DNA from: Picocystis sp. L7 | Lineage: Eukaryota > Chlorophyta > Picocystophyceae > Picocystales > Picocystaceae | Assembly: GCA_020975725.1 (NCBI GenBank) | Contig: QXJR01000015.1 | Location: forward strand, 62,001-126,000 | Length of the DNA: 64,000 nucleotides | Direction: 5' to 3' | In this document: piece after piece, positions 1 to 64,000 of the stretch | Numbering within the stretch: the first letter of the stretch is position 1 | Layout of the letters: each line of letters opens with the position of its first letter | Translations under genes and position numbers: made by a program | The notes under the pieces: model-generated | Databases searched by the model: none | What the model saw: only the letters and a program-made list of their open reading frames with translations | Told to the model about the DNA's origin: nothing

Positions 1-3000
1 AAGCTGAAGAACAGGAGCTCCAGTTGGAAAAAAGCCAACTCAGCTCACAGGTAACACTCACAAAACAGGAACAGCAGCGATTGCAGGATTTGCTGGACTC
101 ATATGCAGACTGCTTCCAGCCCCGGAAGGAACCACCCACTGAACGAGTCCCGGGTGAAAACTTCAGCATCCCGTTACAACCAGGAACATCACCCCAGTTC
201 ACCCAATATTACAGGCTATCGCCATCGGAGCGCGAGGAGTTACGCAAATTGCTTGCAGAATATGTGGATGCAGGAAAGATGGATATTTGTGCTGGCTCAG
301 CATGGGGGGCGCCCGTGATCCTCGTTCCGAAGAAGGACGGTGGATGGCGCGTCGTCTTTGACTATCGTAAACTGAACAACGTTGCGATCAAAGACAGATA
401 TCCCCTACCGCGCATCGACGATTTCTTGCAAGGTCTTGGTGGATCCCAGTTCTTTCCAGCAATGGATGCATTGGATGGGTTTCACCAGCTGCCCATGAAC
501 CCAGCAGACATTGACAAGACTGCAGTACAGACCCCTTTTGGTAGCTACACCTGGAGGGTGATGCCAATGGGAATTGCAAATGCACCTGCAGCTTTTCAAA
601 GGATGATGAATAGAATCTTCGGTCACTTGACCTTTGCCAAGGTCTATGTGGACGATATTCTGATTCACTCCAGTAGCAAGGAAGCCCACTTCCAGCATCT
701 GGAGGAGTTGTTGCAGGTGTGCAGGACTGCCGACATCCGCTTGAAGCGGTCAAAATGTCATTTTTTCTGTACCACTCTGGACTGGGTAGGTTTCCGCATC
801 GAAAACCAAGAGCTGCGATGTTCGCCCCAAAAGCTCAACAAGATACAGCATTTCCCCAAGCCAAGGACACAGAAAGAAAATATGGCCTTTCTTGGCCTCT
901 GCCAGTTCTATCTCAGATTTGTGCCACACTATTCAGACATTGCAGCCCCACTTACAGAATTGAACAAGAAAAAATACGCTCACGATTTCCAACGCTATTG
1001 GATGGAACAGCATGATCAAGCCTTCCAGCAACTCGTAAAGCATCTCACCACTGCCCCAGCACTGGTGCTGTTCAATGAGGATCGCCCCACTCGGGTAGAG
1101 ACCGATGCGTCCAGCATTGGGATGGGGGCTGTGCTGCAGCAAGAAATCGCCCCAGGCGAGTGGCGGCCAGTCGAATATTGGAGTCGCAAGTTCAATGCAG
1201 CCCAGCGTAACTATCACGCTGCGGAACGCGAGACTTGCGCTATCGTCTACGCACTGGCGCATTGGAGACATCTGCTATTTGGGTGCCCATTTACTGTCAT
1301 CACCGACAACACAGCATCCAAATACTTGACAACCAAAAGTGTCCAACAGTTATCGCCACGCGATGCCCGCTGGATCGAAAAGTTAGCGTACTACGCTCCG
1401 TTCAGCGTAGAGTATCGCCCTGGAAAAGAAAATGTGGGAGCCGACTATTTCTCCCGTCATCCGGTGAACGATGCAGCAGTACCGTTACGAACAATGACGA
1501 TCCTGGACCTCTGTGCAGGAATGGGCACGACACTTCGCGCCCTCGAACTGGCCATACCTGAAGATGGAGCACTCACTATCAATTACATTGCAGTGGAACA
1601 AGATCCAGATTGTAGAGCAGTAATTCAAAGGGTCTTCAACTCAGTACACTTGACCCGTCCTGGACTCTTCATACGGGAAGATATATTCAGATATGGAAAC
1701 GACGTGCGCACCCTTGCGCATCGCCGGAAACTTCCCACGGTGGACTTGCTGATTGCAGGAGTACCCTGCCAGCCATTCTCACGTGCCAAGACTTCAACCA
1801 CAGACCCGCCATTGGGCCTGCGTGACGCACGAGAGTTATTCACAGCCATCAGGGACATACGAACCCGTATACCAACAGAACACTCCTACATCGTAGAGTG
1901 TACTCCGTTCGCAGCCCACCTGCAGAATGATCTGGAGCGCATCAGCGAGTGGTTGGGAGAACCGCAGGAACACCACATGGATGAATACTCCCCGCAGCAG
2001 CGAACAAGACTTTGCTGGACGAATCTTCCACCGCCGAAACCCGATCATGACTTGCTGTCCACAGTACCGCTTACGTGGCAGGACTGCCTGGAAGAGGGAT
2101 CGACGCCCCCGCTCGATTCACGGGGCCTGCCCCGCTTAAAATGCCCAACACTCATGGCTTCCGCCAACAGTCACAGTGACCGTTCGCGTACCACCTGGGT
2201 AGTGGGACAAGACAATCTTCTGCGCGAACTTTCCATCCAGGAGCGCGAAAAACTGGTAGGCATGCAGCCTGAAGATACTGCAGGGCACAGAATCACACCT
2301 GCAGCAAGACGACGAATGTGCGGCAATGCGTTCCCCGTCGGCTGGCTCGCTGTCCTTATTGCAGACATGCACAAGCTGTGGAATCGTACACTGCTAGGTA
2401 CCCGTAGTGCAGATAATACAACTTGTGGTTCTGTGAACGCAATACGGACGCAGCGCAGCTCGTCCAACGACAATGGGTCAGCAGCACACATCACCAACGT
2501 ACCGCTGCTATCGCGTATTCGCACAGCAATCTTGCATGACAAAGACTATCAAAACAAACTGAAGCATCCACCTCCAGGTTACATCTGCAGAGATGGCCTC
2601 TTATTCCGCGACAACGCAACATCACCACTGGGACACTATGCAGGACCAGCAATTCTCCAAGCCCCCTTGGACAACGCTCTCCGCCAAGACATGCTCCACC
2701 TGGTGCACGATCGCGCCCACTTTGGCGCCCATCGTACATATGAAGCTGCCCGCCGACACTTTTATTGGCCCGGCATGAAGGCCCACATCAAGCAGTTTGT
2801 GGCACGGTGTCCCACCTGCCAGAGGATGAAGCCTACAAACACCAGCCGTGCGCGCCCGCAGCTGCCAGAAATGAGGTATTATCCACATCCTTTTCATACA
2901 GTAGTGCTTGATGTGGTAGAAGGCCTGCCACTCACCCCTGATCATCACAATGCAGTGATCACGGTAGTGGATCGGCTTACGAAGTTCGCTGTTTACGTTC

Positions 3001-4319
3001 CCATGCATACATCATGGTCAGCCACTCGTCAAGCTCGTGCCTTACTGGACAATGTGGTGTACAAGTACCACACACCCACTATCATACATACCGATAATGG
3101 TCCAGCCTATCGGAAGCTGTTCGCTGCTTATTGCACAGCTTTGGGGTCTAGCCACAAGACAGGCACCCCTTATCATTCACAGTCTCAAGGTCCGGTCGAA
3201 CGCCAACATCGCACGCTGTTGCAGACACTGCGAACGATGACCGATAAACCAGAGAATTGGGATCAGTATTTGCAGGCCGCAGCGCACGCATACAACGACA
3301 GCGTGCACTCGCTTTTGGAACGCAGCCCCTTTGAAATGCTATATGGCTGCCCTTCCCGCCTACCGTGGCACCTGCAGTTGGTGACCACTGGTACTGAAAC
3401 AAGAAATCTGCTTACTTCCCCAAACAAAATGATCACTGGATTGCTTACAGCACAGAGAAAAGTATACAGTGCCATTCAAGACTTACTGGTGGACCGCGCC
3501 AAACAACAGGCTGCCTCCACCCAACATCTTCCTGCTCGTACGTTCAAGCCTGGTGATTGGGTAAAGTTACAATACGGACTGAAGGACACGCAGGATCGCC
3601 CGAAGCTCGAACCTTACTGGGAAGGACCGTACTGCATCGATAAAGCACTTGGCAATGATGCATACAGTTTAGTGCTGCCCCCTGGCACACGCTTTCAGAA
3701 CCGCTTTCACGTGGACCGCCTGCTACCATGGATTGATTCAGATCTGTCCCTCTTTCCATTGGACCATCCTATACAGCCCTTGGACAGTCTTCCCACCTCA
3801 GTGCAGGAGACAACGATGGATCGATGGCCAGTTGCACGGTACTTGGTGCGAGACTTTTCACAGTTTCCTGCAAAGGCAATACGCTACTGGGTTCGCGGAC
3901 ACGATCAGCAAACTTACTGGATTGATGAAGATGCAACAATCCTGGATGAAATATTGGACTTGGAAGAAACTAATGGATGCTTGCCGGAGTGCGGCATCAG
4001 CAAACGCAATCGTCATGCAGTGGAACAACACAAGCAGGGTGCATACCTGCTTACACCGAATCCAGTACTGCAAAACACCTGGACTTGGACATCCATGCCT
4101 TACAGCACCCGTCAACGACAGCAGTGGCAGCCACCTACCAAACTTCCTGGATCAGTGGTTATGGACGCTTTTGAAGTGGATCAAGGCGTGCAACATTATC
4201 AAGGCATCGTTCAATCGGATGGACATACCGTACTTTGGACAGACGGTTACAAGACTCGCCACACAACAACAGAGGTCAGAAGCATGCTTTACAACCCTGT
4301 TGCGGTGGCATACAGCTAG
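1..4319 (+). mobile_element. Ty3/gypsy-type LTR retrotransposon, pol region with a captured cytosine DNA methyltransferase domain (5' end outside window)
   Basis: One reading frame open from the left window edge to a stop at 4317-4319 encodes, in order, reverse transcriptase (YVDD motif near residue 207), RNase H (begins near VETDASS, about residue 360), a C5-cytosine DNA methyltransferase domain (about residues 490-790), an H2C2 zinc-binding/integrase region (from about residue 890) and a C-terminal region that may be chromodomain-like. RT then RNase H before integrase is the Ty3/gypsy order. The methyltransferase shows a motif I-like DLCAGMGTTL, the PCQP catalytic-loop motif, a QQRTR motif and a GNAFPVGW motif X, and its WQDCLEEG segment recalls DNMT3-type enzymes. 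Gag and protease must lie to the left of the window. The visible part looks whole, which suggests a young copy. Order and family are read directly; activity is not claimed. Confidence 0.93.
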
Positions 4320-5235
4320 TGTTTTCTTGCTGCTACGCAGGGAACCGGGAGACTGTAAGGGACTCATCGTCCCAGGCCCCCCATCGAGGAGCCTCTTTCT
4401 CCCCTTACTGTCCTCAGCCGCCCACACAAGGGCAGGGGACTCGGATTTGCATGCTTGAATGGATGGTTGGGGTTGGGGTATTCCCTTACAGTAGGGAAAC
4501 CCCCACCTGTACCAGACGGACCGGGGCGAGGTTCCCCCTCACGGGATCCTCGGTTCAGCACCGATCGGTGCCCCGACCAGGTGGAGGTTTCGACCCCCAG
4601 GTCGGCTGCCCTCCACACGATCCGGTGCTCGAAACCGGGGGATCGAATCTACTGGCTCGATCCGATCGAGGGATCGAACGGCCAGGAGCGCCCCAGCCGG
4701 ATGCATCGACCAGGTCGCCGGTGCTCCACCATCCGATGGAGCACAGGAGCCGCCAGGAGATCTTGGCCCTTGGCCGTCTTGGGCGGATAAGGCCTGGCGA
4801 GACCATCCCCCTGTGCGAGACCTCTCTAGGACCTCTCACGGGACTTTGTAATCGAACCAGAACCTTCCTGACTCCAGCTCTCAAGCGTGCTCAGGTTCTC
4901 CACGCGACCACACCAGCCACCTTGCTCCGCCTCACGAAAAGTGCTTTCATCCAAGCTTACCGCACGGTGATTTGCCGTGCGAGTAACAAGAACCACAACA
5001 ATGCCTACCTCGGGGAATCCACTAGGGGCTTCTGTAGCCAAGGGACGGCCACTAAAATCTTCCCCTGCCACAGGGAAGACTCCACTTGTGAAGGACGAAC
5101 CAATTTGTGAACTCTTGCCCGCGCATGTGCCTCTCACGAGCGCTTTGAGCCTTCCCTGGCTTGTTCGCACCTCTTTGGCGCGTGCACCCACGCTTGGTCT
5201 ACCTTGGAGGCCATCTTCCTACATAGTTTTCTAGC
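4320..5235 (+). repeat. Probable 3' LTR and element tail (borders not fixed)
   Basis: The stretch directly after the pol stop has no convincing gene and is where the polypurine tract and 3' LTR of the element should lie. A TGTAAGGG near 4355 and a CCTACA near 5221-5226 would suit TG...CA ends. The 5' LTR is outside the window, so no direct repeat can be matched and both borders are guesses. Confidence 0.35.
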
Positions 5236-6920
5236 CCAATCATAACATTTGGAATCTCGAACAAGTCAATTGAATCTCCAATTGATTTCCTCTTGACAAT
5301 CGACCATTGCAATACATGAAAAGGAGTTCATAATGCTGTGGTGTGTTTGTTTGGGAGGGCCAATCTAGGCTAGATAGATTCCCACGCTCCAATATGGAGA
5401 TCAGGGTTACGTTCCCATACGTAGCTACCGAGAAGAAGCTGATTGTCGCTTGGTGCGGCTTTGAAGTGGGGATACATTTCATCTAGCAACTCTTCGTGGG
5501 ACAATTCGATGCAAAGGGGGGGACTTTACCGTCATGACAACTTCGGGGCGCTTTGTTAGCTTTCAACACGTGGAAATGCAACTTCAACCTTAGAGACACC
5601 CCAACCACGTGGTCTTCGCAAGAAGCATTCGAGCAATGAGGACGGAGCCAATCGCATCCATTCTTATGGATTGAATTCAACTATTAAGGCCGTCTTTTTG
5701 GCGTCTATGAAAGCAAGCTCCAACACTAACTTGATTCTTCGTTGACTTGAAGTATCCCAAGAAAGTTTTGATGGCATTGAAATGGTGGCTTTGAGGTCTA
5801 CTACGCGATTATGCTCAAGGGTAAGTATGGAATTTTGGTGCTATGATAACAATGTTGTCTTCCAAAATCGTGAGTAGAATTTCTATCGTTCGAATTGGCA
5901 ATGATTTTGCTTGTAATCAACCCAAATGTGGCTCAAATCCTACCCTCCCATGGTGAAAAAAATCCTTCTTTGTCAACATATGAAATTTATTTTCCCATTT
6001 TCCTTGCTTCTTCCGTTCTTGGTTATGAAAGCAAATTGTGAATGAGGAGCAACTTCAAGTGGCATGAATAGCTTACCAAGCGTGGTTCAACACAATCGCT
6101 AGAAATACTGCGTCGCCCCTACTAGGTACTGTGAGATCTCACCTTGGCTAGGTACTTGTCCATGAATCACTATGCCTTGATGTCATTGGGACCTTCCGTT
6201 AGACCATTTTGCCTATGAATGACACGAGCTCGCCCTTGCAAAACTATGCAAGAAATGTAATCCTTGTCGCGTCTCTTCTACGTCCAATAGTGTATTTCCT
6301 CCCTAGAACCCACCGCTTCACATGGAATCACCTTTGCTGAATTCACTATTACAATCGGGTCTCTTGGCGAAGGAGAGATGAAGCTGCATGTGCACGTCTT
6401 GGCAAATTTTAGCGAGACATATGGTTCCATCAATGCGAGATTCGGCTTTTGCGACATTATGGAGGCATGCACATTCAACCTCACCGACCTTCAGCACATA
6501 CACGTGTCTTGCCCTTGCATTTGTTTTTGGTGTTGCTTCCAATCTAAAAGTTTCATGAATTATCCTGGACCAAGAAATTCTGGTCCAACAAAGTGAATTT
6601 ATACGTATAATACGACTTTCCGTCTCCAGAGCTGTGTACCATATGTTGTTGACACCGAATCGCGCTTTTGATACTTGATTCTTGGTGGTGCGTGCAAGTG
6701 TAGTAGAAGAGAATCGGTCAAGTATTCTGGTGTAGAAAAGTCGAAGAGTGTACATCCTAATGATAGGTGACGGCGCTTAGACGCGGGACCTAAGCATACC
6801 CTTCTATGGACCTCGGAAATGGGCAACACAAATCGAAGCAGGCCTTCATTTGCTCCTGAACACATCAAATGGGAAACGTTCTCAAGGAAACAGAGTCAAA
6901 TAGTCATAAATGCATTCGCT
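5236..6920. other. AT-rich gene-free stretch
   Basis: Base composition is clearly lower in G+C than in the flanking genes and every open frame is short and unrecognisable. I see no RNA gene or tandem repeat. It may be decayed repeat DNA beside the retrotransposon. Confidence 0.5.
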
Positions 6921-8225
6921 TCAGATAGAACGAAGAAGTTGTCCGACGGCAAAAGAAGCACCAATCCACAGGTACACCCCGGCATCCAAATAAGCACATG
7001 CTTTGCTATCCGGGGGCGGAGGGGGGCTCGTGGGCGAAGGGCTGGGTGAAGGCGAAGGGCTGGGTGGAGGCGAAGGGCTGGGTGGAGGCGAAGGGCCAGG
7101 GGGTGATGGCGTAGGAGGTGCAGGGGCATCCCCAATGGTGCGTACACCATACTCCTGTCTTTGAAGGGAGGCCACCTCATAGAACAGAGCATAAGGCGTA
7201 TTGTCCCGAGCCATCGCGAATCCTTCCAATCTAGATCCGGTCCTCATGGAGGGTCCAACTGGGTTCCAGCTGGTTTCATCCCACTCTAGAACAGTAAATG
7301 TGTCCTCTTCACTGCCTTGCTGAATGGATGCGAGGGTTGGTTGATATTCGTCGTTGCCTGTGAAGAAAACGCGCGCGGAAGACGAGCAACCCAAGTCGTT
7401 GGTGTCAATGGGCTCCCACCCTTGTCCAGTCAGATGCTTTTTTACCTCAAACTGAAGGAAGTTGCAGAGGCCAACATACGGGTTTCCTTCAGCATCAAAC
7501 GCAAAACTGAGGTCCCTGCTGGAGATAATCTGCTCCTTCGTCACATTGCCCAGCAAAGTCCAGGCACTTTGCTGGAAGACCTTCACAAACGTCTGCGTAA
7601 AGGTGAGATCACGGGCCCTGTTGATCACGTCGTATGCAATGTAAGGATCTCCTTTGTCATTGATGGCCAGGACGGTTCCCCGAACCTCCTTGTCAACCAC
7701 GGCCCCGGCTGCTCCAACAGACTCCCACACATCGCCAGTGAATCTTTTCACGGTCGTAAGATTCAGAGCATCTCCGTCGCGAAATGCCACGTACGGCGTG
7801 TTCCTGTACACTGCCAGGGAAGCGTCCCCAGCGTACCCGGAAGTCACTTTGGCCGGCAGCTGTACCACCGCGGTGGAGTTGACAGCATACACGTCCATCG
7901 TTCCAGTTCTGTTGGCAAGCAGCAAGAAACAGTCTTCTGAGGCACAGGCTAATTTCAGCGTTTGGGCTCTTGGTAGGGTTGCTATGCTCATCCACTGGTT
8001 GTCCACGAATGCGCGGACGTCGGTGAGGGATCGGAAGCCGTTCACGTTCTCGAAGTAAGACATCGCAACGACTGGTGTGTCTTCTTTGTAGATTCCCAGA
8101 GCTTTCTCGTACGTGAGTCCCACGTCGATCCGATCACCCACCAAGACCCACGCTTCCTCGCTGACGGTCCATCCTGCCAGGAAGAGGAGCGCGAAGGACG
8201 CCCATTGCAGCGCCTTGATCACCAT
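6921..8225 (-). CDS. Secreted repeat (beta-propeller-like) protein with Ser-Pro-rich linker and hydrophobic C-terminus
   Basis: The 434-residue product starts with a signal-peptide-like segment (hydrophobic residues about 5-22). Residues about 25-365 contain recurring units of the kind PYVAF-D...W..VG, which resemble bladed repeats such as those of beta-propeller or tectonin-like proteins; several N-x-S/T sites are present. Residues about 370-405 are a repetitive Ser-Pro/Pro-Pro linker like the hydroxyproline-rich rods of green-algal cell-wall proteins. The last 25 residues are hydrophobic with little after them, suiting either a GPI-anchor signal or a tail anchor. I infer an extracellular or cell-surface protein. 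No specific family is recognised. The 5' end is a normal ATG and the frame is uninterrupted. Confidence 0.8.
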   Translation of the reverse strand: MVIKALQWASFALLFLAGWTVSEEAWVLVGDRIDVGLTYEKALGIYKEDTPVVAMSYFENVNGFRSLTDVRAFVDNQWMSIATLPRAQTLKLACASEDCFLLLANRTGTMDVYAVNSTAVVQLPAKVTSGYAGDASLAVYRNTPYVAFRDGDALNLTTVKRFTGDVWESVGAAGAVVDKEVRGTVLAINDKGDPYIAYDVINRARDLTFTQTFVKVFQQSAWTLLGNVTKEQIISSRDLSFAFDAEGNPYVGLCNFLQFEVKKHLTGQGWEPIDTNDLGCSSSARVFFTGNDEYQPTLASIQQGSEEDTFTVLEWDETSWNPVGPSMRTGSRLEGFAMARDNTPYALFYEVASLQRQEYGVRTIGDAPAPPTPSPPGPSPPPSPSPPPSPSPSPSPSPTSPPPPPDSKACAYLDAGVYLWIGASFAVGQLLRSI

Positions 8226-9742
8226 GCCGTATGCACCAGGACTTGCTTTCGTTCCCTGTTCGTGTAGATCGCTGGCATGGTCAGTCTTTCGCGATTCATT
8301 CGCGGACGCACTCCGTGCGCTCGACCCTCTGGTGAGTCCAGGGGACGGTTTCCGTGTCCATGCTCACCTGATGCAAGGATGTCCGCTTCTACGGCGCGAG
8401 TGGTGGTGGCACTGGATCCTTGGCGGCGGATGACTACTGACACCGCGTTTTCACTGGTTCCTGGGTTGCTCACGCCTTGGACGGATGAGTGATCGGACCA
8501 CACGCGTGAAACGTCCCCACCGTGCGGATCAAAGCGGATCACCTGCGTCTTTCGATGCGGGCAAGTCTCCCTCCCTCGCGGATCCATTCGGATCCCCGGG
8601 ACCTGGATTCCTGGGGGCGGACGTCCTGGGGTCGCCCCAGGCCAGACGAGGTCGGCTTGGGGATCCCCGAGGGGAGATCCCGGTTCCTCGGCCTCCTCTG
8701 CGGCACGCGATCCATCGACGATCTCGTGGAAGGAGCGGTCCGCCCGGATCCCCACGACATCCTCCCCAGGAAGACCCTCCCCGAACGGGTCGTCCGGGGG
8801 GTGCACCTCGGCCGTCAAGAGATCCGTTTCCTACCGTTCGCGCAGAGGACGACCCCGAGGCCACGGGGACAGGTGGGATGCACCACGTACGGAACGTCGA
8901 TTCGGTCCTCCCAATCGCCAGGAGTGGCGATCCCACCCGATCCAAACCACCATGGACCTGGTCATCGTTCCTTCCTTTCGTGTAGGCTTTGTTCAACCCA
9001 ACCGAAGAGATCCATCCTGGACGACGAGTTGGGGTCGGATATCGCGGTGGTCCTCCGAGCATCGATCCGTGTTTGTTCGTCGCAGCTGGACGACGCATCG
9101 ATGTGCAATCCATCCGCACCAGACTTCGAAGCTCCATGGCGTGATTCGAAGTGGACGGGCGAAGGGTCTGAAGGACGGACCGTATGTCTGGTCCATGCCG
9201 GTGATTTCGCAGCAATGCCTTCCCTTCTCGAGGAGGGAGGGAGACAGCTGTGCAAGCCGCACGTAGGATCGCACGCCGCAAGGCTTGGTTCCTTCCACCG
9301 TCGCATCGATCGATCGTCGCGACGGCCGGGTGGCCCGGGACGGTTCGGAGCTTGACTTTCGTGCGCTTTGCACGCACGGGACCGTCATTTCCGTCCTCCC
9401 TTCTTCGGACCTGTCCATCCTTGGTTTCGATGCGAAGCCGCTTCTTCCACTCCTCGACCATATCCCCCTGGTTCTTCTTCCTCCACCACATCCCCGGCAT
9501 CCCTTTTGGTTTTCTCCTTGTTTCCATCTCTGTTGCCCTTTCCTTCTTCCTGTCCCTTTTCCAGGCTTGCCTTGATCCTTTCGTCGGTGTGGAAGGTCGT
9601 TCTGTGCGCCCTGGATCCTTCGAACCCGTCCATTGGAAATCTTCCAAAGGGCCCAGGATCGACGTAGACCCGAGGAGAAGGGGAACGAGTCGGGTTCAGA
9701 TCCCTGGTGGATGGATCGGTGAAGGTGGTGCGAAGCGAAAGG
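8226..9742. other. Gene-poor GC-rich stretch
   Basis: Long overlapping open frames occur in several frames on both strands, as expected from high G+C, but none gives a recognisable or compositionally protein-like product. It is the shared upstream region of the divergent flanking genes. Confidence 0.5.
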
Positions 9743-10339
9743 ATGCGATGGGCGCAAGGCGTCTCGTCTTCGTCGCGATCCACAGGACCGCACCTGCCCA
9801 AAGAAGGAGACGCAGGAGAGAAGTCGAGAGCCAAGGTACTGATCGCAGCGGGTGTGGTCGCAGCAGGTGTGGCCGCCTGGAAATGGATCCGACGGAAGAA
9901 GAACGAAGACGAAGCGGAGGCGGAGGCCAGGAGCCGAACGGATACGAAGGCGTCCAAAGACGCGAAAGAAACGGTGGAAAAAGGGAGGACGAACAGGAAA
10001 CAAAAAGGTAGGACGGTCAAAGGCGAAAGCAGAGGGATCGGGGTGCCGAAAAGCATCGCCGCAGGATCCTCGTCAGGGAACGCATCCCTGCCCAGGAACA
10101 AAAGGGCAAACAATAAAAAAAACAAGGCCAGGAGAGCCGAAAAGAAGAAAACCAAATGGCAGAAGAAAGAAATAGAAAAGGGAGCGCACGAAGAAACCAC
10201 CAAAACAACCAAGGAGGCCAAAGCAGAGCACAAAGCCATCGAAGAGATGGACGAAAAGGGCAAAACCTTCGTCACCACCCAGCAGTGGACCATGCCGGAA
10301 AAATATGCCCGACAAGGGAGGCGGTTGATGGAAGAGTAG
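9743..10339 (+). CDS. Lysine-rich protein with a single N-terminal membrane segment (hypothetical)
   Basis: A 198-residue frame from the ATG at 9743. After about 30 polar residues comes a hydrophobic segment (VLIAAGVVAAGVAAW) followed at once by basic residues, then a long Lys/Glu/Arg-rich region and a less biased C-terminus containing a WTMPEKYARQG segment. It looks like a single-pass membrane protein with a charged soluble tail. The conserved-looking end and the clean hydrophobic-then-basic layout favour a real gene over a chance frame. I recognise no family, and low-complexity composition limits confidence. Confidence 0.5.
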   Translation: MRWAQGVSSSSRSTGPHLPKEGDAGEKSRAKVLIAAGVVAAGVAAWKWIRRKKNEDEAEAEARSRTDTKASKDAKETVEKGRTNRKQKGRTVKGESRGIGVPKSIAAGSSSGNASLPRNKRANNKKNKARRAEKKKTKWQKKEIEKGAHEETTKTTKEAKAEHKAIEEMDEKGKTFVTTQQWTMPEKYARQGRRLMEE

Positions 10340-10467
10340 ATCAACCGTCAGGTTTCGTCGAGCCGCTCAAGACCGGGTTCCCCAGCCTGAATCCATGCTG
10401 GGTCGAAAAGCACGGTGGGACGGGACACAAGGCAGAATGCACCACCGCCGGTGCAGGAGGACTCTGA

Positions 10468-10472
10468 TTACA
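10468..10472 (-). promoter_or_regulatory. Polyadenylation signal TGTAA (proteasome beta-6 gene)
   Basis: TTACA on the plus strand, 91 nt past the stop. Confidence 0.45.
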
Positions 10473-10562
10473 TGGCCCACGTGAAGATCTGCGCCCTGTG
10501 AAGCGGCAGGCTTTTTGCACACGTACCAGCAGGAGGGTCGAATCGACGCAAACGGAAACATC

Positions 10563-11347
10563 TCAATCGAGCTTCAGGTCCAGGAATTCGCGCCGAATGC
10601 CCTCTGCCGTGACGATGCATATCTCTACGCGATCGCCCGTGAAAATGTCCCTCTCGCCCGCGCTAGCGAAGCAGTCCTTCACCAGATCGATGGCTTCGGT
10701 CAAGGACAACGGTGTCACCGGCGCGCCTCTCGGAGGCACCAGGAGGGGACTGACCGCTCTCAATTGGTTGTCCAGCACCGGTTGCACCAAGTCCTTTCCG
10801 GAACCCTGGCAGGAGAAAGGTGTCCTCTCGAAGGAGCCCACCGCATCGTACGTGTACACGCATCCCTTCCCTTGATTGTCTAGGCCCGCACAGAGATTGA
10901 ACGTGTAGTACGGGAAGAACCTGCGAAAGTACAGGGTGTTGGAGAGCAGCTGCGACATGGCTTGGCAGCTCATGGGCTTTCCATGGTCGTGTCGGTACGT
11001 GACCTGGCGTGCGTGCAAGGTCTTGTGCAGCGTGTCTGCGTCACCTGAGAACCCTGCCGACGCGATCAGGCACGACGGGGACATTTCGCGCACCATGGAA
11101 CGGTTCCTGGTCAAGATGGAGAATCCGGTCGACATTCGCGTGCTGGCCGCCACCACGCAGTAGTCTTCTCCTGCGACCGCGATGCACGTTCTGTACGCGA
11201 TCCGTCGAACGCCAGGCGTCCTGCGTCAGCATCGGTGGCGCGTCCGCGCTCCCCTGCGAGGCACGTCTGCGGCTTTCTCGGATCGCGCAGGGAGGTTTGT
11301 TTCGACGTTTCGACGTGTGCGTGGACCTACCCTCCGTTGTCGTCGTA
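10563..11347 (-). CDS. PBF1: 20S proteasome subunit beta-6 (PBF1/PSMB1), spliced; first exon(s) not resolved
   Basis: This is a non-catalytic beta subunit of the 20S proteasome core. The main exon (10563-11190) encodes residues matching plant PBF1 almost throughout: TRMSTGFSILTR, QLLSNTLYFRRFFPYY, GKGCVYTYDAVGS, then a C-terminal SAGERDIFTGDR and EGIRREF. The frame runs upstream of its first in-frame ATG as GTCIAVAGEDYCVVAA, which is the conserved family N-terminus. A GT-AG intron at 11191-11330 (140 bp, phase 2) joins this to an upstream exon ending in Y-D-D-N-G-G, as in homologues (YDNNGG). In that frame I find no ATG before a stop, so at least one more 5' exon must exist. The next acceptor may be the CAG just before 11348. 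TTACA (TGTAA on this strand) lies 91 nt past the stop. Confidence 0.9.
11191..11330 (-). other. Intron of the proteasome beta-6 gene
   Basis: The donor is GG|GTAGGT and the acceptor is TACAG|A. Removal restores the conserved NGGTC(V/I)A segment of the family, which is the reason for choosing these sites. Confidence 0.85.
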
Positions 11348-11740
11348 TCTGTTGTTTCCACGTCGCCATCGTTCCCACGTCGGAGCGTGTCCATCGCGTC
11401 AGCCGTCCCTTCCTGCTCGCATCGCTGATCACCCACGCCGAACGCGTCCGTCTTCCGATCCACCGCGCCTTCCATTCCGCGCGTTTCGCCTCGGCTTCCC
11501 TGTCCGGCACGAACGCGCCACGTACGGGCTCCAGGCGGCGTGTTTTCTCACGCCTGCGTCCCCTTCGTCCGTGTTACGGAGCGTGGGTCCCACCATGCTC
11601 CCTTCCCACGCGCGGGAGCGAAGCCTGCACGTCCAAAAGAGGACGGAAAGGGAGGAGATGGAAGCGCGAACGCGTGCGCGATCGTCGATGCGGGAAAGGG
11701 AACGATCGATCGATGCCCCTCCTCCCCCCAACCAAACGAC

Positions 11741-11777
11741 CCCCCCCTGGGTTGTGAAGTTCACAAACCAGGGGGGG
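11741..11777. repeat. Near-perfect inverted repeat (hairpin)
   Basis: Two 18-nt arms with a single mismatch flank one central base. The arms begin with a run of seven C and end with a run of seven G, so a very stable stem is possible. Function unknown. Confidence 0.8.
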
Positions 11778-12244
11778 GAGGGGTAGGTTCGGACTGTCCT
11801 TTCCCATGGGCACCGACCCAAACTCGGGGGGGGGGGTTCCATCCCAGCTTGGATCCCGTCCCGTCCCACCTCACACGGTTCGTAGAAGTAGAGAGGAAAC
11901 CGACCTTGGACGCACCCCACAACCAACTGCTCTGAAGGAAACAAACGATCGCAAAACACACGAGCCAATCAAGGCCGTGACAGCAAGAACGGAGCATCGC
12001 TCGAAACAACTGATAGCCACACCCATACCAAGCTTGCATCCGCCTGGAAATCGGATGGTTCGCGTTTCGACAGAGCTGCCACAACCCCAACCTCATCACC
12101 AAGCGACCTTCCTCCCTGACCTCCTGACGCGCCGCTGAACGCACAAGACATCCGGACGATCGACGACAACGCTCAAACGGGGTCTCGCCATTCCATCAGA
12201 CCGATTCAAAACTGGTTTCATCACGATTGGAAAAGCAAAGGAAT

Positions 12245-12249
12245 TTACA
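12245..12249 (-). promoter_or_regulatory. Polyadenylation signal TGTAA (pirin gene)
   Basis: TTACA on the plus strand, 48 nt past the pirin stop, reads TGTAA on the gene strand, the chlorophyte-type signal. Confidence 0.55.
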
Positions 12250-12296
12250 CAAGGGACTTTGCAGTCCATCAAACAGGAAACATGGGATCGTTGGTC

Positions 12297-13337
12297 TTAA
12301 TTGCTGTCGTCTGCCCACACGTCGTCGTCTGGGTCCTGCAAGCGGTTGCTCTGGTAATCGGAAAATGCCTGGTAGATCTCCTCCTGGGTGTTCATGACGA
12401 AAGGACCGTGCTGCACGATGGGTTCCCCGATGGGGAGACCACCGAACAACAGAAAACGCATGCCTTCCTCGGTGCTGCATTCCAGGCGATCGCCGTCCTC
12501 CAGGACCACCGCGCACTCGTTGGCGACCTTGGTGCCACCGATCGAACCCTTGCCTTGGCACACGTAAGCGAAAGCGTTCCAGCCGCGAGGAACAGGTTGC
12601 ACAAAGGCGGATCCCGGATCCATCTTGACGTCCAGGGCCAGGATGGGATGCTTGGTCTTCACTGCACCTTGCTGTCCATCCACCTCCCCAGCGAGGACGC
12701 GCACTTGGGTCCCTTGTTGCTGGATCACCGGCACGCCTTCCGCTTGGATGTCTTGGTACCTGGGTTTGCACATCTTCTCCTTCTTCGGTAGGTTGACCCA
12801 GAGCTGGAATCCCCACAGCGGTGCATCTCCCGAGCTCTCCGGCATTTCGCTGTGCACGATTCCTCTTCCTGCCGTCATCCACTGCACGCCACCGGGACCG
12901 ATGACTCCTTTGTTGCCCAAGGAATCCTCGTGTCGGACCCTACCGTCGAGCACGATGGTGACGGTTTCTTGTCCGCGGTGTGGATGCCAGGGGAACCCTG
13001 CTTTCGCGTCCTTGGAGGGCAACCTAAGCTCGTCGAGCATGAGGAAAGGATCGAGGTTCCTCAGCGCCGGCGTTCCCAGCGTCCTACACACTCGTACCCC
13101 TGCCCCTTCGCTGAGATGGGTTCCTCGCACCACCTTCCCTGCCTTTCTGGCCATCGTTGCCGCGGCCATGCCTCTTTCGACCCGCAGCGGTCCTCCTGGT
13201 TCCTTCCAGCACCTTCGAAGCAGCAGCCACGCGGTCGCAAGCAGCAAGAAACCGAGTCCTGCTCCGCCGATTCGCGTGCTCGGCTGCTTTCTCTTCCGGA
13301 TGGTGTGCATCTGTCCCTGTTTCTTCCCCCTGGACAT
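12297..13337 (-). CDS. Pirin-like cupin protein with an N-terminal membrane anchor
   Basis: Pirins are iron-binding bicupin proteins, some acting as quercetinases or transcription cofactors. From the ATG at 13337 the product has 346 residues. Its N-terminus is basic and then has a hydrophobic segment (about residues 22-40, GFLLLATAWLLL) before the pirin domain. The N-terminal cupin shows the family metal-binding pattern: PWHPHRGQETVT and later GRGIVHSEMP. The C-terminal pirin domain contains the GGLPIGEPIVQHGPFVMNT stretch typical of the family and is complete. The anchor is unusual because most pirins are soluble. It could equally be an organelle-targeting segment. A longer frame reaches 13553, but its extra residues look like non-coding upstream sequence. 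Confidence 0.9.
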   Translation of the reverse strand: MSRGKKQGQMHTIRKRKQPSTRIGGAGLGFLLLATAWLLLRRCWKEPGGPLRVERGMAAATMARKAGKVVRGTHLSEGAGVRVCRTLGTPALRNLDPFLMLDELRLPSKDAKAGFPWHPHRGQETVTIVLDGRVRHEDSLGNKGVIGPGGVQWMTAGRGIVHSEMPESSGDAPLWGFQLWVNLPKKEKMCKPRYQDIQAEGVPVIQQQGTQVRVLAGEVDGQQGAVKTKHPILALDVKMDPGSAFVQPVPRGWNAFAYVCQGKGSIGGTKVANECAVVLEDGDRLECSTEEGMRFLLFGGLPIGEPIVQHGPFVMNTQEEIYQAFSDYQSNRLQDPDDDVWADDSN

Positions 13338-14165
13338 ATCCTCACCCCTCCGGTGAGGGAGGGGCCACCCCCAGGGACCGTGAAGATGGCCCATCCCGGA
13401 TCGGACGAAGACCGGTCCTTGTCCGGTCCATGGATCACGCGAGGGATGAGGCGAGGGGGAGAGGGTTCGAGGGACCACGGGGGTCACGTGGGAGATCGGG
13501 GGTGTGCGAACCGTCACCACAGGCATGCATGGTGGGGATGGGACCCACCACACACGATGCAGGTGCTTCCGAATGGCCGCCCGTCGATCCTAGGAGAGGG
13601 AAGACGTGGAGCGGGAGAATCGATGGGAACGAACCACCGTGAAGACGGTCCACACGGCACGGCATTCGATTGGGATGCTTCCCCAACCCGGGTATGGGTG
13701 TTGCTCATGGTTAGAACGGCTCCTCTCTTTCGGGTGCCACCCCGACCGATGTCCAAGATCATGCGTCGAACAGATCGGGCTTCCCCTTCCCTTGCATACC
13801 TACGCCACGGCCCCTGTTCCTCCACGCGAAGCCGTGCATCTCGAACCTTCCTCTTCCGCACGCATCCTTCGTCCTGCCGACCTTGTCCGCACCCCCCCAT
13901 CCATCCTCGACCCTCCCACGGACGTCCCATCCATGCTTCTCTCCACGAACGCGTCGCCTGGACTCCTCTTTCGACGCTCGACATCCTTCTCCGCCTCTTC
14001 TCCAACCACCCCCAGCGTGGTCGTATTCAACCGGTGCACCGACGAGGGGAAGTCGGTTGAGACACAATCAACCTTCCCCCCGTCCCCAACCCCCCCTTGA
14101 AAAGTTAACCGTAGGGTTTAGTACGAGGAAGCAGGTCCAGGCCAAGTCCACGTCAAAAGGCGACG
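13338..14165. other. Divergent intergenic region between pirin and CHLH
   Basis: High G+C and CpG-rich, no recognisable gene; it presumably holds both promoters. I see no clear TATA box. Confidence 0.45.
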
Positions 14166-17100
14166 ATGGCGACGACGATGCGCGCCACGTGCTGCGCTCC
14201 TGCGCCGCGTGCACGGGCCCATGCGCGGACCAAAAGGAGCAGAGAGACGTGGAAGACGTCCAGACGGATCAGCTGGGTGACTGAAGCCGTGGAAAGCCGA
14301 GCGGAACGGTTCAGCAAGGCGTTGGAAGGGAAGCCATGGGAACAGGCCGAAGACGATGCAAAATTGCTGATTCGAGACGCCGAAGATACCATGCACGAAG
14401 CGAGAACGGAGTTGGAACGCGTGGAAGAAGATATGGACAAGATATTCCAGGACACATTCCAAGGGATTGTCGTACAACTGGGAGAAGAAGAGTCGAAGGA
14501 GGACACGACAGAGACGGGAACCGACAAGCCACGAATGGACGTGCAAGAGCTGTTCAAGAAAGGGAGAAAGAAGCCCACGGGTACCAGGAAAACAGTTGTG
14601 ATTGAAAATATGAGCGAAGAGGAGTTTGCCGAGCTTGGGAGGAAAGATCCAGAACTCTTCCGGGGCCTCACTGAAGCAGCTAGTCGCAAGAATAAGGATG
14701 CATGGCTTGCATTTCAGACCAAAGCTCACGAACTGAAACTCAAACGAGAGAGGATCACTCGAGCACTTGAGTCTGCAGAGGTAGATCTCAGGGCATTGAT
14801 ACAACAGGCAGATCTTGCCAATCAAGCGCATGAACAAGAGCTGGCCACAGACCAAGGGGAATCCGTGGAGGAGGAGCGGAAGATTGCTCCCAAAACTGGG
14901 CAAGCGCGTATTGTTCTGATCACCGGCTTTGAATCCTTCAATGTTGCGTTGTATGTTGATGTAGCAGAGAGGTTGAAGGATCTCACAGGGGGAGATGTGG
15001 TCTTATCTGTGTTCTCCGATAGAGACATCACTTTGAAAGCGGATGTGGTGGCGGATGAACTGGACAAAGCAGATGTGATTTTTGCCTCTCTCTTGTTTGA
15101 TTTTGATCAGGTTGAATGGTTGAGAGAACGGATTGGGCGCATACCTATCAGGCTCATCTTTGAATCAAGCCTGGAACTGATGTCACAAACGTCAATTGGT
15201 AGCTTTCAAATGAAACCTGGGCAGGGCGGTGAGAAAGCAGGCCCTCCAGCACCCGTTAAAGCTGTGTTGTCCAAGTTTGGCAGTGGAAGAGAAGAGGATC
15301 GAATGGTTGGTTACTTGAGCTTCCTCAAGGTTGGACCCAAGCTTCTACAGTTTGTGCCTGGAAAGAGGGCGAAGGATTTGAGGAATTGGTTGACTGTCTA
15401 TAGCTACTGGAACCAAGGCGGAGCTGAGAATGTTGCTTCCATGTTTGTGTATCTCGTGAACGAGTACCTATTGGATACTGGCCTTCAATCCGCACCGGTG
15501 GAAGAGACTCCTGCACTCGGGTTGGTCCACCCGGGTAGAAAAGGATTCTTCGATAGCCCAGCTGAGTACTTGGTATGGCACAAGACAGAATATGAAGGCG
15601 GGAGTACTCTACCAGCTGACGCTCCAGTTGTGGGTCTTCTTCTCTACAGAAAGCACGTCATTACAAAGCAATTCTACATTGCTCAGCTCATCTATGCTCT
15701 AGAGTCAGAGGGGTTGAGACCTGTACCTGTTTTTATCAACGGTGTGGAAGCGCATACAATCGTACGGGATTGGTTCACATCAGCCTCTGAGGTAGAAGCA
15801 GTGTCCAATGGGAAATTGTCTAGGAATCCAACTCTGAGGCGCGATGCAGTGTTTGTGGACGCAGTTGTCTCCACCATTGGATTTCCGCTGGTAGGGGGAC
15901 CAGCTGGCAGCATGGAGAGTGGTAGGCAACAAGATGTGGCAAAGAGTATCCTGCAGTCTAAGAACGTGCCTTACGTTGTGGCTGCGCCGCTCCTGATTCA
16001 AGACGTCAGCAGCTGGGTACGAGATGGTATTCAAGGGCTCCAGACAGTGGTGATGTATGCCCTTCCAGAGCTAGACGGAGCCATCGACACTGTGCCACTT
16101 GGAGGACTTGTGGGTGATAACATTTTCCTTGCCGAAGAGCGAGTTAAGAGGCTGGCAAGTCGCATACTTTCCTGGGTGAATCTCAGAAAGCTCAAGTCCT
16201 TTGATAGAAAGGTGGCGATTGTGCTGTATGGCTTCCCGCCAGGAGTAGGGGCAACCGGCACCGCAGCACTACTCAATGTACCAGAGTCGTTATCTCGGAT
16301 GCTCTCGACTCTTAAGTCGCAGGGCTACGACGTGGGAGAATTCCAGGGCGACGCTGATGGTGAAATGATTGTGCAAGCTTTGCGACGACTTGAGGACCAA
16401 CGGGCCATATCGCTCGGTGCGAAAGGGTTCAGTAATCTTGAGCAAGATGACCTGAAACGCATGGGAGGTCAATTCTTTGCGAATGATGTTTCGCCTTCGC
16501 GTCTCAAAGAGTGGCTTGAATACCCAAGAGAATGGGGCCCATCCGAATGGGGCCCTCAGCCCACCTTGCCAGACAGCAAGTTCCTTTTGAAGAACTTGGA
16601 GAAGCAGTGGGGCAGTTTGGACGCGTATCAGGGTTTGGGGACGTCCGCCGATGGTAACTTTATCGTGTCAGGGATCCAGTTTGGCAAGGTATTTGTCACA
16701 GTCCAGCCCGCACTTGGAATAGAGGGAGATCCATTGAGGTTGTTGTTCCAGAGAGACCTTTGTCCACACCCTCAGTACTGCGCCTTCTACAAATGGCTCC
16801 AAAATGACTTTGCTGCGGATGCAGTCATTCATTTTGGAATGCATGGAACTGTGGAATGGTTACCTGGATCACCGCTGGGAAACACAGGTTATAGCTGGAG
16901 TGACGTACTCATGGGCAATCTCCCCAACATATACATATATGCTGCCAACAACCCGTCGGAATCTATCATAGCCAAGCGGCGTGGTTACGGGACAATCGTC
17001 TCCTACAATGTGCCTCCGTATGGCAGGGCCGGGCTCTACAAAGAACTGGCAACGCTGAAGGATGTGTTGATCGAGTACAGGGAGAATCCTGTGGCCAATG

Positions 17101-18833
17101 CTAGTTTAAAAGGCACCATTGTTGCCAATGCTGATAGCGCAGGCTTGCTTGCAGACTGTCCACTTTTAGACGCGCAAGGTTTGCAGGTGGATCTCACTCC
17201 AGAATTGGCTGATGAGATGCCAGATGAAGACTTTGAGTCTTACGCGTCTGAACTCTACCAGTATTTGCAACTGGTAGAGAACAGGCTGTTTTCGGAAGGT
17301 TTGCATACACTTGGAGCAGCACCCGACCAAAAGCAAATGGAAGGCTACCTTTCCGCGTACTTTGAGGATGAGTTACCCTCAGAAGCAGTAGAAGCGATTG
17401 CTCGGTCGACTGAAGGTTATGAAGCCATGCGAGCGCAGTTAGAAAGAATCTGGCACCAGGGTGCACAGCTGTCTACCAGCGATGCTGAAAGTGCCCTTCA
17501 AAAGTGCAGAGAAGCTGTGGAAATTAGAGACTTGCTTAACCGCAACACAGAGGAGATGGATGCTATAGTGCGTGCCTTGAATGGAGAGTACATCTGTCCG
17601 GAAGCAGGAGGTGACCTTTTGCGCGATGGTCCGGGAGTACTCCCCACTGGTAGGAATATTCATGCTCTGGATCCCTACAGAATGCCCAGTCCTACAGCAA
17701 TGGAAAGAGGTGCGTCTGCTGCTCAAGCCATCCTCAGCCAGCATCGTGAATCTCACAAAGGTGCATGGCCGGAAACAGTGGCTGTTTCCCTCTGGGGACT
17801 GGATTCTATCAAAACCAGGGGGGAAGCCCTGGCTATTGTTCTTGAGTTGATCGGTGCAAGGCCCGTAAAGGAAGGAACTGGTCGTATAGTGCGATTTGAG
17901 CTCCAACCGTTGGATGAGCTGATCCCTGCTGGTCGTCCTCGGATTGACGTCCTTTGCAACACCAGTGGCATTTTCCGTGATTCATTTGCAAACATCATTG
18001 AGCTACTTGACGATGCATTCCAACGTGCAGCCACTGCAGATGAGCCGCTGGAACTGAACTATATTAAAAAGCATGCTGGCGAAATGGTGTCGAATGGTTT
18101 TAAGAACCCCGCAGCACGCATCTTTAGTAATCCTGCAGGCGACTATGGGAGCATGGTGAACGAGCGCGTGGGGGCAGGGGATTGGGAGCAGGGCGAAGAG
18201 TTGGGTGATACTTGGCAAAGTAGGTACAGTTTTAGTTATGGCCGTGGAGGTGAGAGAGGCACCGCAAGGCCTGAAGTTCTCTCGGCTTTACTCAAAACCA
18301 CCGACCGGGTGGTTCAGCAAGTCGATAGCGTTGAGTATGGGCTTACTGATATCCAAGAATATATGGCCAACACCGGTGCCCTCAAGAAGGCTGCTGAAAC
18401 GGCTAGGGGTGGAGCAAAAGTAGGCTGCAGTATTGTTGAGGCCTTTGGAAAGGACGTGAAGCCTAGGGAGCTGGACCAGGTCCTTCGCCTAGAGTACAGG
18501 TCCAGGTTGCTCAATCCCAAATGGGCAGAGGCCATGGCATCCCAGGGGAGTGGAGGTGCGTACGAGATAAGCCAACGTATGACAGCACTGATTGGTTGGG
18601 GAGCCACGACAGACTTCAAAGAGAACTGGGTGTATGACCAAGCCGCTGAAACATATGCACTTGATCCAGCAATGGCGGAGAAGTTGCGAAGGAACAACCC
18701 ACAGGCGTTCCAAAATGTTGTTCGCCGTTTTTTGGAAGCATCAGGCCGTGGAATGTGGGATGCTGATGAAAGCACACTGGAGAAGCTGCGTGCACTTTAT
18801 GGGGAATTAGACGATGAGCTTGAAGGAGTCTAG
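14166..18833 (+). CDS. CHLH: Magnesium chelatase subunit H (CHLH2-like) with a long coiled-coil N-terminal extension
   Basis: This is the porphyrin-binding CobN-type subunit of Mg-chelatase, which inserts Mg2+ into protoporphyrin IX at the first committed step of chlorophyll synthesis in the plastid. The product has 1555 residues; land-plant CHLH has about 1380. Family homology begins only near residue 246 (RIVLITGFESFNVALYVDV) and runs to the end. Key conserved stretches are LPELDGAIDTVPLGG, VQPALGIEGDPLRLLF, HFGMHGTVEWLPG, YAANNPSESIIAKRRGYG, VLPTGRNIHALDP and EASGRGMWDA. The first 40 residues look like a plastid transit peptide; residues about 40-240 are highly charged and probably coiled coil. 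The HFGMHGTVEWLPG form, rather than HFGTHGSLEFMPG of plant CHLH1, suggests the second, divergent isoform known in green algae. Single uninterrupted exon. Confidence 0.95.
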   Translation: MATTMRATCCAPAPRARAHARTKRSRETWKTSRRISWVTEAVESRAERFSKALEGKPWEQAEDDAKLLIRDAEDTMHEARTELERVEEDMDKIFQDTFQGIVVQLGEEESKEDTTETGTDKPRMDVQELFKKGRKKPTGTRKTVVIENMSEEEFAELGRKDPELFRGLTEAASRKNKDAWLAFQTKAHELKLKRERITRALESAEVDLRALIQQADLANQAHEQELATDQGESVEEERKIAPKTGQARIVLITGFESFNVALYVDVAERLKDLTGGDVVLSVFSDRDITLKADVVADELDKADVIFASLLFDFDQVEWLRERIGRIPIRLIFESSLELMSQTSIGSFQMKPGQGGEKAGPPAPVKAVLSKFGSGREEDRMVGYLSFLKVGPKLLQFVPGKRAKDLRNWLTVYSYWNQGGAENVASMFVYLVNEYLLDTGLQSAPVEETPALGLVHPGRKGFFDSPAEYLVWHKTEYEGGSTLPADAPVVGLLLYRKHVITKQFYIAQLIYALESEGLRPVPVFINGVEAHTIVRDWFTSASEVEAVSNGKLSRNPTLRRDAVFVDAVVSTIGFPLVGGPAGSMESGRQQDVAKSILQSKNVPYVVAAPLLIQDVSSWVRDGIQGLQTVVMYALPELDGAIDTVPLGGLVGDNIFLAEERVKRLASRILSWVNLRKLKSFDRKVAIVLYGFPPGVGATGTAALLNVPESLSRMLSTLKSQGYDVGEFQGDADGEMIVQALRRLEDQRAISLGAKGFSNLEQDDLKRMGGQFFANDVSPSRLKEWLEYPREWGPSEWGPQPTLPDSKFLLKNLEKQWGSLDAYQGLGTSADGNFIVSGIQFGKVFVTVQPALGIEGDPLRLLFQRDLCPHPQYCAFYKWLQNDFAADAVIHFGMHGTVEWLPGSPLGNTGYSWSDVLMGNLPNIYIYAANNPSESIIAKRRGYGTIVSYNVPPYGRAGLYKELATLKDVLIEYRENPVANASLKGTIVANADSAGLLADCPLLDAQGLQVDLTPELADEMPDEDFESYASELYQYLQLVENRLFSEGLHTLGAAPDQKQMEGYLSAYFEDELPSEAVEAIARSTEGYEAMRAQLERIWHQGAQLSTSDAESALQKCREAVEIRDLLNRNTEEMDAIVRALNGEYICPEAGGDLLRDGPGVLPTGRNIHALDPYRMPSPTAMERGASAAQAILSQHRESHKGAWPETVAVSLWGLDSIKTRGEALAIVLELIGARPVKEGTGRIVRFELQPLDELIPAGRPRIDVLCNTSGIFRDSFANIIELLDDAFQRAATADEPLELNYIKKHAGEMVSNGFKNPAARIFSNPAGDYGSMVNERVGAGDWEQGEELGDTWQSRYSFSYGRGGERGTARPEVLSALLKTTDRVVQQVDSVEYGLTDIQEYMANTGALKKAAETARGGAKVGCSIVEAFGKDVKPRELDQVLRLEYRSRLLNPKWAEAMASQGSGGAYEISQRMTALIGWGATTDFKENWVYDQAAETYALDPAMAEKLRRNNPQAFQNVVRRFLEASGRGMWDADESTLEKLRALYGELDDELEGV

Positions 18834-19077
18834 AAGTTGGCAAGGTGTCCAACCCTGCAGAGGCTGTAGACTTGCACTTGGAGTCTAGGCTTGTGTCTCG
18901 TGTGCCATTGATCAAGGGAGACCATGATGCAGCATGCTAGTCAAGCATCGTGGCAATTTATTTCCTTCAAGCTCAAGACCGTAAAACCCATGCTTGTAAA
19001 TATGTTTGAAATTTTGGGATTGTCAACACTGCTTTGTGGTATGACTTCGCGATGCGCACAGTAAATCATCATTGAAG
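18834..19077. other. Shared 3' flank of the convergent CHLH and myosin genes
   Basis: The two stop codons are only 244 bp apart. The sequence is CpG-poor and contains one plus-strand TGTAA at 18995-18999. Confidence 0.6.
18995..18999 (+). promoter_or_regulatory. Polyadenylation signal TGTAA (CHLH gene)
   Basis: Plus-strand TGTAA 162 nt after the CHLH stop, in an A/T-rich 3' flank. Confidence 0.5.
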
Positions 19078-22000
19078 CTATCCTGTTTGGACAAGCACAT
19101 TGGCAAAATTTTCTGGCACCACCTTGCTCGCACATTCATGCTCGATGTCTCTGTATTTACCAAGGATGGCCTTCATACTGAATTGTATCGGCTCCGGAAA
19201 CTCGTCCTCTTTGTCTGACATGTTGCCGAACAGGCGTTCCTCCACATCGAACAAAAGACACTCCGCCTTACCGTCATTCTGCTGGGCTGTGATGGCTTTT
19301 CGTAAGTCTGCCAGAAGGGCAACCGTAGCATGGGAAGTAGATCTTGGGGCCAACCAATCATCGTGGTGATGGGCCGTCAGCTGCACAACCTGCGTCAAGG
19401 TGAGTGCTGGGCACACTCTCCCGAGAAACTCCCCTGGGTGAACACCTTGTCTGTGAGCCCGCGACAAGTCCTCTTTGTGGACCTGGAGGAAATGCGCGGC
19501 TTCTTCAATATGACACAGGGATGCAGAAATTTCATGCTCACTCCCACACCATCCCTCTCCATCGTGCTTGGCCCATTCTTCAATCATGACGATGCCTGCA
19601 GAAATAGATCTAGCATTTCTAGTGCTACAGCACTCGCGTCGCATCAGCAGAGTGTTGAGAAGTTCTGCATCGATGAACCTGAAGACACGTAGAAAAAAGT
19701 ACCGTACGGTGGCGGGTGGTACCATTTTGCTCTGAAGAACCTGAAGGGCAGTGGTCAGACTCGACACAACGTTCCTCCAAGGGCTCGCAAGCAAATCGTC
19801 CTCTCCATCCAGCAATGGCAGTTCACTCTTGATGGAAGAGGGTGCTGATGCTTTCAAGGAAGGTGGTTTGCTAGGATGCTGAACATCGAGCTTAGCCTGG
19901 CTGCATGCCACGAGGTGGGGTTCCAGTTCGGACTTGACAGTAGTTAAGACGAGGTGGGCCAGGCGAGTGATCAAGGATCGTACCAGCTGACGGCAAGAAG
20001 ATAAGTGCCTCCTTGTGTGACTTTCCTCCGAGGATGCATATCCGTGAGCCAGGAAGGCTTCCAAAGCAATGGATACAGACAGCCAATGGGCTTGCGTTTC
20101 TAACATGCCAGAAGAGGCGACTCGACGCACTCTTGAAGTCACGACGTTTAGGGCACCATCGACGCTGAGCCATTCGTCAGTTCCATCGTAAAATCCACCA
20201 GTTGCAGGCAGAACAGGTTTGGTTGTCCTGCACGACCATTTGTACAAGCAATCAGCGATGAGCCATGCACTGTGTGGGACACCAAACACAACTTTTGCAA
20301 GGGCTCTGCTCGAACCTCCAACGAAGGACTTGGACGCATCCTTCAAGCCATTGCGCTCTAAGTGGATCGTTTCAGTATTCCTGGAGAAGGCTGCTCGCAC
20401 AAACCTGTCCACTTCAGACCGGTGGACGTAGTTTGCTGCACTCTTTGGTCGAGAGGCAGGCTTCTTGGCACTTGCCGAAGATGGTGTTTTGGCCTCTAGC
20501 ACTTGATTTTGCAAAATGTCGAGGCGGCATAGGGCATCGGCCAGCCTCACTTCGTAGTCTGTTGCGGTGGCTCTCCACTGGTCAATTTCTTGGCTTTCTT
20601 GCTCCAACTGTGTCTCAAGCTTCTGGATCCTGGATTTTTCCTCTTGACCGGCAATTCTTGACTCCTCAAGCAAGGTGCCCACCTGGTCAAGCTCCACCAA
20701 CAACTTCAAAACTTTGCCCTCATTAGCTGCATTTTCCTCTTGCAGACTAAGCATTCTTTCTTTGATTTCCTCTTCACTAGCGACCTTCTCTTCGAGAATT
20801 TTAATTTTAGAGAGGAGCGAGTCATTTTCTGATTCTTTCTGGGCCAGTTGGGTTCTCAAAGCAAAAAGTTCATCCTGGTAGAAGTGAAGATCTCTCTGCA
20901 ACTCTTCACATTCATTGGCTTGAATCGTCGATGCGTTTTGCAGCTGCAAAAGCAGGTGTTCCTTTGCTTCAAGCTTCTCTTGGAGTTGCAAAGTCGAAGC
21001 TGTGAGTGGCTCCCCAAGCACTGGGGATGCAGCCGAATCTGCTGAAGGTGGAGCAGTACTTTCTGGAGCTTCGGTCGATGTGTCTACTACCATGGGGCCT
21101 GCCGTGGATCTAAGAGCTTTTAACTCCACCTCCCTTTCTTCCAAAGATATCTGTAGCTCCACCAACGAAGCTTTGAGCTGTGCATTTTCTTCTTCCAATC
21201 TAGAAACATACTGCTGCTTGGCTTTTCTCTTCTGGACACGATTCATTGCAAGTTTTTTACGTACAAATTTCTGCAAAACAATGGCAGCTTGTTCTCTTCG
21301 CCGTCTTACTAATGCTTTCTTCCCTGCTTCAGTGTCCTTGAGGTACCTCTGTCTTGCCAACCACATACGCATGAAGGATTGAATGCGGATGGCCGACTGT
21401 TCCTGTTTGTGCTCAATGAAAGCCCTCCTGACCAAAGCCATGCGCCAATATGATTGGATGGAGATAGCAGCCTTTTCGACACGGAGCCGGCGCAACTTTT
21501 TACGGGCTGCTAAACCCCTTACTCCTGCTTGCAATTGGATGGTTGAACTGCGCAATTTTTGGTACCACTGCTTGGCCTTATAGGACTTCCAACAAGCCTG
21601 CATCAGAAGCGCAGCTTCTGTCCACCGTTGGTTGACTGCAGACTCAAGAACAGCAAGACAACCTGCTTTTAGAAAGACGCGCGTGTGCCCAAGTTGCCAG
21701 CCATTGGCACCGGTCACCTGCAACACGTTTTTTGTGATGGCTTTAGCGGCATGCTCATCCCACCCCATCTTTGGACCATACTTGGTTGTGGGAATCAGTA
21801 GACCATACCGAATTGCAAATTGAAGGTAGAACTTTCGAGCAGGAAACCCCTGATTGGCGATGCGCACCGCTTCCATCACTCCTCCACAGCGCAGCTGTTC
21901 CAAAGAGTAGGACGAGTCGAATTCGCCTGGCTCGCCCTGAGGATTTGGCTTGATGCAGCGAATGTAATGTGGCTGTGTTTTTCGTAGGGCTCTCATCAGC

Positions 22001-23898
22001 TCATTCAACTGCTGCTTGAATTGGAACCCCACGCTTGTCAACCGGAAACTAGACTTCGTTGGCGATTGAGCCTCTTGCAGTAAGAATATCTCTTTCAGAA
22101 AATTAAAATTGGATTGTGAAATCAAGCTGGTGTGTTCAGCCACTACATAGTCCCTGTTTTTCTCCAACAAATGCTCGCTGTTGTAGACCACCTGTCCTGC
22201 ATAGTGGTTGACAGCAAAGCGACCTGGCGTTCGGTCGGATGCTTCGAAGCGTGGGTGAGAGTTAAGATGCTTGCAAAGCGAGACACAGAGGTCTTTGTGC
22301 GTAGTCTTTGGTAAGCGGCATGCCTCGTCGATTTGGGACAAAATTCCATTGGGCTCTGCCTCGATGACATCTAGAACGTCCTGGTTGTCTCGAAAGTCAA
22401 TGTACGACCAATCTATGCCTTCGTTCTGGTAGTCCTCTTGCTCCCTTTTAAAAATCTGCTGGTTGAATTGTTGCTGTAACTTTTCATTGGCCAAGTTGAT
22501 GCACAGTTGCTCGAAAGAATTCTGATCAAAGCTTTCAAAACCATAGATGTCAAGGATACTGATGGTCCTCTGTTCGGTGTCACGATCCTCGCCCGATGCA
22601 TCGGCGCTTCCCAGACACTGGTTGATTGCCCCCACCAGCCAATCGAACAACCTAGCGTAGATTGTCTTTGCAAGCGAGTTTCTAGATTCTGTTGCGGCAC
22701 TGGCACCGAGAGGCTTTATGATTTTCTCTTTACGGGCCTCGATCACTCGTTGAGTTAGTGCTGCAAATAAGGCATGAGAAGAGCACCCTAGCAGCTCTGC
22801 TGCGTGCCCCAAGTGGGTCTCTGCATCGGTATCCGACAGGTTTGCCCCTTCAACCATCCCATCCAAGGAATCTGAAAAGGTAATGTTTCCAAGATGAAGA
22901 ACTGCGGCCACGGTTTGCAGGAGGCTGTCTATTTTCTGGTCGGAGATGCCCATGGCTCTCATGGCATCCATAGTCTCTAAGAACTGCTCTGCATCACTGG
23001 ATGCACCGAGGTGGTAGGTTTGGCTCTGCGACAGGTACCGAAAGCTCCTGGCCCCCCCGTGGAGCTTGTACTTCTCCCTTTGCATGGGGCTAGCTTCGGC
23101 ACAGAGTTGGTAGAAAATGTGGTAGCTTCGCTCTGATAGGGCTAAGTCTACGACCCTCGTTCTCTCCAGTAGGTACGTGCGAATTTTTGCCCCCCTGATG
23201 TTCCCTCGTTGGTCGAAGGCCAATTCCACGTACTTGCCGAACCGGGAGGAGTTGTCATTCCTCACGGTCTTGGCGTTCCCGAAAGCTTCGAGGAGGGGAT
23301 TTGATCTCAGCACCTGGGCTTCCACAATTTTGAACGTCTTTTCACCTCGTGTTTCCTCTCCTGACCTTCTTTTCGTCCCTTTCTGCGCCAGGTATTGCAT
23401 GACGTACTTGGCAGATTCTGTCTTCCCTGCCCCGCTCTCCCCGGCGATGAGGATGGACTGGGGTTGACCGTCTTCCATCATGCTTCTGAAGGCTTGTTCA
23501 GCCACAGCATAGACGTGTGGTTTGACTTGTCCTTGTACAGCTCCAGCATACATGGCCATGGCAGGTGCGCCGTAGAGGGGCACCCTTCTCATGGGATTGA
23601 CTGCTACCAGGATGGGTCCACAGTAGGTGTAGATGAAATCCAGCTGATACCTCGACCTGAGGTTGTGGAGCACGCCTGGTTCGTGTATGAAGTCGAGCTG
23701 TATGAGATCGTCTACGCCCACGTCTTCTTCGTTCTGCGGGAGCACGTCCGACGCTTGTACCTCTTGGACGTTGGTTTCGTCTTCCAGCACCACTTGGACG
23801 TGTCCTGAGGATCCTTCCTTCTCCACTACCGTCCCGGATCGCCATGGATCTCCCTGCCCTCCTCCTCCACGCACCCAAACCCTCGTTCCCGTCGCCAT
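19078..23898 (-). CDS. Class XI-type (myosin V-like) unconventional myosin
   Basis: An actin-based organelle and vesicle motor of 1606 residues from the ATG at 23898. Domains in order: SH3-like N-terminus (about 1-50); motor domain (about 60-720) with P-loop GESGAGKTE, switch I NDNSSRFGKY and switch II DIYGFESF; a neck with about five or six IQ motifs (about 740-880, e.g. AALLMQACWKSYKAKQWY, AAISIQSYWRMALVRR); a predicted dimerising coiled coil (about 890-1130); and a globular tail with a DIL-type domain (about 1330-1570). This is the plant myosin XI layout. A few codons upstream are open but start with no ATG. There is no intron in 4.8 kb. The convergent neighbour is CHLH. Confidence 0.96.
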   Translation of the reverse strand: MATGTRVWVRGGGGQGDPWRSGTVVEKEGSSGHVQVVLEDETNVQEVQASDVLPQNEEDVGVDDLIQLDFIHEPGVLHNLRSRYQLDFIYTYCGPILVAVNPMRRVPLYGAPAMAMYAGAVQGQVKPHVYAVAEQAFRSMMEDGQPQSILIAGESGAGKTESAKYVMQYLAQKGTKRRSGEETRGEKTFKIVEAQVLRSNPLLEAFGNAKTVRNDNSSRFGKYVELAFDQRGNIRGAKIRTYLLERTRVVDLALSERSYHIFYQLCAEASPMQREKYKLHGGARSFRYLSQSQTYHLGASSDAEQFLETMDAMRAMGISDQKIDSLLQTVAAVLHLGNITFSDSLDGMVEGANLSDTDAETHLGHAAELLGCSSHALFAALTQRVIEARKEKIIKPLGASAATESRNSLAKTIYARLFDWLVGAINQCLGSADASGEDRDTEQRTISILDIYGFESFDQNSFEQLCINLANEKLQQQFNQQIFKREQEDYQNEGIDWSYIDFRDNQDVLDVIEAEPNGILSQIDEACRLPKTTHKDLCVSLCKHLNSHPRFEASDRTPGRFAVNHYAGQVVYNSEHLLEKNRDYVVAEHTSLISQSNFNFLKEIFLLQEAQSPTKSSFRLTSVGFQFKQQLNELMRALRKTQPHYIRCIKPNPQGEPGEFDSSYSLEQLRCGGVMEAVRIANQGFPARKFYLQFAIRYGLLIPTTKYGPKMGWDEHAAKAITKNVLQVTGANGWQLGHTRVFLKAGCLAVLESAVNQRWTEAALLMQACWKSYKAKQWYQKLRSSTIQLQAGVRGLAARKKLRRLRVEKAAISIQSYWRMALVRRAFIEHKQEQSAIRIQSFMRMWLARQRYLKDTEAGKKALVRRRREQAAIVLQKFVRKKLAMNRVQKRKAKQQYVSRLEEENAQLKASLVELQISLEEREVELKALRSTAGPMVVDTSTEAPESTAPPSADSAASPVLGEPLTASTLQLQEKLEAKEHLLLQLQNASTIQANECEELQRDLHFYQDELFALRTQLAQKESENDSLLSKIKILEEKVASEEEIKERMLSLQEENAANEGKVLKLLVELDQVGTLLEESRIAGQEEKSRIQKLETQLEQESQEIDQWRATATDYEVRLADALCRLDILQNQVLEAKTPSSASAKKPASRPKSAANYVHRSEVDRFVRAAFSRNTETIHLERNGLKDASKSFVGGSSRALAKVVFGVPHSAWLIADCLYKWSCRTTKPVLPATGGFYDGTDEWLSVDGALNVVTSRVRRVASSGMLETQAHWLSVSIALEAFLAHGYASSEESHTRRHLSSCRQLVRSLITRLAHLVLTTVKSELEPHLVACSQAKLDVQHPSKPPSLKASAPSSIKSELPLLDGEDDLLASPWRNVVSSLTTALQVLQSKMVPPATVRYFFLRVFRFIDAELLNTLLMRRECCSTRNARSISAGIVMIEEWAKHDGEGWCGSEHEISASLCHIEEAAHFLQVHKEDLSRAHRQGVHPGEFLGRVCPALTLTQVVQLTAHHHDDWLAPRSTSHATVALLADLRKAITAQQNDGKAECLLFDVEERLFGNMSDKEDEFPEPIQFSMKAILGKYRDIEHECASKVVPENFANVLVQTG

Positions 23899-23999
23899 CG
23901 CCCCGCCTGATCGCGTTTCTGACCTGTCCAACGTCGGCGTCGGATGCGCTTCCCAATTGGCGAACGTGTCTTCGAAGCTATCCCTTCCTCACCCTCGGG

Positions 24000-24370
24000 A
24001 TCATCGATCCAACCCTCCTCTTTCGATCCCCCTTTCTATCCCTTTTCCTCTCCTTCGATCCCCCTTTCTTTCTCTTCCCTTTTCCTCTCCTTCGATCCCC
24101 CTTTCGATCCCTTTTCCTCTCCTTCGATCCCCCTTTCTCTTCCCTTTTCCTCTCCTTCGATCCCCCTTTCTCTCCTCTCCTTCGATCCCCCTTTCTCTTC
24201 CCTTTTCCTCTCCTTCGATCCCCCTTTCTCTCCTCTCTTTCGATCCCCCTTTCTCTTCCCTTTTCCTCTCCGATCCCCCTTTCTCTCCTCTGTTTCTATC
24301 CCCCTTTCTCTTCCCTTTTCCTTCTTGTCTCTTTTTCTCCCTTCCTCTCCTGTCATTCCCTTTCTCTCCA
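24000..24370. repeat. Pyrimidine-rich minisatellite upstream of the myosin gene
   Basis: Repeated units of about 27-45 bp made from CTTTCGATCCCC and CTTTCTCTTCCCTTTTCCTC, degenerate towards the right. On the myosin coding strand it is purine-rich and lies about 100-470 bp upstream of the ATG. Confidence 0.9.
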
Positions 24371-25721
24371 TCCACGTTCGGTCCCTCTCCTTCTCTTACC
24401 TTCCCGAAGGCGGGGAATGGACCGATTGCAATCCACCTTGTACGGACGTCCAGTTGCACCCACATAACCATGCGGAGGGATGTACGAAGGGTGGACTGGA
24501 ATTGACGTGGTGGCGCTCGAACACACGCACACACAAAGAGGTAGGTGACTTGGGAGAGGGAGGGTGCAAGAAACGCACACGAGCGATCACGGTCAAAGGA
24601 CGTCGCAAGGGATCACCGACCCACCACAAGCGAATGAGGGGGACCGCTAGAAGCGGGACGTGCGATCATGATGCCAAGTTCGAAATCGTGGACATCCATG
24701 CGGAAAGACATGCCTTGGCAAAGTCCCTTCCGTCCGCTTTGGGTGGATTCATGCATCTATGCAGATGCACTTTTGCTAGCGACAAATTCCTCGCACGCAA
24801 GATCGATGCCTGTGGTAGAACAACCATGCGTGGTATCGTATGCACTGTTGGAGAATCGTTCCGTACGGATCCTCGACCCTGGAGCTCACGTTGGGATACC
24901 TTGTGCGCCTTCACCGTTCCTCCTTCTTCTCCGTTCTAGATTCGTTGTGACCTTCGATTTTCAGAGAGGTTTCCAACCACCTGCACATGCAAAGCGTACG
25001 GAATTTGCCTCCAACGTTCTCCCATTGGCATGGAACATGTGGGTTTGCATAAAGGCGCGTTCCCAACTTGCCCAGAGGAATCTCAAACGCATCGTCCAAC
25101 AATGCATGATCCTTACACCGTACGTTTATACATCGAAATCTTTCAATGGAACATGGTTGATGTCCAACATAGCCGTAGTTCTCGAAGCATGGCTCTTCGA
25201 AATTACTTGCACCACCTTTTTCCACCCACATGCGCTCTACGTTTAGGTGTGCAATATCGCACACTTCTCACGCTACACGTCAAACGCGGATGCGAGACCG
25301 GGTGGATCCATGACGGTACATCGCACATGTAATCTTCGGCTGAGCCATAGTGGGGACCCAAGGTGTGGAACGACGATTCGGTGCAGCCCAAGCAATCGAC
25401 CAGACTTACCACGTACCATCTCGTGTGAAAGAACGGTGGCCACGCGCACGTGTTCGTTCGACCGCCCGGCCGTCACCTTTCCATCGTCGCACGTGCTCGT
25501 TCCGTCGTTGGACCTGCCGTGGTTGAAGTAAGGATCGCTGGACAGGTTGGTGTGTTGGTTCCACCGTCGGTTTTCCTCGCCAGTGTGGATGGAGAGTTCC
25601 TTTTGGCTCGTACATGCATCCACCACGTCCCTTGGCTTCTCCCCGAAGGACTGTCCAAAGACAGCATGGATCGCTTGGCAGGGGTGGGATTTGGCGGGAA
25701 GGTTCGTCTCAGTTTTCGACG
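24371..25721. other. Intergenic stretch between myosin and Nse3
   Basis: No recognisable gene; open frames are short and overlapping. Base composition is mixed and no tandem repeat is seen after 24370. Confidence 0.5.
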
Positions 25722-26687
25722 ATGGCGACGCGACGAAGGACGCGTCGCGACGGCGATGTCGAACCGATCCGTGCGAAACGGAGCAAGAGGGAGGTGGAGG
25801 AGGAAGCGAAGGGAGTGGAAGAACGGGAAGAACCGCCCTCTGAAGACGAGTCGCTTCTCGATCTGAGACGGACGTATCGGAAAGCAGCACAGACCGCAGA
25901 AGCGAAGCTCGAAGCGTTGGATCTCTCGGAAGAAGTGTGGATGGAACTGGTGGCTCGCGTGGTGAGACACGTCGTATTCAAAAGCCAGAGGAACTGCGCA
26001 CCCATCACGCGACCGGAACTCAACCAAGCCGTCCTCGAAGACACCAGGCTGAAAGAACTAGGAAGGAAAGGTCTGGCTGCATTGGTCATTGCGGTCGCTC
26101 AATACAAGCTGTTGGACGCTTTTGGACTGGAAATGAAAGAGGTCAGTCGAGTTAGGCCAAGGCATGCGGCCAATGCGGATCGGAAGAAAGCACTGACGGG
26201 AGATGCAGAAGTGAAAGTGTTCATCCTCCGAAGCGCTCTCCCACCGCAGCTACGCAGGTTTGCGCAGCTACCAAGGGAAGACAGCAGCAGAGCCCTAGCG
26301 TTTGTGGTGGCGAATCTCGTGAAACTTGCAGGGGACAGCCTGGGCGAGGATGCACTGTGGAAGTACTTGGGAGAGCTCGGTATCAAGAAGGGGACGAGAG
26401 ATCACCCTGCCTTCGGCGATGTTGAAGAAGAGCTGAAGAAATTGGTGAGGCAGAGGTATCTGATCAAGGAAAAGTGCGCACAGGGCGTTGGCGAGGAACA
26501 CGAATACCAACTGGCAGAGAACGCAGTCGATGAATTCCCTAGAGAGAAAATGGACGCTCACTTCAAGGAGCTGTTGAAGAGGGCTGGAATCCCGGGGGGC
26601 GACTCGGAGGGCGATGGAGAAGAAGAGGATGCCAAAGTGAAAATAAAGCATCAGTCGAAAGATCGCAAAGCTGGTAGGAAGGAGTAG
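25722..26687 (+). CDS. NSE3: SMC5/6 complex subunit Nse3 (MAGE-domain protein)
   Basis: Nse3 pairs with Nse1 and Nse4 in the SMC5/6 complex that acts in DNA repair and chromosome stability in the nucleus. The 321-residue product starts at the ATG at 25722 with a basic, probably nuclear-targeting N-terminus (about 1-25). The MAGE homology domain follows (about residues 65-290): a first winged-helix part with VVFKSQRNCAPITRPELNQA and AVAQYKLLDAFGLEMKEV, and a second with AGDSLGEDALWKYLGELGI, DHPAFGDVEE and VRQRYLIKEK, the classic MAGE pattern. The C-terminus is acidic and then basic. The gene converges on protoporphyrinogen oxidase with only 92 bp between the stops. A longer in-frame upstream ATG at 25614 gives residues that do not look protein-like. 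Confidence 0.88.
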   Translation: MATRRRTRRDGDVEPIRAKRSKREVEEEAKGVEEREEPPSEDESLLDLRRTYRKAAQTAEAKLEALDLSEEVWMELVARVVRHVVFKSQRNCAPITRPELNQAVLEDTRLKELGRKGLAALVIAVAQYKLLDAFGLEMKEVSRVRPRHAANADRKKALTGDAEVKVFILRSALPPQLRRFAQLPREDSSRALAFVVANLVKLAGDSLGEDALWKYLGELGIKKGTRDHPAFGDVEEELKKLVRQRYLIKEKCAQGVGEEHEYQLAENAVDEFPREKMDAHFKELLKRAGIPGGDSEGDGEEEDAKVKIKHQSKDRKAGRKE

Positions 26688-26696
26688 TGAAACTAC

Positions 26697-26701
26697 TTAC
26701 A
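26697..26701 (-). promoter_or_regulatory. Polyadenylation signal TGTAA (PPOX gene)
   Basis: TTACA on the plus strand 78 nt past the PPOX stop; it lies right after the stop of the convergent Nse3 gene. Confidence 0.5.
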
Positions 26702-26779
26702 AAGAAAGATTATTGTTTTCCAGGGGCGTATCAGCATCCCAAACGGACGATACGCCTAGCCTAACACCAGTGACCTGTC

Positions 26780-28426
26780 TCAAACAAAAAAGGCTTCCTC
26801 TTCTTGACCTGCTGCAGGGGTTGCGGCAGAGGCATTCATGAGCGTCAAGAATTCTGAGATCTCTTTTGCGCTCTCGTATGCACCTTCCACGCACTTGCCC
26901 AAAGCAACGCCAGAAACGTAATTTCCCCCGAGGAAGAGTCCCTCCATGCCTGCATCCGCGATCCCTTGCCTGGCAGATTCTACAGTCTCAAGGTGTCCAA
27001 GCAAGAATTGGGGGATGGCCTTGGGCCAGACCCTCACCCCAACTACCTTGGGTGCCGGTGCGTCCTCCTTGATCAGCATCTTGCGAATGTCTGTGTCCAC
27101 CTGCTTGACAAGTTCTTCCTTTGGCATGTTCAGGATGGACGGGTTCAGGGTCCCTCCAATGTAATTCAAGAACATCACCTCGTCGTCCGGGCAACGGTCA
27201 GGAAAGAGGGAGCTCGAATAGATGGTTCCGAGGGTGGTTATGCCCTGTGTGCGCGGATGCAGTTGGCCGAATCCCGGGAGGTTGCCATCAGGAGCCAGCC
27301 GGTCGGATCGCACGGAAGACTTGGGATACACCAGAGTCACGGCGCCGACAGGAGGATAATACAGGCTCGAAAGTGCATCTGCTGCATCCAGGGAAGCCTC
27401 TTTCACCAGCGTGGCTGCCACGTAAGCGGGAACAGTCAGAACGACCGTTTTGGTCTCTACGACCTGAACGCCTTCGGGGGTGCTGTACGTCAGCTTGAAG
27501 ACACCGTTTTCCTTCTGGATTTGGTCCAGAGTGTAGTTGACCTTCACCCGATCCCCAAGCATATGGGAGATGGCTTCTGGGAGCTGCTTGAGGCCTCGAC
27601 GAAAGGACCCGACAGTCTGTCCCTTAGGCTTGGGAAGCCTTGGATCCACAGGATCCGGGTTGTTCTTCTTCTCCTGGATTGCTTTGATTGATCCGCCGAC
27701 GATGGATCCTCCGATCTCTTCCAATCGCTGGACTTTGCCGAAGGCGGCCTTCATGCTCAGTTTGGTTGGATCTCCCGCGTACACGCCGGAACAGAAGGGT
27801 TCGATGAGTCGGTAGAACACCTCGTCCCCGAGGTTCCTCTTCACAAACTGTTCCACCGTTTCTTCACCCGCTGGTGGTTGGGGTCGCAATCCCATGGCTC
27901 CCAGACCTGCACGGATTTTGCCTGGGAAGGACATGAGATCGAAGAAAGGCAGGTCGGCGGGCGAGGCAGGCACAGGTCTGAGTTTTCCTTCCCACCAGAC
28001 GAACCTGGGTGCATTGGGATCCCCCAGCACGAGCTCGTCTTTGAGTCCACTGTCCACTGCCATTTTCAGCACGGCTTGTGAGGGTTGGAAGCTGTTGGGT
28101 CCTTCTTCCCAGAGGTATTTGCCGTCCTCCGAGGTCATGGAGGTGATGTTTCCACCCACTCGTTCCCTGGCTTCGGTGACCAGCACCTTGGACGCCCGTT
28201 CGGCGTGTTCCAGCGCCAGTGCTTGTGCCGTGCACAGTCCAGAGATCCCACCTCCCACCACCACGCAATCGTACGTCTCCTCGGCCGCATGGCACGCCGT
28301 CCTGCGCGGGCGTTCGTCGCTCGTGGCCCTCCACGGACCCCTCGGCGTCCTCTGCACGCCCAGGACCCCCTTTCTCGTCCTTCGGAGGTCCGTCGTGCGC
28401 GCCATCGGCGTCTTCGCCATGGCCAT
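26780..28426 (-). CDS. PPOX: Protoporphyrinogen IX oxidase, plastid (PPOX)
   Basis: This FAD enzyme oxidises protoporphyrinogen IX to protoporphyrin IX, the last step shared by haem and chlorophyll synthesis, and so makes the substrate of the Mg-chelatase encoded about 8 kb away. The ATG at 28426 gives 548 residues. Residues 1-50 are basic and Ser/Thr/Arg-rich like a transit peptide; the FAD dinucleotide-binding motif VVVGGGISGLCTAQAL follows. Other family stretches are EEGPNSFQPS, EPFCSGVYAGDPTKLSM and the C-terminal GLFLGGNYVSGVALGKCVEGAYESA. Length and motifs fit plant-type PPOX. The frame is open to an earlier ATG at 28642, so a longer presequence is possible. No intron seen. Confidence 0.95.
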   Translation of the reverse strand: MAMAKTPMARTTDLRRTRKGVLGVQRTPRGPWRATSDERPRRTACHAAEETYDCVVVGGGISGLCTAQALALEHAERASKVLVTEARERVGGNITSMTSEDGKYLWEEGPNSFQPSQAVLKMAVDSGLKDELVLGDPNAPRFVWWEGKLRPVPASPADLPFFDLMSFPGKIRAGLGAMGLRPQPPAGEETVEQFVKRNLGDEVFYRLIEPFCSGVYAGDPTKLSMKAAFGKVQRLEEIGGSIVGGSIKAIQEKKNNPDPVDPRLPKPKGQTVGSFRRGLKQLPEAISHMLGDRVKVNYTLDQIQKENGVFKLTYSTPEGVQVVETKTVVLTVPAYVAATLVKEASLDAADALSSLYYPPVGAVTLVYPKSSVRSDRLAPDGNLPGFGQLHPRTQGITTLGTIYSSSLFPDRCPDDEVMFLNYIGGTLNPSILNMPKEELVKQVDTDIRKMLIKEDAPAPKVVGVRVWPKAIPQFLLGHLETVESARQGIADAGMEGLFLGGNYVSGVALGKCVEGAYESAKEISEFLTLMNASAATPAAGQEEEAFFV

Positions 28427-29163
28427 GGCGGTGCGAGATGGAACACGTCGAAAGCGAACGTGCGCTTTCGTCGCACCACTCGACCCACCCAGGAACGCGC
28501 GCCGTCGAGGAAAGCAGAGGGTGGCGGAGAAGATCCTCGACGCATGCGGCGGATCTCGGGGCAACCACCGGGCGGATCCCCGGATCGAACCGTACCGCGT
28601 CGAGGAAAGGTGAGGCGTTGAAAGGAATGCTCGTCGGGTCATGGCGATCTGGGCGGATCGAATCGGACCCCGTCGGCTCGGAGGAGATCTCGGACGTCAT
28701 CCGGAACCTCACCTCGATTTAAGCAACGAATTCACCAGGTGGATGGCCAAGGATCCTCCGATGAAAGGAAGACAGAACCGATCCACGAAAGGGGAACTGG
28801 GATCGATAGTAAGGAAAGGAGCCGGGTTCGACCGTGGAAAAGGCAGTTCGAAGGGGGGATGGTACCGATACCAAGCCGGAAACATGGCCTCAGACAAAGC
28901 AAGTCCATTCACTTGGTTTACAAACGATCCAAAACGACCCTATGATCAATGCTGGAAAACGAAGAGGGTCACCGCTTCCACACGCTTCAATGCCTGCCTG
29001 CTCACAAGGGTGCTTCGGCCCAAGCCACGGAGGAAAGGGATGCACGTGCTCTCCTTGCAAATCCCCAGTCCTGTGGACTACACGAAGCCGGCAAGGTGCA
29101 GGGCAGGAAGGGAAGCCCGTAAAATCTGCAAAGTGATTGCTGGACGGACAGATAAACGAGGAC
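28427..29163. other. Intergenic stretch between PPOX and CCT6
   Basis: A 185-codon open frame on the plus strand (28641-29198) has no recognisable content and runs into the CCT6 3' end, so I do not call it. It holds the PPOX promoter side and the CCT6 3' flank. Confidence 0.45.
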
Positions 29164-31145
29164 CTATCCTTTGCGCATGTTTCTACCTGCGCGCATGACC
29201 TCGTCCACCAACAAGAGCTGAGAAGCAATCACCGGAGCAGAGTTGAGCAACTGACGCTTGACCAACCAGTTGTCATACACACCTTCCATGCCTGGGATCA
29301 TGGGCTCCCCTGACACAACGTCTAGACCCACGACATTTCCTTTCTCGTGCTCTTCCTGGAGGTTGATCAGCGTCTCTTGAGCGTCGAAGCCGCTGTTCTC
29401 CGCGAGGATCTTGGGGATGCTCATGAGAGCATCCGCCATCGCTTGCACACCCAACTTGGCTTTTCCTTCCACGTTCTTCTTGGCTTCCTTCTCGAGATGC
29501 CTCGCAGCGGCAATCTCGAACGCCCCACCCCCTGGGACCACTGCCTTGTCTTCAATGGCGTTCTTGACCGCTCGGAGGCCGTCCCGGATGGCATCCTTCA
29601 TCTGCGCCAGCGTGTGATCATTCCCCGATGTCAGAAGGAGGGTGCACGATCGCGGATTGGCCACGTCTTGGACGAAGGTGTACTTTTCTTCTCCCAGGAC
29701 GTGTTCGTACACCTCTCCAGCATATCCCAAGGCTTCTGGGACCAGCTCGTCCACAGTGTTCACGGATTGGCCCCCGCAGGCCAGCACGAGACGTTCCATG
29801 TTGCGCTTCTTGGCGCGTCTGAGGGCAATGATGCCTTCTACGGCCAGCATTTCCAACGAGATGGGATCGATACCCTTTTGGTTGATGACCACGAAGCTCT
29901 TGTCCGTTCCATCGCAGACTTTCTTCTTCAGATCGATCACGCGTTGGACGCGTTCGTCGGTGAACGCCCTTTCGGACTGGACCATCTTCTCCCTCTGTTC
30001 TGCGGTGCTGTAGAAAAATCCAGAGTTCACTTCGCTCTTTTCGTACTCCAGGGATATGTTGCAGGTGAGTATGCAGCAGTTCTTGGCGTGCTTCTTCATG
30101 TCTGGGTGTCTAGTCCCATGATCCAGCACCAATCCTTTGATGAGCTTGGAATCTTCTTCGCTCTTGTGTTTCATGTGCATGATTTCCACCATGTGCAGAT
30201 CGATGGGTTCGTTCGGCGTCCGGATGGTCAGGACGGCATCCACCACCATGTCGGTGAGCCTTTCTCCCAGCGCTTTGCGCACTTTGGTGCACAGCGCAGT
30301 CTTGGCCACGCAGCAGAGCATCTCTCGATCCGGGTTCTCTTCGGTGACGTTGATGTCCAGCTTGAACTTGTCCAGGAACTCCACCGCTGCTCGTTTCGCG
30401 ACTTCCAATCCGTCCACCAGCACGCGTGGATGTACGCCGTCCGACAAGTACCGTTCGGCCGAGCGCATGATCTCTCCGATCAGGATGACCGTCGACGACG
30501 TGCCGTCTCTGCGTGCGTTCCTTCCAGGGTCAGTCGATCCGATTCGCAACCGCGCGTTCGCGTTCGCGTCTTTCCACGCACCCAGTGACGTCGTCTTGAG
30601 CGACCGCGGCTCTGGCGATCATCACCGCGGTGGGGTTTTGGATCTGCATCTCGCGCAGCAGCACGTTTCCATCTTTGGTGAGCTTGACGTCTGCCACACG
30701 CACGTTCCATCGCCTTTCTTCGTCAGCATTTTGCTCTCCTTCTCTTCCTTCGTTCGAATGTCCGTCTCTCCGAAGCAAAGCATGGCAAAGCATGGCAAAG
30801 CACGGCAAAGCACGTCGATCAGGACGATGGGTTGTGCAGCGGTCAACGCCGACGACCGCATCGTGTGCTTCCCTCGTGGCGCATGCGGGTGGCATGCACG
30901 CGTGTCTGTGCGTTCGCGTGCGTATCTCGCCATTTCGCGCGGATCTCCGTCCATGGCGCGAGACGGCGCCTTTCGGACTTACCTCCTGCGCCTCCCACGA
31001 GCATCTTGATCGTGCCTCGTGGACCGAGGTTGGTGCGCAGCACGTCTTCCAGTCCTTTGGCGGCGTTGAGGTTCATGAAGAGGGCGGCTGCAGATCCCAT
31101 GAGCTCGGCATTGGGGTTGAGGTTGCGCAAGGAAGACGAAGCCAT
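29164..31145 (-). CDS. CCT6: Chaperonin TCP-1 zeta subunit (CCT6), three exons
   Basis: One of eight subunits of the cytosolic TRiC/CCT ring that folds actin and tubulin. Exons on the minus strand are 30983-31145, 30582-30690 and 29164-30508, giving 538 residues, the usual length. Exon 1 carries LNPNAELMG and the ATP-site [13 protein letters not shown]; exon 2 has LTKDGN and [16 protein letters not shown]; exon 3 starts within the GDG(T/S) nucleotide motif and has [30 protein letters not shown] and the C-terminal [15 protein letters not shown] diagnostic of zeta. The splices were chosen because they restore the family sequence at both junctions. Intron 1 is phase 1 and intron 2 phase 2. An 18-bp perfect palindrome lies about 130 bp upstream of the ATG. 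Confidence 0.95.
30509..30581 (-). other. CCT6 intron 2 (73 bp)
   Basis: The donor is GG|GTGCGT and the acceptor is CGCAG|A. Splicing restores VTGDGTSST of the ATP-binding motif. Confidence 0.9.
30691..30982 (-). other. CCT6 intron 1 (292 bp) containing a 10-bp tandem repeat
   Basis: The donor is G|GTAAGT and the acceptor is TGGCAG|AC. Splicing restores [12 protein letters not shown]. The intron includes about four copies of a CATGGCAAAG unit at 30775-30815. Confidence 0.9.
30775..30815. repeat. 10-bp tandem repeat in CCT6 intron 1
   Basis: About four copies of CATGGCAAAG, two exact and the others with T-to-C changes. Confidence 0.85.
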
Positions 31146-31276
31146 GGCGTCGAACCGCGTGGATCGCGTTGGCCGCAATTGCCGCGAAATGGTCCAAGAG
31201 AGACGTCCCTTGGACCCCCCCCCTCCAATCAAGGATCCTTCTTCCCCTTTCAACGAGGGGATCGATCGGACTCGCT

Positions 31277-31294
31277 TTCCCTTTCGAAAGGGAA
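31277..31294. promoter_or_regulatory. 18-bp perfect palindrome upstream of CCT6
   Basis: The sequence TTCCCTTTCGAAAGGGAA is self-complementary and lies 132-149 bp upstream of the CCT6 ATG. It could bind a dimeric regulator; this is inference. Confidence 0.5.
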
Positions 31295-31559
31295 GGCGTG
31301 AAAGGAGGGTGAAGGAGGGAGGAAGGGATGGACCTGGCCCATGGATGGAGACGATGGTGAAACCCATCATCCATGGCTGTGAGATCCACACCCATTCCAC
31401 ACCAAGGACACGAATCCAAACACAGGAAAGGAAAGAACGAGACGGGACCGTCCTCGGCCCAGTCCGGGAGGATGGAGGAGCTCCCACAACGGGCACCACC
31501 ACCGTGGACGTGGAAAGGAGGACGAGAGCAGAACCAAAGATGTCGCCCAAAACAACAAA

Positions 31560-31564
31560 TTACA
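31560..31564 (-). promoter_or_regulatory. Polyadenylation signal TGTAA (HRD1-like gene)
   Basis: TTACA on the plus strand only 17 nt past the stop codon. Confidence 0.55.
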
Positions 31565-31580
31565 AACGCGAGATTCCTTC

Positions 31581-33389
31581 TCAGCCGCGCGGAGGAGGAA
31601 CATCGCTCATGTCTGACTCCAATGCATCCAAAAGATCCATCTGCTTGCGGAGATACATGCGTTGAGCCTCCAAGACCTCCCGTGTCAAGGCCTTGGATTT
31701 AGAAGACAGACCCTGCATGGCGAAGGAACCCGAACGAGGGTCCGCGCTGGGAAAACGACGACAAGCAGCCTTGGTGGCCGCCACTGCCGCGGCCAGCGCA
31801 ATCTGTTGCTGCTCCGGCGTGGGATCCGGACTACGGTTGGTACCTGCTCCTCCGATTGCCAAACCAAGGCCAGGCGCACGTTCGGTCGCTCCTGCGTAGC
31901 CCGTGCGACCAACACTAGATGGACCGGGGAATCTGCGCCACCCCGTACCTACGAATCCATCTGGACCATCTGTGTTCTCTACTTGACCTCCACGTGTGTC
32001 TCTAAGACTCTGGACTTGCGGGGAAGGCTCCCCATCGCCTTCGTTTCTCATGGCTTGTTCCCTGGGTGGAACCCCTTCCCCTTCGAAGCCATCCTGAGCC
32101 TCAAAGTGCGGAAGCCCTTCCCCGAGAGCGGCCCTGCCATGGCGTCGACGCCTCAGCTCCTCCTCGGTCGGTCCTCCGAGTGGCTGGTGAAGGAACTCTT
32201 GTGCGTCCCCAAAGCCTTCTGCCATGTCCGGATGATCTTGTTGCTCTGCGTCTGCAGCGGGTCTGGTGGTGGGTGCTTCCGTGGGCACTGGGCTGCGACA
32301 GATGGGGCAGTTTTGCTGCCTTTCCAACCAAGACCGCAGGCAGTGCACATGGTAGCAGTGACCACAGGGCAGTTTTTTCGCTTCGTGCATCTCCTCTCTG
32401 CACACGGCACAAGTTCTGTCCGCCCTTTCCAGGTCCTCTTCCGTAGCGTTGGGGAACAAGGTGTTGATGTTGGATGCTATCTTCCTGTACTGCAGGAAGA
32501 GAACGAGCCTGTTCTTGAAGTTGCGGAAGGTCCAATACAGGTCCCTCATGAGGTGCAAGGGCAGCCCGTAGTTTGCCAGGACGACCGAGAAGAAGGACAA
32601 GTACACGACCATGTGAAAGAAGTCCATCGCCAGTTCGAGGTAGAAGATGGTCGTCCCCTTTCCCGTCCACGTGCCTTCCGTATACATGTCCGCCATGAAA
32701 ACTCCGTATTTGCAGACGATCATGACCACCGTGGAGCAGAGGATGGTGTACTCGAAGGCGAAGAGGAGCAGCACCGAAGGACCAGTCGTCCACGTGGTCC
32801 AGAGCGCATGGTACAGGAACACCACGTCGACGACCTGCAGAATTTCGCATGAATTCGTTCCGTCCGTCTCGGTCAGCATTCGCGTTTTTCTCCTGGTATC
32901 GTTCGCGTCCAGTCTCCCAGGCACGCTTCGCTTTCGACGCACCATGAGGATGGCCAGGAAGGACAGCAGCTTGACGTGCACTCCCACGCGTATTTCCGGC
33001 GAGGTTTCGAGGTGTGCTTCGCGGTCCTGTGCGAGCCAATGGAAGACTTTTCCAAAGAAGAGGGCAGCGAAGAGCACGAGGGTGGTGGCGTCGAAGTCGC
33101 TTCGGAAGATGGTGAGGGCCAGGCACGTTTCCATGAGCGCATCCCTGGACCTTTCCGCGATTCTTTCGACTTCCACGTCCCTCAAGGGTCCGAAGAATGC
33201 CATTTGCAGGCCTCTTGCGAGGCAGATCGCCATGCTGAGCGCACAGTTACCAAAGACGACCTTTCCGATCTTGGACGTGCTGAGGTGCACGGCCGCGGGA
33301 TAGAACTGCTGCTTCGCGTGCCAGGCGTGCCAGCAGACCCCCACGGCCGCCATCACGCTTGAGCACGCGTACAGGGACAGCCTCGCCAT
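31581..33389 (-). CDS. HRD1: HRD1/synoviolin-like ER membrane RING ubiquitin ligase, with an in-frame intron
   Basis: HRD1 is the multi-spanning E3 ligase of ER-associated degradation. The frame starts at the ATG at 33389 and has five or six hydrophobic segments in the first 290 residues, including LYACSSVMAAVGVCW, LVLFAALFFGKVFHWLAQD (an HRD1 signature) and GPSVLLLFAFEYTIL. A RING-H2 finger follows (CAVCREEM...PCGHCYHVHCLRSWL...CPICRSP), then a long low-complexity tail. Residues 150-185 (32835-32942) are charged, interrupt a membrane segment absent in homologues, and are bounded by ATG|GTGCGT and CTGCAG|GTC. I read them as a 108-bp intron that happens to be open in frame, giving a 566-residue protein. 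Confidence 0.9.
   Translation of the reverse strand: MARLSLYACSSVMAAVGVCWHAWHAKQQFYPAAVHLSTSKIGKVVFGNCALSMAICLARGLQMAFFGPLRDVEVERIAERSRDALMETCLALTIFRSDFDATTLVLFAALFFGKVFHWLAQDREAHLETSPEIRVGVHVKLLSFLAILMVRRKRSVPGRLDANDTRRKTRMLTETDGTNSCEILQVVDVVFLYHALWTTWTTGPSVLLLFAFEYTILCSTVVMIVCKYGVFMADMYTEGTWTGKGTTIFYLELAMDFFHMVVYLSFFSVVLANYGLPLHLMRDLYWTFRNFKNRLVLFLQYRKIASNINTLFPNATEEDLERADRTCAVCREEMHEAKKLPCGHCYHVHCLRSWLERQQNCPICRSPVPTEAPTTRPAADAEQQDHPDMAEGFGDAQEFLHQPLGGPTEEELRRRRHGRAALGEGLPHFEAQDGFEGEGVPPREQAMRNEGDGEPSPQVQSLRDTRGGQVENTDGPDGFVGTGWRRFPGPSSVGRTGYAGATERAPGLGLAIGGAGTNRSPDPTPEQQQIALAAAVAATKAACRRFPSADPRSGSFAMQGLSSKSKALTREVLEAQRMYLRKQMDLLDALESDMSDVPPPRG
32835..32942 (-). other. In-frame intron of the HRD1-like gene (108 bp)
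   Basis: The donor is GTGCGT and the acceptor is CTGCAG, phase 0, with a length divisible by three and no stop. Removal joins FLAILM to VVDVVFLYHA into one continuous hydrophobic segment as in HRD1 homologues. Confidence 0.8.
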
Positions 33390-33439
33390 CCCGACCCCGA
33401 CCGCAGCACGCGCAGCACGCGCAGCACGTGTGCGCGAGG

Positions 33440-33850
33440 ATCCCGACCAATGGCTTGGCCTTCCCCCTCCCCTCTCCCTCCCCCTCGGACAGAGGGACCT
33501 TCTCTCACCATCCCTCTCAGAGTCTCTCTCATCATCCCCTCGAACAGAGGGACTCTCTCACCATCCCTCCGGGTCTCACCATCCCTCTCAGACCGAGGGA
33601 CTCCCTGGCGATCCCTCAGAAACGGTCTCTCTCTATCCCTGAGAAGGAGACTCTCTGTCCATCCCTCTCTCAAAAAGTCTCTCTCTGCCCATCCCTCTCT
33701 CGAAAAGTCTCTCTCTGCCCATCCCTCTCTCAAAAAGTCTCTCTCTGCCCATCCCTCTCTCGAAAAGTCTCTCTCTGCCCATCCCTCTCTCAAAAAGTCT
33801 GTCTCTGCCCATCCCTCTCGGACAGAGTCTCTGTGTCAATCTTCGTCCCA
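33440..33850. repeat. Pyrimidine-rich tandem repeats upstream of the HRD1-like gene
   Basis: The left part has degenerate CATCCCTCT units; 33650-33820 holds about six copies of a 30-bp unit (CCATCCCTCTCTC followed by AAAAGTCTCTCTCTG). It lies about 50-460 bp upstream of the HRD1 ATG and is purine-rich on that gene's coding strand. Confidence 0.9.
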
Positions 33851-34170
33851 ACGTCTCCCGTTTTCTCTTCCGGATCTCCTCCCACCTCCAGCACGGAAGG
33901 TAGGTCGTCCTCGACGGGTCATGTCCCACGGTCGGGCTCTAGAAGCAGAGAAGGTTCGGTCGAGGTCGGGCGATCCCGGAATGGATCGTCGAGGATGTTC
34001 TCGTATCCTCGAACGCACGCGTTCCCCGTCTCCCCATCCTCCCCTCCCTTCCCTCTTCCAAAATCGCGATATGGGACGTGTCCCGTCGAGGACGTGCTTC
34101 CTTCCCCCTTTCCCCTTGGGGGAGGGAGGCGATCGGATGGGTTAAGTTCGAAGTTAACACAAGGTCGACG
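33851..34170. other. Promoter-side region of cpSRP54
   Basis: No gene. Contains a CCCTTTC motif at 34106-34112 inside CCCCCTTTCCCC, about 60 bp upstream of the cpSRP54 ATG. Confidence 0.45.
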
Positions 34171-35790
34171 ATGGTGTCGGCGATGCGATGCGCCACGTCG
34201 GCACCGCCATCGCCATGGAGCGCACGAAGGAGCGCTTGGACGGGGTCTCGGATGGCGTGGAGGACGGGAGGAAGCAACAGGAACCCCTGGAACCGCACCT
34301 CGCGCGTGGTGGTGCGTGCAGAGGTGTTCGACCGACTCAGCGAGAGGATGGAAGGCGCATGGAAGACGCTCAAAGGCGAAGATCGGATCACGCAAGAAAA
34401 CATCAAAGAACCGCTGAAAGAGATACGGAGGGCGCTCCTGGAAGCAGACGTGAGCCTTCCCGTCGTGAGAAGCTTCGTCAAGCGAGTGGAAGCGTCGGCG
34501 GTGGGAACCGGCGTGGTGCAAGGGGTCAAGCCAGACCAACAGCTCGTCAAATGCGTCTACGACGAACTGCTGGAGCTGCTGGGAAGCGAAAGAGCCGAGC
34601 TCGAGTTCGAAACGAACGGACCCACCGTCATTGTCATGGCCGGACTGCAAGGCGTGGGCAAAACCACCGCCTGTGGAAAACTGGCCAAGTACCTCAAGAA
34701 ACAAGGGAAAAGCGTACTCATGGTGGCCACTGATGTGTACCGTCCAGCCGCGGTGGACCAGCTGGTCACCGTGGGAAAAAACATCGATGTGCCGGTGTTC
34801 GAAATGGGCACCTCCGAAAAACCGGTCAACATTGCCAAGAAAGGTGTGGAAGAAGCCAAGAAAAGCAAAGCGGATGTGGTGATCGTGGACACCGCTGGAC
34901 GCCTGCAGATCAACCAAGACATGATGGATGAGCTGATAGACATTCGAAAGGCCGTCAAGCCGACCGAAACCCTGCTGGTGGTAGATGCAATGACCGGACA
35001 AGAGGCAGCCGGATTGGTCAAGACGTTCAACGAAGCGTGCGAACTTACTGGAGCCATCCTCACCAAGCTGGATGGCGACTCTCGTGGCGGAGCAGCGCTG
35101 AGCATCCGCGAAGTTTCAGGCAAGCCGATCAAGTTTGTTGGCTTGGGTGAAAAATTGGACGCACTGGAACCGTTCTATCCCGAGAGGTTGGTGGGTCGTA
35201 TCTTGGGAATGGGAGATGTGCTGACCTTGGTGGAGAAAGCCCAAGAAACGGTCGATGCAAAGGAAGCAGAAAGAATGCAAAAGAGGATCATGGAGGCCAA
35301 ATTTGACTTCAACGATTTCCTGAAGCAATCGAAAATGGTGGCCAACATGGGTAACATGGGACAGCTCATGAAGATGCTCCCAGGCATGGGCAAAATCAGC
35401 GACAAAGCTCTCAAGGATGCTGAAGGCATGCTGAAAGTGTTCGAATCAATGATCAATTCCATGACCCCAGAGGAGAGGTCCAAGCCGGAGGTTTTAGCCG
35501 CGTCCCCCTCGAGGAGACGGCGCGTTGCAAAAGGCAGCGGCAGATCCGAGACTGAGGTGAGCAACCTGTTGCAGCAGTTCAGTGCCATGCGATCTCGCAT
35601 GCAAAGCTTGACAAAGATGATGCAGAATGGCGGCAACGGGATGCCGGAAGGTATGGGACAAATGTCGGAGGAGGAAATGATGAAGGTGCTCGGGGCGGGA
35701 CAAAAGCGCGTGAATCCCAACAAGGTCAAACGCAAGAAAGGCACTGGCAAAGGCAAAGGCTTTGCTACGGCCAAGGGATTTGCCAAGTAG
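34171..35790 (+). CDS. cpSRP54: Plastid signal recognition particle 54 kDa protein (cpSRP54)
   Basis: A GTPase that targets thylakoid membrane proteins in the plastid stroma. The ATG at 34171 gives 539 residues with a Ser/Arg-rich transit peptide (about 1-45). The helical N domain follows (about 50-140), then the G domain ([47 protein letters not shown]) and the methionine-rich M domain (from about 370; [26 protein letters not shown]). The bacterial-like motifs and presequence separate it from cytosolic SRP54. The tail ends in a Lys/Gly-rich stretch ([12 protein letters not shown]). I do not see the ARRKRK motif that land-plant cpSRP54 uses to bind cpSRP43. Divergent from HRD1 across about 780 bp. 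Confidence 0.94.
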
Positions 35791-36794
35791 CCGTCGAATA
35801 ATTTCGTGCCGAGCACTCGGTCAGGTAGTCGTGGGCTTGCAGTTGCTCGTGTATCTTTGAATCGACCACCTTGCAATGTTCCCTCGCTTCCACCGTCCGC
35901 ACCCAACCTTTGAACTTGCGGATCATACTCACGCTTGCGCACAGCCGGCGTTGCTTTGAATTTAGGATGTCTGCGTGGCATTTCCTCATCTCTGTTCTCC
36001 CGCCAGGCCGCAAGTCTTGGGTTCACATGTGATGGACTCCTCCTCGCACCGGTTTCTCTTGCTTCCGTGGCGGCTGGTGAATGCTGTGCACGCAAGAGCC
36101 AATGTTGTTTGAGTGCGTTTCCGGGCACGGTCCCCCTTTCCCTTGTTTACAAGTGCATTCCCCAGCGTGGGTTGGACAGAGAACAGGCTGGCAGAGCGTG
36201 CTCCTGGTCCTTCTTCCATCGGTTGGAAATCCCTCCAAGGCAGCGCGGACGTTCGAAGGTTTCATCCGCGGAGTGCGGATGAATCTCGTGCTTCACGGGA
36301 TTGGCATTCCATGCCTTTGGGTTTGAATTCGCGGGTCGCACCATCCGTCTCCCTGCCAGCACCCTGGCAACGGACACGGTGCCCATCGCACGGATTTGGA
36401 TCCGCAGGGCCAATCCTGCTCCCTTGCACGTCCTCCCACCTGGTTGTTCCTGCACGTTGGATGCTGTGCCTCCATCCAGCATGCGCATGCAAGCAATTCC
36501 ATCCCTTGTCCACCAATCCCACGTGTCATGGGTGTGGTTGTGATGGACCCCACAACCACCTCCCTTTCCATCCCGGGGTCCCCCTCCCCTCCCCTCCCCT
36601 TCCTTTCGGGCTCCCAATGCCCCCCTTTTGGCGACCCTCACATGCCCCCCTTTCGGGGATGGGGTCCACCGACGTTCCCGAAGGTTTTGGTTTCGAATTC
36701 GAAATCGACGTCCACAGACGCGTTCGAGGCGCGTTGAAGCGCACGTTCGAAGGCTTCGAATCGAAGACAAGCGTCCCGAGGAAGGAAGAAGACC
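35791..36794. other. Intergenic stretch between cpSRP54 and thymidine kinase
   Basis: No recognisable gene; the long minus-strand frame here is an anti-sense shadow that runs under the kinase gene. 36560-36660 is pyrimidine-rich and contains CCCTTTC at 36648-36654, 141 bp upstream of the kinase ATG. Confidence 0.5.
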
Positions 36795-37442
36795 ATGTCG
36801 ATCGAACTGGTGGTCGGACCGGCGCTGTCCGGCAAGAGCAACGAGGTGGCGGATCGGATGAGAAGACAGGCTGTCGCAGGGAAACGTTGCTTGGTGGTGC
36901 GCCACGAAGCAGACTGCGAACGGTTCTGCGAATGGCCCAGAGATCAGATCGTGACGCACGACAAAGGATCGACCATCGGAGCCGTCGTCTGCGCCCGCCT
37001 GAGAGACGTGGTGGATCTCGTGGCTCGAGCAGAAGTCGTCGGGGTCGACGAAGGACAGCTGTTCCCTGACCTGGCGGAAATATGCGAGTATTGGGCCAAC
37101 ATGGGAAAAAAAGTCTTCGTGGCAGCCTTGGACGCTACCTACGAACGGAAACCCTTCCAAAACGTGACGGACCTCGTCCCCCTCGCCGAAAAAGTCAAGA
37201 AAATCAGAGGAGTGTGCTCCGCTTGTGGAGGAGATGCAGCCTTCAGCAAACTGGCCGAATCCAGGGATGGGAAAACGCTGCATCAAGACGAAAGAAAACT
37301 CATGAGACCGGTCTGTCGAGGTTGCTACTTTCGAAAAGCCGTGAGCCCCACAATCGTACGTGCTCAAATACCGTCCATCGAGAACCTGACCCTCGCATTC
37401 GACAGCTGGAGCGCCCCACCTTCGCCTCGTACGCCCACCTGA
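36795..37442 (+). CDS. TK1: Thymidine kinase (TK1 type)
   Basis: Phosphorylates thymidine to dTMP in the salvage pathway. The 215-residue product is a normal TK1 length. It opens with the P-loop GPALSGKS at residues 8-15, followed by the Walker B/DEGQLF segment (DEGQLFPDL, about residue 85), the catalytic-glutamate region and a zinc site of two Cys pairs (CSACGG near 140 and CRGCYF near 175). The substrate lasso precedes the second Cys pair, although the family's usual Tyr/Phe contacts there are only partly visible. A GPALSGKS loop replaces the usual GPMFSGKS/T. Single exon. Start ATG chosen because it directly precedes the conserved P-loop strand. Confidence 0.92.
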   Translation: MSIELVVGPALSGKSNEVADRMRRQAVAGKRCLVVRHEADCERFCEWPRDQIVTHDKGSTIGAVVCARLRDVVDLVARAEVVGVDEGQLFPDLAEICEYWANMGKKVFVAALDATYERKPFQNVTDLVPLAEKVKKIRGVCSACGGDAAFSKLAESRDGKTLHQDERKLMRPVCRGCYFRKAVSPTIVRAQIPSIENLTLAFDSWSAPPSPRTPT

Positions 37443-37919
37443 GGAACACGTCCAAAGATACAGAAAAAGGACAAAAGTACTCCGATCCTCCTTTGCGTTG
37501 AAGTTGGAACTAGCGTTGATTGCAACATGCGCAGTGACCGCGAAGAGGGTGGATTCCAAGACGTACCATGGATTCTCCACGCATTTCCATGGCGGCGGAA
37601 GCACTGCCGTTACCTGTATTCAAAAATTGACAGCAACAACACCGCTCCGCGTGCCCCATCCCGCGCTTTCCGAAACGCTGTGCCCTTCACCACAACGTCC
37701 GAGCTTGCCTGCAGCTCAAAGCGCCTTGCTTATGTGCGCTGCTCACCTCTGCACGATCGAACGGTTTGCGCGCACAAATCCATGCGTGATCGCATCGCTT
37801 TGGTGCCCGGTGCCACACTCCGTGCTTGGACAGGATCTTCTCCCGTCCCGCCGTCTTTGCCGATGCGGGTGAAATGACGTACCAACCGAGCGAGCAGTGG
37901 TCCCGTCTCCTCCGTGGGA
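37443..37919. other. Shared 3' flank of thymidine kinase and cactin
   Basis: No gene seen. The two genes converge with 477 bp between stops; I found no TGTAA on either strand close to the stops. Confidence 0.5.
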
Positions 37920-39620
37920 TCACCTTCTGTACCGCGCTCGTTTGAGGTTGAAGTAGAGCTGCAGCACGCCACGGTCGAATACGGATTTGAACCCACGTTT
38001 CCTGCTGTATTCCCAATCTTTGTTCACGATGCGGAAGGCGATGTCTTCGTACGGAGGACCGGCATGGAAGCGTAGAATGCAGGTGTCTCCGTCGGAGTTG
38101 CTGCGGTCCGGCTCCACCTTGTACGTGGGCGTTTTCTCCTTCTCGATGAGGTCGGGATAGAAGATGTTGAACTTGTACCCCTGTATGGTCTTGGGAGGCG
38201 GGTTGTCGTGGTCATAGTGCGTGCGATTGTACTTGTTCCAGTCGTATCCCGTGTGGACCCGATTGAAATACTTGGGCTTCCGGGGCCTGTACTTGTCTTG
38301 CCAAGCGTACTTTTGGTTGGCCAGCTCCACCTCTTCGTTGAAGCCCGCTCCGACCTCTTCTCCTTCGGCCGCCACGCCCATGGCTCCGAGCGCGCTCCTT
38401 CGAAACTCCTCCTCTGGATCCGTGGGTTGGTGATGCGTTGCGGAAGGAACGCCGATGGAGCCCGCGTGCGTTCCTACGTTACGTTCCATCCCTGGATCCT
38501 GCTCTTGGTGCTGTCCGTGCCCCTTGGAGCGTTCTCCGATGTCTTCCTCCGCGTCTTCTCCCTTCTTGCGTGGTGGAGCCACGTGAGCGAACTTTTGGAA
38601 GGGTCTGGGTGCGGTTTCTTTCTTCGGCATCGATTGCACGCGGAGGAGTATGTCTTTCAGCTTCACCTTGGCTTGCTGCACCTTGAGCCTGTCCAGCACT
38701 TCTTCCCAGTAGTCGTATTCGGTGGTATTCCCACGGTGCAGGGTGTCTTGGATGTTGTGTTGCAGTTCGTCCAGTTCGGGTCCGGTCCTGTCGGCGAACA
38801 TCCGCTGCACGTCCTTCTCGATCTCGTGGTACATCTTCCTGGACATCCTCTTGCATCGTTCTTGGACGGCCTCTTCCTTTTGGTGCTTCAAGGTGGATTC
38901 GCAGAGCACCGACAGGGCGTCCCAGAACTGGATGCAGGTTTCGTCTTCCCGATCGAGTTCTTTCTGTTCGAGCACGTCTTGGGCGAGTTCTTCCTTCTCG
39001 TTCGCGTCGAGGCTGTCTACGATCCGTTGCGGCGTCGGCATGTCGAGGTCTTCTTTTTCTGGGAAGTGGAGCATGCGTGCGAAGATGTCGACGGCTTTGG
39101 CACGTCCTGCGACCAGTCTCATGTGGGAGCGTATCCTGGCTTGTTCGAGGAGGAACTTCTCTTCTTTTTTCTCCAGTTCCACGGATTCCGCCCACGCTCT
39201 CTCTCGGCTCATCCTTTGGTTCTCTTCTTCCATCTGCGTCCTCGTCCTTTCCCTTTCTTCTCGTTCTCGTTTCACTTTCTCCACTTCTCGCATCCGTTCT
39301 TCGTGTCGCTTCCGTTCGGCTTGTTCGTTCATCTCTTCTGGCGTGGCGCCTTGGAGGATCTTCTCTTCGATCTTCTTCCCCCACACGAACCTCTGCGAAA
39401 GCTTGTTGTCTCCGAACGGATTGTCTTCGTCCGTGTATCCCACCACGTCCGTCTTCCCTTGGACTTGTTGTTGGAGGGTTTTGGCGACGCGACGGGCCTC
39501 CTTCTTGGCCCGCTTTCGACGCAAACGTTCCTCTTCCGATTCCCTTGGATCCGAACTCCCTTCCAAACCCTCCCAAGCGCGTGCCTTGGCGTCCACGTGG
39601 AATGAACGAGCTCGATCCAT
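37920..39620 (-). CDS. CACTIN: Cactin, spliceosome-associated protein
   Basis: Cactin is a conserved nuclear protein of the catalytic spliceosome. The ATG at 39620 gives 566 residues. The N-terminal third is a long charged helix (KKEARRVAKTLQQQ, then a Glu/Arg/Lys coiled coil to about 160). The mid domain (about 150-340) contains RMLHFPEKEDLDMPTPQ and the CIQFWDALSVLCES stretch. The C-terminal cactin domain (about 440-566) is very well conserved: KYRPRKPKYFNRVHTGYDWN, YNRTHYDHDNPPPK, QGYKFNIFYPDL and the terminal FDRGVLQLYFNLKRARYRR. Single exon. An open frame continues six codons upstream of this ATG without another ATG. Confidence 0.96.
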   Translation of the reverse strand: MDRARSFHVDAKARAWEGLEGSSDPRESEEERLRRKRAKKEARRVAKTLQQQVQGKTDVVGYTDEDNPFGDNKLSQRFVWGKKIEEKILQGATPEEMNEQAERKRHEERMREVEKVKREREERERTRTQMEEENQRMSRERAWAESVELEKKEEKFLLEQARIRSHMRLVAGRAKAVDIFARMLHFPEKEDLDMPTPQRIVDSLDANEKEELAQDVLEQKELDREDETCIQFWDALSVLCESTLKHQKEEAVQERCKRMSRKMYHEIEKDVQRMFADRTGPELDELQHNIQDTLHRGNTTEYDYWEEVLDRLKVQQAKVKLKDILLRVQSMPKKETAPRPFQKFAHVAPPRKKGEDAEEDIGERSKGHGQHQEQDPGMERNVGTHAGSIGVPSATHHQPTDPEEEFRRSALGAMGVAAEGEEVGAGFNEEVELANQKYAWQDKYRPRKPKYFNRVHTGYDWNKYNRTHYDHDNPPPKTIQGYKFNIFYPDLIEKEKTPTYKVEPDRSNSDGDTCILRFHAGPPYEDIAFRIVNKDWEYSRKRGFKSVFDRGVLQLYFNLKRARYRR

Positions 39621-39654
39621 CGCGCGACGCGAAACCAATCCTTCCCTAAACCGA

Positions 39655-40240
39655 TCTCACACCCTCTCTGCTTGTTCTCTCTCTCTCTCTGTCCCTCCCT
39701 CTCGGCCTGCATCCTCGGTATTCTCTCGGTGTAAAGGCTCTGTCTCTGTCTCTGTCTCTCTGTCTCTGTCTCTGTCTCTGTCTCTCTCTCTGTCTCTGTC
39801 TCTCTGTCTCTCCTTGTCTCTGCCTGTTCTCCCTTCCACGATCTCTCTCCCTGTCGGCCTATACTCTCTGTCTCTGTCTCTGTCCATTCTCCCTTCCACG
39901 ATCTCTCTCCCTCTCGGCCTATATTCTCTGTCTGTGTGGATGCTGTGTCTTTGTCTCTGTCTCTGTCCATTCTCTGTCTCTGTCCTTGTCTCTGCCTGTT
40001 CTCCCTCCCTCGATCTCTCTCCCTCTCGGCCTATATTCTCTGTCTGTGTGGATGCTCTGTCTCTGTCCATTCTCCCTTCCACGATCTCTCTCCCTGTCGG
40101 CCTATATTCTCTGTCTCTGTCTCTGTCCATTCTCCCTTCCACGATCTCTCTCGGTGTGTATTCTCTCCATCTCTCTTGGTCTCCATCTGCGTGTGTGCGT
40201 GTGTGGGTGTGTGTCTCCCTCTCCCTCTCCCTGCTCCCTG
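39655..40240. repeat. TCTCTG-type microsatellite/minisatellite array upstream of cactin
   Basis: Runs of (TCTCTG)n are interspersed with a longer recurring unit, CATTCTCCCTTCCACGATCTC next to CTCCCTGTCGGCCTATATTC, present about four to five times. It starts about 35 bp upstream of the cactin ATG and is GA-rich on the cactin coding strand. Confidence 0.92.
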
Positions 40241-41167
40241 GTGGTGGTGGGGAGAGACCGACGCCGACACGCTCCCTTGCGAATATGCGCATCCGGAAGC
40301 CAGGGGAAAGGGGAGCGTGTCCCCGTTTGATGGGGTGGATGGAAGGGAACGGTCCCGATGGGCACGAGGGGAAAGGGAATATTCGCAACGGAAAGGGGGG
40401 ATGGCGTCGCGGGTGGCGGAGTGGCGTGCATCAGGAGGAGATCGAGCGAGGCGTGGAGGCGATGCGAGAAGTGGATGGATGGAGATTGCCTATGGGATCC
40501 AAGAAGCGGACCCATCATCCCTCCCTCCACGAAAAGGACAACCACGCGGGATGGGTCCCGATTCCAACCACAAAGGACGCCACTCCATGGGATGGCGTCC
40601 ATCCACACCCTCCGTCGCGCTTCCAAGGAGAAAGGGCGGGAACGTACCGATGCATCCATGAAGGTGTCCAAACGGCCGGCCATCGAACGAACCGGATGGC
40701 ATCCCATCCACGGAGGTCCACCCCCCTCGATGCATGGATCGCAAGAGACACCCACCCCCCTTCATCCTACAGTTGAGATGTATGTATGTATGTATGTATG
40801 TATGTATGTATGTATGTATGTATGTATGTATGTATGTATGTATGTATGTATGTATGTATGTATGGATGGATGGATGGATGGATGTATGGATGGATGGATG
40901 GATGGCATGTCATGGGATGGCATGGGGAATGGACGAAGAGAGGCCCTTGCGACCCTCGCATGTCCTCTTCTCCTTCCTTCCACGTCCATGGCCAACCTGG
41001 CACGTGCTCTACCACCGTCTCCACCCTCTCTCTTCCTGTCCAACGCCTTCCTTCTTCCCCAATTCTTCCCCTCTTGGTTCGGTGGTGGATGCGTCTCGAG
41101 TCCACTTCGAGACAGGACTCGACGTGGATGCGCGTCGCATCGCGGCGTCGCGTGTCTCGAAGACGCG
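40241..41167. other. Intergenic stretch with a tetranucleotide microsatellite
   Basis: No recognisable gene; open frames here are extended by the repeat arrays. It holds the TATG/GATG array described separately. Confidence 0.5.
40777..40906. repeat. (TATG)n then (GATG)n microsatellite
   Basis: About 20 perfect TATG units followed by about ten GATG units with one interruption. A clean, probably length-variable microsatellite. Confidence 0.97.
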
Positions 41168-41923
41168 ATGCTGGCCGCGCGTTTCAGCGTCCAAGGGTCG
41201 CCGTGGACGTGCTGGAAGGCCAGGAAGGTCCCACGGAGGCGCGTGGCGCGTGCAGAAGGTCCTGCACGCGGCGATGGCGGTGAAGAGGAGGAGGAGGAAG
41301 CGAACCGCTTGCAAGAAGTGCTGGTGGAGCTGCTGCGCGCCGAAACGCTCAAGGCGAAGATGAAGGATGCACTGGAGAGGTACACCGAAGAAGAGGAGCA
41401 GAAGCTCAGGGAACTCGTCCAGGAAGCTCACGAGGAGTTCGACAAGCTGGACGAGCTCAACAAGCAGAGGACGCAGCTGGAGTTCGGATCCGCCTTGGCA
41501 GACATCGAACGCACCGCTTCGGAAGTCGAAGAACAGATACGAAAGAGCCGTGCAGAAAGCCGGAAGGACGGCCAGGACTTGGAAGACTTCGAGAAGAACA
41601 TGGAAGACCAACTCATGACCGGACTCTTCTTCAAGAGCATCCATCGCAGCACCAAGGACCCCAAGAGCGAAGCCGTTCGTCGAGCGACCAACGACGTCCG
41701 AAAACGAGTGGAAGAAGCCACGGATCGATCCATCGATTCGTTCGTGCTGCGCTGGATCGCCTACCTCTTTTTGACCGTGCTCGCGGGCGTGCCGCTGGTC
41801 GCTTCCGTGGCTCGCGAGGACGTGCCGGGTGCAGTCCCTGCCTTGTACACCTGCGTGCTCTTTCTGATGTCGTTGCAGATGCGCAAGGAACTGGACAAGC
41901 TGGAAAAGGACAAAGAAAGGTGA
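41168..41923 (+). CDS. Coiled-coil protein with C-terminal membrane segments, probably organellar (hypothetical)
   Basis: The 251-residue product begins with a basic, Arg-rich presequence-like stretch (about 1-33). Residues about 35-140 are a Glu/Lys/Leu-rich coiled coil (EEEEQKLRELVQEAHEEFDKL), followed by a charged region and two hydrophobic segments near the C-terminus (WIAYLFLTVLAGVPLVA and ALYTCVLFLMSLQM), then a short basic tail. I infer an organelle membrane protein with a soluble coiled coil. No family is recognised. The frame is open far upstream through the microsatellite; I chose the ATG at 41168 because upstream residues are repeat-derived. Confidence 0.72.
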   Translation: MLAARFSVQGSPWTCWKARKVPRRRVARAEGPARGDGGEEEEEEANRLQEVLVELLRAETLKAKMKDALERYTEEEEQKLRELVQEAHEEFDKLDELNKQRTQLEFGSALADIERTASEVEEQIRKSRAESRKDGQDLEDFEKNMEDQLMTGLFFKSIHRSTKDPKSEAVRRATNDVRKRVEEATDRSIDSFVLRWIAYLFLTVLAGVPLVASVAREDVPGAVPALYTCVLFLMSLQMRKELDKLEKDKER

Positions 41924-42879
41924 CGCAGGCGAGGCCTGGACGATGTTCCTGGTGTGTCGATGCTGGTTCGGATCGAATGCGTCGCTGCATCTCTACACAT
42001 TCGTGTGTGTTGGGATGGCTTTTGCGGAGGGGATGGACCCGGCAGCGATGCACCAGGCACGGAAGAGGTGGGTCGGGAACGAGCAGGTTCTTGCGCTTGC
42101 GATCCCCGTTGTTTTCGCCCTTCCACCATCCACCTTATTGCCCGTTGCATCATCGTTTCGGCCCGCGCACTGCACGCACAATGCTCGTGGACCGCTCCCC
42201 GCATTGGGATTCGGTTGGGAAAAGCAATCCCTTCCATGATTCATGGACAGGGCAGGGTCCAGGCGGGCCACGCGGTCGGTTCATGTGGTGCCGTTGAAAC
42301 GGCCACGGATGGATCCGTCCTTCTTCCTTGCAGCCCAAGGGCCTCTCGCCGCCTGTATGTGTGGAAGCGGGTGGATCGCACGTTGTGCGTGCGGGTTCGC
42401 TCGGGCGTTGGGTGGTTTTTGGATTCCGCGTTCCTACATGTGGGGGAGGAGGGGCACTTGGGGTTCAGCCATGGATTTGCGTTGTCATGCACCCATGCGC
42501 CCGTTCCATTGGGACGTTTCCCATTCGTTTGCGGGGGAGTGGATGTTGTGCTTTGGGCAGACACCGCACGTCACTTGTTGCTTTGTTTCGCTATCTGCAC
42601 GTGTCCCATCCATCCATGTATCCTTGGGTTCCATTTCCTTCCCTCTCGCCAGCTGTTGGCCCCCCCTCCCCTGTCCCAGGAGGGAGAATCTTCTCTCCCG
42701 AGCTCGGATGGACCCCGCTCGCTTGGTGATCCTCCCATCTCCATCCGATCGTGCTCGGGTTCGATCCGGGTCCAAAGGGGACCTTTGAAAGGAAGAGAAG
42801 GGAGGGTGGGTCCGGTCTAGTCCCATCCTGGACCGAGAGAGGCACCCACAGACGTGGTGGGACGTCGAAGACGAGCACG
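41924..42879. other. Intergenic stretch upstream of SufE-NadA
   Basis: No recognisable gene on either strand. G+C-rich, with long chance open frames. Confidence 0.5.
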
Positions 42880-44844
42880 ATGCGCGCGCAGGTTCGCGCC
42901 TCGATCTCGCGCGATCGCGGCATCGGAACGCCCGCCAAAGGGAAGGTGGAGACCCAGGAACAGCTGCAGAAGCTCCTGGCACGCGGTGCACGGTCGATTG
43001 CGTGGCCGGAAGAGCGCCGTAAGGCCGAGAATCGCGTGCTCGGATGCACCACCAGGACGTGGCTGGAAGCGAGGCGATGCCGTGGCGGTAAAGGCGTCGA
43101 GTTCGAGGTGGACAGCGACAGCCAGCTCACCAGAGGCGTGGGTGCGATCGCATGCGAAGCGCTGCGTGGAAAAGACGCGCAACAAGTGGCCCGCATCGAC
43201 GTCCAAGAGTTCGGAAAGGAAATCGGACTGTCGCAAGCCTTCCTTGCGCCGTCGCACGCCAACGGGTTCCAGAACCTGGTCAACGCCATGAAGAAGCGAG
43301 CCGCCGTGCTCCAAGCGCAAGACGAAGCCGACGGTGCGGACGTGCCGGAAGCAGTCCGCTTCCCGAGCCTGCGCATCACCGCCGACGACGTGGAAGCAGA
43401 GGGCAGCTTCGCCGCCGCCCAGGCGCAGTTCCTTCGACCCGACCTCGAACAGGTGAAAGAGCTCGTGCACGTGATCCAGGAGAAACGGATCGGAGTGGTC
43501 GCCCACTTCTACATGGATCCTGAAGTGCAAGGTGTGCTCTCGGAAGCGGCTCTGGATTGGCCGCACATATGCATCTCGGACTCCTTGCTCATGGCGGACA
43601 AAGCGGTGGCCATGGTGAAAGAAGGTGGATGCAAGAGCATATGCGTCCTTGGAGTGGACTTCATGTCCGAAAACGTGCGCGCCATCCTTGACGAGGCAGG
43701 ACACAAGGACGTCCAAGTGTACCGCATGGCGTCGGACGCCATCGGTTGCTCGCTGGCGGAAGCGGCCGAGAGCCTTAGCTACGAAACGTATCTGAAGGAA
43801 GCCTCGAAGACGCCGAATTCCGTTCATGTGGTGTACATCAACACGAGCCTGAGGACCAAGGCGAGGGCGCACGGCCTTGTGCCGACGATCACCTGCACGT
43901 CGTCCAACGTGGTCCAGACCGTCCTCACGGCGTACGCACAAATACCAGGGGTCACAGTCTGGTACGGCCCGGACACATACATGGGCGCAAACATCGAAAA
44001 GCTCCTCACAGACCTGTCGGAAATGGATGATGCGGCGATTCAAGAGCTGCATCCCGATCACAACCGTGAAACCATCAAGTCCATTCTGCCGAGGTTCAAG
44101 TACTTCAAGGATGGTTCTTGCATCGTTCATGATCTTTTCGGGGGAGAGGTTTGCGACACCGTTCGCACCTACTACAGGGACACGTACCTCACAGCACACT
44201 TTGAGGTCCCGGGAGAGATGTTTATCTTGGCAATGGAAGCCAAGCAGAGGGGTATGGGCGTGGTCGGTAGCACCCAGAACATTCTGGATTTCATCTGCCA
44301 CAGGCTGGACGAAGCTATCCACGATGGAGAGACGGACGAGACGTTACGTTTCGTGCTGGGCACGGAATCTGGGATGATCACTTCGATCGTGCGACACGTT
44401 CAAGCAAAGCTGAAGCCCGTAGTGGCCTCCCATCCGGGTTTGGCCGTGGAGGTTATTTTTCCAGTCTCCACCGATGCCATCTCGCGTCCCGAGGAGCAAC
44501 CGGCGGGCCTGGGTGCAGTTCCTGGAACGCTGCTCAGTGAGGGATGCAGTCTATCGGGTGGTTGCGCCAGTTGTCCGTACATGAAGATGAACAGCTTGGA
44601 TGCATTGCAGCATGTGTGCCGCGAGATCCCAGCTGACGGAACGTTGGCCCCTGCTCTCGGTCCCTTCCTACCGAAGAAATATGCGGAAGACAGTCCAATC
44701 CCAGGCCTAACCCTGGCTGGAGCAGGTTGCATCCCCATTTTGCACATGCGGGGATTCCAGCGGACCAAGCGTTTACCATCTGGATTGGCAGAGGACATCA
44801 CCACCCGCAACTCGACGGGAAGCACACTCTCTCCTGCACGGTGA
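42880..44844 (+). CDS. NADA: Quinolinate synthase with N-terminal SufE domain (plastid, plant type)
   Basis: NadA condenses iminoaspartate and dihydroxyacetone phosphate to quinolinate for NAD synthesis using a [4Fe-4S] cluster; in plants it is fused to a SufE sulfur acceptor. The ATG at 42880 gives 654 residues. Residues about 1-25 look like a transit peptide. The SufE domain (about 25-150) has the conserved VLGCTTRTWLEAR cysteine, the FEVDSDSQLTRG segment and FLAPSHANGFQNL. The NadA domain (about 195-610) has AHFYMDPEVQGVL, the VYINTSLRTKARA segment, CTSSNVVQTV, PDTYMGANI and the cluster-ligand-type C-terminal SGGCASCPYMKMNSLDAL. A longer frame starts at 42751. Single exon. TGTAA lies 18 nt past the stop. 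Confidence 0.95.
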   Translation: MRAQVRASISRDRGIGTPAKGKVETQEQLQKLLARGARSIAWPEERRKAENRVLGCTTRTWLEARRCRGGKGVEFEVDSDSQLTRGVGAIACEALRGKDAQQVARIDVQEFGKEIGLSQAFLAPSHANGFQNLVNAMKKRAAVLQAQDEADGADVPEAVRFPSLRITADDVEAEGSFAAAQAQFLRPDLEQVKELVHVIQEKRIGVVAHFYMDPEVQGVLSEAALDWPHICISDSLLMADKAVAMVKEGGCKSICVLGVDFMSENVRAILDEAGHKDVQVYRMASDAIGCSLAEAAESLSYETYLKEASKTPNSVHVVYINTSLRTKARAHGLVPTITCTSSNVVQTVLTAYAQIPGVTVWYGPDTYMGANIEKLLTDLSEMDDAAIQELHPDHNRETIKSILPRFKYFKDGSCIVHDLFGGEVCDTVRTYYRDTYLTAHFEVPGEMFILAMEAKQRGMGVVGSTQNILDFICHRLDEAIHDGETDETLRFVLGTESGMITSIVRHVQAKLKPVVASHPGLAVEVIFPVSTDAISRPEEQPAGLGAVPGTLLSEGCSLSGGCASCPYMKMNSLDALQHVCREIPADGTLAPALGPFLPKKYAEDSPIPGLTLAGAGCIPILHMRGFQRTKRLPSGLAEDITTRNSTGSTLSPAR

Positions 44845-44861
44845 TGGCCCTAAGGCTGTTG

Positions 44862-44866
44862 TGTAA
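44862..44866 (+). promoter_or_regulatory. Polyadenylation signal TGTAA (SufE-NadA gene)
   Basis: Plus-strand TGTAA 18 nt past the stop codon. Confidence 0.55.
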
Positions 44867-45393
44867 GGAAGCACCCCTGCCAGTTGGCACGAAAGACACT
44901 CGGTGTTCTTCCTCATCTCCCATTCGTTCCTCACCGTTGAAACAGCTGGCCATGACCTCACCGAGACAATCCCGAGGGGTCGGCTGGACCCTGGTGTCGA
45001 CAACGAACTCCCGATGACGACGTGGATTGAACCCAGGACACCAACCGGACCGTTCCCTTTCCGAAAGGAGATCTTCTCCAATCACCGTTCCCTTCGAAAG
45101 GAAACCCCAACTCGCCCCGGCCCTCCCACCGGGGTGCCTCGACGCGTGGGGTTCTGTCGACCCGTCTCTTCCCCTGCCTCGGTTTAGGAGTTCCGGTCGC
45201 AGGAACATAGCCCGCAGAGGACAGGGATCACGTGGCGACACTCGTGTCTCGGTGACGTTCGGTGTGGCTCGAAGACCTCGAGGTGCACCACACAGACCAT
45301 GCTACCAGCTGCTGGACGGCTCAGAACGCACCGCCAGCACTGAGACGAGGCGCGAGTTACCCACACGTACGCAGCAGGCAGTTCCCCACCGCC
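44867..45393. other. Intergenic stretch
   Basis: No gene seen. It contains CCCTTTCCGAAAGG at 45056-45069, an imperfect palindrome related to the CCCTTTCGAAAGGG upstream of CCT6, and a second CCTTCGAAAGG shortly after. Confidence 0.4.
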
Positions 45394-45615
45394 ATGGTCT
45401 GTCCAGTGTGCATTGGAACCGCCATCGCGACGCAAGGTCCGGCCCTCCTGGCCGTCTTCGCAGGAGCAGGTGCTGGAGCAAGAGCCGTCCGTCGAACGAA
45501 ACGGACGACGAGGGACGTCTGTACAAAGAACGAGGAAGGAACAGGAAACGTGGTCATCCCGAAGAAGGACTATTCCGAGCACATCTTGAAAATCCAGCGC
45601 AAGAAGACGCCTTGA
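45394..45615 (+). CDS. Small 73-residue protein with N-terminal CPVC motif (hypothetical)
   Basis: A short frame from the ATG at 45394. It begins MVCPVCIGTAIAT and then has an Ala/Gly-rich hydrophobic segment (PALLAVFAGAGAGARAV) followed by basic residues and a polar tail ending KIQRKKTP. The CxxC followed by a small-residue hydrophobic helix suggests a short membrane or metal-binding peptide. The family is not recognised. TGTAA follows 83 nt past the stop, which supports a real transcript end here. It could also be a chance frame or a downstream exon. Confidence 0.45.
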   Translation: MVCPVCIGTAIATQGPALLAVFAGAGAGARAVRRTKRTTRDVCTKNEEGTGNVVIPKKDYSEHILKIQRKKTP

Positions 45616-45697
45616 ACGTCCAGGTGTCCACGAAGCGTCGGATGCTCAGGATGGCGACTGAGAACGCCGGACGCTAATTGTCACACTTTGTACATCT

Positions 45698-45702
45698 TGT
45701 AA
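45698..45702 (+). promoter_or_regulatory. Polyadenylation signal TGTAA (small gene)
   Basis: Plus-strand TGTAA, 83 nt after the stop of the 73-residue frame. Confidence 0.45.
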
Positions 45703-46955
45703 TGTAGATTCTGGCTGCAATGCATGAACTTCTAGTACCTGGAACCCTCTACATGCTTGGAACAGCAGCCGTCCGGTTCGGTCTCCGGATTCGTTGTCGA
45801 CGTGCCCTTTCGATCCTTCTCCTGCCGAGGTACGTGGCCCTGGTGAGGTCGCATCTTCCATCTCGAAAAGGACCCAAACTTTCGAGTCCGATGGAGGTGT
45901 ATGGGATGGTTCAGCACGATGCCTCGCGGATTAGCATGTGCTGAGTATCAATGTGGGCTCTGCTCTCCCGCCTTTGAGGGCTTTGCTTCAAGTGTTTGTG
46001 CAACCAATTGGTGGGGACGACCGCACAAATGATGCTTCCCCTACGTGGCAGTAACTTTTTAAATTTTAGAATTGAGGAGAGGGGAAGCTCTCGGCTGGTG
46101 TAGCGAATCGTGCTTGACGTATGGTCCTCGTCCAAGGGAAAACTTAGCTCTTGACCCCATAAGATTAGCCGCACACGAGTTGCACGAGTGCAACGTGAAT
46201 GCAGGTTTTTTGGGAGCGGCGAGCATCTCCTCCACAAGGACATGTTCAAACCCTCTTGTTGGTTTACACCGTCGAATGGTTGAGGGCGAGAGAATCGCCT
46301 CCCCACTTGTCCCACTACGGCTGTTGGGCTCCTTTGGGTGTTCGACGCATGATAAGACTCAATCCTTCACTCTTCTTTCACCGGAATGAGCACGACGATC
46401 ACGCCATGGTACACATTTCCGTTGAGCCGAATGCCTTTTCACGAACGTATGTGGTGTCTCTTTCTTCTTCCATCTGGACGATTGTCCACTCGCGCTCTTC
46501 CACAGTGGTCCACGATGCGTGTCTCGGTCCACGTTCCTTGCACCGCTTTATTGGCATCGAGGACATAGAAGGAAACGTACGTGCACTTCCCATCACCTTG
46601 CTTCTCGTTCTTCTTTGCGTCCTACAGTTGTCGATGTGAGCATCCTCGGAGGTGGTGCACAACAACGCTCCCCGTCTTCACAAGGCTCGGCCTCGGACGC
46701 GCTTTTGCTTGAGTACATCTTCTCCTAGCGCACGCTTCCCTAACGTGGAGAGGCCATGTCACCTTCTCCTCCACGTGCTAACGGCACTACCCCTCTTGAG
46801 AGGTGCAACGTGAGCCTTTCACACCGTCTCCATGTGCCACCTTGCTCTTGGTGCTAGACAAGAGGGTCCCATGACTCTTAGGAGAGAAGAAACTTGCCAC
46901 GATCAGTCGGGTTTCGCCACGACGTCCTCGTGAACCTGTTCGTGTGAGCTTGGAT
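45703..46955. other. AT-richer gene-free stretch
   Basis: Open frames are short and unrecognisable. Composition resembles the gene-free stretches near 5.2-6.9 kb and 54.1-54.7 kb. Confidence 0.45.
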
Positions 46956-47215
46956 GCGGTAGGCGGTGCGAGAGACTGTCTACAGACGTGTGGGGGAAGG
47001 CTGGCGAATGTGTGTGAGAGTGTGAGCGAGTGTGTGGGATGGTCTGCGAGGGTGTGAGAGACCGCCTACGAATGTGTGGGATGGCCTACGAGGGTGTGTG
47101 TGAGAGTGTGAGCGAGTGTGTGGGATGGCCTACGAGGGTGTGAGAGACCGCCTACGAATGTGTGGGATGGCCTACGAGGGTGTGTGTGAGAGTGTGAGCG
47201 AGTGTGTGGGATCGA
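46956..47215. repeat. GT/GA-rich minisatellite upstream of the sugar transporter
   Basis: Units built from GTGTGGGATGGCCTACGAGG, GTGTGAGAGACCGCCTACGA and GTGTGAGCGAGTGT recur several times; one block of about 90 bp is repeated nearly exactly. It ends about 140 bp upstream of the ATG chosen for the transporter. Confidence 0.9.
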
Positions 47216-47355
47216 TGGGGATGGACCCAGAGGGCGTGTGTGGGACTGAATGGGAGAGTGTGGGACACACGTCGAACAGGGACGGCATCACGTCGACCAA
47301 GGTGGAGTTGACGACGCGCGCGACGTCGCAGCTGGGCTTCGGGAAAGGTTCACGC

Positions 47356-48894
47356 ATGCGAACCTGCCTGAAGAGACCGCACGTGGGACCTGCACGCACG
47401 CCGAACGTCCGCCGGATGGCGTCGGCGCGCGTGCGCGTGCGTGCCGGCCACGACGTCGAAGGGTCGGAATCGTCCCAAGAGGCGCACGTGGACGCTTCCA
47501 CGGACGAATTGGACGTGCTGGCCACCGCCAAAGCGTTCTTGGGACCTGCCATAGGTGGTGCACTGTTCGGATACGACATCGGAGCCACCTCTGGTGCGCT
47601 GGTGTCCTTGCAGACCGCGGCCACCTCCGCCACCCTCTGGGGACCACAGCTCACCGATGGACAGAAAGGATGGCTGGTGAGTGCTTCCTTGGCGGGATGT
47701 GTCCTGGGCGCCGTGCTGGCCCTGACCAAAGGAGATGAAATCGGAAGGAGGAAGGAACTGCTGTTCGCGGCCGCCTCCTTCGCGTTGGGATCCATATTCT
47801 CCTCCCAGAGCGGATCCTTGGGCGCTCTGGCGGCCTCCAGGATGGCCTATGGCGTGGGAGAGGGACTGGTGGCACACGCCGCGCCCGCCTACATCGCAGA
47901 AACGGCGCCCACCAAGGCCAGAGGAACGCTGGTGTCGCTCAAGGAAGCGTTCATCGTGGGCGGGATCCTGGCCGGGTTCGTGGTCTCTCGAATGTTTGCG
48001 GACATGGAAGGAGGATGGAGGTGGATTTATGGCGTGGCCGTCTTGCCAGCGGGGGTGCTGGGGCTGCTCATGTACAGCCTGCCGCCGTCTCCCCGGTGGC
48101 TGCTGATGAGGGGGAGGGGAAGGGACGAAGCCAAAGTGGCGCTGCTGCAGCTCCGTGGTCGGGTTCCAGAGACGCAGGTGGAAGACGAGCTGTTGCTGAT
48201 GGAAGAAAGCGCCCTGCCCACGGGCAAGCTGACGTTGGATTCCATCCTGGACCTGTTCCGGGGGAGGAATCGAAAGGTGCTGTTCGTGGGCGGGCAGCTC
48301 ATGATATGGCAGCAGATCACCGGACAACCCAGCGTCCTTTACTACGCGGCGCAGATCTTGCAGAAGGCCGGATTCAGCGCCGCGTCGGAGGCCACCGGGG
48401 CCACGGTGGTCATCGGAGCGTTCAAGCTGCTCATGACCATGGTGGCGGTGTTCACGGTGGACAAAGTGGGACGTCGTCCGTTGCTGCTGGCCGGCATCAG
48501 CGGGATGGTGGTGGCCTTGTTCATGCTGGCCAGCACCCAAGGCGACGCGACCGGTCCCATGGACGATCCGTCGTGGATGGGAATCGTCAGCGTGATCGCC
48601 CTGCTGATGTACGTGGGATGCTACCAGGTCAGTTTCGGACCCATCGCTTGGCTTCTGGTGGGCGAGGTGTTCCCCAACAGCATCCGCGGATCGGCCATCG
48701 CGGTGGCCACCTTGGCCAATTTCGGGTCCAATTTTTTGGTGACATTGAGCCTGCCTCTGGTGCAAGGGAGCTTGGGAGAATCCGGCACGTACACCCTCTT
48801 TGCGGCATTGGGGATTGCCAGTTTGATATCCGTCTATTTCACGGTTCCGGAGACCAAGGGTCTTTCTTTGGAAGAGATCGAGAAGCAGATCTGA
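47356..48894 (+). CDS. Plastid-type MFS sugar (hexose/xylose-H+) transporter
   Basis: A 512-residue major-facilitator sugar porter with about 12 membrane helices. From the ATG at 47356 residues 1-60 form an Arg-rich presequence, then FLGPAIGGALFGYDIGATSGA opens helix 1. Family signatures: GDEIGRRKELL in loop 2-3, a helix 4-5 stretch ending PAYIAETAPTKARGTL, PPSPRWLLMRGR at the central loop, WQQITGQPSVLYYA in helix 7, DKVGRRPLLL and the closing VPETKGLSLEEIE. The GQPSVLYYA form is shared with the plant plastid/vacuolar VGT1-like and xylose-symporter-like group. Substrate is not shown by the sequence. The frame is open upstream through the minisatellite, which I regard as non-coding. The stop is 11 bp from the convergent membrane-protein stop. 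Confidence 0.92.
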   Translation: MRTCLKRPHVGPARTPNVRRMASARVRVRAGHDVEGSESSQEAHVDASTDELDVLATAKAFLGPAIGGALFGYDIGATSGALVSLQTAATSATLWGPQLTDGQKGWLVSASLAGCVLGAVLALTKGDEIGRRKELLFAAASFALGSIFSSQSGSLGALAASRMAYGVGEGLVAHAAPAYIAETAPTKARGTLVSLKEAFIVGGILAGFVVSRMFADMEGGWRWIYGVAVLPAGVLGLLMYSLPPSPRWLLMRGRGRDEAKVALLQLRGRVPETQVEDELLLMEESALPTGKLTLDSILDLFRGRNRKVLFVGGQLMIWQQITGQPSVLYYAAQILQKAGFSAASEATGATVVIGAFKLLMTMVAVFTVDKVGRRPLLLAGISGMVVALFMLASTQGDATGPMDDPSWMGIVSVIALLMYVGCYQVSFGPIAWLLVGEVFPNSIRGSAIAVATLANFGSNFLVTLSLPLVQGSLGESGTYTLFAALGIASLISVYFTVPETKGLSLEEIEKQI

Positions 48895-48905
48895 TCCCGC
48901 CGCCT

Positions 48906-49670
48906 TCAGTTGGTTTCGATCGACGTCCTGCGCACGGATCGTCGTTCCATGGTCCGTCTTGTGAAGAGTCCCATGGGGACCATGAAGAGGGTCGTTCCCA
49001 TGGCGTAGGAGATTCCGATTTCTTCCGGCGTGTGGAAGTACCTTGCGGTGTAGTACATGTCCCCGTACAGGAGGATCAGCAGGACCGCGGCTTGTAGCCA
49101 GCACAGGTGCATCCACCAGGCACGGCACGGATCGAATTCTCGTTCGACGCGTCCGTCTTCCCATGCATCGGCGACGAGCGCCATTTCCGTCACGAGCATG
49201 GCGCTGAGGCTCATGGCGAGGAAGACGTGATCGGAGGTGCACTGGCAGTGGCGCACGAGCGGATACACGATCCATCGGAGGACGGTGACGGCGAGGTAGG
49301 CGATCCCGACCACGACGTTCTCTTCCCTTCGAGACCTCCCTTTCGCTTCGTCCGTCGCCGCTGTGGACGAGGTGGCGAGGAGTCGCGCCACGAAAGGCGT
49401 CCACGGCATGGCCGGTCCCCATCGCCTCAGCGCCACGTCGAACGCGCGCATGGGGGTGGTGACGGGACGCACGTCGTCCGTGCTTCGATGGTGGCATGCG
49501 CCGAGTCCCAGCACGACCGTCCACGCGAGGACGGCGAGGAAGTGCGCTTTGGACGCGCGCTTGGCGTCCGCGATGGGACGTGGCGGTGACGCGGCGGATT
49601 CAGGCGTCGCGTTTTCGTTCGCTTCCTGGATCGCTTCCATCTTCTTGGATCGCGCTCTCGGCCACGCCAT
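48906..49670 (-). CDS. Multi-span membrane protein (hypothetical), overlapping the MZM1-like gene
   Basis: A 254-residue product (ATG at 49670, alternative ATG at 49640). It has about five hydrophobic segments: HFLAVLAWTVVLGLGA, NVVVGIAYLAVTVLRWIVYPL, FLAMSLSAMLVTEMALVA, HLCWLQAAVLLILLYG and ISYAMGTTLFMVPMGLF. The charged loops and a basic C-terminus suit an organelle or endomembrane protein. No family recognised. Its start overlaps the 3' end of the same-strand MZM1-like frame by 41 or 71 bp in a different frame, so the two may share one transcript or be joined by splicing. Confidence 0.7.
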   Translation of the reverse strand: MAWPRARSKKMEAIQEANENATPESAASPPRPIADAKRASKAHFLAVLAWTVVLGLGACHHRSTDDVRPVTTPMRAFDVALRRWGPAMPWTPFVARLLATSSTAATDEAKGRSRREENVVVGIAYLAVTVLRWIVYPLVRHCQCTSDHVFLAMSLSAMLVTEMALVADAWEDGRVEREFDPCRAWWMHLCWLQAAVLLILLYGDMYYTARYFHTPEEIGISYAMGTTLFMVPMGLFTRRTMERRSVRRTSIETN

Positions 49671-49932
49671 CGACGTGATGGGGACTCACGTGCAGTTCGT
49701 AGTTGCCTCTTTCGTTGAGGACGGCTTGTGCGACGCAGTCGCGCACGAACGAGGCGGCTTCCCAGGCGTCGTTTCGCAGCTTTTGGATCTCCTGTGGATC
49801 TCGCACGTCCTTGTTCGCTTCGAATTTCCGCCGTGATTCCTTCCTGGCGGCTTCCAGCATCTCCGGATCCCCTCGAAACGCCGTCCTCGTGGCACGAAGC
49901 AGTCCGCGATACGCCGAACGCGTCGCGGCCAT
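49600..49932 (-). CDS. MZM1: LYR-motif complex III assembly factor (MZM1/LYRM7-like)
   Basis: MZM1/LYRM7 stabilises the Rieske Fe-S protein in the mitochondrial matrix before its insertion into complex III. The product from the ATG at 49932 is 110 residues, the usual size. It begins with the LYR-type motif (SAYRGLLRATRTAF), followed by the family pattern of a charged helix (EMLEAARKESRRKFEAN), DPQEIQKLRNDAWEAASFV and QAVLNERGNYELH, as in plant homologues. After NYELH the sequence is less certain: a good donor (GTGAGT at 49684-49689) sits there, so the last 28 residues could be intron read-through. Divergent from ATP synthase delta. Confidence 0.85.
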   Translation of the reverse strand: MAATRSAYRGLLRATRTAFRGDPEMLEAARKESRRKFEANKDVRDPQEIQKLRNDAWEAASFVRDCVAQAVLNERGNYELHVSPHHVDGVAESAIQEDGSDPGSERKRDA

Positions 49933-49939
49933 GCCCAAA

Positions 49940-50110
49940 TCCCCTCTCTCCTCTCCCTTCTATTCCCTTCTTCTCCTATTCCCTTTCCCTTCTATTCCCT
50001 TCTTCTCCTATTCCCTATTCCCTTCTATTCCCATCTTCTCCTATTCCCTTTCCCTTCTATACCCTTCTTCTCCTATTCCCTTCTCCTTTCCCCTTTCCTG
50101 TCCTTACCTT
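49940..50110. repeat. Pyrimidine-rich repeat upstream of the MZM1-like gene
   Basis: Repeats of CTTCTATTCCCTT and CTTCTCCTATTCCCTTT, purine-rich on the MZM1 coding strand and starting about 10 bp from its ATG. Confidence 0.9.
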
Positions 50111-50482
50111 CCCCTTTCGAGGTCCCCCTTTCCCGACGTCCCTCCTTCCCTTTCCATGCGATGCGTGTTGGATTCCCCCCGGACCCTCCCCCTTTGGAAG
50201 AAGGAAGGGGAAGGACCCCCTCCCCCTCTCCCCCCGAATGGCCGTGCCTGGGTGGGGGGGGCCCGCTTCTGGATGGATGGGACCGAACCCGGGAGGGGAG
50301 GGGTGTGGCCCTCCTGGATGGATCCCCCCCCCTTCCTCTGGCTGTGGCTGTGGATGGGGAGGAGGGGGGTGGAGCGGATAGGGTCCCCCCCCCCTCCTGG
50401 CCGCCATCTCCAAGGACACACACAGAGAGAGAGAGAGAGAGAGGGAGAGAGGGAGAGAAGGAGAGGGTGTGCCGCCGCTGCG
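50111..50482. other. Shared promoter region of MZM1-like and ATP synthase delta genes
   Basis: No gene. G/C-run-rich sequence with CCCTTTC at 50112-50118 and 50126-50132, ending in a (GA)n tract at 50424-50470 on the ATPD coding strand. Confidence 0.5.
50424..50470. repeat. (GA)n tract upstream of ATP synthase delta
   Basis: About 45 bp of GA/GGGA repeats ending about 13 bp before the ATPD ATG; plausible GAGA-type promoter element. Confidence 0.85.
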
Positions 50483-51451
50483 ATGCGTCTCGCCGTGCTG
50501 CGCACCGCCAAGCTCGGAACCGGAAATGCGCTGAGGGACCGATGCAGGAACCGAGGTGGAGGGATGAACCATGCGGGAAAACGCACCTGCGTCATGTCGG
50601 TGCGTGCCACGGTGAATAGAGGAAACGGTAGAGGAAGGACGGGAAACGGGAACGGGAAAAAAAAAAACAAGAGATGGGGGATGCACGCGCGGGAAGACGC
50701 GTGGGAAGAGAAATGCACGAGGGAAACGCCATCCCCGTGGAAGGGGAACGCGAACGGAAGAGAAAAACACGCCAAGGGAAAGAGGAACCCGAGGAGGAAC
50801 GAGGAAAAAAAAAAAAAAAACAGGATCGAAAAGGGACCGAGGGACTGACGGCGGAACGAACCACGGACGACGAAACAGGCCGATTCCGTCTCCAGCCAGT
50901 ACGCGAGCGCACTGGTCGAACTGGCGCAGTCCGGAAACGTGCTGGAAGAGGTGCACGGCGACATGGACTCCTTGGCCGCACTGATCAAGACCGACGAGAG
51001 CATCGCCACCTACCTCAAAAACCCCGTGGTGGATCCCCAACAGAAAAAAGGCGTGATCAACAAAATCGCCGGAGAGTGCGAGTTCAACAAGATCACCACC
51101 AACTTCCTAGGACTGCTCGTGGACAAACAACGCGCCGGACTGGTGGCGAAGATCTGCGAAGATTTCGAAACCATGTACTGTGACATTACGGACACCCAGA
51201 TCGCCACGGTCACCTCCGCGGTCAAGCTGGAAGACGAGCAGCAGTTCCTGATCGCCAAGAAGCTGCAGGAAATGACCGGATCCAAGAACATCAAGCTCAT
51301 GCCCAAGGTGGACGAGTCCCTGATCGCCGGATTCGTCGTGCAGTATGGCAAGGACGGATCCGCGTTCATTGACATGTCTGTCAAGGGTCAGATGGAAAAG
51401 ATGGCGGCGCAAATCGCACCCGAGAACCTCAGCATTGCCCCGTCTTCATAA
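50483..51451 (+). CDS. ATPD: Plastid ATP synthase delta subunit (AtpD), two exons
   Basis: The OSCP/delta subunit links the CF1 head to the peripheral stalk of thylakoid ATP synthase. Exon 1 (from the ATG at 50483) encodes an Arg-rich transit peptide ending near VMSVRAT; exon 2 (50879-51451) begins ADSVSSQYASALVELAQSG, the conserved helix start, and continues through NPVVDPQQKKGVI and the C-terminal LMPKVDESLIAGFVVQYG. The donor is either GTGCGT at 50600 or GTGAAT at 50612, both phase 0; the acceptor is ACAG at 50878. Length is 229 or 233 residues, as in plants. Nuclear location of atpD is a green-lineage trait. The intron includes A-runs that would otherwise encode poly-lysine. Confidence 0.93.
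50600..50878 (+). other. Intron of the ATP synthase delta gene (donor at 50600 or 50612)
   Basis: GTGCGT or GTGAAT donor, AAACAG acceptor, phase 0. Contains A-runs of about 8 and 17. The upstream frame reads through it only as low-complexity sequence before a stop. Confidence 0.8.
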
Positions 51452-51499
51452 ACCCCTTAATACCACTTTTGCGGCCACGGCCTGATGCCTAGCTCTGGT

Positions 51500-51504
51500 T
51501 TACA
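51500..51504 (-). promoter_or_regulatory. Polyadenylation signal TGTAA (MED7 gene)
   Basis: TTACA on the plus strand 78 nt past the MED7 stop and close to the ATPD stop of the convergent gene. Confidence 0.5.
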
Positions 51505-51581
51505 ACTGCGTGCGTGCACAAGGGTTTCCCGTGCCTCCTCATCCCAGCAAGAAAGGATCGCCCGTTCGAAAACGCGCGCGA

Positions 51582-52217
51582 TCACCTCGACGTTCCTTCC
51601 GTGGTTGGATGCGGAGCGTTGGAATCGTTCGTTGCATCCACCTCCATACCATCCGGCGACGTTTCGAACGTAGACAAGCTCTGCAGGCTACGAAGGACCG
51701 CCGAACGGTGCTTCTGGACCGTGGTGCGTAGGTCGTCGATGGCCTGGCGATGGTCGTCGATCTGTGCCTGGAGTGCGTGCTGCAGGGTGGCCCTGGCTTG
51801 AAAGTGGCGCATGGCGTTCAGGAGGTAATGTGTGTTCTGGAAGACGGCTTCCAAGTCCGACAGTGCGTGTGTGTAGTCGCCTGGTCGCGTGGCCAAGGTG
51901 TCGATCAGGTCGATGAAGTGGTACAGGAGCGCCTTGTTCAGCCTCAGAAGCTCCGTCTTGAAGTCCACGCGTCCTTCGTTCACCTGGAAGAGCACCTTGT
52001 CGGTGCGCAGAGGAGGCAGGCCATCCTCCAATGTGTAGATCAATCCGAACGACTCGAACTCCGCTCCTTCTGGCGGCTTCGGCGGATCGGGAGGCCTCCG
52101 AGCCGCACCTTCATGGACGCGAACAGCATCTCCGTTCGTTCCTGCGTCGTGCTTCGAGTTTCCAGGCGCGTAGAGGCGGTAGAAACGCGGTGGAGGAGGG
52201 AAGGTCGACGTCGCCAT
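51582..52217 (-). CDS. MED7: Mediator complex subunit 7 (MED7)
   Basis: MED7 is a middle-module subunit of Mediator, the coactivator bridging transcription factors and RNA polymerase II. The ATG at 52217 gives 211 residues. The start has the family proline-rich opening FPPPPRFYRLY, then PPDPPKPPEG and a FGLIYTLEDGLPPL segment. The helical core carries ELLRLNKALLYHFIDLIDTLA (family LNxSLLxNFLxLLDIL) and FQNTHYLLNAMRHFQARATL (family HHLLNELRPHQAREtL). The C-terminus is acidic. About 25 residues after RLYAPG look poorly conserved. The frame is open far upstream to 52829, but the upstream part is not protein-like. Confidence 0.9.
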   Translation of the reverse strand: MATSTFPPPPRFYRLYAPGNSKHDAGTNGDAVRVHEGAARRPPDPPKPPEGAEFESFGLIYTLEDGLPPLRTDKVLFQVNEGRVDFKTELLRLNKALLYHFIDLIDTLATRPGDYTHALSDLEAVFQNTHYLLNAMRHFQARATLQHALQAQIDDHRQAIDDLRTTVQKHRSAVLRSLQSLSTFETSPDGMEVDATNDSNAPHPTTEGTSR

Positions 52218-53009
52218 GCGCACCTCGTCGCACGCCGATGTGACGTGCAGAAGATTTTCTCGATCGAAAGCCCTGGACGAAACGGAAAAATCGACCCCGA
52301 AGAGGTTCCCTTGGGATAGGAAACACGCGTTCCAATCGAACCCGGTGGACGGGTGGGGGATCGGAAACGCGAACCGACGATGGGGATGGGACGAGGAGGC
52401 GATCGTCCACGCGCGGATGGGATCGCGCTTCTGTGCCGCGAATCTCGCTCCACGTGCGACGTCCTGCCGATGCGTCCAGGCCCGACCGATGGTGGTTCGT
52501 CCGGCGGATCGAATCCTGGAGGTGGAAACGCCATGGACGTGGTAGGGCTCAGCCGAAACTGCCAACCCTCGGCTTCCGTGGTCGAAGTTCCGCCGTTGGA
52601 TGGAAAAACGCTGGTTCCTCCTCCGACCTTGTCCCTCGTCGAGATGGATGCGAGACTCCTCCCTCCCGTCGAACACGTGCGGTCCGTTGGAAGAATCGCT
52701 CCCCACGATGCACGCACGTGGGTCAACGTAACGACCGTAGTGAAATGAAGTGGTAGTAGGTATTACATTTGAACAGAGCAAAGTCTTCTTGGAGGATGGC
52801 ACCGGAGGCCCGGTCCCCACTGTGTACAAGATTAAGAGTGAAACATACTTGAAATTATTGCAGCGTCAGCGTCCTTCCAGGCAACGCGGGGAGCATGGCC
52901 TGGCGATGACATGAAATAATCCAGGACCACCAAGGGAGCACATCCACCCTGGCATGCAAGCACCAGGTTGTTGCCGCCAGCCTGCCTGCAGGGCTTGCAT
53001 CTAACGGGT
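52218..53009. other. Intergenic stretch between MED7 and ISCU
   Basis: No recognisable gene. It holds the MED7 promoter side and the ISCU 3' flank, with TTACA at 52763-52767 as the nearest TGTAA for ISCU, 243 nt past its stop. Confidence 0.45.
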
Positions 53010-53596
53010 TCATGCCTGGGCTTCCTTCACCTGACTGGCTGCCATCTTGGACTGTATATCCTTCACGGCGGCCTTGATGGCATCTTCCGCCAGCATACTG
53101 CAATGCAGCTTGACAGGTGGCAGGCTCAGGTGCTTGGCGATGTCGCTGTTCTTGATGGACATCACTTCTTCGAGCGTCTTTCCCTTGACCCATTCCGTGG
53201 CCACGCTGCTGGAGGCGATGGCTGACCCACATCCGAACGTTTTGAAGCGCGAATCCACGACGTTTCCGTTGTCGTCCACCTTGATCTGCAGCTTCATCAC
53301 GTCTCCGCACGCCGGTGCTCCGACCAGCGCCGACCCCACGAGTGGATCGTTTTTGTCGAAGGATCCCACGTTCCTCGGATTCTCGTAGTGTTCCACCACC
53401 TGCAGGCGTCCGCAAAGTCCACGCGTCGCGTTCCATGGTGCCGTCAGCTCCGGTCCCACGTTTCGTACGGCACGAATCGCTTCCGTACGCCTCTTGCACG
53501 CACGTTCTTGTGGTAGGCCGCCCTTCCGGCGTTGGCGGACGTCCTCAGGGCCGTCCGGAGGGACCTCGTGGCCGCTTGTGCGCAGTTGGCGAGCAT
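53010..53596 (-). CDS. ISCU: Iron-sulfur cluster scaffold protein ISCU, mitochondrial, two exons
   Basis: The scaffold on which [2Fe-2S] clusters are built in mitochondria. Exons are 53504-53596 and 53010-53399 (minus strand), giving 160 residues. Exon 1 is an Arg/Ala-rich mitochondrial targeting peptide from MLANCAQAATRSLRTALRTS ending in YHKN; exon 2 begins VVEHYENPRNVGSF, so splicing restores the family N-terminus. All three cluster ligand cysteines are present (APACGD, FGCGSAIAS, LHCSMLAEDA), along with the LPPVK chaperone-recognition motif. The phase-0 intron has a GTGCGT donor and a CTGCAG acceptor. CCCTTTC lies 135 bp upstream of the ATG. Confidence 0.96.
53400..53503 (-). other. ISCU intron (104 bp)
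   Basis: AAC|GTGCGT donor and CTGCAG|GTG acceptor, phase 0, at the boundary between targeting peptide and mature domain. Confidence 0.92.
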
Positions 53597-55262
53597 TTCG
53601 ACTCGAGCGTTCGCGTTGGCGCGTGCTGCGTCGTGCTTCGTTCGTCGCGAAGAATGGTGCAACTGAAGACCATCGAGCCAGGAGTCGTTTCGAAAAGGAA
53701 CCCCGTTCCCGATGGATCGGGAAAGGATTCCCCTTTCAAACCGGCGAGGGAAACCGGAGGATCCGTAGCGATCGGACGGGCTGGAGAACCGAAGGGAGGC
53801 TCCACGGGGTACGCTCCCTGGGGCCCACGAGGTTGCCAGAAAACCCTAATGAAAGTCCTACTTGGGTACAGTGTACGCAGAGGATGTGCGCCCCGATCCC
53901 GGGTGGATTCGGGTGCCGTACACGCCGGTCCCGTCCCCAGGGGACACCGACCCCCAACCCACCTAGAGAATATTCTCTCGATCGGTTGGGTTGAACCCGT
54001 GGTTCGGAACCCACACGAGACGTGGTACTCGGCGTTGGACGGTTGGTTCGAAAGGCCGCCCGGTATCACGAGTTGGAGATGGATGCATGGACGCGTCCAA
54101 AGGCGTCGTAAGCTCCGAACTGTTTGTGTCTCCTCAACACTCTATTCAACTGGTAGAAAGACCTCGTGTTCGGTGGCAATGCACTGGCAAGGCGACTTTC
54201 TTTGGATAAGCAAAGCGAAAGCTCAAGACAAGAACTTGCTAAACCGCGAAACTCGACGCACATGCTTCGTACTCAACAATGCGATAATTGATTGCCACCT
54301 TTCCGTCCATCGTAGATTTGTCGCCGATTTGCGAAAAAATACATCTTTCGTGTGCTTGAAGGGGCTTCAAGATGGGTGCGTTCCTTTAGTCTACGAAGGA
54401 TGCAGCTCTTACCAAGCCCAAACCTCTCGATGCAACATCTTTGGCCGAACGACCTCTTCTAGCTAGCTCGATGCTTTCACTTCGAACATGCGATTCACGA
54501 GCAAGGATTGCAAGAGTCCAAGACCATATCATGTAGGAGAATACTGGGCATAGAGAATGCGTTCTTCCGAAGACAAGATCTCGGATTGTTGTTCGTAGCG
54601 TTCGGATACCGCGGAACCGGATGATGGTGCCAATTCTCCGGCCTCTTTCAATCGACACAGGCAGCCTTTGCCCCTAAGAAATTCACCCTCGCCTCACGCA
54701 GTTTGCCTCGTCGTGTCGTGAAACTACATATTTCCAACAATGCCTCGCAAAGGAGGTTTTAGAGCAAGTTCGAAACGGCCTATAGAGGTTCGGAATCTCC
54801 ATCCAGCCATCGCGAGAGGTCACGAACACAGTGTTCTCATCACCTCATGCAAGCGGGGAAGGCCTTTGCTTCTTCGAGCAAAGCCCACCTTGTCACCGAA
54901 AACACCGGGGACGAGCATTGGGCGCCACTTTGTAGACGACGGCCTCACTGGCCATACCGGTGGGAGCCAACGCGCAAGCCGACCTCGGAGGCCGAAGGAA
55001 GGGAGCATACACGACGTATGGCGTCTTTTCATGCCCACGAAGGTGTGGGTTGGCTCCAAGCGTGTCTGTTCATCCGTCTTGTCCCACGCTTTGGAACCAA
55101 GCTTGGAGTCCCAAGTTGTTGATCCAGAAGGACCCGGCTTCCCCTTTGTCGGGGGAAGCGAAACCTCGTGTCCCCTTTCGACCGTGCCCATAGTAGGATC
55201 CTCCATGCCCATCTGTCCAATCAAGCTTTCCCTTTCAAACTCCCCTTTCAGTGCGGTGGGAG
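53597..55262. other. Intergenic stretch between ISCU and DCAF12
   Basis: No gene recognised. The central part (about 54100-54740) is AT-richer; the right end has three CCCTTTC copies just before the DCAF12 ATG. Confidence 0.5.
55173..55249. promoter_or_regulatory. Cluster of three CCCTTTC motifs upstream of DCAF12
   Basis: CCCTTTC occurs at 55173-55179, 55230-55236 and 55243-55249, all within 90 bp of the ATG. The role as a promoter element is inferred from recurrence near other gene starts. Confidence 0.4.
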
Positions 55263-56519
55263 ATGGCGGACATGTCGCGCGCTTGGGATGGCGATGGAAA
55301 CGGCGATGGCGAGGCGAACAGGACGCCAGAAGGCACCTCTCGAGGCACGAAACGACGCCTTTCGTCTCCATTGCTGGAATACTTGCACGTGAGGCAGCGC
55401 CAGTCCGAGCCGCGCGGCGCCAAGCGGGATCTTCGAGGAACGCTGGAACGCAGGCAGCCGCTTGGACTCGTCGAGAGGGAACTCCCACGCTCCCTCGTGT
55501 CTAATTTCGACAAGGCGTTCGCCTCCAAATGGATGGACGAAAGGCAAGTGCTTGTCGGCACCAAGTGCAACCGCCTCCTGGTCGTGGACGTGGAAGACAG
55601 CACCTGTCGAGAAGTGGAACTCCCGTGTTGCAGGAGTGTCCAAGATCATGCAGGAACCGTCGCAGGAATCCACAGCATCGACATCAACCCCTCCAGAACA
55701 CTCATTGCCACGAGTGCACAGCATCCAGCGGATTGCGCCGTCCTGCGCATGGAAGACATGCGGCCAGTAGAAGCCTACTCCGTGCACCAGGACTGGATCT
55801 TCGGGGTGTGCTGGTTGGCCGATGATGCCTTTGTGTCCGCATCCAGAGACAGCACAGTGGCACTTTGGAAGGTCTCTGACCACGACGGAAAGGAAGGGAA
55901 CCCAAAGCCATTGGCCAGAAGCGAGTTCAAACTGGAAGACTTCGCACGTGGCAAGAAGTTTAGGGATGTCAAGTACGATCTGCGTGATGAGAAGCTCTTT
56001 GTTCTGGACACTGAAGGATTCCTACTTAAAATGGATCCAAGAAAAGAGCTGGAGACCAGCAGCACCATTGCACTTCCGTACGACAAGGAACTCACCTGCA
56101 TGGCCTTGAACGAGAGCCTGGTGTGCGTGGGGTCCCAGTCCTTTGTCACCGCCTACGACACCCGAAGCCACGAGATGGTCTTTGACGTGAAAGGATGCGA
56201 CAATAGCCTAGGCACTCGATCTATCACCTTTCAGACAACAATGTTGACCTGTGGGGGCGGGCAGGGTCGCATCTCGTTTCTAGATCTTCGCACGCAACGA
56301 TACCTGGACCTGGATGAGACCGGTGGAGAGCCCAAGCACTATTACACCACAGGGAGGGGTTGGCTCGACAAGAACGAAGTGTACCACTCCTACTTTCACG
56401 GGAGGACGATTCCCAATGCATGCTACACCCAATGTTGGGCCCAGTCAGGTACGAGGCTCTTTGCGGGAGGTGGACCTCTGCCATTTGGTCTGCGAGGATG
56501 CTACATGGGGGTTTGGTAA
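55263..56519 (+). CDS. DCAF12: WD40 protein DCAF12-like (CUL4-DDB1 substrate receptor)
   Basis: DCAF12 is a WD40 substrate receptor of the CUL4-DDB1 ubiquitin ligase that recognises certain C-terminal degrons. The ATG at 55263 gives 418 residues. After a charged N-terminus (about 1-50) comes LVSNFDKAFASKWMDERQVL, VGTKCNRLLVVDVE, IDINPSRTLIAT, HQDWIFGVCWL and SRDSTVALWKV, which match DCAF12 closely, followed by further blades. The family-specific end is SGTRLFAGGGPLPFGLRGCYMG. In animals DCAF12 has the same length class. Single exon. AATAAA at 56680 may serve as its polyadenylation signal. Confidence 0.88.
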   Translation: MADMSRAWDGDGNGDGEANRTPEGTSRGTKRRLSSPLLEYLHVRQRQSEPRGAKRDLRGTLERRQPLGLVERELPRSLVSNFDKAFASKWMDERQVLVGTKCNRLLVVDVEDSTCREVELPCCRSVQDHAGTVAGIHSIDINPSRTLIATSAQHPADCAVLRMEDMRPVEAYSVHQDWIFGVCWLADDAFVSASRDSTVALWKVSDHDGKEGNPKPLARSEFKLEDFARGKKFRDVKYDLRDEKLFVLDTEGFLLKMDPRKELETSSTIALPYDKELTCMALNESLVCVGSQSFVTAYDTRSHEMVFDVKGCDNSLGTRSITFQTTMLTCGGGQGRISFLDLRTQRYLDLDETGGEPKHYYTTGRGWLDKNEVYHSYFHGRTIPNACYTQCWAQSGTRLFAGGGPLPFGLRGCYMGVW

Positions 56520-56671
56520 TCTTCCTGAACAGTCGATCCTTCTGCTCTTCAATGCCACTTCCTGGGCCATATTCCCAGACCTACTTCTAGCACGCCTTCG
56601 ATTCACTGCACGTTTGCTTCGGACTTCCGCCGTACATCCATGGCAACGGTTGGGTAGAGGAACCGACCATC

Positions 56672-56685
56672 TTTATTGGAATAAA
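56672..56685. promoter_or_regulatory. Back-to-back AATAAA polyadenylation signals
   Basis: TTTATT (56672-56677) and AATAAA (56680-56685) lie in opposite orientation between the convergent DCAF12 and coiled-coil genes, one for each strand. Confidence 0.4.
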
Positions 56686-56686
56686 A

Positions 56687-56995
56687 TCAATGCTCTAGCT
56701 CTCTGACTGTTCTTTTGAGGTGCAGAACTTGATACTCTAGCTTGGACTTCTGTTCCTTCAAGGCCGTGTTCTCTTTCTCGATCTCCACGTTCTTCAGCTT
56801 GGCGTCCACCAGCTTGCTTTCCAGCACCTTGAGTTCCTTCAGCACCTTTTCGAGCGCCGGATGACCGCCAGAACCGTTCCTGTCCACCTTCAAGCTCTCA
56901 AACTGCGACTCCAGTGCACGCAGACGTTCGTCCGCTTCCTTGGCGCGTCGTTCGAAAGCTTCCAAGCTCAACGGATCCACGCTCGCCATGGCCAT
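56687..56995 (-). CDS. Short coiled-coil protein (hypothetical)
   Basis: The 102-residue product from the ATG at 56995 is almost entirely heptad-like Leu/Glu/Lys sequence (FERRAKEADERLRALESQFE, LEKVLKELKVLESKLVDAKL, LEYQVLHLKRTVREL). It is a compact coiled coil of a size often seen in small assembly factors or prefoldin-like chaperones, but I recognise no family. It converges on DCAF12 with about 170 bp between stops. Confidence 0.65.
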   Translation of the reverse strand: MAMASVDPLSLEAFERRAKEADERLRALESQFESLKVDRNGSGGHPALEKVLKELKVLESKLVDAKLKNVEIEKENTALKEQKSKLEYQVLHLKRTVRELEH

Positions 56996-57339
56996 CGACG
57001 CACTTCCCAGCCGACACCTGCCTCCTTTCGAAGCGGAACGGGACGCAAGTGTTCGCTTGGATTCGATCCCGACCCTGCTGCCAATGCAGATCGTTTGTTG
57101 CCGACGCTCTGCGAAGTCGAGGAATCCAAGGCGCAGCTCCTTCCTCGATTGGGAATGGTATCGAGGTCGTGAACCCTACGTGGTCTAACACTGGTAGATG
57201 GTGTGCTGCTCCTGTAGGAGGGTCTGGGATCGAAAAGGAGACCCTGAACGCGTCAGAAGGGAGCTGAATGAGCTGTGCAGGGTGTATGTACATGAAGATA
57301 ACATTACATGGGCAGGCGGTGGAGGTGTGCTGGCGGGAT
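56996..57339. other. Intergenic stretch
   Basis: No gene. It holds the start side of the coiled-coil gene and the 3' flank of the small heat-shock gene with its TGTAA signal. Confidence 0.5.
57304..57308 (-). promoter_or_regulatory. Polyadenylation signal TGTAA (first triple-ACD HSP gene)
   Basis: TTACA on the plus strand 32 nt past the stop codon. Confidence 0.55.
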
Positions 57340-58512
57340 TCAAGCCTGGTCATCGACGGACACTTCCACGGAACCCGACTCCGATTCGGACGTGGCCCCA
57401 GGTCGGTTGGAGGTCACCACAGGAATTTTCATCGGAGAAGCTGGACCTTTGCGTGTGGGGGTTGGAACTGCAATTGAAAGCACTCCGTGCTGGACCATAG
57501 CCCGTACGCCTTGTGGATCAACCTCACGAGGCAACTGCAGCTGCTTTTGAAAGCGTGCTTTGTAGCCCTCGGTCCGCTCCCCAACAATGTTAATGATGCC
57601 GCCCTCGATAGAGATGCGCACATCCTGTGGCCTCAAGCCTGGCACTGCAAACTGCATGCTGTGGAAATGCTCCGTATCTTCGTCCGATACATCGATGGTG
57701 GAGGCCACATCCACCTCCGTTCGCTGGGCCGAGACCAGGGGAACCAACACTTGCAGGATGCCATGTGAGCACCTCGCTGCGATTTTGTCTACCGCTGCAT
57801 CGTCCAACAGACGATACTCTTTCTGAAACGTTTCTTCCTTTGCATTCTTGCCTTCGATGTGAAGCCTCTGTCCACCCACGCTGATTTCAATGTCCTCCGC
57901 CGTGAAACCTGGCACTTGCAAGGTGATGACGGACCCATGTTCTTCCTTGAATTCCTCTGGAACTGGCTCTACCGGAACTTGGGTCGGCTTCTTACGAGGA
58001 ACATGCACCATCAGGACTCCATGTTCGCATTGTGCTTGTATATCATTCACTGGCGTGTCAGGAGGTAGCTTGAAGGAGCGTGAGATGCGCATGCGTGGAC
58101 TCTCACCAGTGATGACCAAGTGTCCATCCTTTACCTCCACCTGCACCTGATCTGGTGACATTCCTGGCACCTCGCCGGTGATGACAAACTCGTCTTCTCT
58201 TGCTTCTGTGGTCATGGGTGGTCCGTGGAATGCCTCCATAATCTCTTCCAACTGCTTGTCAAAGTCACCGAACAGCCCGCCATCGAACGGCCACCTGCCC
58301 CACGCATCCTCGCTGAAAGTGGGCATATCCCCCACATGTCTAGGACGCCTCTGCACCATTCTCCTTTGTGGATTCGATTGCTGCAATGGCACCTGTCCAG
58401 GTGCACCACCTGGTGCATGCCGATGCATCTGGGCCGAGGTGACTGTTGGTCTCTTGGAGGAGGATCCAACACGCATTGCAGGCCAAGCACGCATGTGAAC
58501 CATCGTCTCCAT
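57340..58512 (-). CDS. Small heat-shock protein with three alpha-crystallin domains (copy 1)
   Basis: Small HSPs are ATP-independent holdase chaperones and normally carry one alpha-crystallin domain (ACD). From the ATG at 58512 this 390-residue protein has an N-terminal arm with WGRWPFDGG (about 78-86), then three consecutive ACD-like units: about residues 100-180 (EFVITGEVPGMSPDQVQVEV...GVLMVHVPRKK), 190-270 (SVITLQVPGFTAEDIEISV...GILQVLVPLV) and 285-360 (SMQFAVPGLRPQDVRISI...GVLSIAVPTP). Each keeps the PG(hydrophobic)...D(I/V) core and the closing GVL-hydrophobic-VP strand. I chose this ATG because the only earlier one (58644) lies inside the TATA box. A close paralogue sits directly upstream on the same strand. 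Confidence 0.9.
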   Translation of the reverse strand: METMVHMRAWPAMRVGSSSKRPTVTSAQMHRHAPGGAPGQVPLQQSNPQRRMVQRRPRHVGDMPTFSEDAWGRWPFDGGLFGDFDKQLEEIMEAFHGPPMTTEAREDEFVITGEVPGMSPDQVQVEVKDGHLVITGESPRMRISRSFKLPPDTPVNDIQAQCEHGVLMVHVPRKKPTQVPVEPVPEEFKEEHGSVITLQVPGFTAEDIEISVGGQRLHIEGKNAKEETFQKEYRLLDDAAVDKIAARCSHGILQVLVPLVSAQRTEVDVASTIDVSDEDTEHFHSMQFAVPGLRPQDVRISIEGGIINIVGERTEGYKARFQKQLQLPREVDPQGVRAMVQHGVLSIAVPTPTRKGPASPMKIPVVTSNRPGATSESESGSVEVSVDDQA

Positions 58513-58640
58513 GGCTCCAAGTGTGTTTGCTGATCTTCTGGTGTTCGTCTGTGTGCTTCTGTCGCGTCTCTGTTGCTGGAGAACTGCTTTCTGGCTTTGT
58601 TCGAGGTGCAATTCTGATGCTCCGACACGTCCCAGCACCT

Positions 58641-58650
58641 GCATTTATAC
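58641..58650 (-). promoter_or_regulatory. TATA box (GTATAAATGC) of the first triple-ACD HSP gene
   Basis: On the gene strand the sequence GGGGCGGGTATAAATGCAGG is a clear TATA box, about 130 bp upstream of the ATG at 58512. Confidence 0.7.
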
Positions 58651-58718
58651 CCGCCCCGCATCGATATCTTTCCACCCTACATCTCGATATTCAGGGCATG
58701 ATATCGATGTCGTTGGAT

Positions 58719-58733
58719 CGAAACTTCTGGATC
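58719..58733 (-). promoter_or_regulatory. Heat-shock element-like site
   Basis: On the gene strand GATCC-AGAAG-TTTCG gives two perfect contiguous units (nGAAn nTTCn) and one unit with a single mismatch, about 70 bp upstream of the TATA box. This fits heat-shock-factor control of the downstream small HSP gene. Confidence 0.6.
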
Positions 58734-58959
58734 TCTCTCGGGGGATCGAGAGACCGGTCACGTCGCCCCAGGAAACAGACCGAACGATGCTTCGGGACGA
58801 ATCGGGAAGACGAAAGGGAGGACTTAGTTGGGAACCCCTTTCAACGAGAGCGGCGGAGGAAGACACGCCAACGAGGTGTACGGAACCTTGTATTGCACGA
58901 GCAGTTGCATCAAGTCAGGCACAGGAATAGTGTAAGAGTGCAATTGCCTGGCACCAAAA

Positions 58960-60105
58960 CTAGCAGTTCCACTCGTTCTGGAAGGCCACGTTCACTCGGC
59001 TTGATTCTGAACGAGGTTTATGTACAGGGACAGCTTGCAGTGGCACGTGGAAGGGTCCGGAACCAGAATGTTCTTCCTCTGGGACACCAGTCGGCAAAAT
59101 CAAAGTGAGCACCCCATCTCGAACCGAAGCACGGATCTGCTGCACATTCACATCCGAGGGGAGGGCGAGAGCTCTCTCAAAATGCGCGTGGTACCCAGCT
59201 GTTCTTTCGCCTTGCACGAAGAGCACCCCGTTTGCTGCCTCGATGTGAAAGTCTTCAGGTCGTAAACCAGGAGCTGGGAACTGGAGGGTGCTGAAATGCT
59301 CTGTATCCTCGTCATCCACATCCACCGTCGATAGGACATCTACTTCGGCGTTGTGGCTGGCGATGGGAACAAAAACTTGCAGCATGCCATGCATGCAGCG
59401 TGCCACTATCCCGTCCACATCCACGTCTCCCAGAAGGATGTGTGTCTTTCGAAACTCCTTTCCTTCCCTGTCTTTCCCTTGCAAGATCAGCTTGTGTCCT
59501 TCAACGTCGATGCTGATGTCTTCCGGTTCCAATCCCGGTGCTTTCATCATGATCACGGATCCTTGCGATGGTTGGAACTCCTTGCTGGATGCCTCGACAT
59601 CCACGTGCCTCCTTGTGGGTCTGGGGATGGTCACGACCAACTCACCATCTGCAAACGTGGCCTTGACTTCTTTTGCTGGCGTGTCCCTTGGTAACCTGAA
59701 GGATCTCAAGAGATGTACCTTGTCCCTTTCGGCAGAGATGACGAGTTCATTCTGCTGAATGTCCACGTTCACTTGATGCTCTAGGAATTCAGGAAGACTG
59801 GCTTTCACCACAATCCCTTCCTCGTCGGAGAGGGTGCGCAGTGCGATCCCTCGTTCCTGCCTCTGCATTGCGTCGTCGAGGTACTCGAAAAGATCCAATT
59901 CGAAGGGCCATGATCCCCAGAGATCGGCGTTCGTGGCGTCGGCTTGTGAGGACGGACTTGCGGACGAAGTGCTCTGGTTCCGTTCCGGCGCCTGTCCGTG
60001 CTGCACCTTCCCGTTCCTCGGCTTGTTCTTGCTGCTTTTACGGACACCTTTGGGCCTCGCTGTGGCCTGCACAACGCACGTGTGCGCCAAAGTACTCGCG
60101 AACAT
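58960..60105 (-). CDS. Small heat-shock protein with three alpha-crystallin domains (copy 2)
   Basis: A 381-residue paralogue of the neighbouring triple-domain small HSP, starting at the ATG at 60105. The first 60 residues are basic and Ser/Gln-rich, possibly a targeting sequence or disordered arm, followed by DLWGSWPFELDLFEYLDD. Three ACD-like units follow: about residues 95-165 (IVVKASLPEFLEHQVNVDI...GELVVTIPRP), 180-255 (SVIMMKAPGLEPEDISIDV...GMLQVFVPIA) and 270-345 (STLQFPAPGLRPEDFHIEA...GVLTLILPTG). The second and third units align unit by unit with those of copy 1 (shared STxDVxDEDTEHF linker), which shows that duplication of a triple-domain gene produced the pair. Only 120 bp separate its ATG from the upstream phosphatase stop. 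Confidence 0.9.
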   Translation of the reverse strand: MFASTLAHTCVVQATARPKGVRKSSKNKPRNGKVQHGQAPERNQSTSSASPSSQADATNADLWGSWPFELDLFEYLDDAMQRQERGIALRTLSDEEGIVVKASLPEFLEHQVNVDIQQNELVISAERDKVHLLRSFRLPRDTPAKEVKATFADGELVVTIPRPTRRHVDVEASSKEFQPSQGSVIMMKAPGLEPEDISIDVEGHKLILQGKDREGKEFRKTHILLGDVDVDGIVARCMHGMLQVFVPIASHNAEVDVLSTVDVDDEDTEHFSTLQFPAPGLRPEDFHIEAANGVLFVQGERTAGYHAHFERALALPSDVNVQQIRASVRDGVLTLILPTGVPEEEHSGSGPFHVPLQAVPVHKPRSESSRVNVAFQNEWNC

Positions 60106-60123
60106 GGCGTGCAAGACGCGACG

Positions 60124-60156
60124 ACGTGTCGGAATCGTTGTGTCTTTCCGACACGT
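60124..60156. promoter_or_regulatory. Inverted repeat ACGTGTCGGA / TCCGACACGT upstream of HSP copy 2
   Basis: Two perfect 10-bp arms separated by 13 bp, about 20-50 bp upstream of the ATG, inside the short gap to the phosphatase gene. Candidate regulator site with an ACGT core. Confidence 0.45.
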
Positions 60157-60225
60157 AGACCTCCCCAGGTTAACTCCACCGTGAAATTCACCCAGGGGTC
60201 CCAGCAGGGGGTCCAGAGTGGGTGT

Positions 60226-61461
60226 TCATCCAAGGGTGGCATGGAAGTGATGGAGGTCTTCCAAGGCAGGCAAGCTCTGGAGGAAGTGCCCATGCGCCAC
60301 GTCTCCCACGAAAGAGAGGTACAAGAAACCAGGAGTGCCTGAAAAGAAATCTTGGGACAACCGAGGGGCCTCTGGATCTTCGGAGTAAGGGTGCTTCTCC
60401 TCCACATCGATCATGCTGCCCGCTCCACTGCAGCAGAAGTTGACATCAGAACCTTCCAAACGGAGATGCTGCAAATTATGATCGTGGCCATTCAAATACA
60501 AGCGCACCCCTTCCTCTTCCAGCACATCCTCAAGGCCCATTTGCAGCAATTCCTCAGCGTTTCCATGTCCTCCCTGACCCCGGACGGGATGATGTCCAAC
60601 CACGACCTTCCAATCCACATCGCTGTTCCTCAAGTTCGTTTGAAGTTCATTGATCTTGCTACGAAGCATTTCCTCCCAAGCTTCATCTGCCCCGTTATCC
60701 TGCTGGCTGTACCCACCAAGCTCCTTCCAATCGTAGACTCGGCAGCCCTCCCAGTGCTGCCCGTCACAAGTGCCTTCTGCTGTGCAGGATTTGCACGGGT
60801 CTTTGCGATATTGCTCAATGAAAGGCGAAGTGTCCAAGAAAAAAAACTGCAAGGTCTTGTTAGGCGGAACCTGGTACACATCGGACATGCCACTTGTATA
60901 CACGATGAATCGTGGATCTCTCTGGCTGAGCTCGCCACTGGTCTGGGCCGTGACGTTCCCGTGGTAATCGTGGTTGCCAAGCACACCGAGGAAAGGGATT
61001 TGCAGCTCCTTCTGGTGATAGACATGGCTGAAGGACCAATCAAACATCGGATCCTGTCCATGGCGCAGTCCGTCCTCGTAGAAATTGTCCCCCGTATTGA
61101 TGACAACACTCACTGGACCTTGGGTCCTTGCCCAAGCTGCCATAGCTTCTGCGGTTTCGGACTGGTTGTAGCCACCACCGCGTCCAAAGTCTCCCACCAC
61201 CAGCACACGAAAGGTTTCCTCTGGCTTGTTTTGCTCGCTTTTACCACTGGTGAAGACCACCACTGTTGCGGCCACCAGCAGCCCTACCAGAGCAACCACT
61301 CCCAGCACAGTCCACATTTTGGCCGAGAAGAAGGGTCTCTTCCTTGGACGTGGGAACATCGTGTGCAACATGCCTTCTTCGTCCCATGCAAGCTCGTCCG
61401 ACTCCGCCTGTCCTGCCACTTGCAGTGCGTTCCCAGGGCTGGTCCTGGGCGCGGAATCCAT
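60226..61461 (-). CDS. Membrane-anchored purple acid phosphatase (tartrate-resistant type)
   Basis: A metallophosphatase of the purple acid phosphatase family, 411 residues from the ATG at 61461. A cytosolic N-terminus (about 1-48) precedes one hydrophobic segment (WTVLGVVALVGLLVAATVVVF, about 49-70), giving a type II topology with the catalytic domain in the lumen or outside. The metal-ligand blocks are all present in order: VVGDFGRGG, INTGDNFYEDG, LGNHDYHG, VVGHHPVRG and LNGHDHNLQ. A small Cys-rich insert (CKSCTAEGTCDGQHWEGC) is unusual. The frame is open to 61842 but the extra residues are not protein-like. Upstream flank has CCCTTTC at 61618-61624. Confidence 0.92.
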   Translation of the reverse strand: MDSAPRTSPGNALQVAGQAESDELAWDEEGMLHTMFPRPRKRPFFSAKMWTVLGVVALVGLLVAATVVVFTSGKSEQNKPEETFRVLVVGDFGRGGGYNQSETAEAMAAWARTQGPVSVVINTGDNFYEDGLRHGQDPMFDWSFSHVYHQKELQIPFLGVLGNHDYHGNVTAQTSGELSQRDPRFIVYTSGMSDVYQVPPNKTLQFFFLDTSPFIEQYRKDPCKSCTAEGTCDGQHWEGCRVYDWKELGGYSQQDNGADEAWEEMLRSKINELQTNLRNSDVDWKVVVGHHPVRGQGGHGNAEELLQMGLEDVLEEEGVRLYLNGHDHNLQHLRLEGSDVNFCCSGAGSMIDVEEKHPYSEDPEAPRLSQDFFSGTPGFLYLSFVGDVAHGHFLQSLPALEDLHHFHATLG

Positions 61462-62922
61462 CGCACAGCGCGTGGAACCACCGAAGAAGTCTGGATATCG
61501 GTTCGAAAACGGGCGGTTCCTTGCGCAATCGTGCTCGAGTGATGCGGAAAAGGGCGCGGATGCGCGCGACGTGGAAGGTGCAACAGGAGCCACAAACGTA
61601 TCCTGCACAAGACCACTCCCTTTCCACCCCGGCTTGACCGGACACGGTCCCCTTCTATTCGGGCACGACCGTTCCAATCGAAAGGGACGTCCGTCCGGGT
61701 TCGACCGGGTCGAGGAATCTGGGGTGTCGACACCCACGTGATCGAATCTGGGCGAGAAAAAGATGCCGGAAAAAGGTGGACAGGCATGGATGGAAGAGCC
61801 AAATTGAAGCGAAGATCGTGCAAGGGGACGAAGCGTGCACAAAGTTGGGCGGTCGAGTCACCCATCGTGGCGACGGGCAATGAGAGACCCAGCGACCAAA
61901 CGTTTGCGTGGGTTGGATGTTCCCTAAACACCCGGTGAATTGGGGCGTGACTCGCACCACCGGGCTGTAGAACCTCACATGCGCGCTAGCACATCGACTC
62001 GATGACCGCTTGTTCTCTTGCCATTCGACTGCCCCCTTGACCCCTGCTTTCGTGTATCGGTGTATCATGAACCTCCACCATTGAACAACTCTTATGGTTC
62101 CTTGCAAAAGATAATACGTCCACATCAAATGGGGGTGAGAGAGCAAGTTTAGCACTCGAGTGTTCATCAAAGGTGTGTCGACGACTCTTGCTGTCCTATC
62201 GATGGCACCAAACGGTCCTAGTATATGGTAGTTCCCATGGTATTGCCCTTTCGTAAGGCTATTCCTCAAATGACGGCATTGCTCGTCCAAACTTTTTGCT
62301 TCCAAGGTGGCGGCGATGTCGGATGGAGCATTTGCTCACTAACACGCCACACATGGCTTTTTCCCATGCACGGATGATTCTGATTTATCCCATGTACAAA
62401 ATGGTTCGATATTCCTTGGGAGAGATTTTTGCTTCATCGCCAACGTACACAAAAAACACGCATCCGTAGCTCCCACGAGGCGTATGGCACTCACTAGATA
62501 GATTTGGGCTACGTGCTTTGTAGGCGTCGATGCTTCTTCATCTTATGGAAAGTCCGACCCCCATGCCTTCCATTTCCATCGGCCACTCGAAACGAGGATG
62601 TTCGAATGGATGGCCGCCGTCGTCCACACAAAGAAATGCTCCTACCGTGACGGGATCCTTGTTTGGATCGTCGATCCAACCCACCACGTCGTTCCATCTC
62701 GCCCAACGCGAAAGCCAAGCCTGTCGGTGTTGGACTTTCACATGGATCGACTTCAATCTGATCCACAAAAACGTCACAACAAGATTCACACCTGTGTTTC
62801 TCTGACAAAAGCGGATCGACGTCGTGTTCGCTTCCCGTGCCCCCTTCGTCGGATCATCTGGGTTCCTTCCTCCTCAGAGATGCTGTCGATTTCGGATCTT
62901 GGAGGATCATAGTGGATCGACG
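61462..62922. other. Intergenic stretch between phosphatase and ABC1 kinase
   Basis: No gene recognised; the part from about 61990 to 62520 is AT-richer and gene-free like the other AT-rich islands in the window. Confidence 0.5.
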
Positions 62923-64000
62923 ATGGCGACGAAGATGACGAGCGTCGCGAGCGCGCCTTCGGCACCGCGCCATTCGAAGACGGCGCAGATTCAGGCGGAG
63001 CGGTTGCGAGCACTGGCTCGAGTGGGTCGTGTGGATCGCGACGATCTGCGAAACGCCGCACAGGGACTCCCGGTGCGCTCCAGGGCGGTCCAAGTGGCCA
63101 CACGACTCGGCGCATTCGCAGGTGCGCTCGTGCTCGACGCCGCACAGAAGCCAGGCGGGAAGGCACTTGACGTGGACGTCGATTTGGATGGTGTGGATGA
63201 AGTGGAAGGTGTCTCAGGAGACGTGGGCCGGGAAATGCGCGCCCAAGTGGAAGGTGCAACTCGCAGAGGGAAGGATCCGAACCGAAGGAAGTACGGTGCC
63301 AAAGATGCGTATCGTGCCAGACAATTGCTGAACTTGCTGGTGGAACTGGGACCAGCCTTCGTCAAGGTTGGGCAGGCGCTGTCCTCGAGACCTGATCTGG
63401 TGCCTCCAGCATACATCGATGCGCTGTCCCGGCTGCAGGACAGGATGCCGTCCTTCCCGCACGAAGTGGCCATGCAGGTCATCGAGGAAGACCTAGGAAG
63501 GAAGGTGGAGGATGTGTTTGTGGACATGCCCAGAAGACCCATTGCAGCCGCAAGCCTCGGACAGGTCTACAAAGCCAAGCTGAGGAGCAACGGACACACG
63601 GTGGCAGTCAAAGTGCAGAGACCAGGGATGGCAGAGTCCATTGCCATGGACATGTATCTGGTGCGGGAAGCTGCGGCTTGGATCGACGAGAATTTGGAAA
63701 AGGTGGGAGGCATCGTCCTGGAACAACAACTTGCACCGCTGGTGGAGGAATTTGCCGCTCGACTTTTTGGGGAGCTGGATTATGAGCAGGAAGCAGACAA
63801 CGCAGAGAAATTTGAGAAATTGTACGGCGAACTGCCAAGAATCCGCGTGCCAAAGGTGTATAGAGAATGCCTGTCCACTCGAGTGCTGGTGACAGAGTGG
63901 ATTGATGGGAGCAAACTCACAGATAAAAAAGCCATGGAAGCTAGGTCTCTGTCGGTTGTAGATTTTGTAGATGTGGGAATCGAGTGCACACTGCGGCAGC
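62923..64000 (+). CDS. ABC1/UbiB-family atypical kinase (5' part; runs off the window)
   Basis: ABC1 kinases regulate quinone and tocopherol metabolism in mitochondria and plastids. The frame opens at the ATG at 62923 and is uninterrupted to the window edge (359 codons). Residues 1-35 are Ser/Ala/Lys-rich like a transit peptide. The family hallmarks follow: the KxGQ motif (GPAFVKVGQALSSRPDLVP, about 145-163), LQDRMPSFP, the alanine-rich loop (PIAAASLGQVYKAKL), the lysine strand (TVAVKVQRPGM) and the ELDYEQEADNAEKF stretch. The plant-like layout suggests a plastid ABC1K, but the subgroup cannot be fixed without the C-terminus. Confidence 0.92.
   Translation, partial: MATKMTSVASAPSAPRHSKTAQIQAERLRALARVGRVDRDDLRNAAQGLPVRSRAVQVATRLGAFAGALVLDAAQKPGGKALDVDVDLDGVDEVEGVSGDVGREMRAQVEGATRRGKDPNRRKYGAKDAYRARQLLNLLVELGPAFVKVGQALSSRPDLVPPAYIDALSRLQDRMPSFPHEVAMQVIEEDLGRKVEDVFVDMPRRPIAAASLGQVYKAKLRSNGHTVAVKVQRPGMAESIAMDMYLVREAAAWIDENLEKVGGIVLEQQLAPLVEEFAARLFGELDYEQEADNAEKFEKLYGELPRIRVPKVYRECLSTRVLVTEWIDGSKLTDKKAMEARSLSVVDFVDVGIECTLRQ

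Follow-up and report, generated by a model that had tools for sequence, protein, structure and literature searches.

A DNMT3-like cytosine methyltransferase domain in the pol frame of young Ty3/gypsy retrotransposons of a green-lineage alga

What is a silencing enzyme doing inside the pol frame of a retrotransposon? The question is raised by the first lines of the window, that is, the whole stretch of 64,000 nucleotides that was analysed (C13:62001-126000 of G000, a 20.5-Mb genome in 30 contigs). An open frame on the + strand, like the other coding features below, occupies 3..4319 and was read as the 3′ part of pol; its start lies 855 bp upstream, outside the window, and it counts 1,724 codons in total. 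Along this single frame, Pfam detected a reverse transcriptase (PF00078, RVT_1; 324..800, 1.2e-32, residues 108-266), an RNase H (PF17917; 1080..1394, 5.7e-33, residues 360-464), a methyltransferase (PF00145, DNA_methylase), and then the zinc-binding domain (PF17921, Integrase_H2C2; 2670..2834, 7.1e-21, residues 890-944) and the core (PF00665, rve; 2886..3179, 5e-11, residues 962-1059) of an integrase. This order bears out the preliminary description, which had placed a cytosine methyltransferase between the RNase H and the integrase of a Ty3/gypsy pol. The best solved relatives of the reverse transcriptase and RNase H were 4ol8 (2.6e-85) and the Ty3-G Gag-Pol 7q5b (7.7e-85), the reverse transcriptase being nearest to Ty3 pol, and no phage-integrase (tyrosine recombinase) match was obtained by Pfam in the pol frame of the window. 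Further 3′ of the integrase, an SH3-like domain (PF24626, SH3_Tf2-1; 3552..3725) scored 1.3e-05 and 25.7 bits, under the curated cut-off of 30. The C-terminal tail (4140..4316) is Tudor-like solely by its alignment with two other families of elements, B and C, described below. PF21743 matched the tails of L023, L024 and L025 at ~2e-04, under the Pfam cut-off, and gave no match in the pol of the window copy. A chromodomain in the tail was an impression by eye and was dropped, Pfam giving no match at E 1.

The boundaries of the element were then read. A 3′ LTR of 648 bp (4353..5000, + strand) is identical to the 5′ LTR, which lies outside the window at C13:59547-60194, and is followed by the 3′ copy of a 4-bp target duplication, ATGC (5001..5004, by eye). 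The full element, with its two LTRs, spans C13:59547-67000. Its gag has 369 codons and a CCHC knuckle, and is overlapped by pol in the -1 frame; an AAAAAAC slip site is found inside this overlap in 9/9 elements of the same family (family A) that were examined. The protease motif of family A reads DTL and not DTG in 11/11 rows and in L069 (by eye), with weak Pfam protease matches (0.0077 in L069, for example); families B, C and D retain DTG. Given the identical LTRs, the insertion is recent, which bears out the recent activity suggested earlier from the intact frame. Among 16 elements read by eye for target duplications, counting L025, which begins at the edge of its locus, 10 had one: 4 bp long at 8 family-A elements, 5 bp long at 2 family-B elements. 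None was seen at L010, L017, L018, L021 and L022. The two LTRs of an element differed at 0 to 9 sites in these 16 elements, and at none in four of them. We conclude from the sequence that the element is, almost certainly, a young and intact-looking LTR retrotransposon of the Ty3/gypsy group, from a green-lineage alga, with a DNMT3-like domain.

Used as a query, the window methyltransferase found at least 129 places in its own genome, all at 50% identity or more: 128 belong to family A and one to family B. Copies were also gathered by a reverse transcriptase search, because selection by the methyltransferase itself was to be avoided; 132 family-A rows were kept of 150, and 18 rows of a family D were excluded. 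The methyltransferase was present downstream of the family-A reverse transcriptase in 58/58 frames of at least 1,660 codons, in 25/25 frames of 1,000-1,659 codons, and in 35/49 shorter ones; two of the 14 short misses (L042 and L047) do hold it, in a broken form. The possibility that the locus is unique and misassembled, or that its methyltransferase region aligns with no C5-methyltransferase, had been raised at the outset. The region does align, and an assembly artefact or chance fusion at a single locus is practically negligible, being refuted by the at least 129 places, by the target duplications at 10/16 elements, and by the same architecture in contigs from two other data sets.

These two contigs came from a prokaryote collection, in which 25 related loci were found: two proved to be gypsy elements binned as bacteria, and the others are partial matches. 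L069, from a Rhodobacteraceae bin of sediment origin, is a pol of family A whose methyltransferase is 62% identical to the query. L070, in bin TMED88, combines a long gag frame with a pol of 1,692 codons, in which a methyltransferase 29% identical lies between RNase H and integrase. Both are most simply explained as eukaryotic contigs misbinned as bacteria; given their architecture, further eukaryotes therefore probably have it. Viral contigs yielded 20 loci, with 27-37% identity to parts of the domain. No viral or bacterial donor of the domain was found among the 20 viral-contig and 25 prokaryote loci, of which L049, L069 and L070 were opened.

We then asked what kind of methyltransferase this is. 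The domain (1485..2378) matches PF00145 at 3e-09 in the first third only (residues 498-597); the rest is seen through an alignment of 21 copies, a DNMT3A profile match and the predicted structure. The profile match (5.5e-12) covers positions 70-292 of 297, and DNMT3 is the closest among solved C5-methyltransferases both by profile and by predicted fold, so the DNMT3-like signature announced by the preliminary description stands. A tree whose single outside row was a DNMT3A fragment, on a very long branch, gave no clear placement of the domain with respect to DNMT3. In the alignment, made of copies picked for being full-length and drawn from families A, B and C, motifs I, IV, VI, VIII and X follow each other in unrearranged order. 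The GVPCQPFS stretch, which we take to be motif IV (1758..1781), holds the catalytic Cys, and this Cys and seven of the eight positions are invariant in 21/21 domains. Glu-Cys at 1896..1901 (EC, not EN), presumably motif VI, is invariant in 21/21, its Glu aligning with that of the ENV of DNMT3A. QxRxR at 1995..2009, which we assume to be motif VIII, is also invariant in 21/21, and in GNAxP at 2322..2336, by our assumption motif X, GNA is invariant and P is found in at least 90% of the 21 domains. Finite dN/dS values for the domain were obtained for 10 of 15 pairs and ranged from 0.055 to 0.375; synonymous sites were nearly saturated for two of these values (0.055 and 0.13), and fully saturated in the other 5 pairs. 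Between L009 and L017, non-synonymous change was 0.138 in the methyltransferase, 0.135 in the integrase and 0.057 in the reverse transcriptase. The methyltransferase domain is under purifying selection.

Traces of methylation were looked for in the copies themselves. In seven family-A copies that are nearly identical, the transition rate per site was 0.045 at CG, 0.063 at CHG, 0.024 at CHH and 0.024 at A/T; C-to-T type changes were more frequent at CG plus CHG than at CHH (p 5e-07). Transversions at CHG were elevated as well (p 0.005). Neither L017/L018 nor L023/L024, compared as pairs, gave a clear CG or CHG excess. This substitution pattern fits copies that may have been methylated, and does not indicate the methylating agent. 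Relative to expectation, CpG stood at 0.67-0.82 in 16 elements (families A to C) and at 0.99 in one family-D element. We dropped low CpG as a proof of methylation, because the window has two host genes with equally low values (0.68-0.69).

The single-frame domain order, the invariant Cys and Glu, the low dN/dS and the CG/CHG excess count for an element with the enzyme as a standing working part, and the deviation of motif VI from ENV counts against it; we consider that the element-borne domain is probably an active DNA methyltransferase. In published assays, isolated SymbioDIRS-Dnmt3 domains produced CG methylation in yeast, and the Klebsormidium gypsy and SymbioLINE domains were inactive, a result judged inconclusive by the authors (PMC5890265, in the part available). 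That inactivity of a gypsy DNMT3 domain, the altered motif VI and the proximity of the integrase would suit a domain that mainly binds DNA or chromatin beside the integrase, with methylation weak or lost, and constrained for folding and binding. The invariance of Cys, Glu, QxRxR and GNA in 21/21 domains across three families exceeds the needs of binding alone, however, and we regard this explanation as quite unlikely.

If the enzyme is active, it would be made in the same gag-pol precursor as the reverse transcriptase and the integrase, and could be packed into the particle. There it may methylate the double-stranded cDNA that has just been made, starting with CG, either ahead of integration or at that step. 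The new copy would then land pre-marked, with a mark that the DNMT1 and chromomethylase of the host could maintain, and this mark would hide the cDNA from a defence against foreign DNA and limit damage to the host. Other targets can be imagined: host DNA near the insertion, rival elements that would be silenced, the RNA of the element, or invading viral DNA. RNA and host-genome targets are discussed in the accessible part of de Mendoza 2018 (PMC5890265), and a defence against DNA viruses is proposed in that of PMC6338049. Such targets are nevertheless unlikely, as the location within pol ties the enzyme to the particle and the cDNA. That the element's own cDNA is the main target falls, in our judgement, just short of an even balance. 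The statement as a whole, a young Ty3/gypsy element with a DNMT3-like enzyme as a standing working part that methylates its own cDNA, we hold to be evenly balanced.

Family A is not alone in this genome. Family B was found at 21 methyltransferase places (at 69% or more) and family C at 9 places by reverse transcriptase (at 86% or more). Their RT-RNase H regions are 38-43% identical to that of family A, and in both the methyltransferase occupies the same RNase H-integrase joint. Family D has pol frames of up to ~2,670 codons, 18 reverse transcriptase rows, and a Dam domain at the C-terminus (PF05869, 2.7e-11; L094 7466-7894, G000 C25:792501-802500). No recognisable DNMT was found in family D. 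At its RNase H-integrase joint, 18 further copies were 97-99% alike, a recent burst. With its 18 rows and no recognisable DNMT, family D shows that the spread of gypsy elements in this genome does not require one, which counts against the overall reading. The same joint of family D holds ~200 residues, a candidate dead DNMT, with a weak resemblance to the start of the DNMT: HMMER gave 0.4 bits, with at least 3/200 shuffles higher, the hhalign score was reached by 2/150 shuffles, and a global alignment was clear with 1/4 sequences. Between protease and reverse transcriptase, family B (L023 and L024) has a stretch matching the family-D Dam domain, with a local score of 121 against a maximum of 61 in 2,000 shuffles. 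Its own Pfam Dam match is just 0.11, and the normal catalytic motif is absent (by eye). A single family-B pol thus appears to combine a degenerate Dam-like stretch with a DNMT3-like domain.

Does the methyltransferase share the history of its backbones? Distances were compared as ratios (bootstrap ranges in brackets). Within A, methyltransferase distances were 1.48 times those of RT-RNase H (1.17-1.80) and 1.04 times those of the integrase (0.84-1.32). Between A and B these ratios were 0.72 (0.57-0.91) and 0.53 (0.41-0.65). For A-C they were 1.13 and 0.77 (0.60-0.95), for B-C 1.06 and 1.02, and for A-L070 1.08 and 0.85; families B and C were each represented by a single backbone, and the distances were simple ones. 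Families A and B are 47-50% identical in the methyltransferase, 38-41% in RT-RNase H, 28-33% in the integrase and 18% immediately beyond the methyltransferase domain. The divergence of the methyltransferase is not stalled at 50%, because A-C and B-C identities are 34-39%. Trees built from the backbones join D and A as sisters and set B and C apart. The simplest reading seems to be that the methyltransferases of A and B are younger than their backbones, and were moved by recombination between elements. Against such a transfer, the A-C integrase ratio is below 1 too, and the methyltransferases of A and B form no supported pair in a rooted tree.

An algal or protist precedent for methyltransferase capture, mentioned in the preliminary description, does exist (de Mendoza 2018, PMC5890265), and the comparisons that follow rely on the part of that paper available to us. 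KnitGypsy-Dnmt3 of Klebsormidium nitens also has a Dnmt3-related domain in a gypsy Pol frame of a green-lineage alga, is also multi-copy, and its DNMT is also under purifying selection. Its repeats are DIRS-like, whereas plain direct LTRs with 4-5 bp duplications are found here; DIRS-like repeats being absent, the present elements were therefore not classed as KnitGypsy-Dnmt3. They further differ, K. nitens being compared by description only, by forming three divergent families, between two of which the module seems to have moved. SymbioDIRS-Dnmt3 of dinoflagellates shares a Dnmt3-type domain in a retrotransposon Pol, but is a DIRS element with a tyrosine recombinase, in place of the DDE-type integrase seen here. 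SymbioLINE-Dnmt, also of dinoflagellates, is likewise a retrotransposon-borne C5-methyltransferase, but a LINE with an orphan DNMT in ORF1, in contrast to our LTR elements, whose methyltransferase is DNMT3-like. Retrotransposons with a Dam domain, DIRS elements among them, are cited there and in the available part of PMC6338049, and families B and D have Dam-type stretches. Dam methyltransferases act on adenine and are not related to the C5 domain; in this genome the Dam-type stretches occur in gypsy elements and, in B, alongside the DNMT. Among the papers listed by open-access full-text searches, none described such elements in this host or in a chlorophyte, most subscription papers being outside this scope. 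The kind is known from Klebsormidium; as far as these searches show, what is new is that elements of the plain-LTR form occur in a small genome of the green lineage, in 58/58 long-frame A copies, in three families and in two environmental contigs, together with the likely inter-family transfer and the Dam-like stretch beside the DNMT in B. Its retention in 58/58 long-frame A copies, its presence in three gypsy families and its apparent move between two suggest that the uptake of a silencing enzyme by retrotransposons is more than a single curiosity. The long retention of such an enzyme by a parasite argues that self-methylation pays, and a 20-Mb genome with many young copies would make the question testable.

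Finally, we surveyed the methyltransferases of the host. A DNMT1 has a replication-foci domain and two BAH stretches, a chromomethylase has BAH and chromo domains, a 415-codon C5-methyltransferase frame was taken for a putative DNMT2, and another frame combines a C5-methyltransferase with PWWP. A rearranged methyltransferase of DRM type was found at L044 533-1099 (- strand; G000 C20:155901-157000), matching 4onj at 4.3e-28 and DRM2 7l4h at 9.4e-23. In the portions available, Hoguin 2023 (PMC9998398) reports no DNMT3 among MMETSP green algae, and Sarre 2025 (PMC12344493) describes, for chlorophytes and charophytes, a ChloroDNMT that often comes with PWWP, and finds DRM confined to streptophytes. 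Set against the latter statement, the host DRM leaves two options: a streptophyte host whose genome is very small, or a wider distribution of DRM. Since the DNMT3 relative found in the host is this rearranged DRM, the elements would be the carriers of an unrearranged DNMT3-type enzyme. Tentatively, and with more doubt than confidence, the DNMT3-like module could be self-contained and pass among Ty3/gypsy families in host cells into the RNase H-integrase joint, so that green-algal retrotransposons would carry the unrearranged enzyme and provide their own copies with de novo methylation, family B with a Dam-like stretch too.

A few further observations were made. A copia-type frame (L028 3-2918, - strand; G000 C1:784001-794000) adjoins the chromomethylase gene. 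In the window, stop-free frames for a magnesium-chelatase subunit H type protein (1,555 aa; 14166-18833) and a DIL-tailed myosin (1,617 aa; 19078-23931) stand face to face (Pfam); together with the DNMT set, these genes are a green-lineage set. At 38001-40000, the + strand has an excess of T over A, with an AT skew of -0.473, the strongest by far of 32 blocks.
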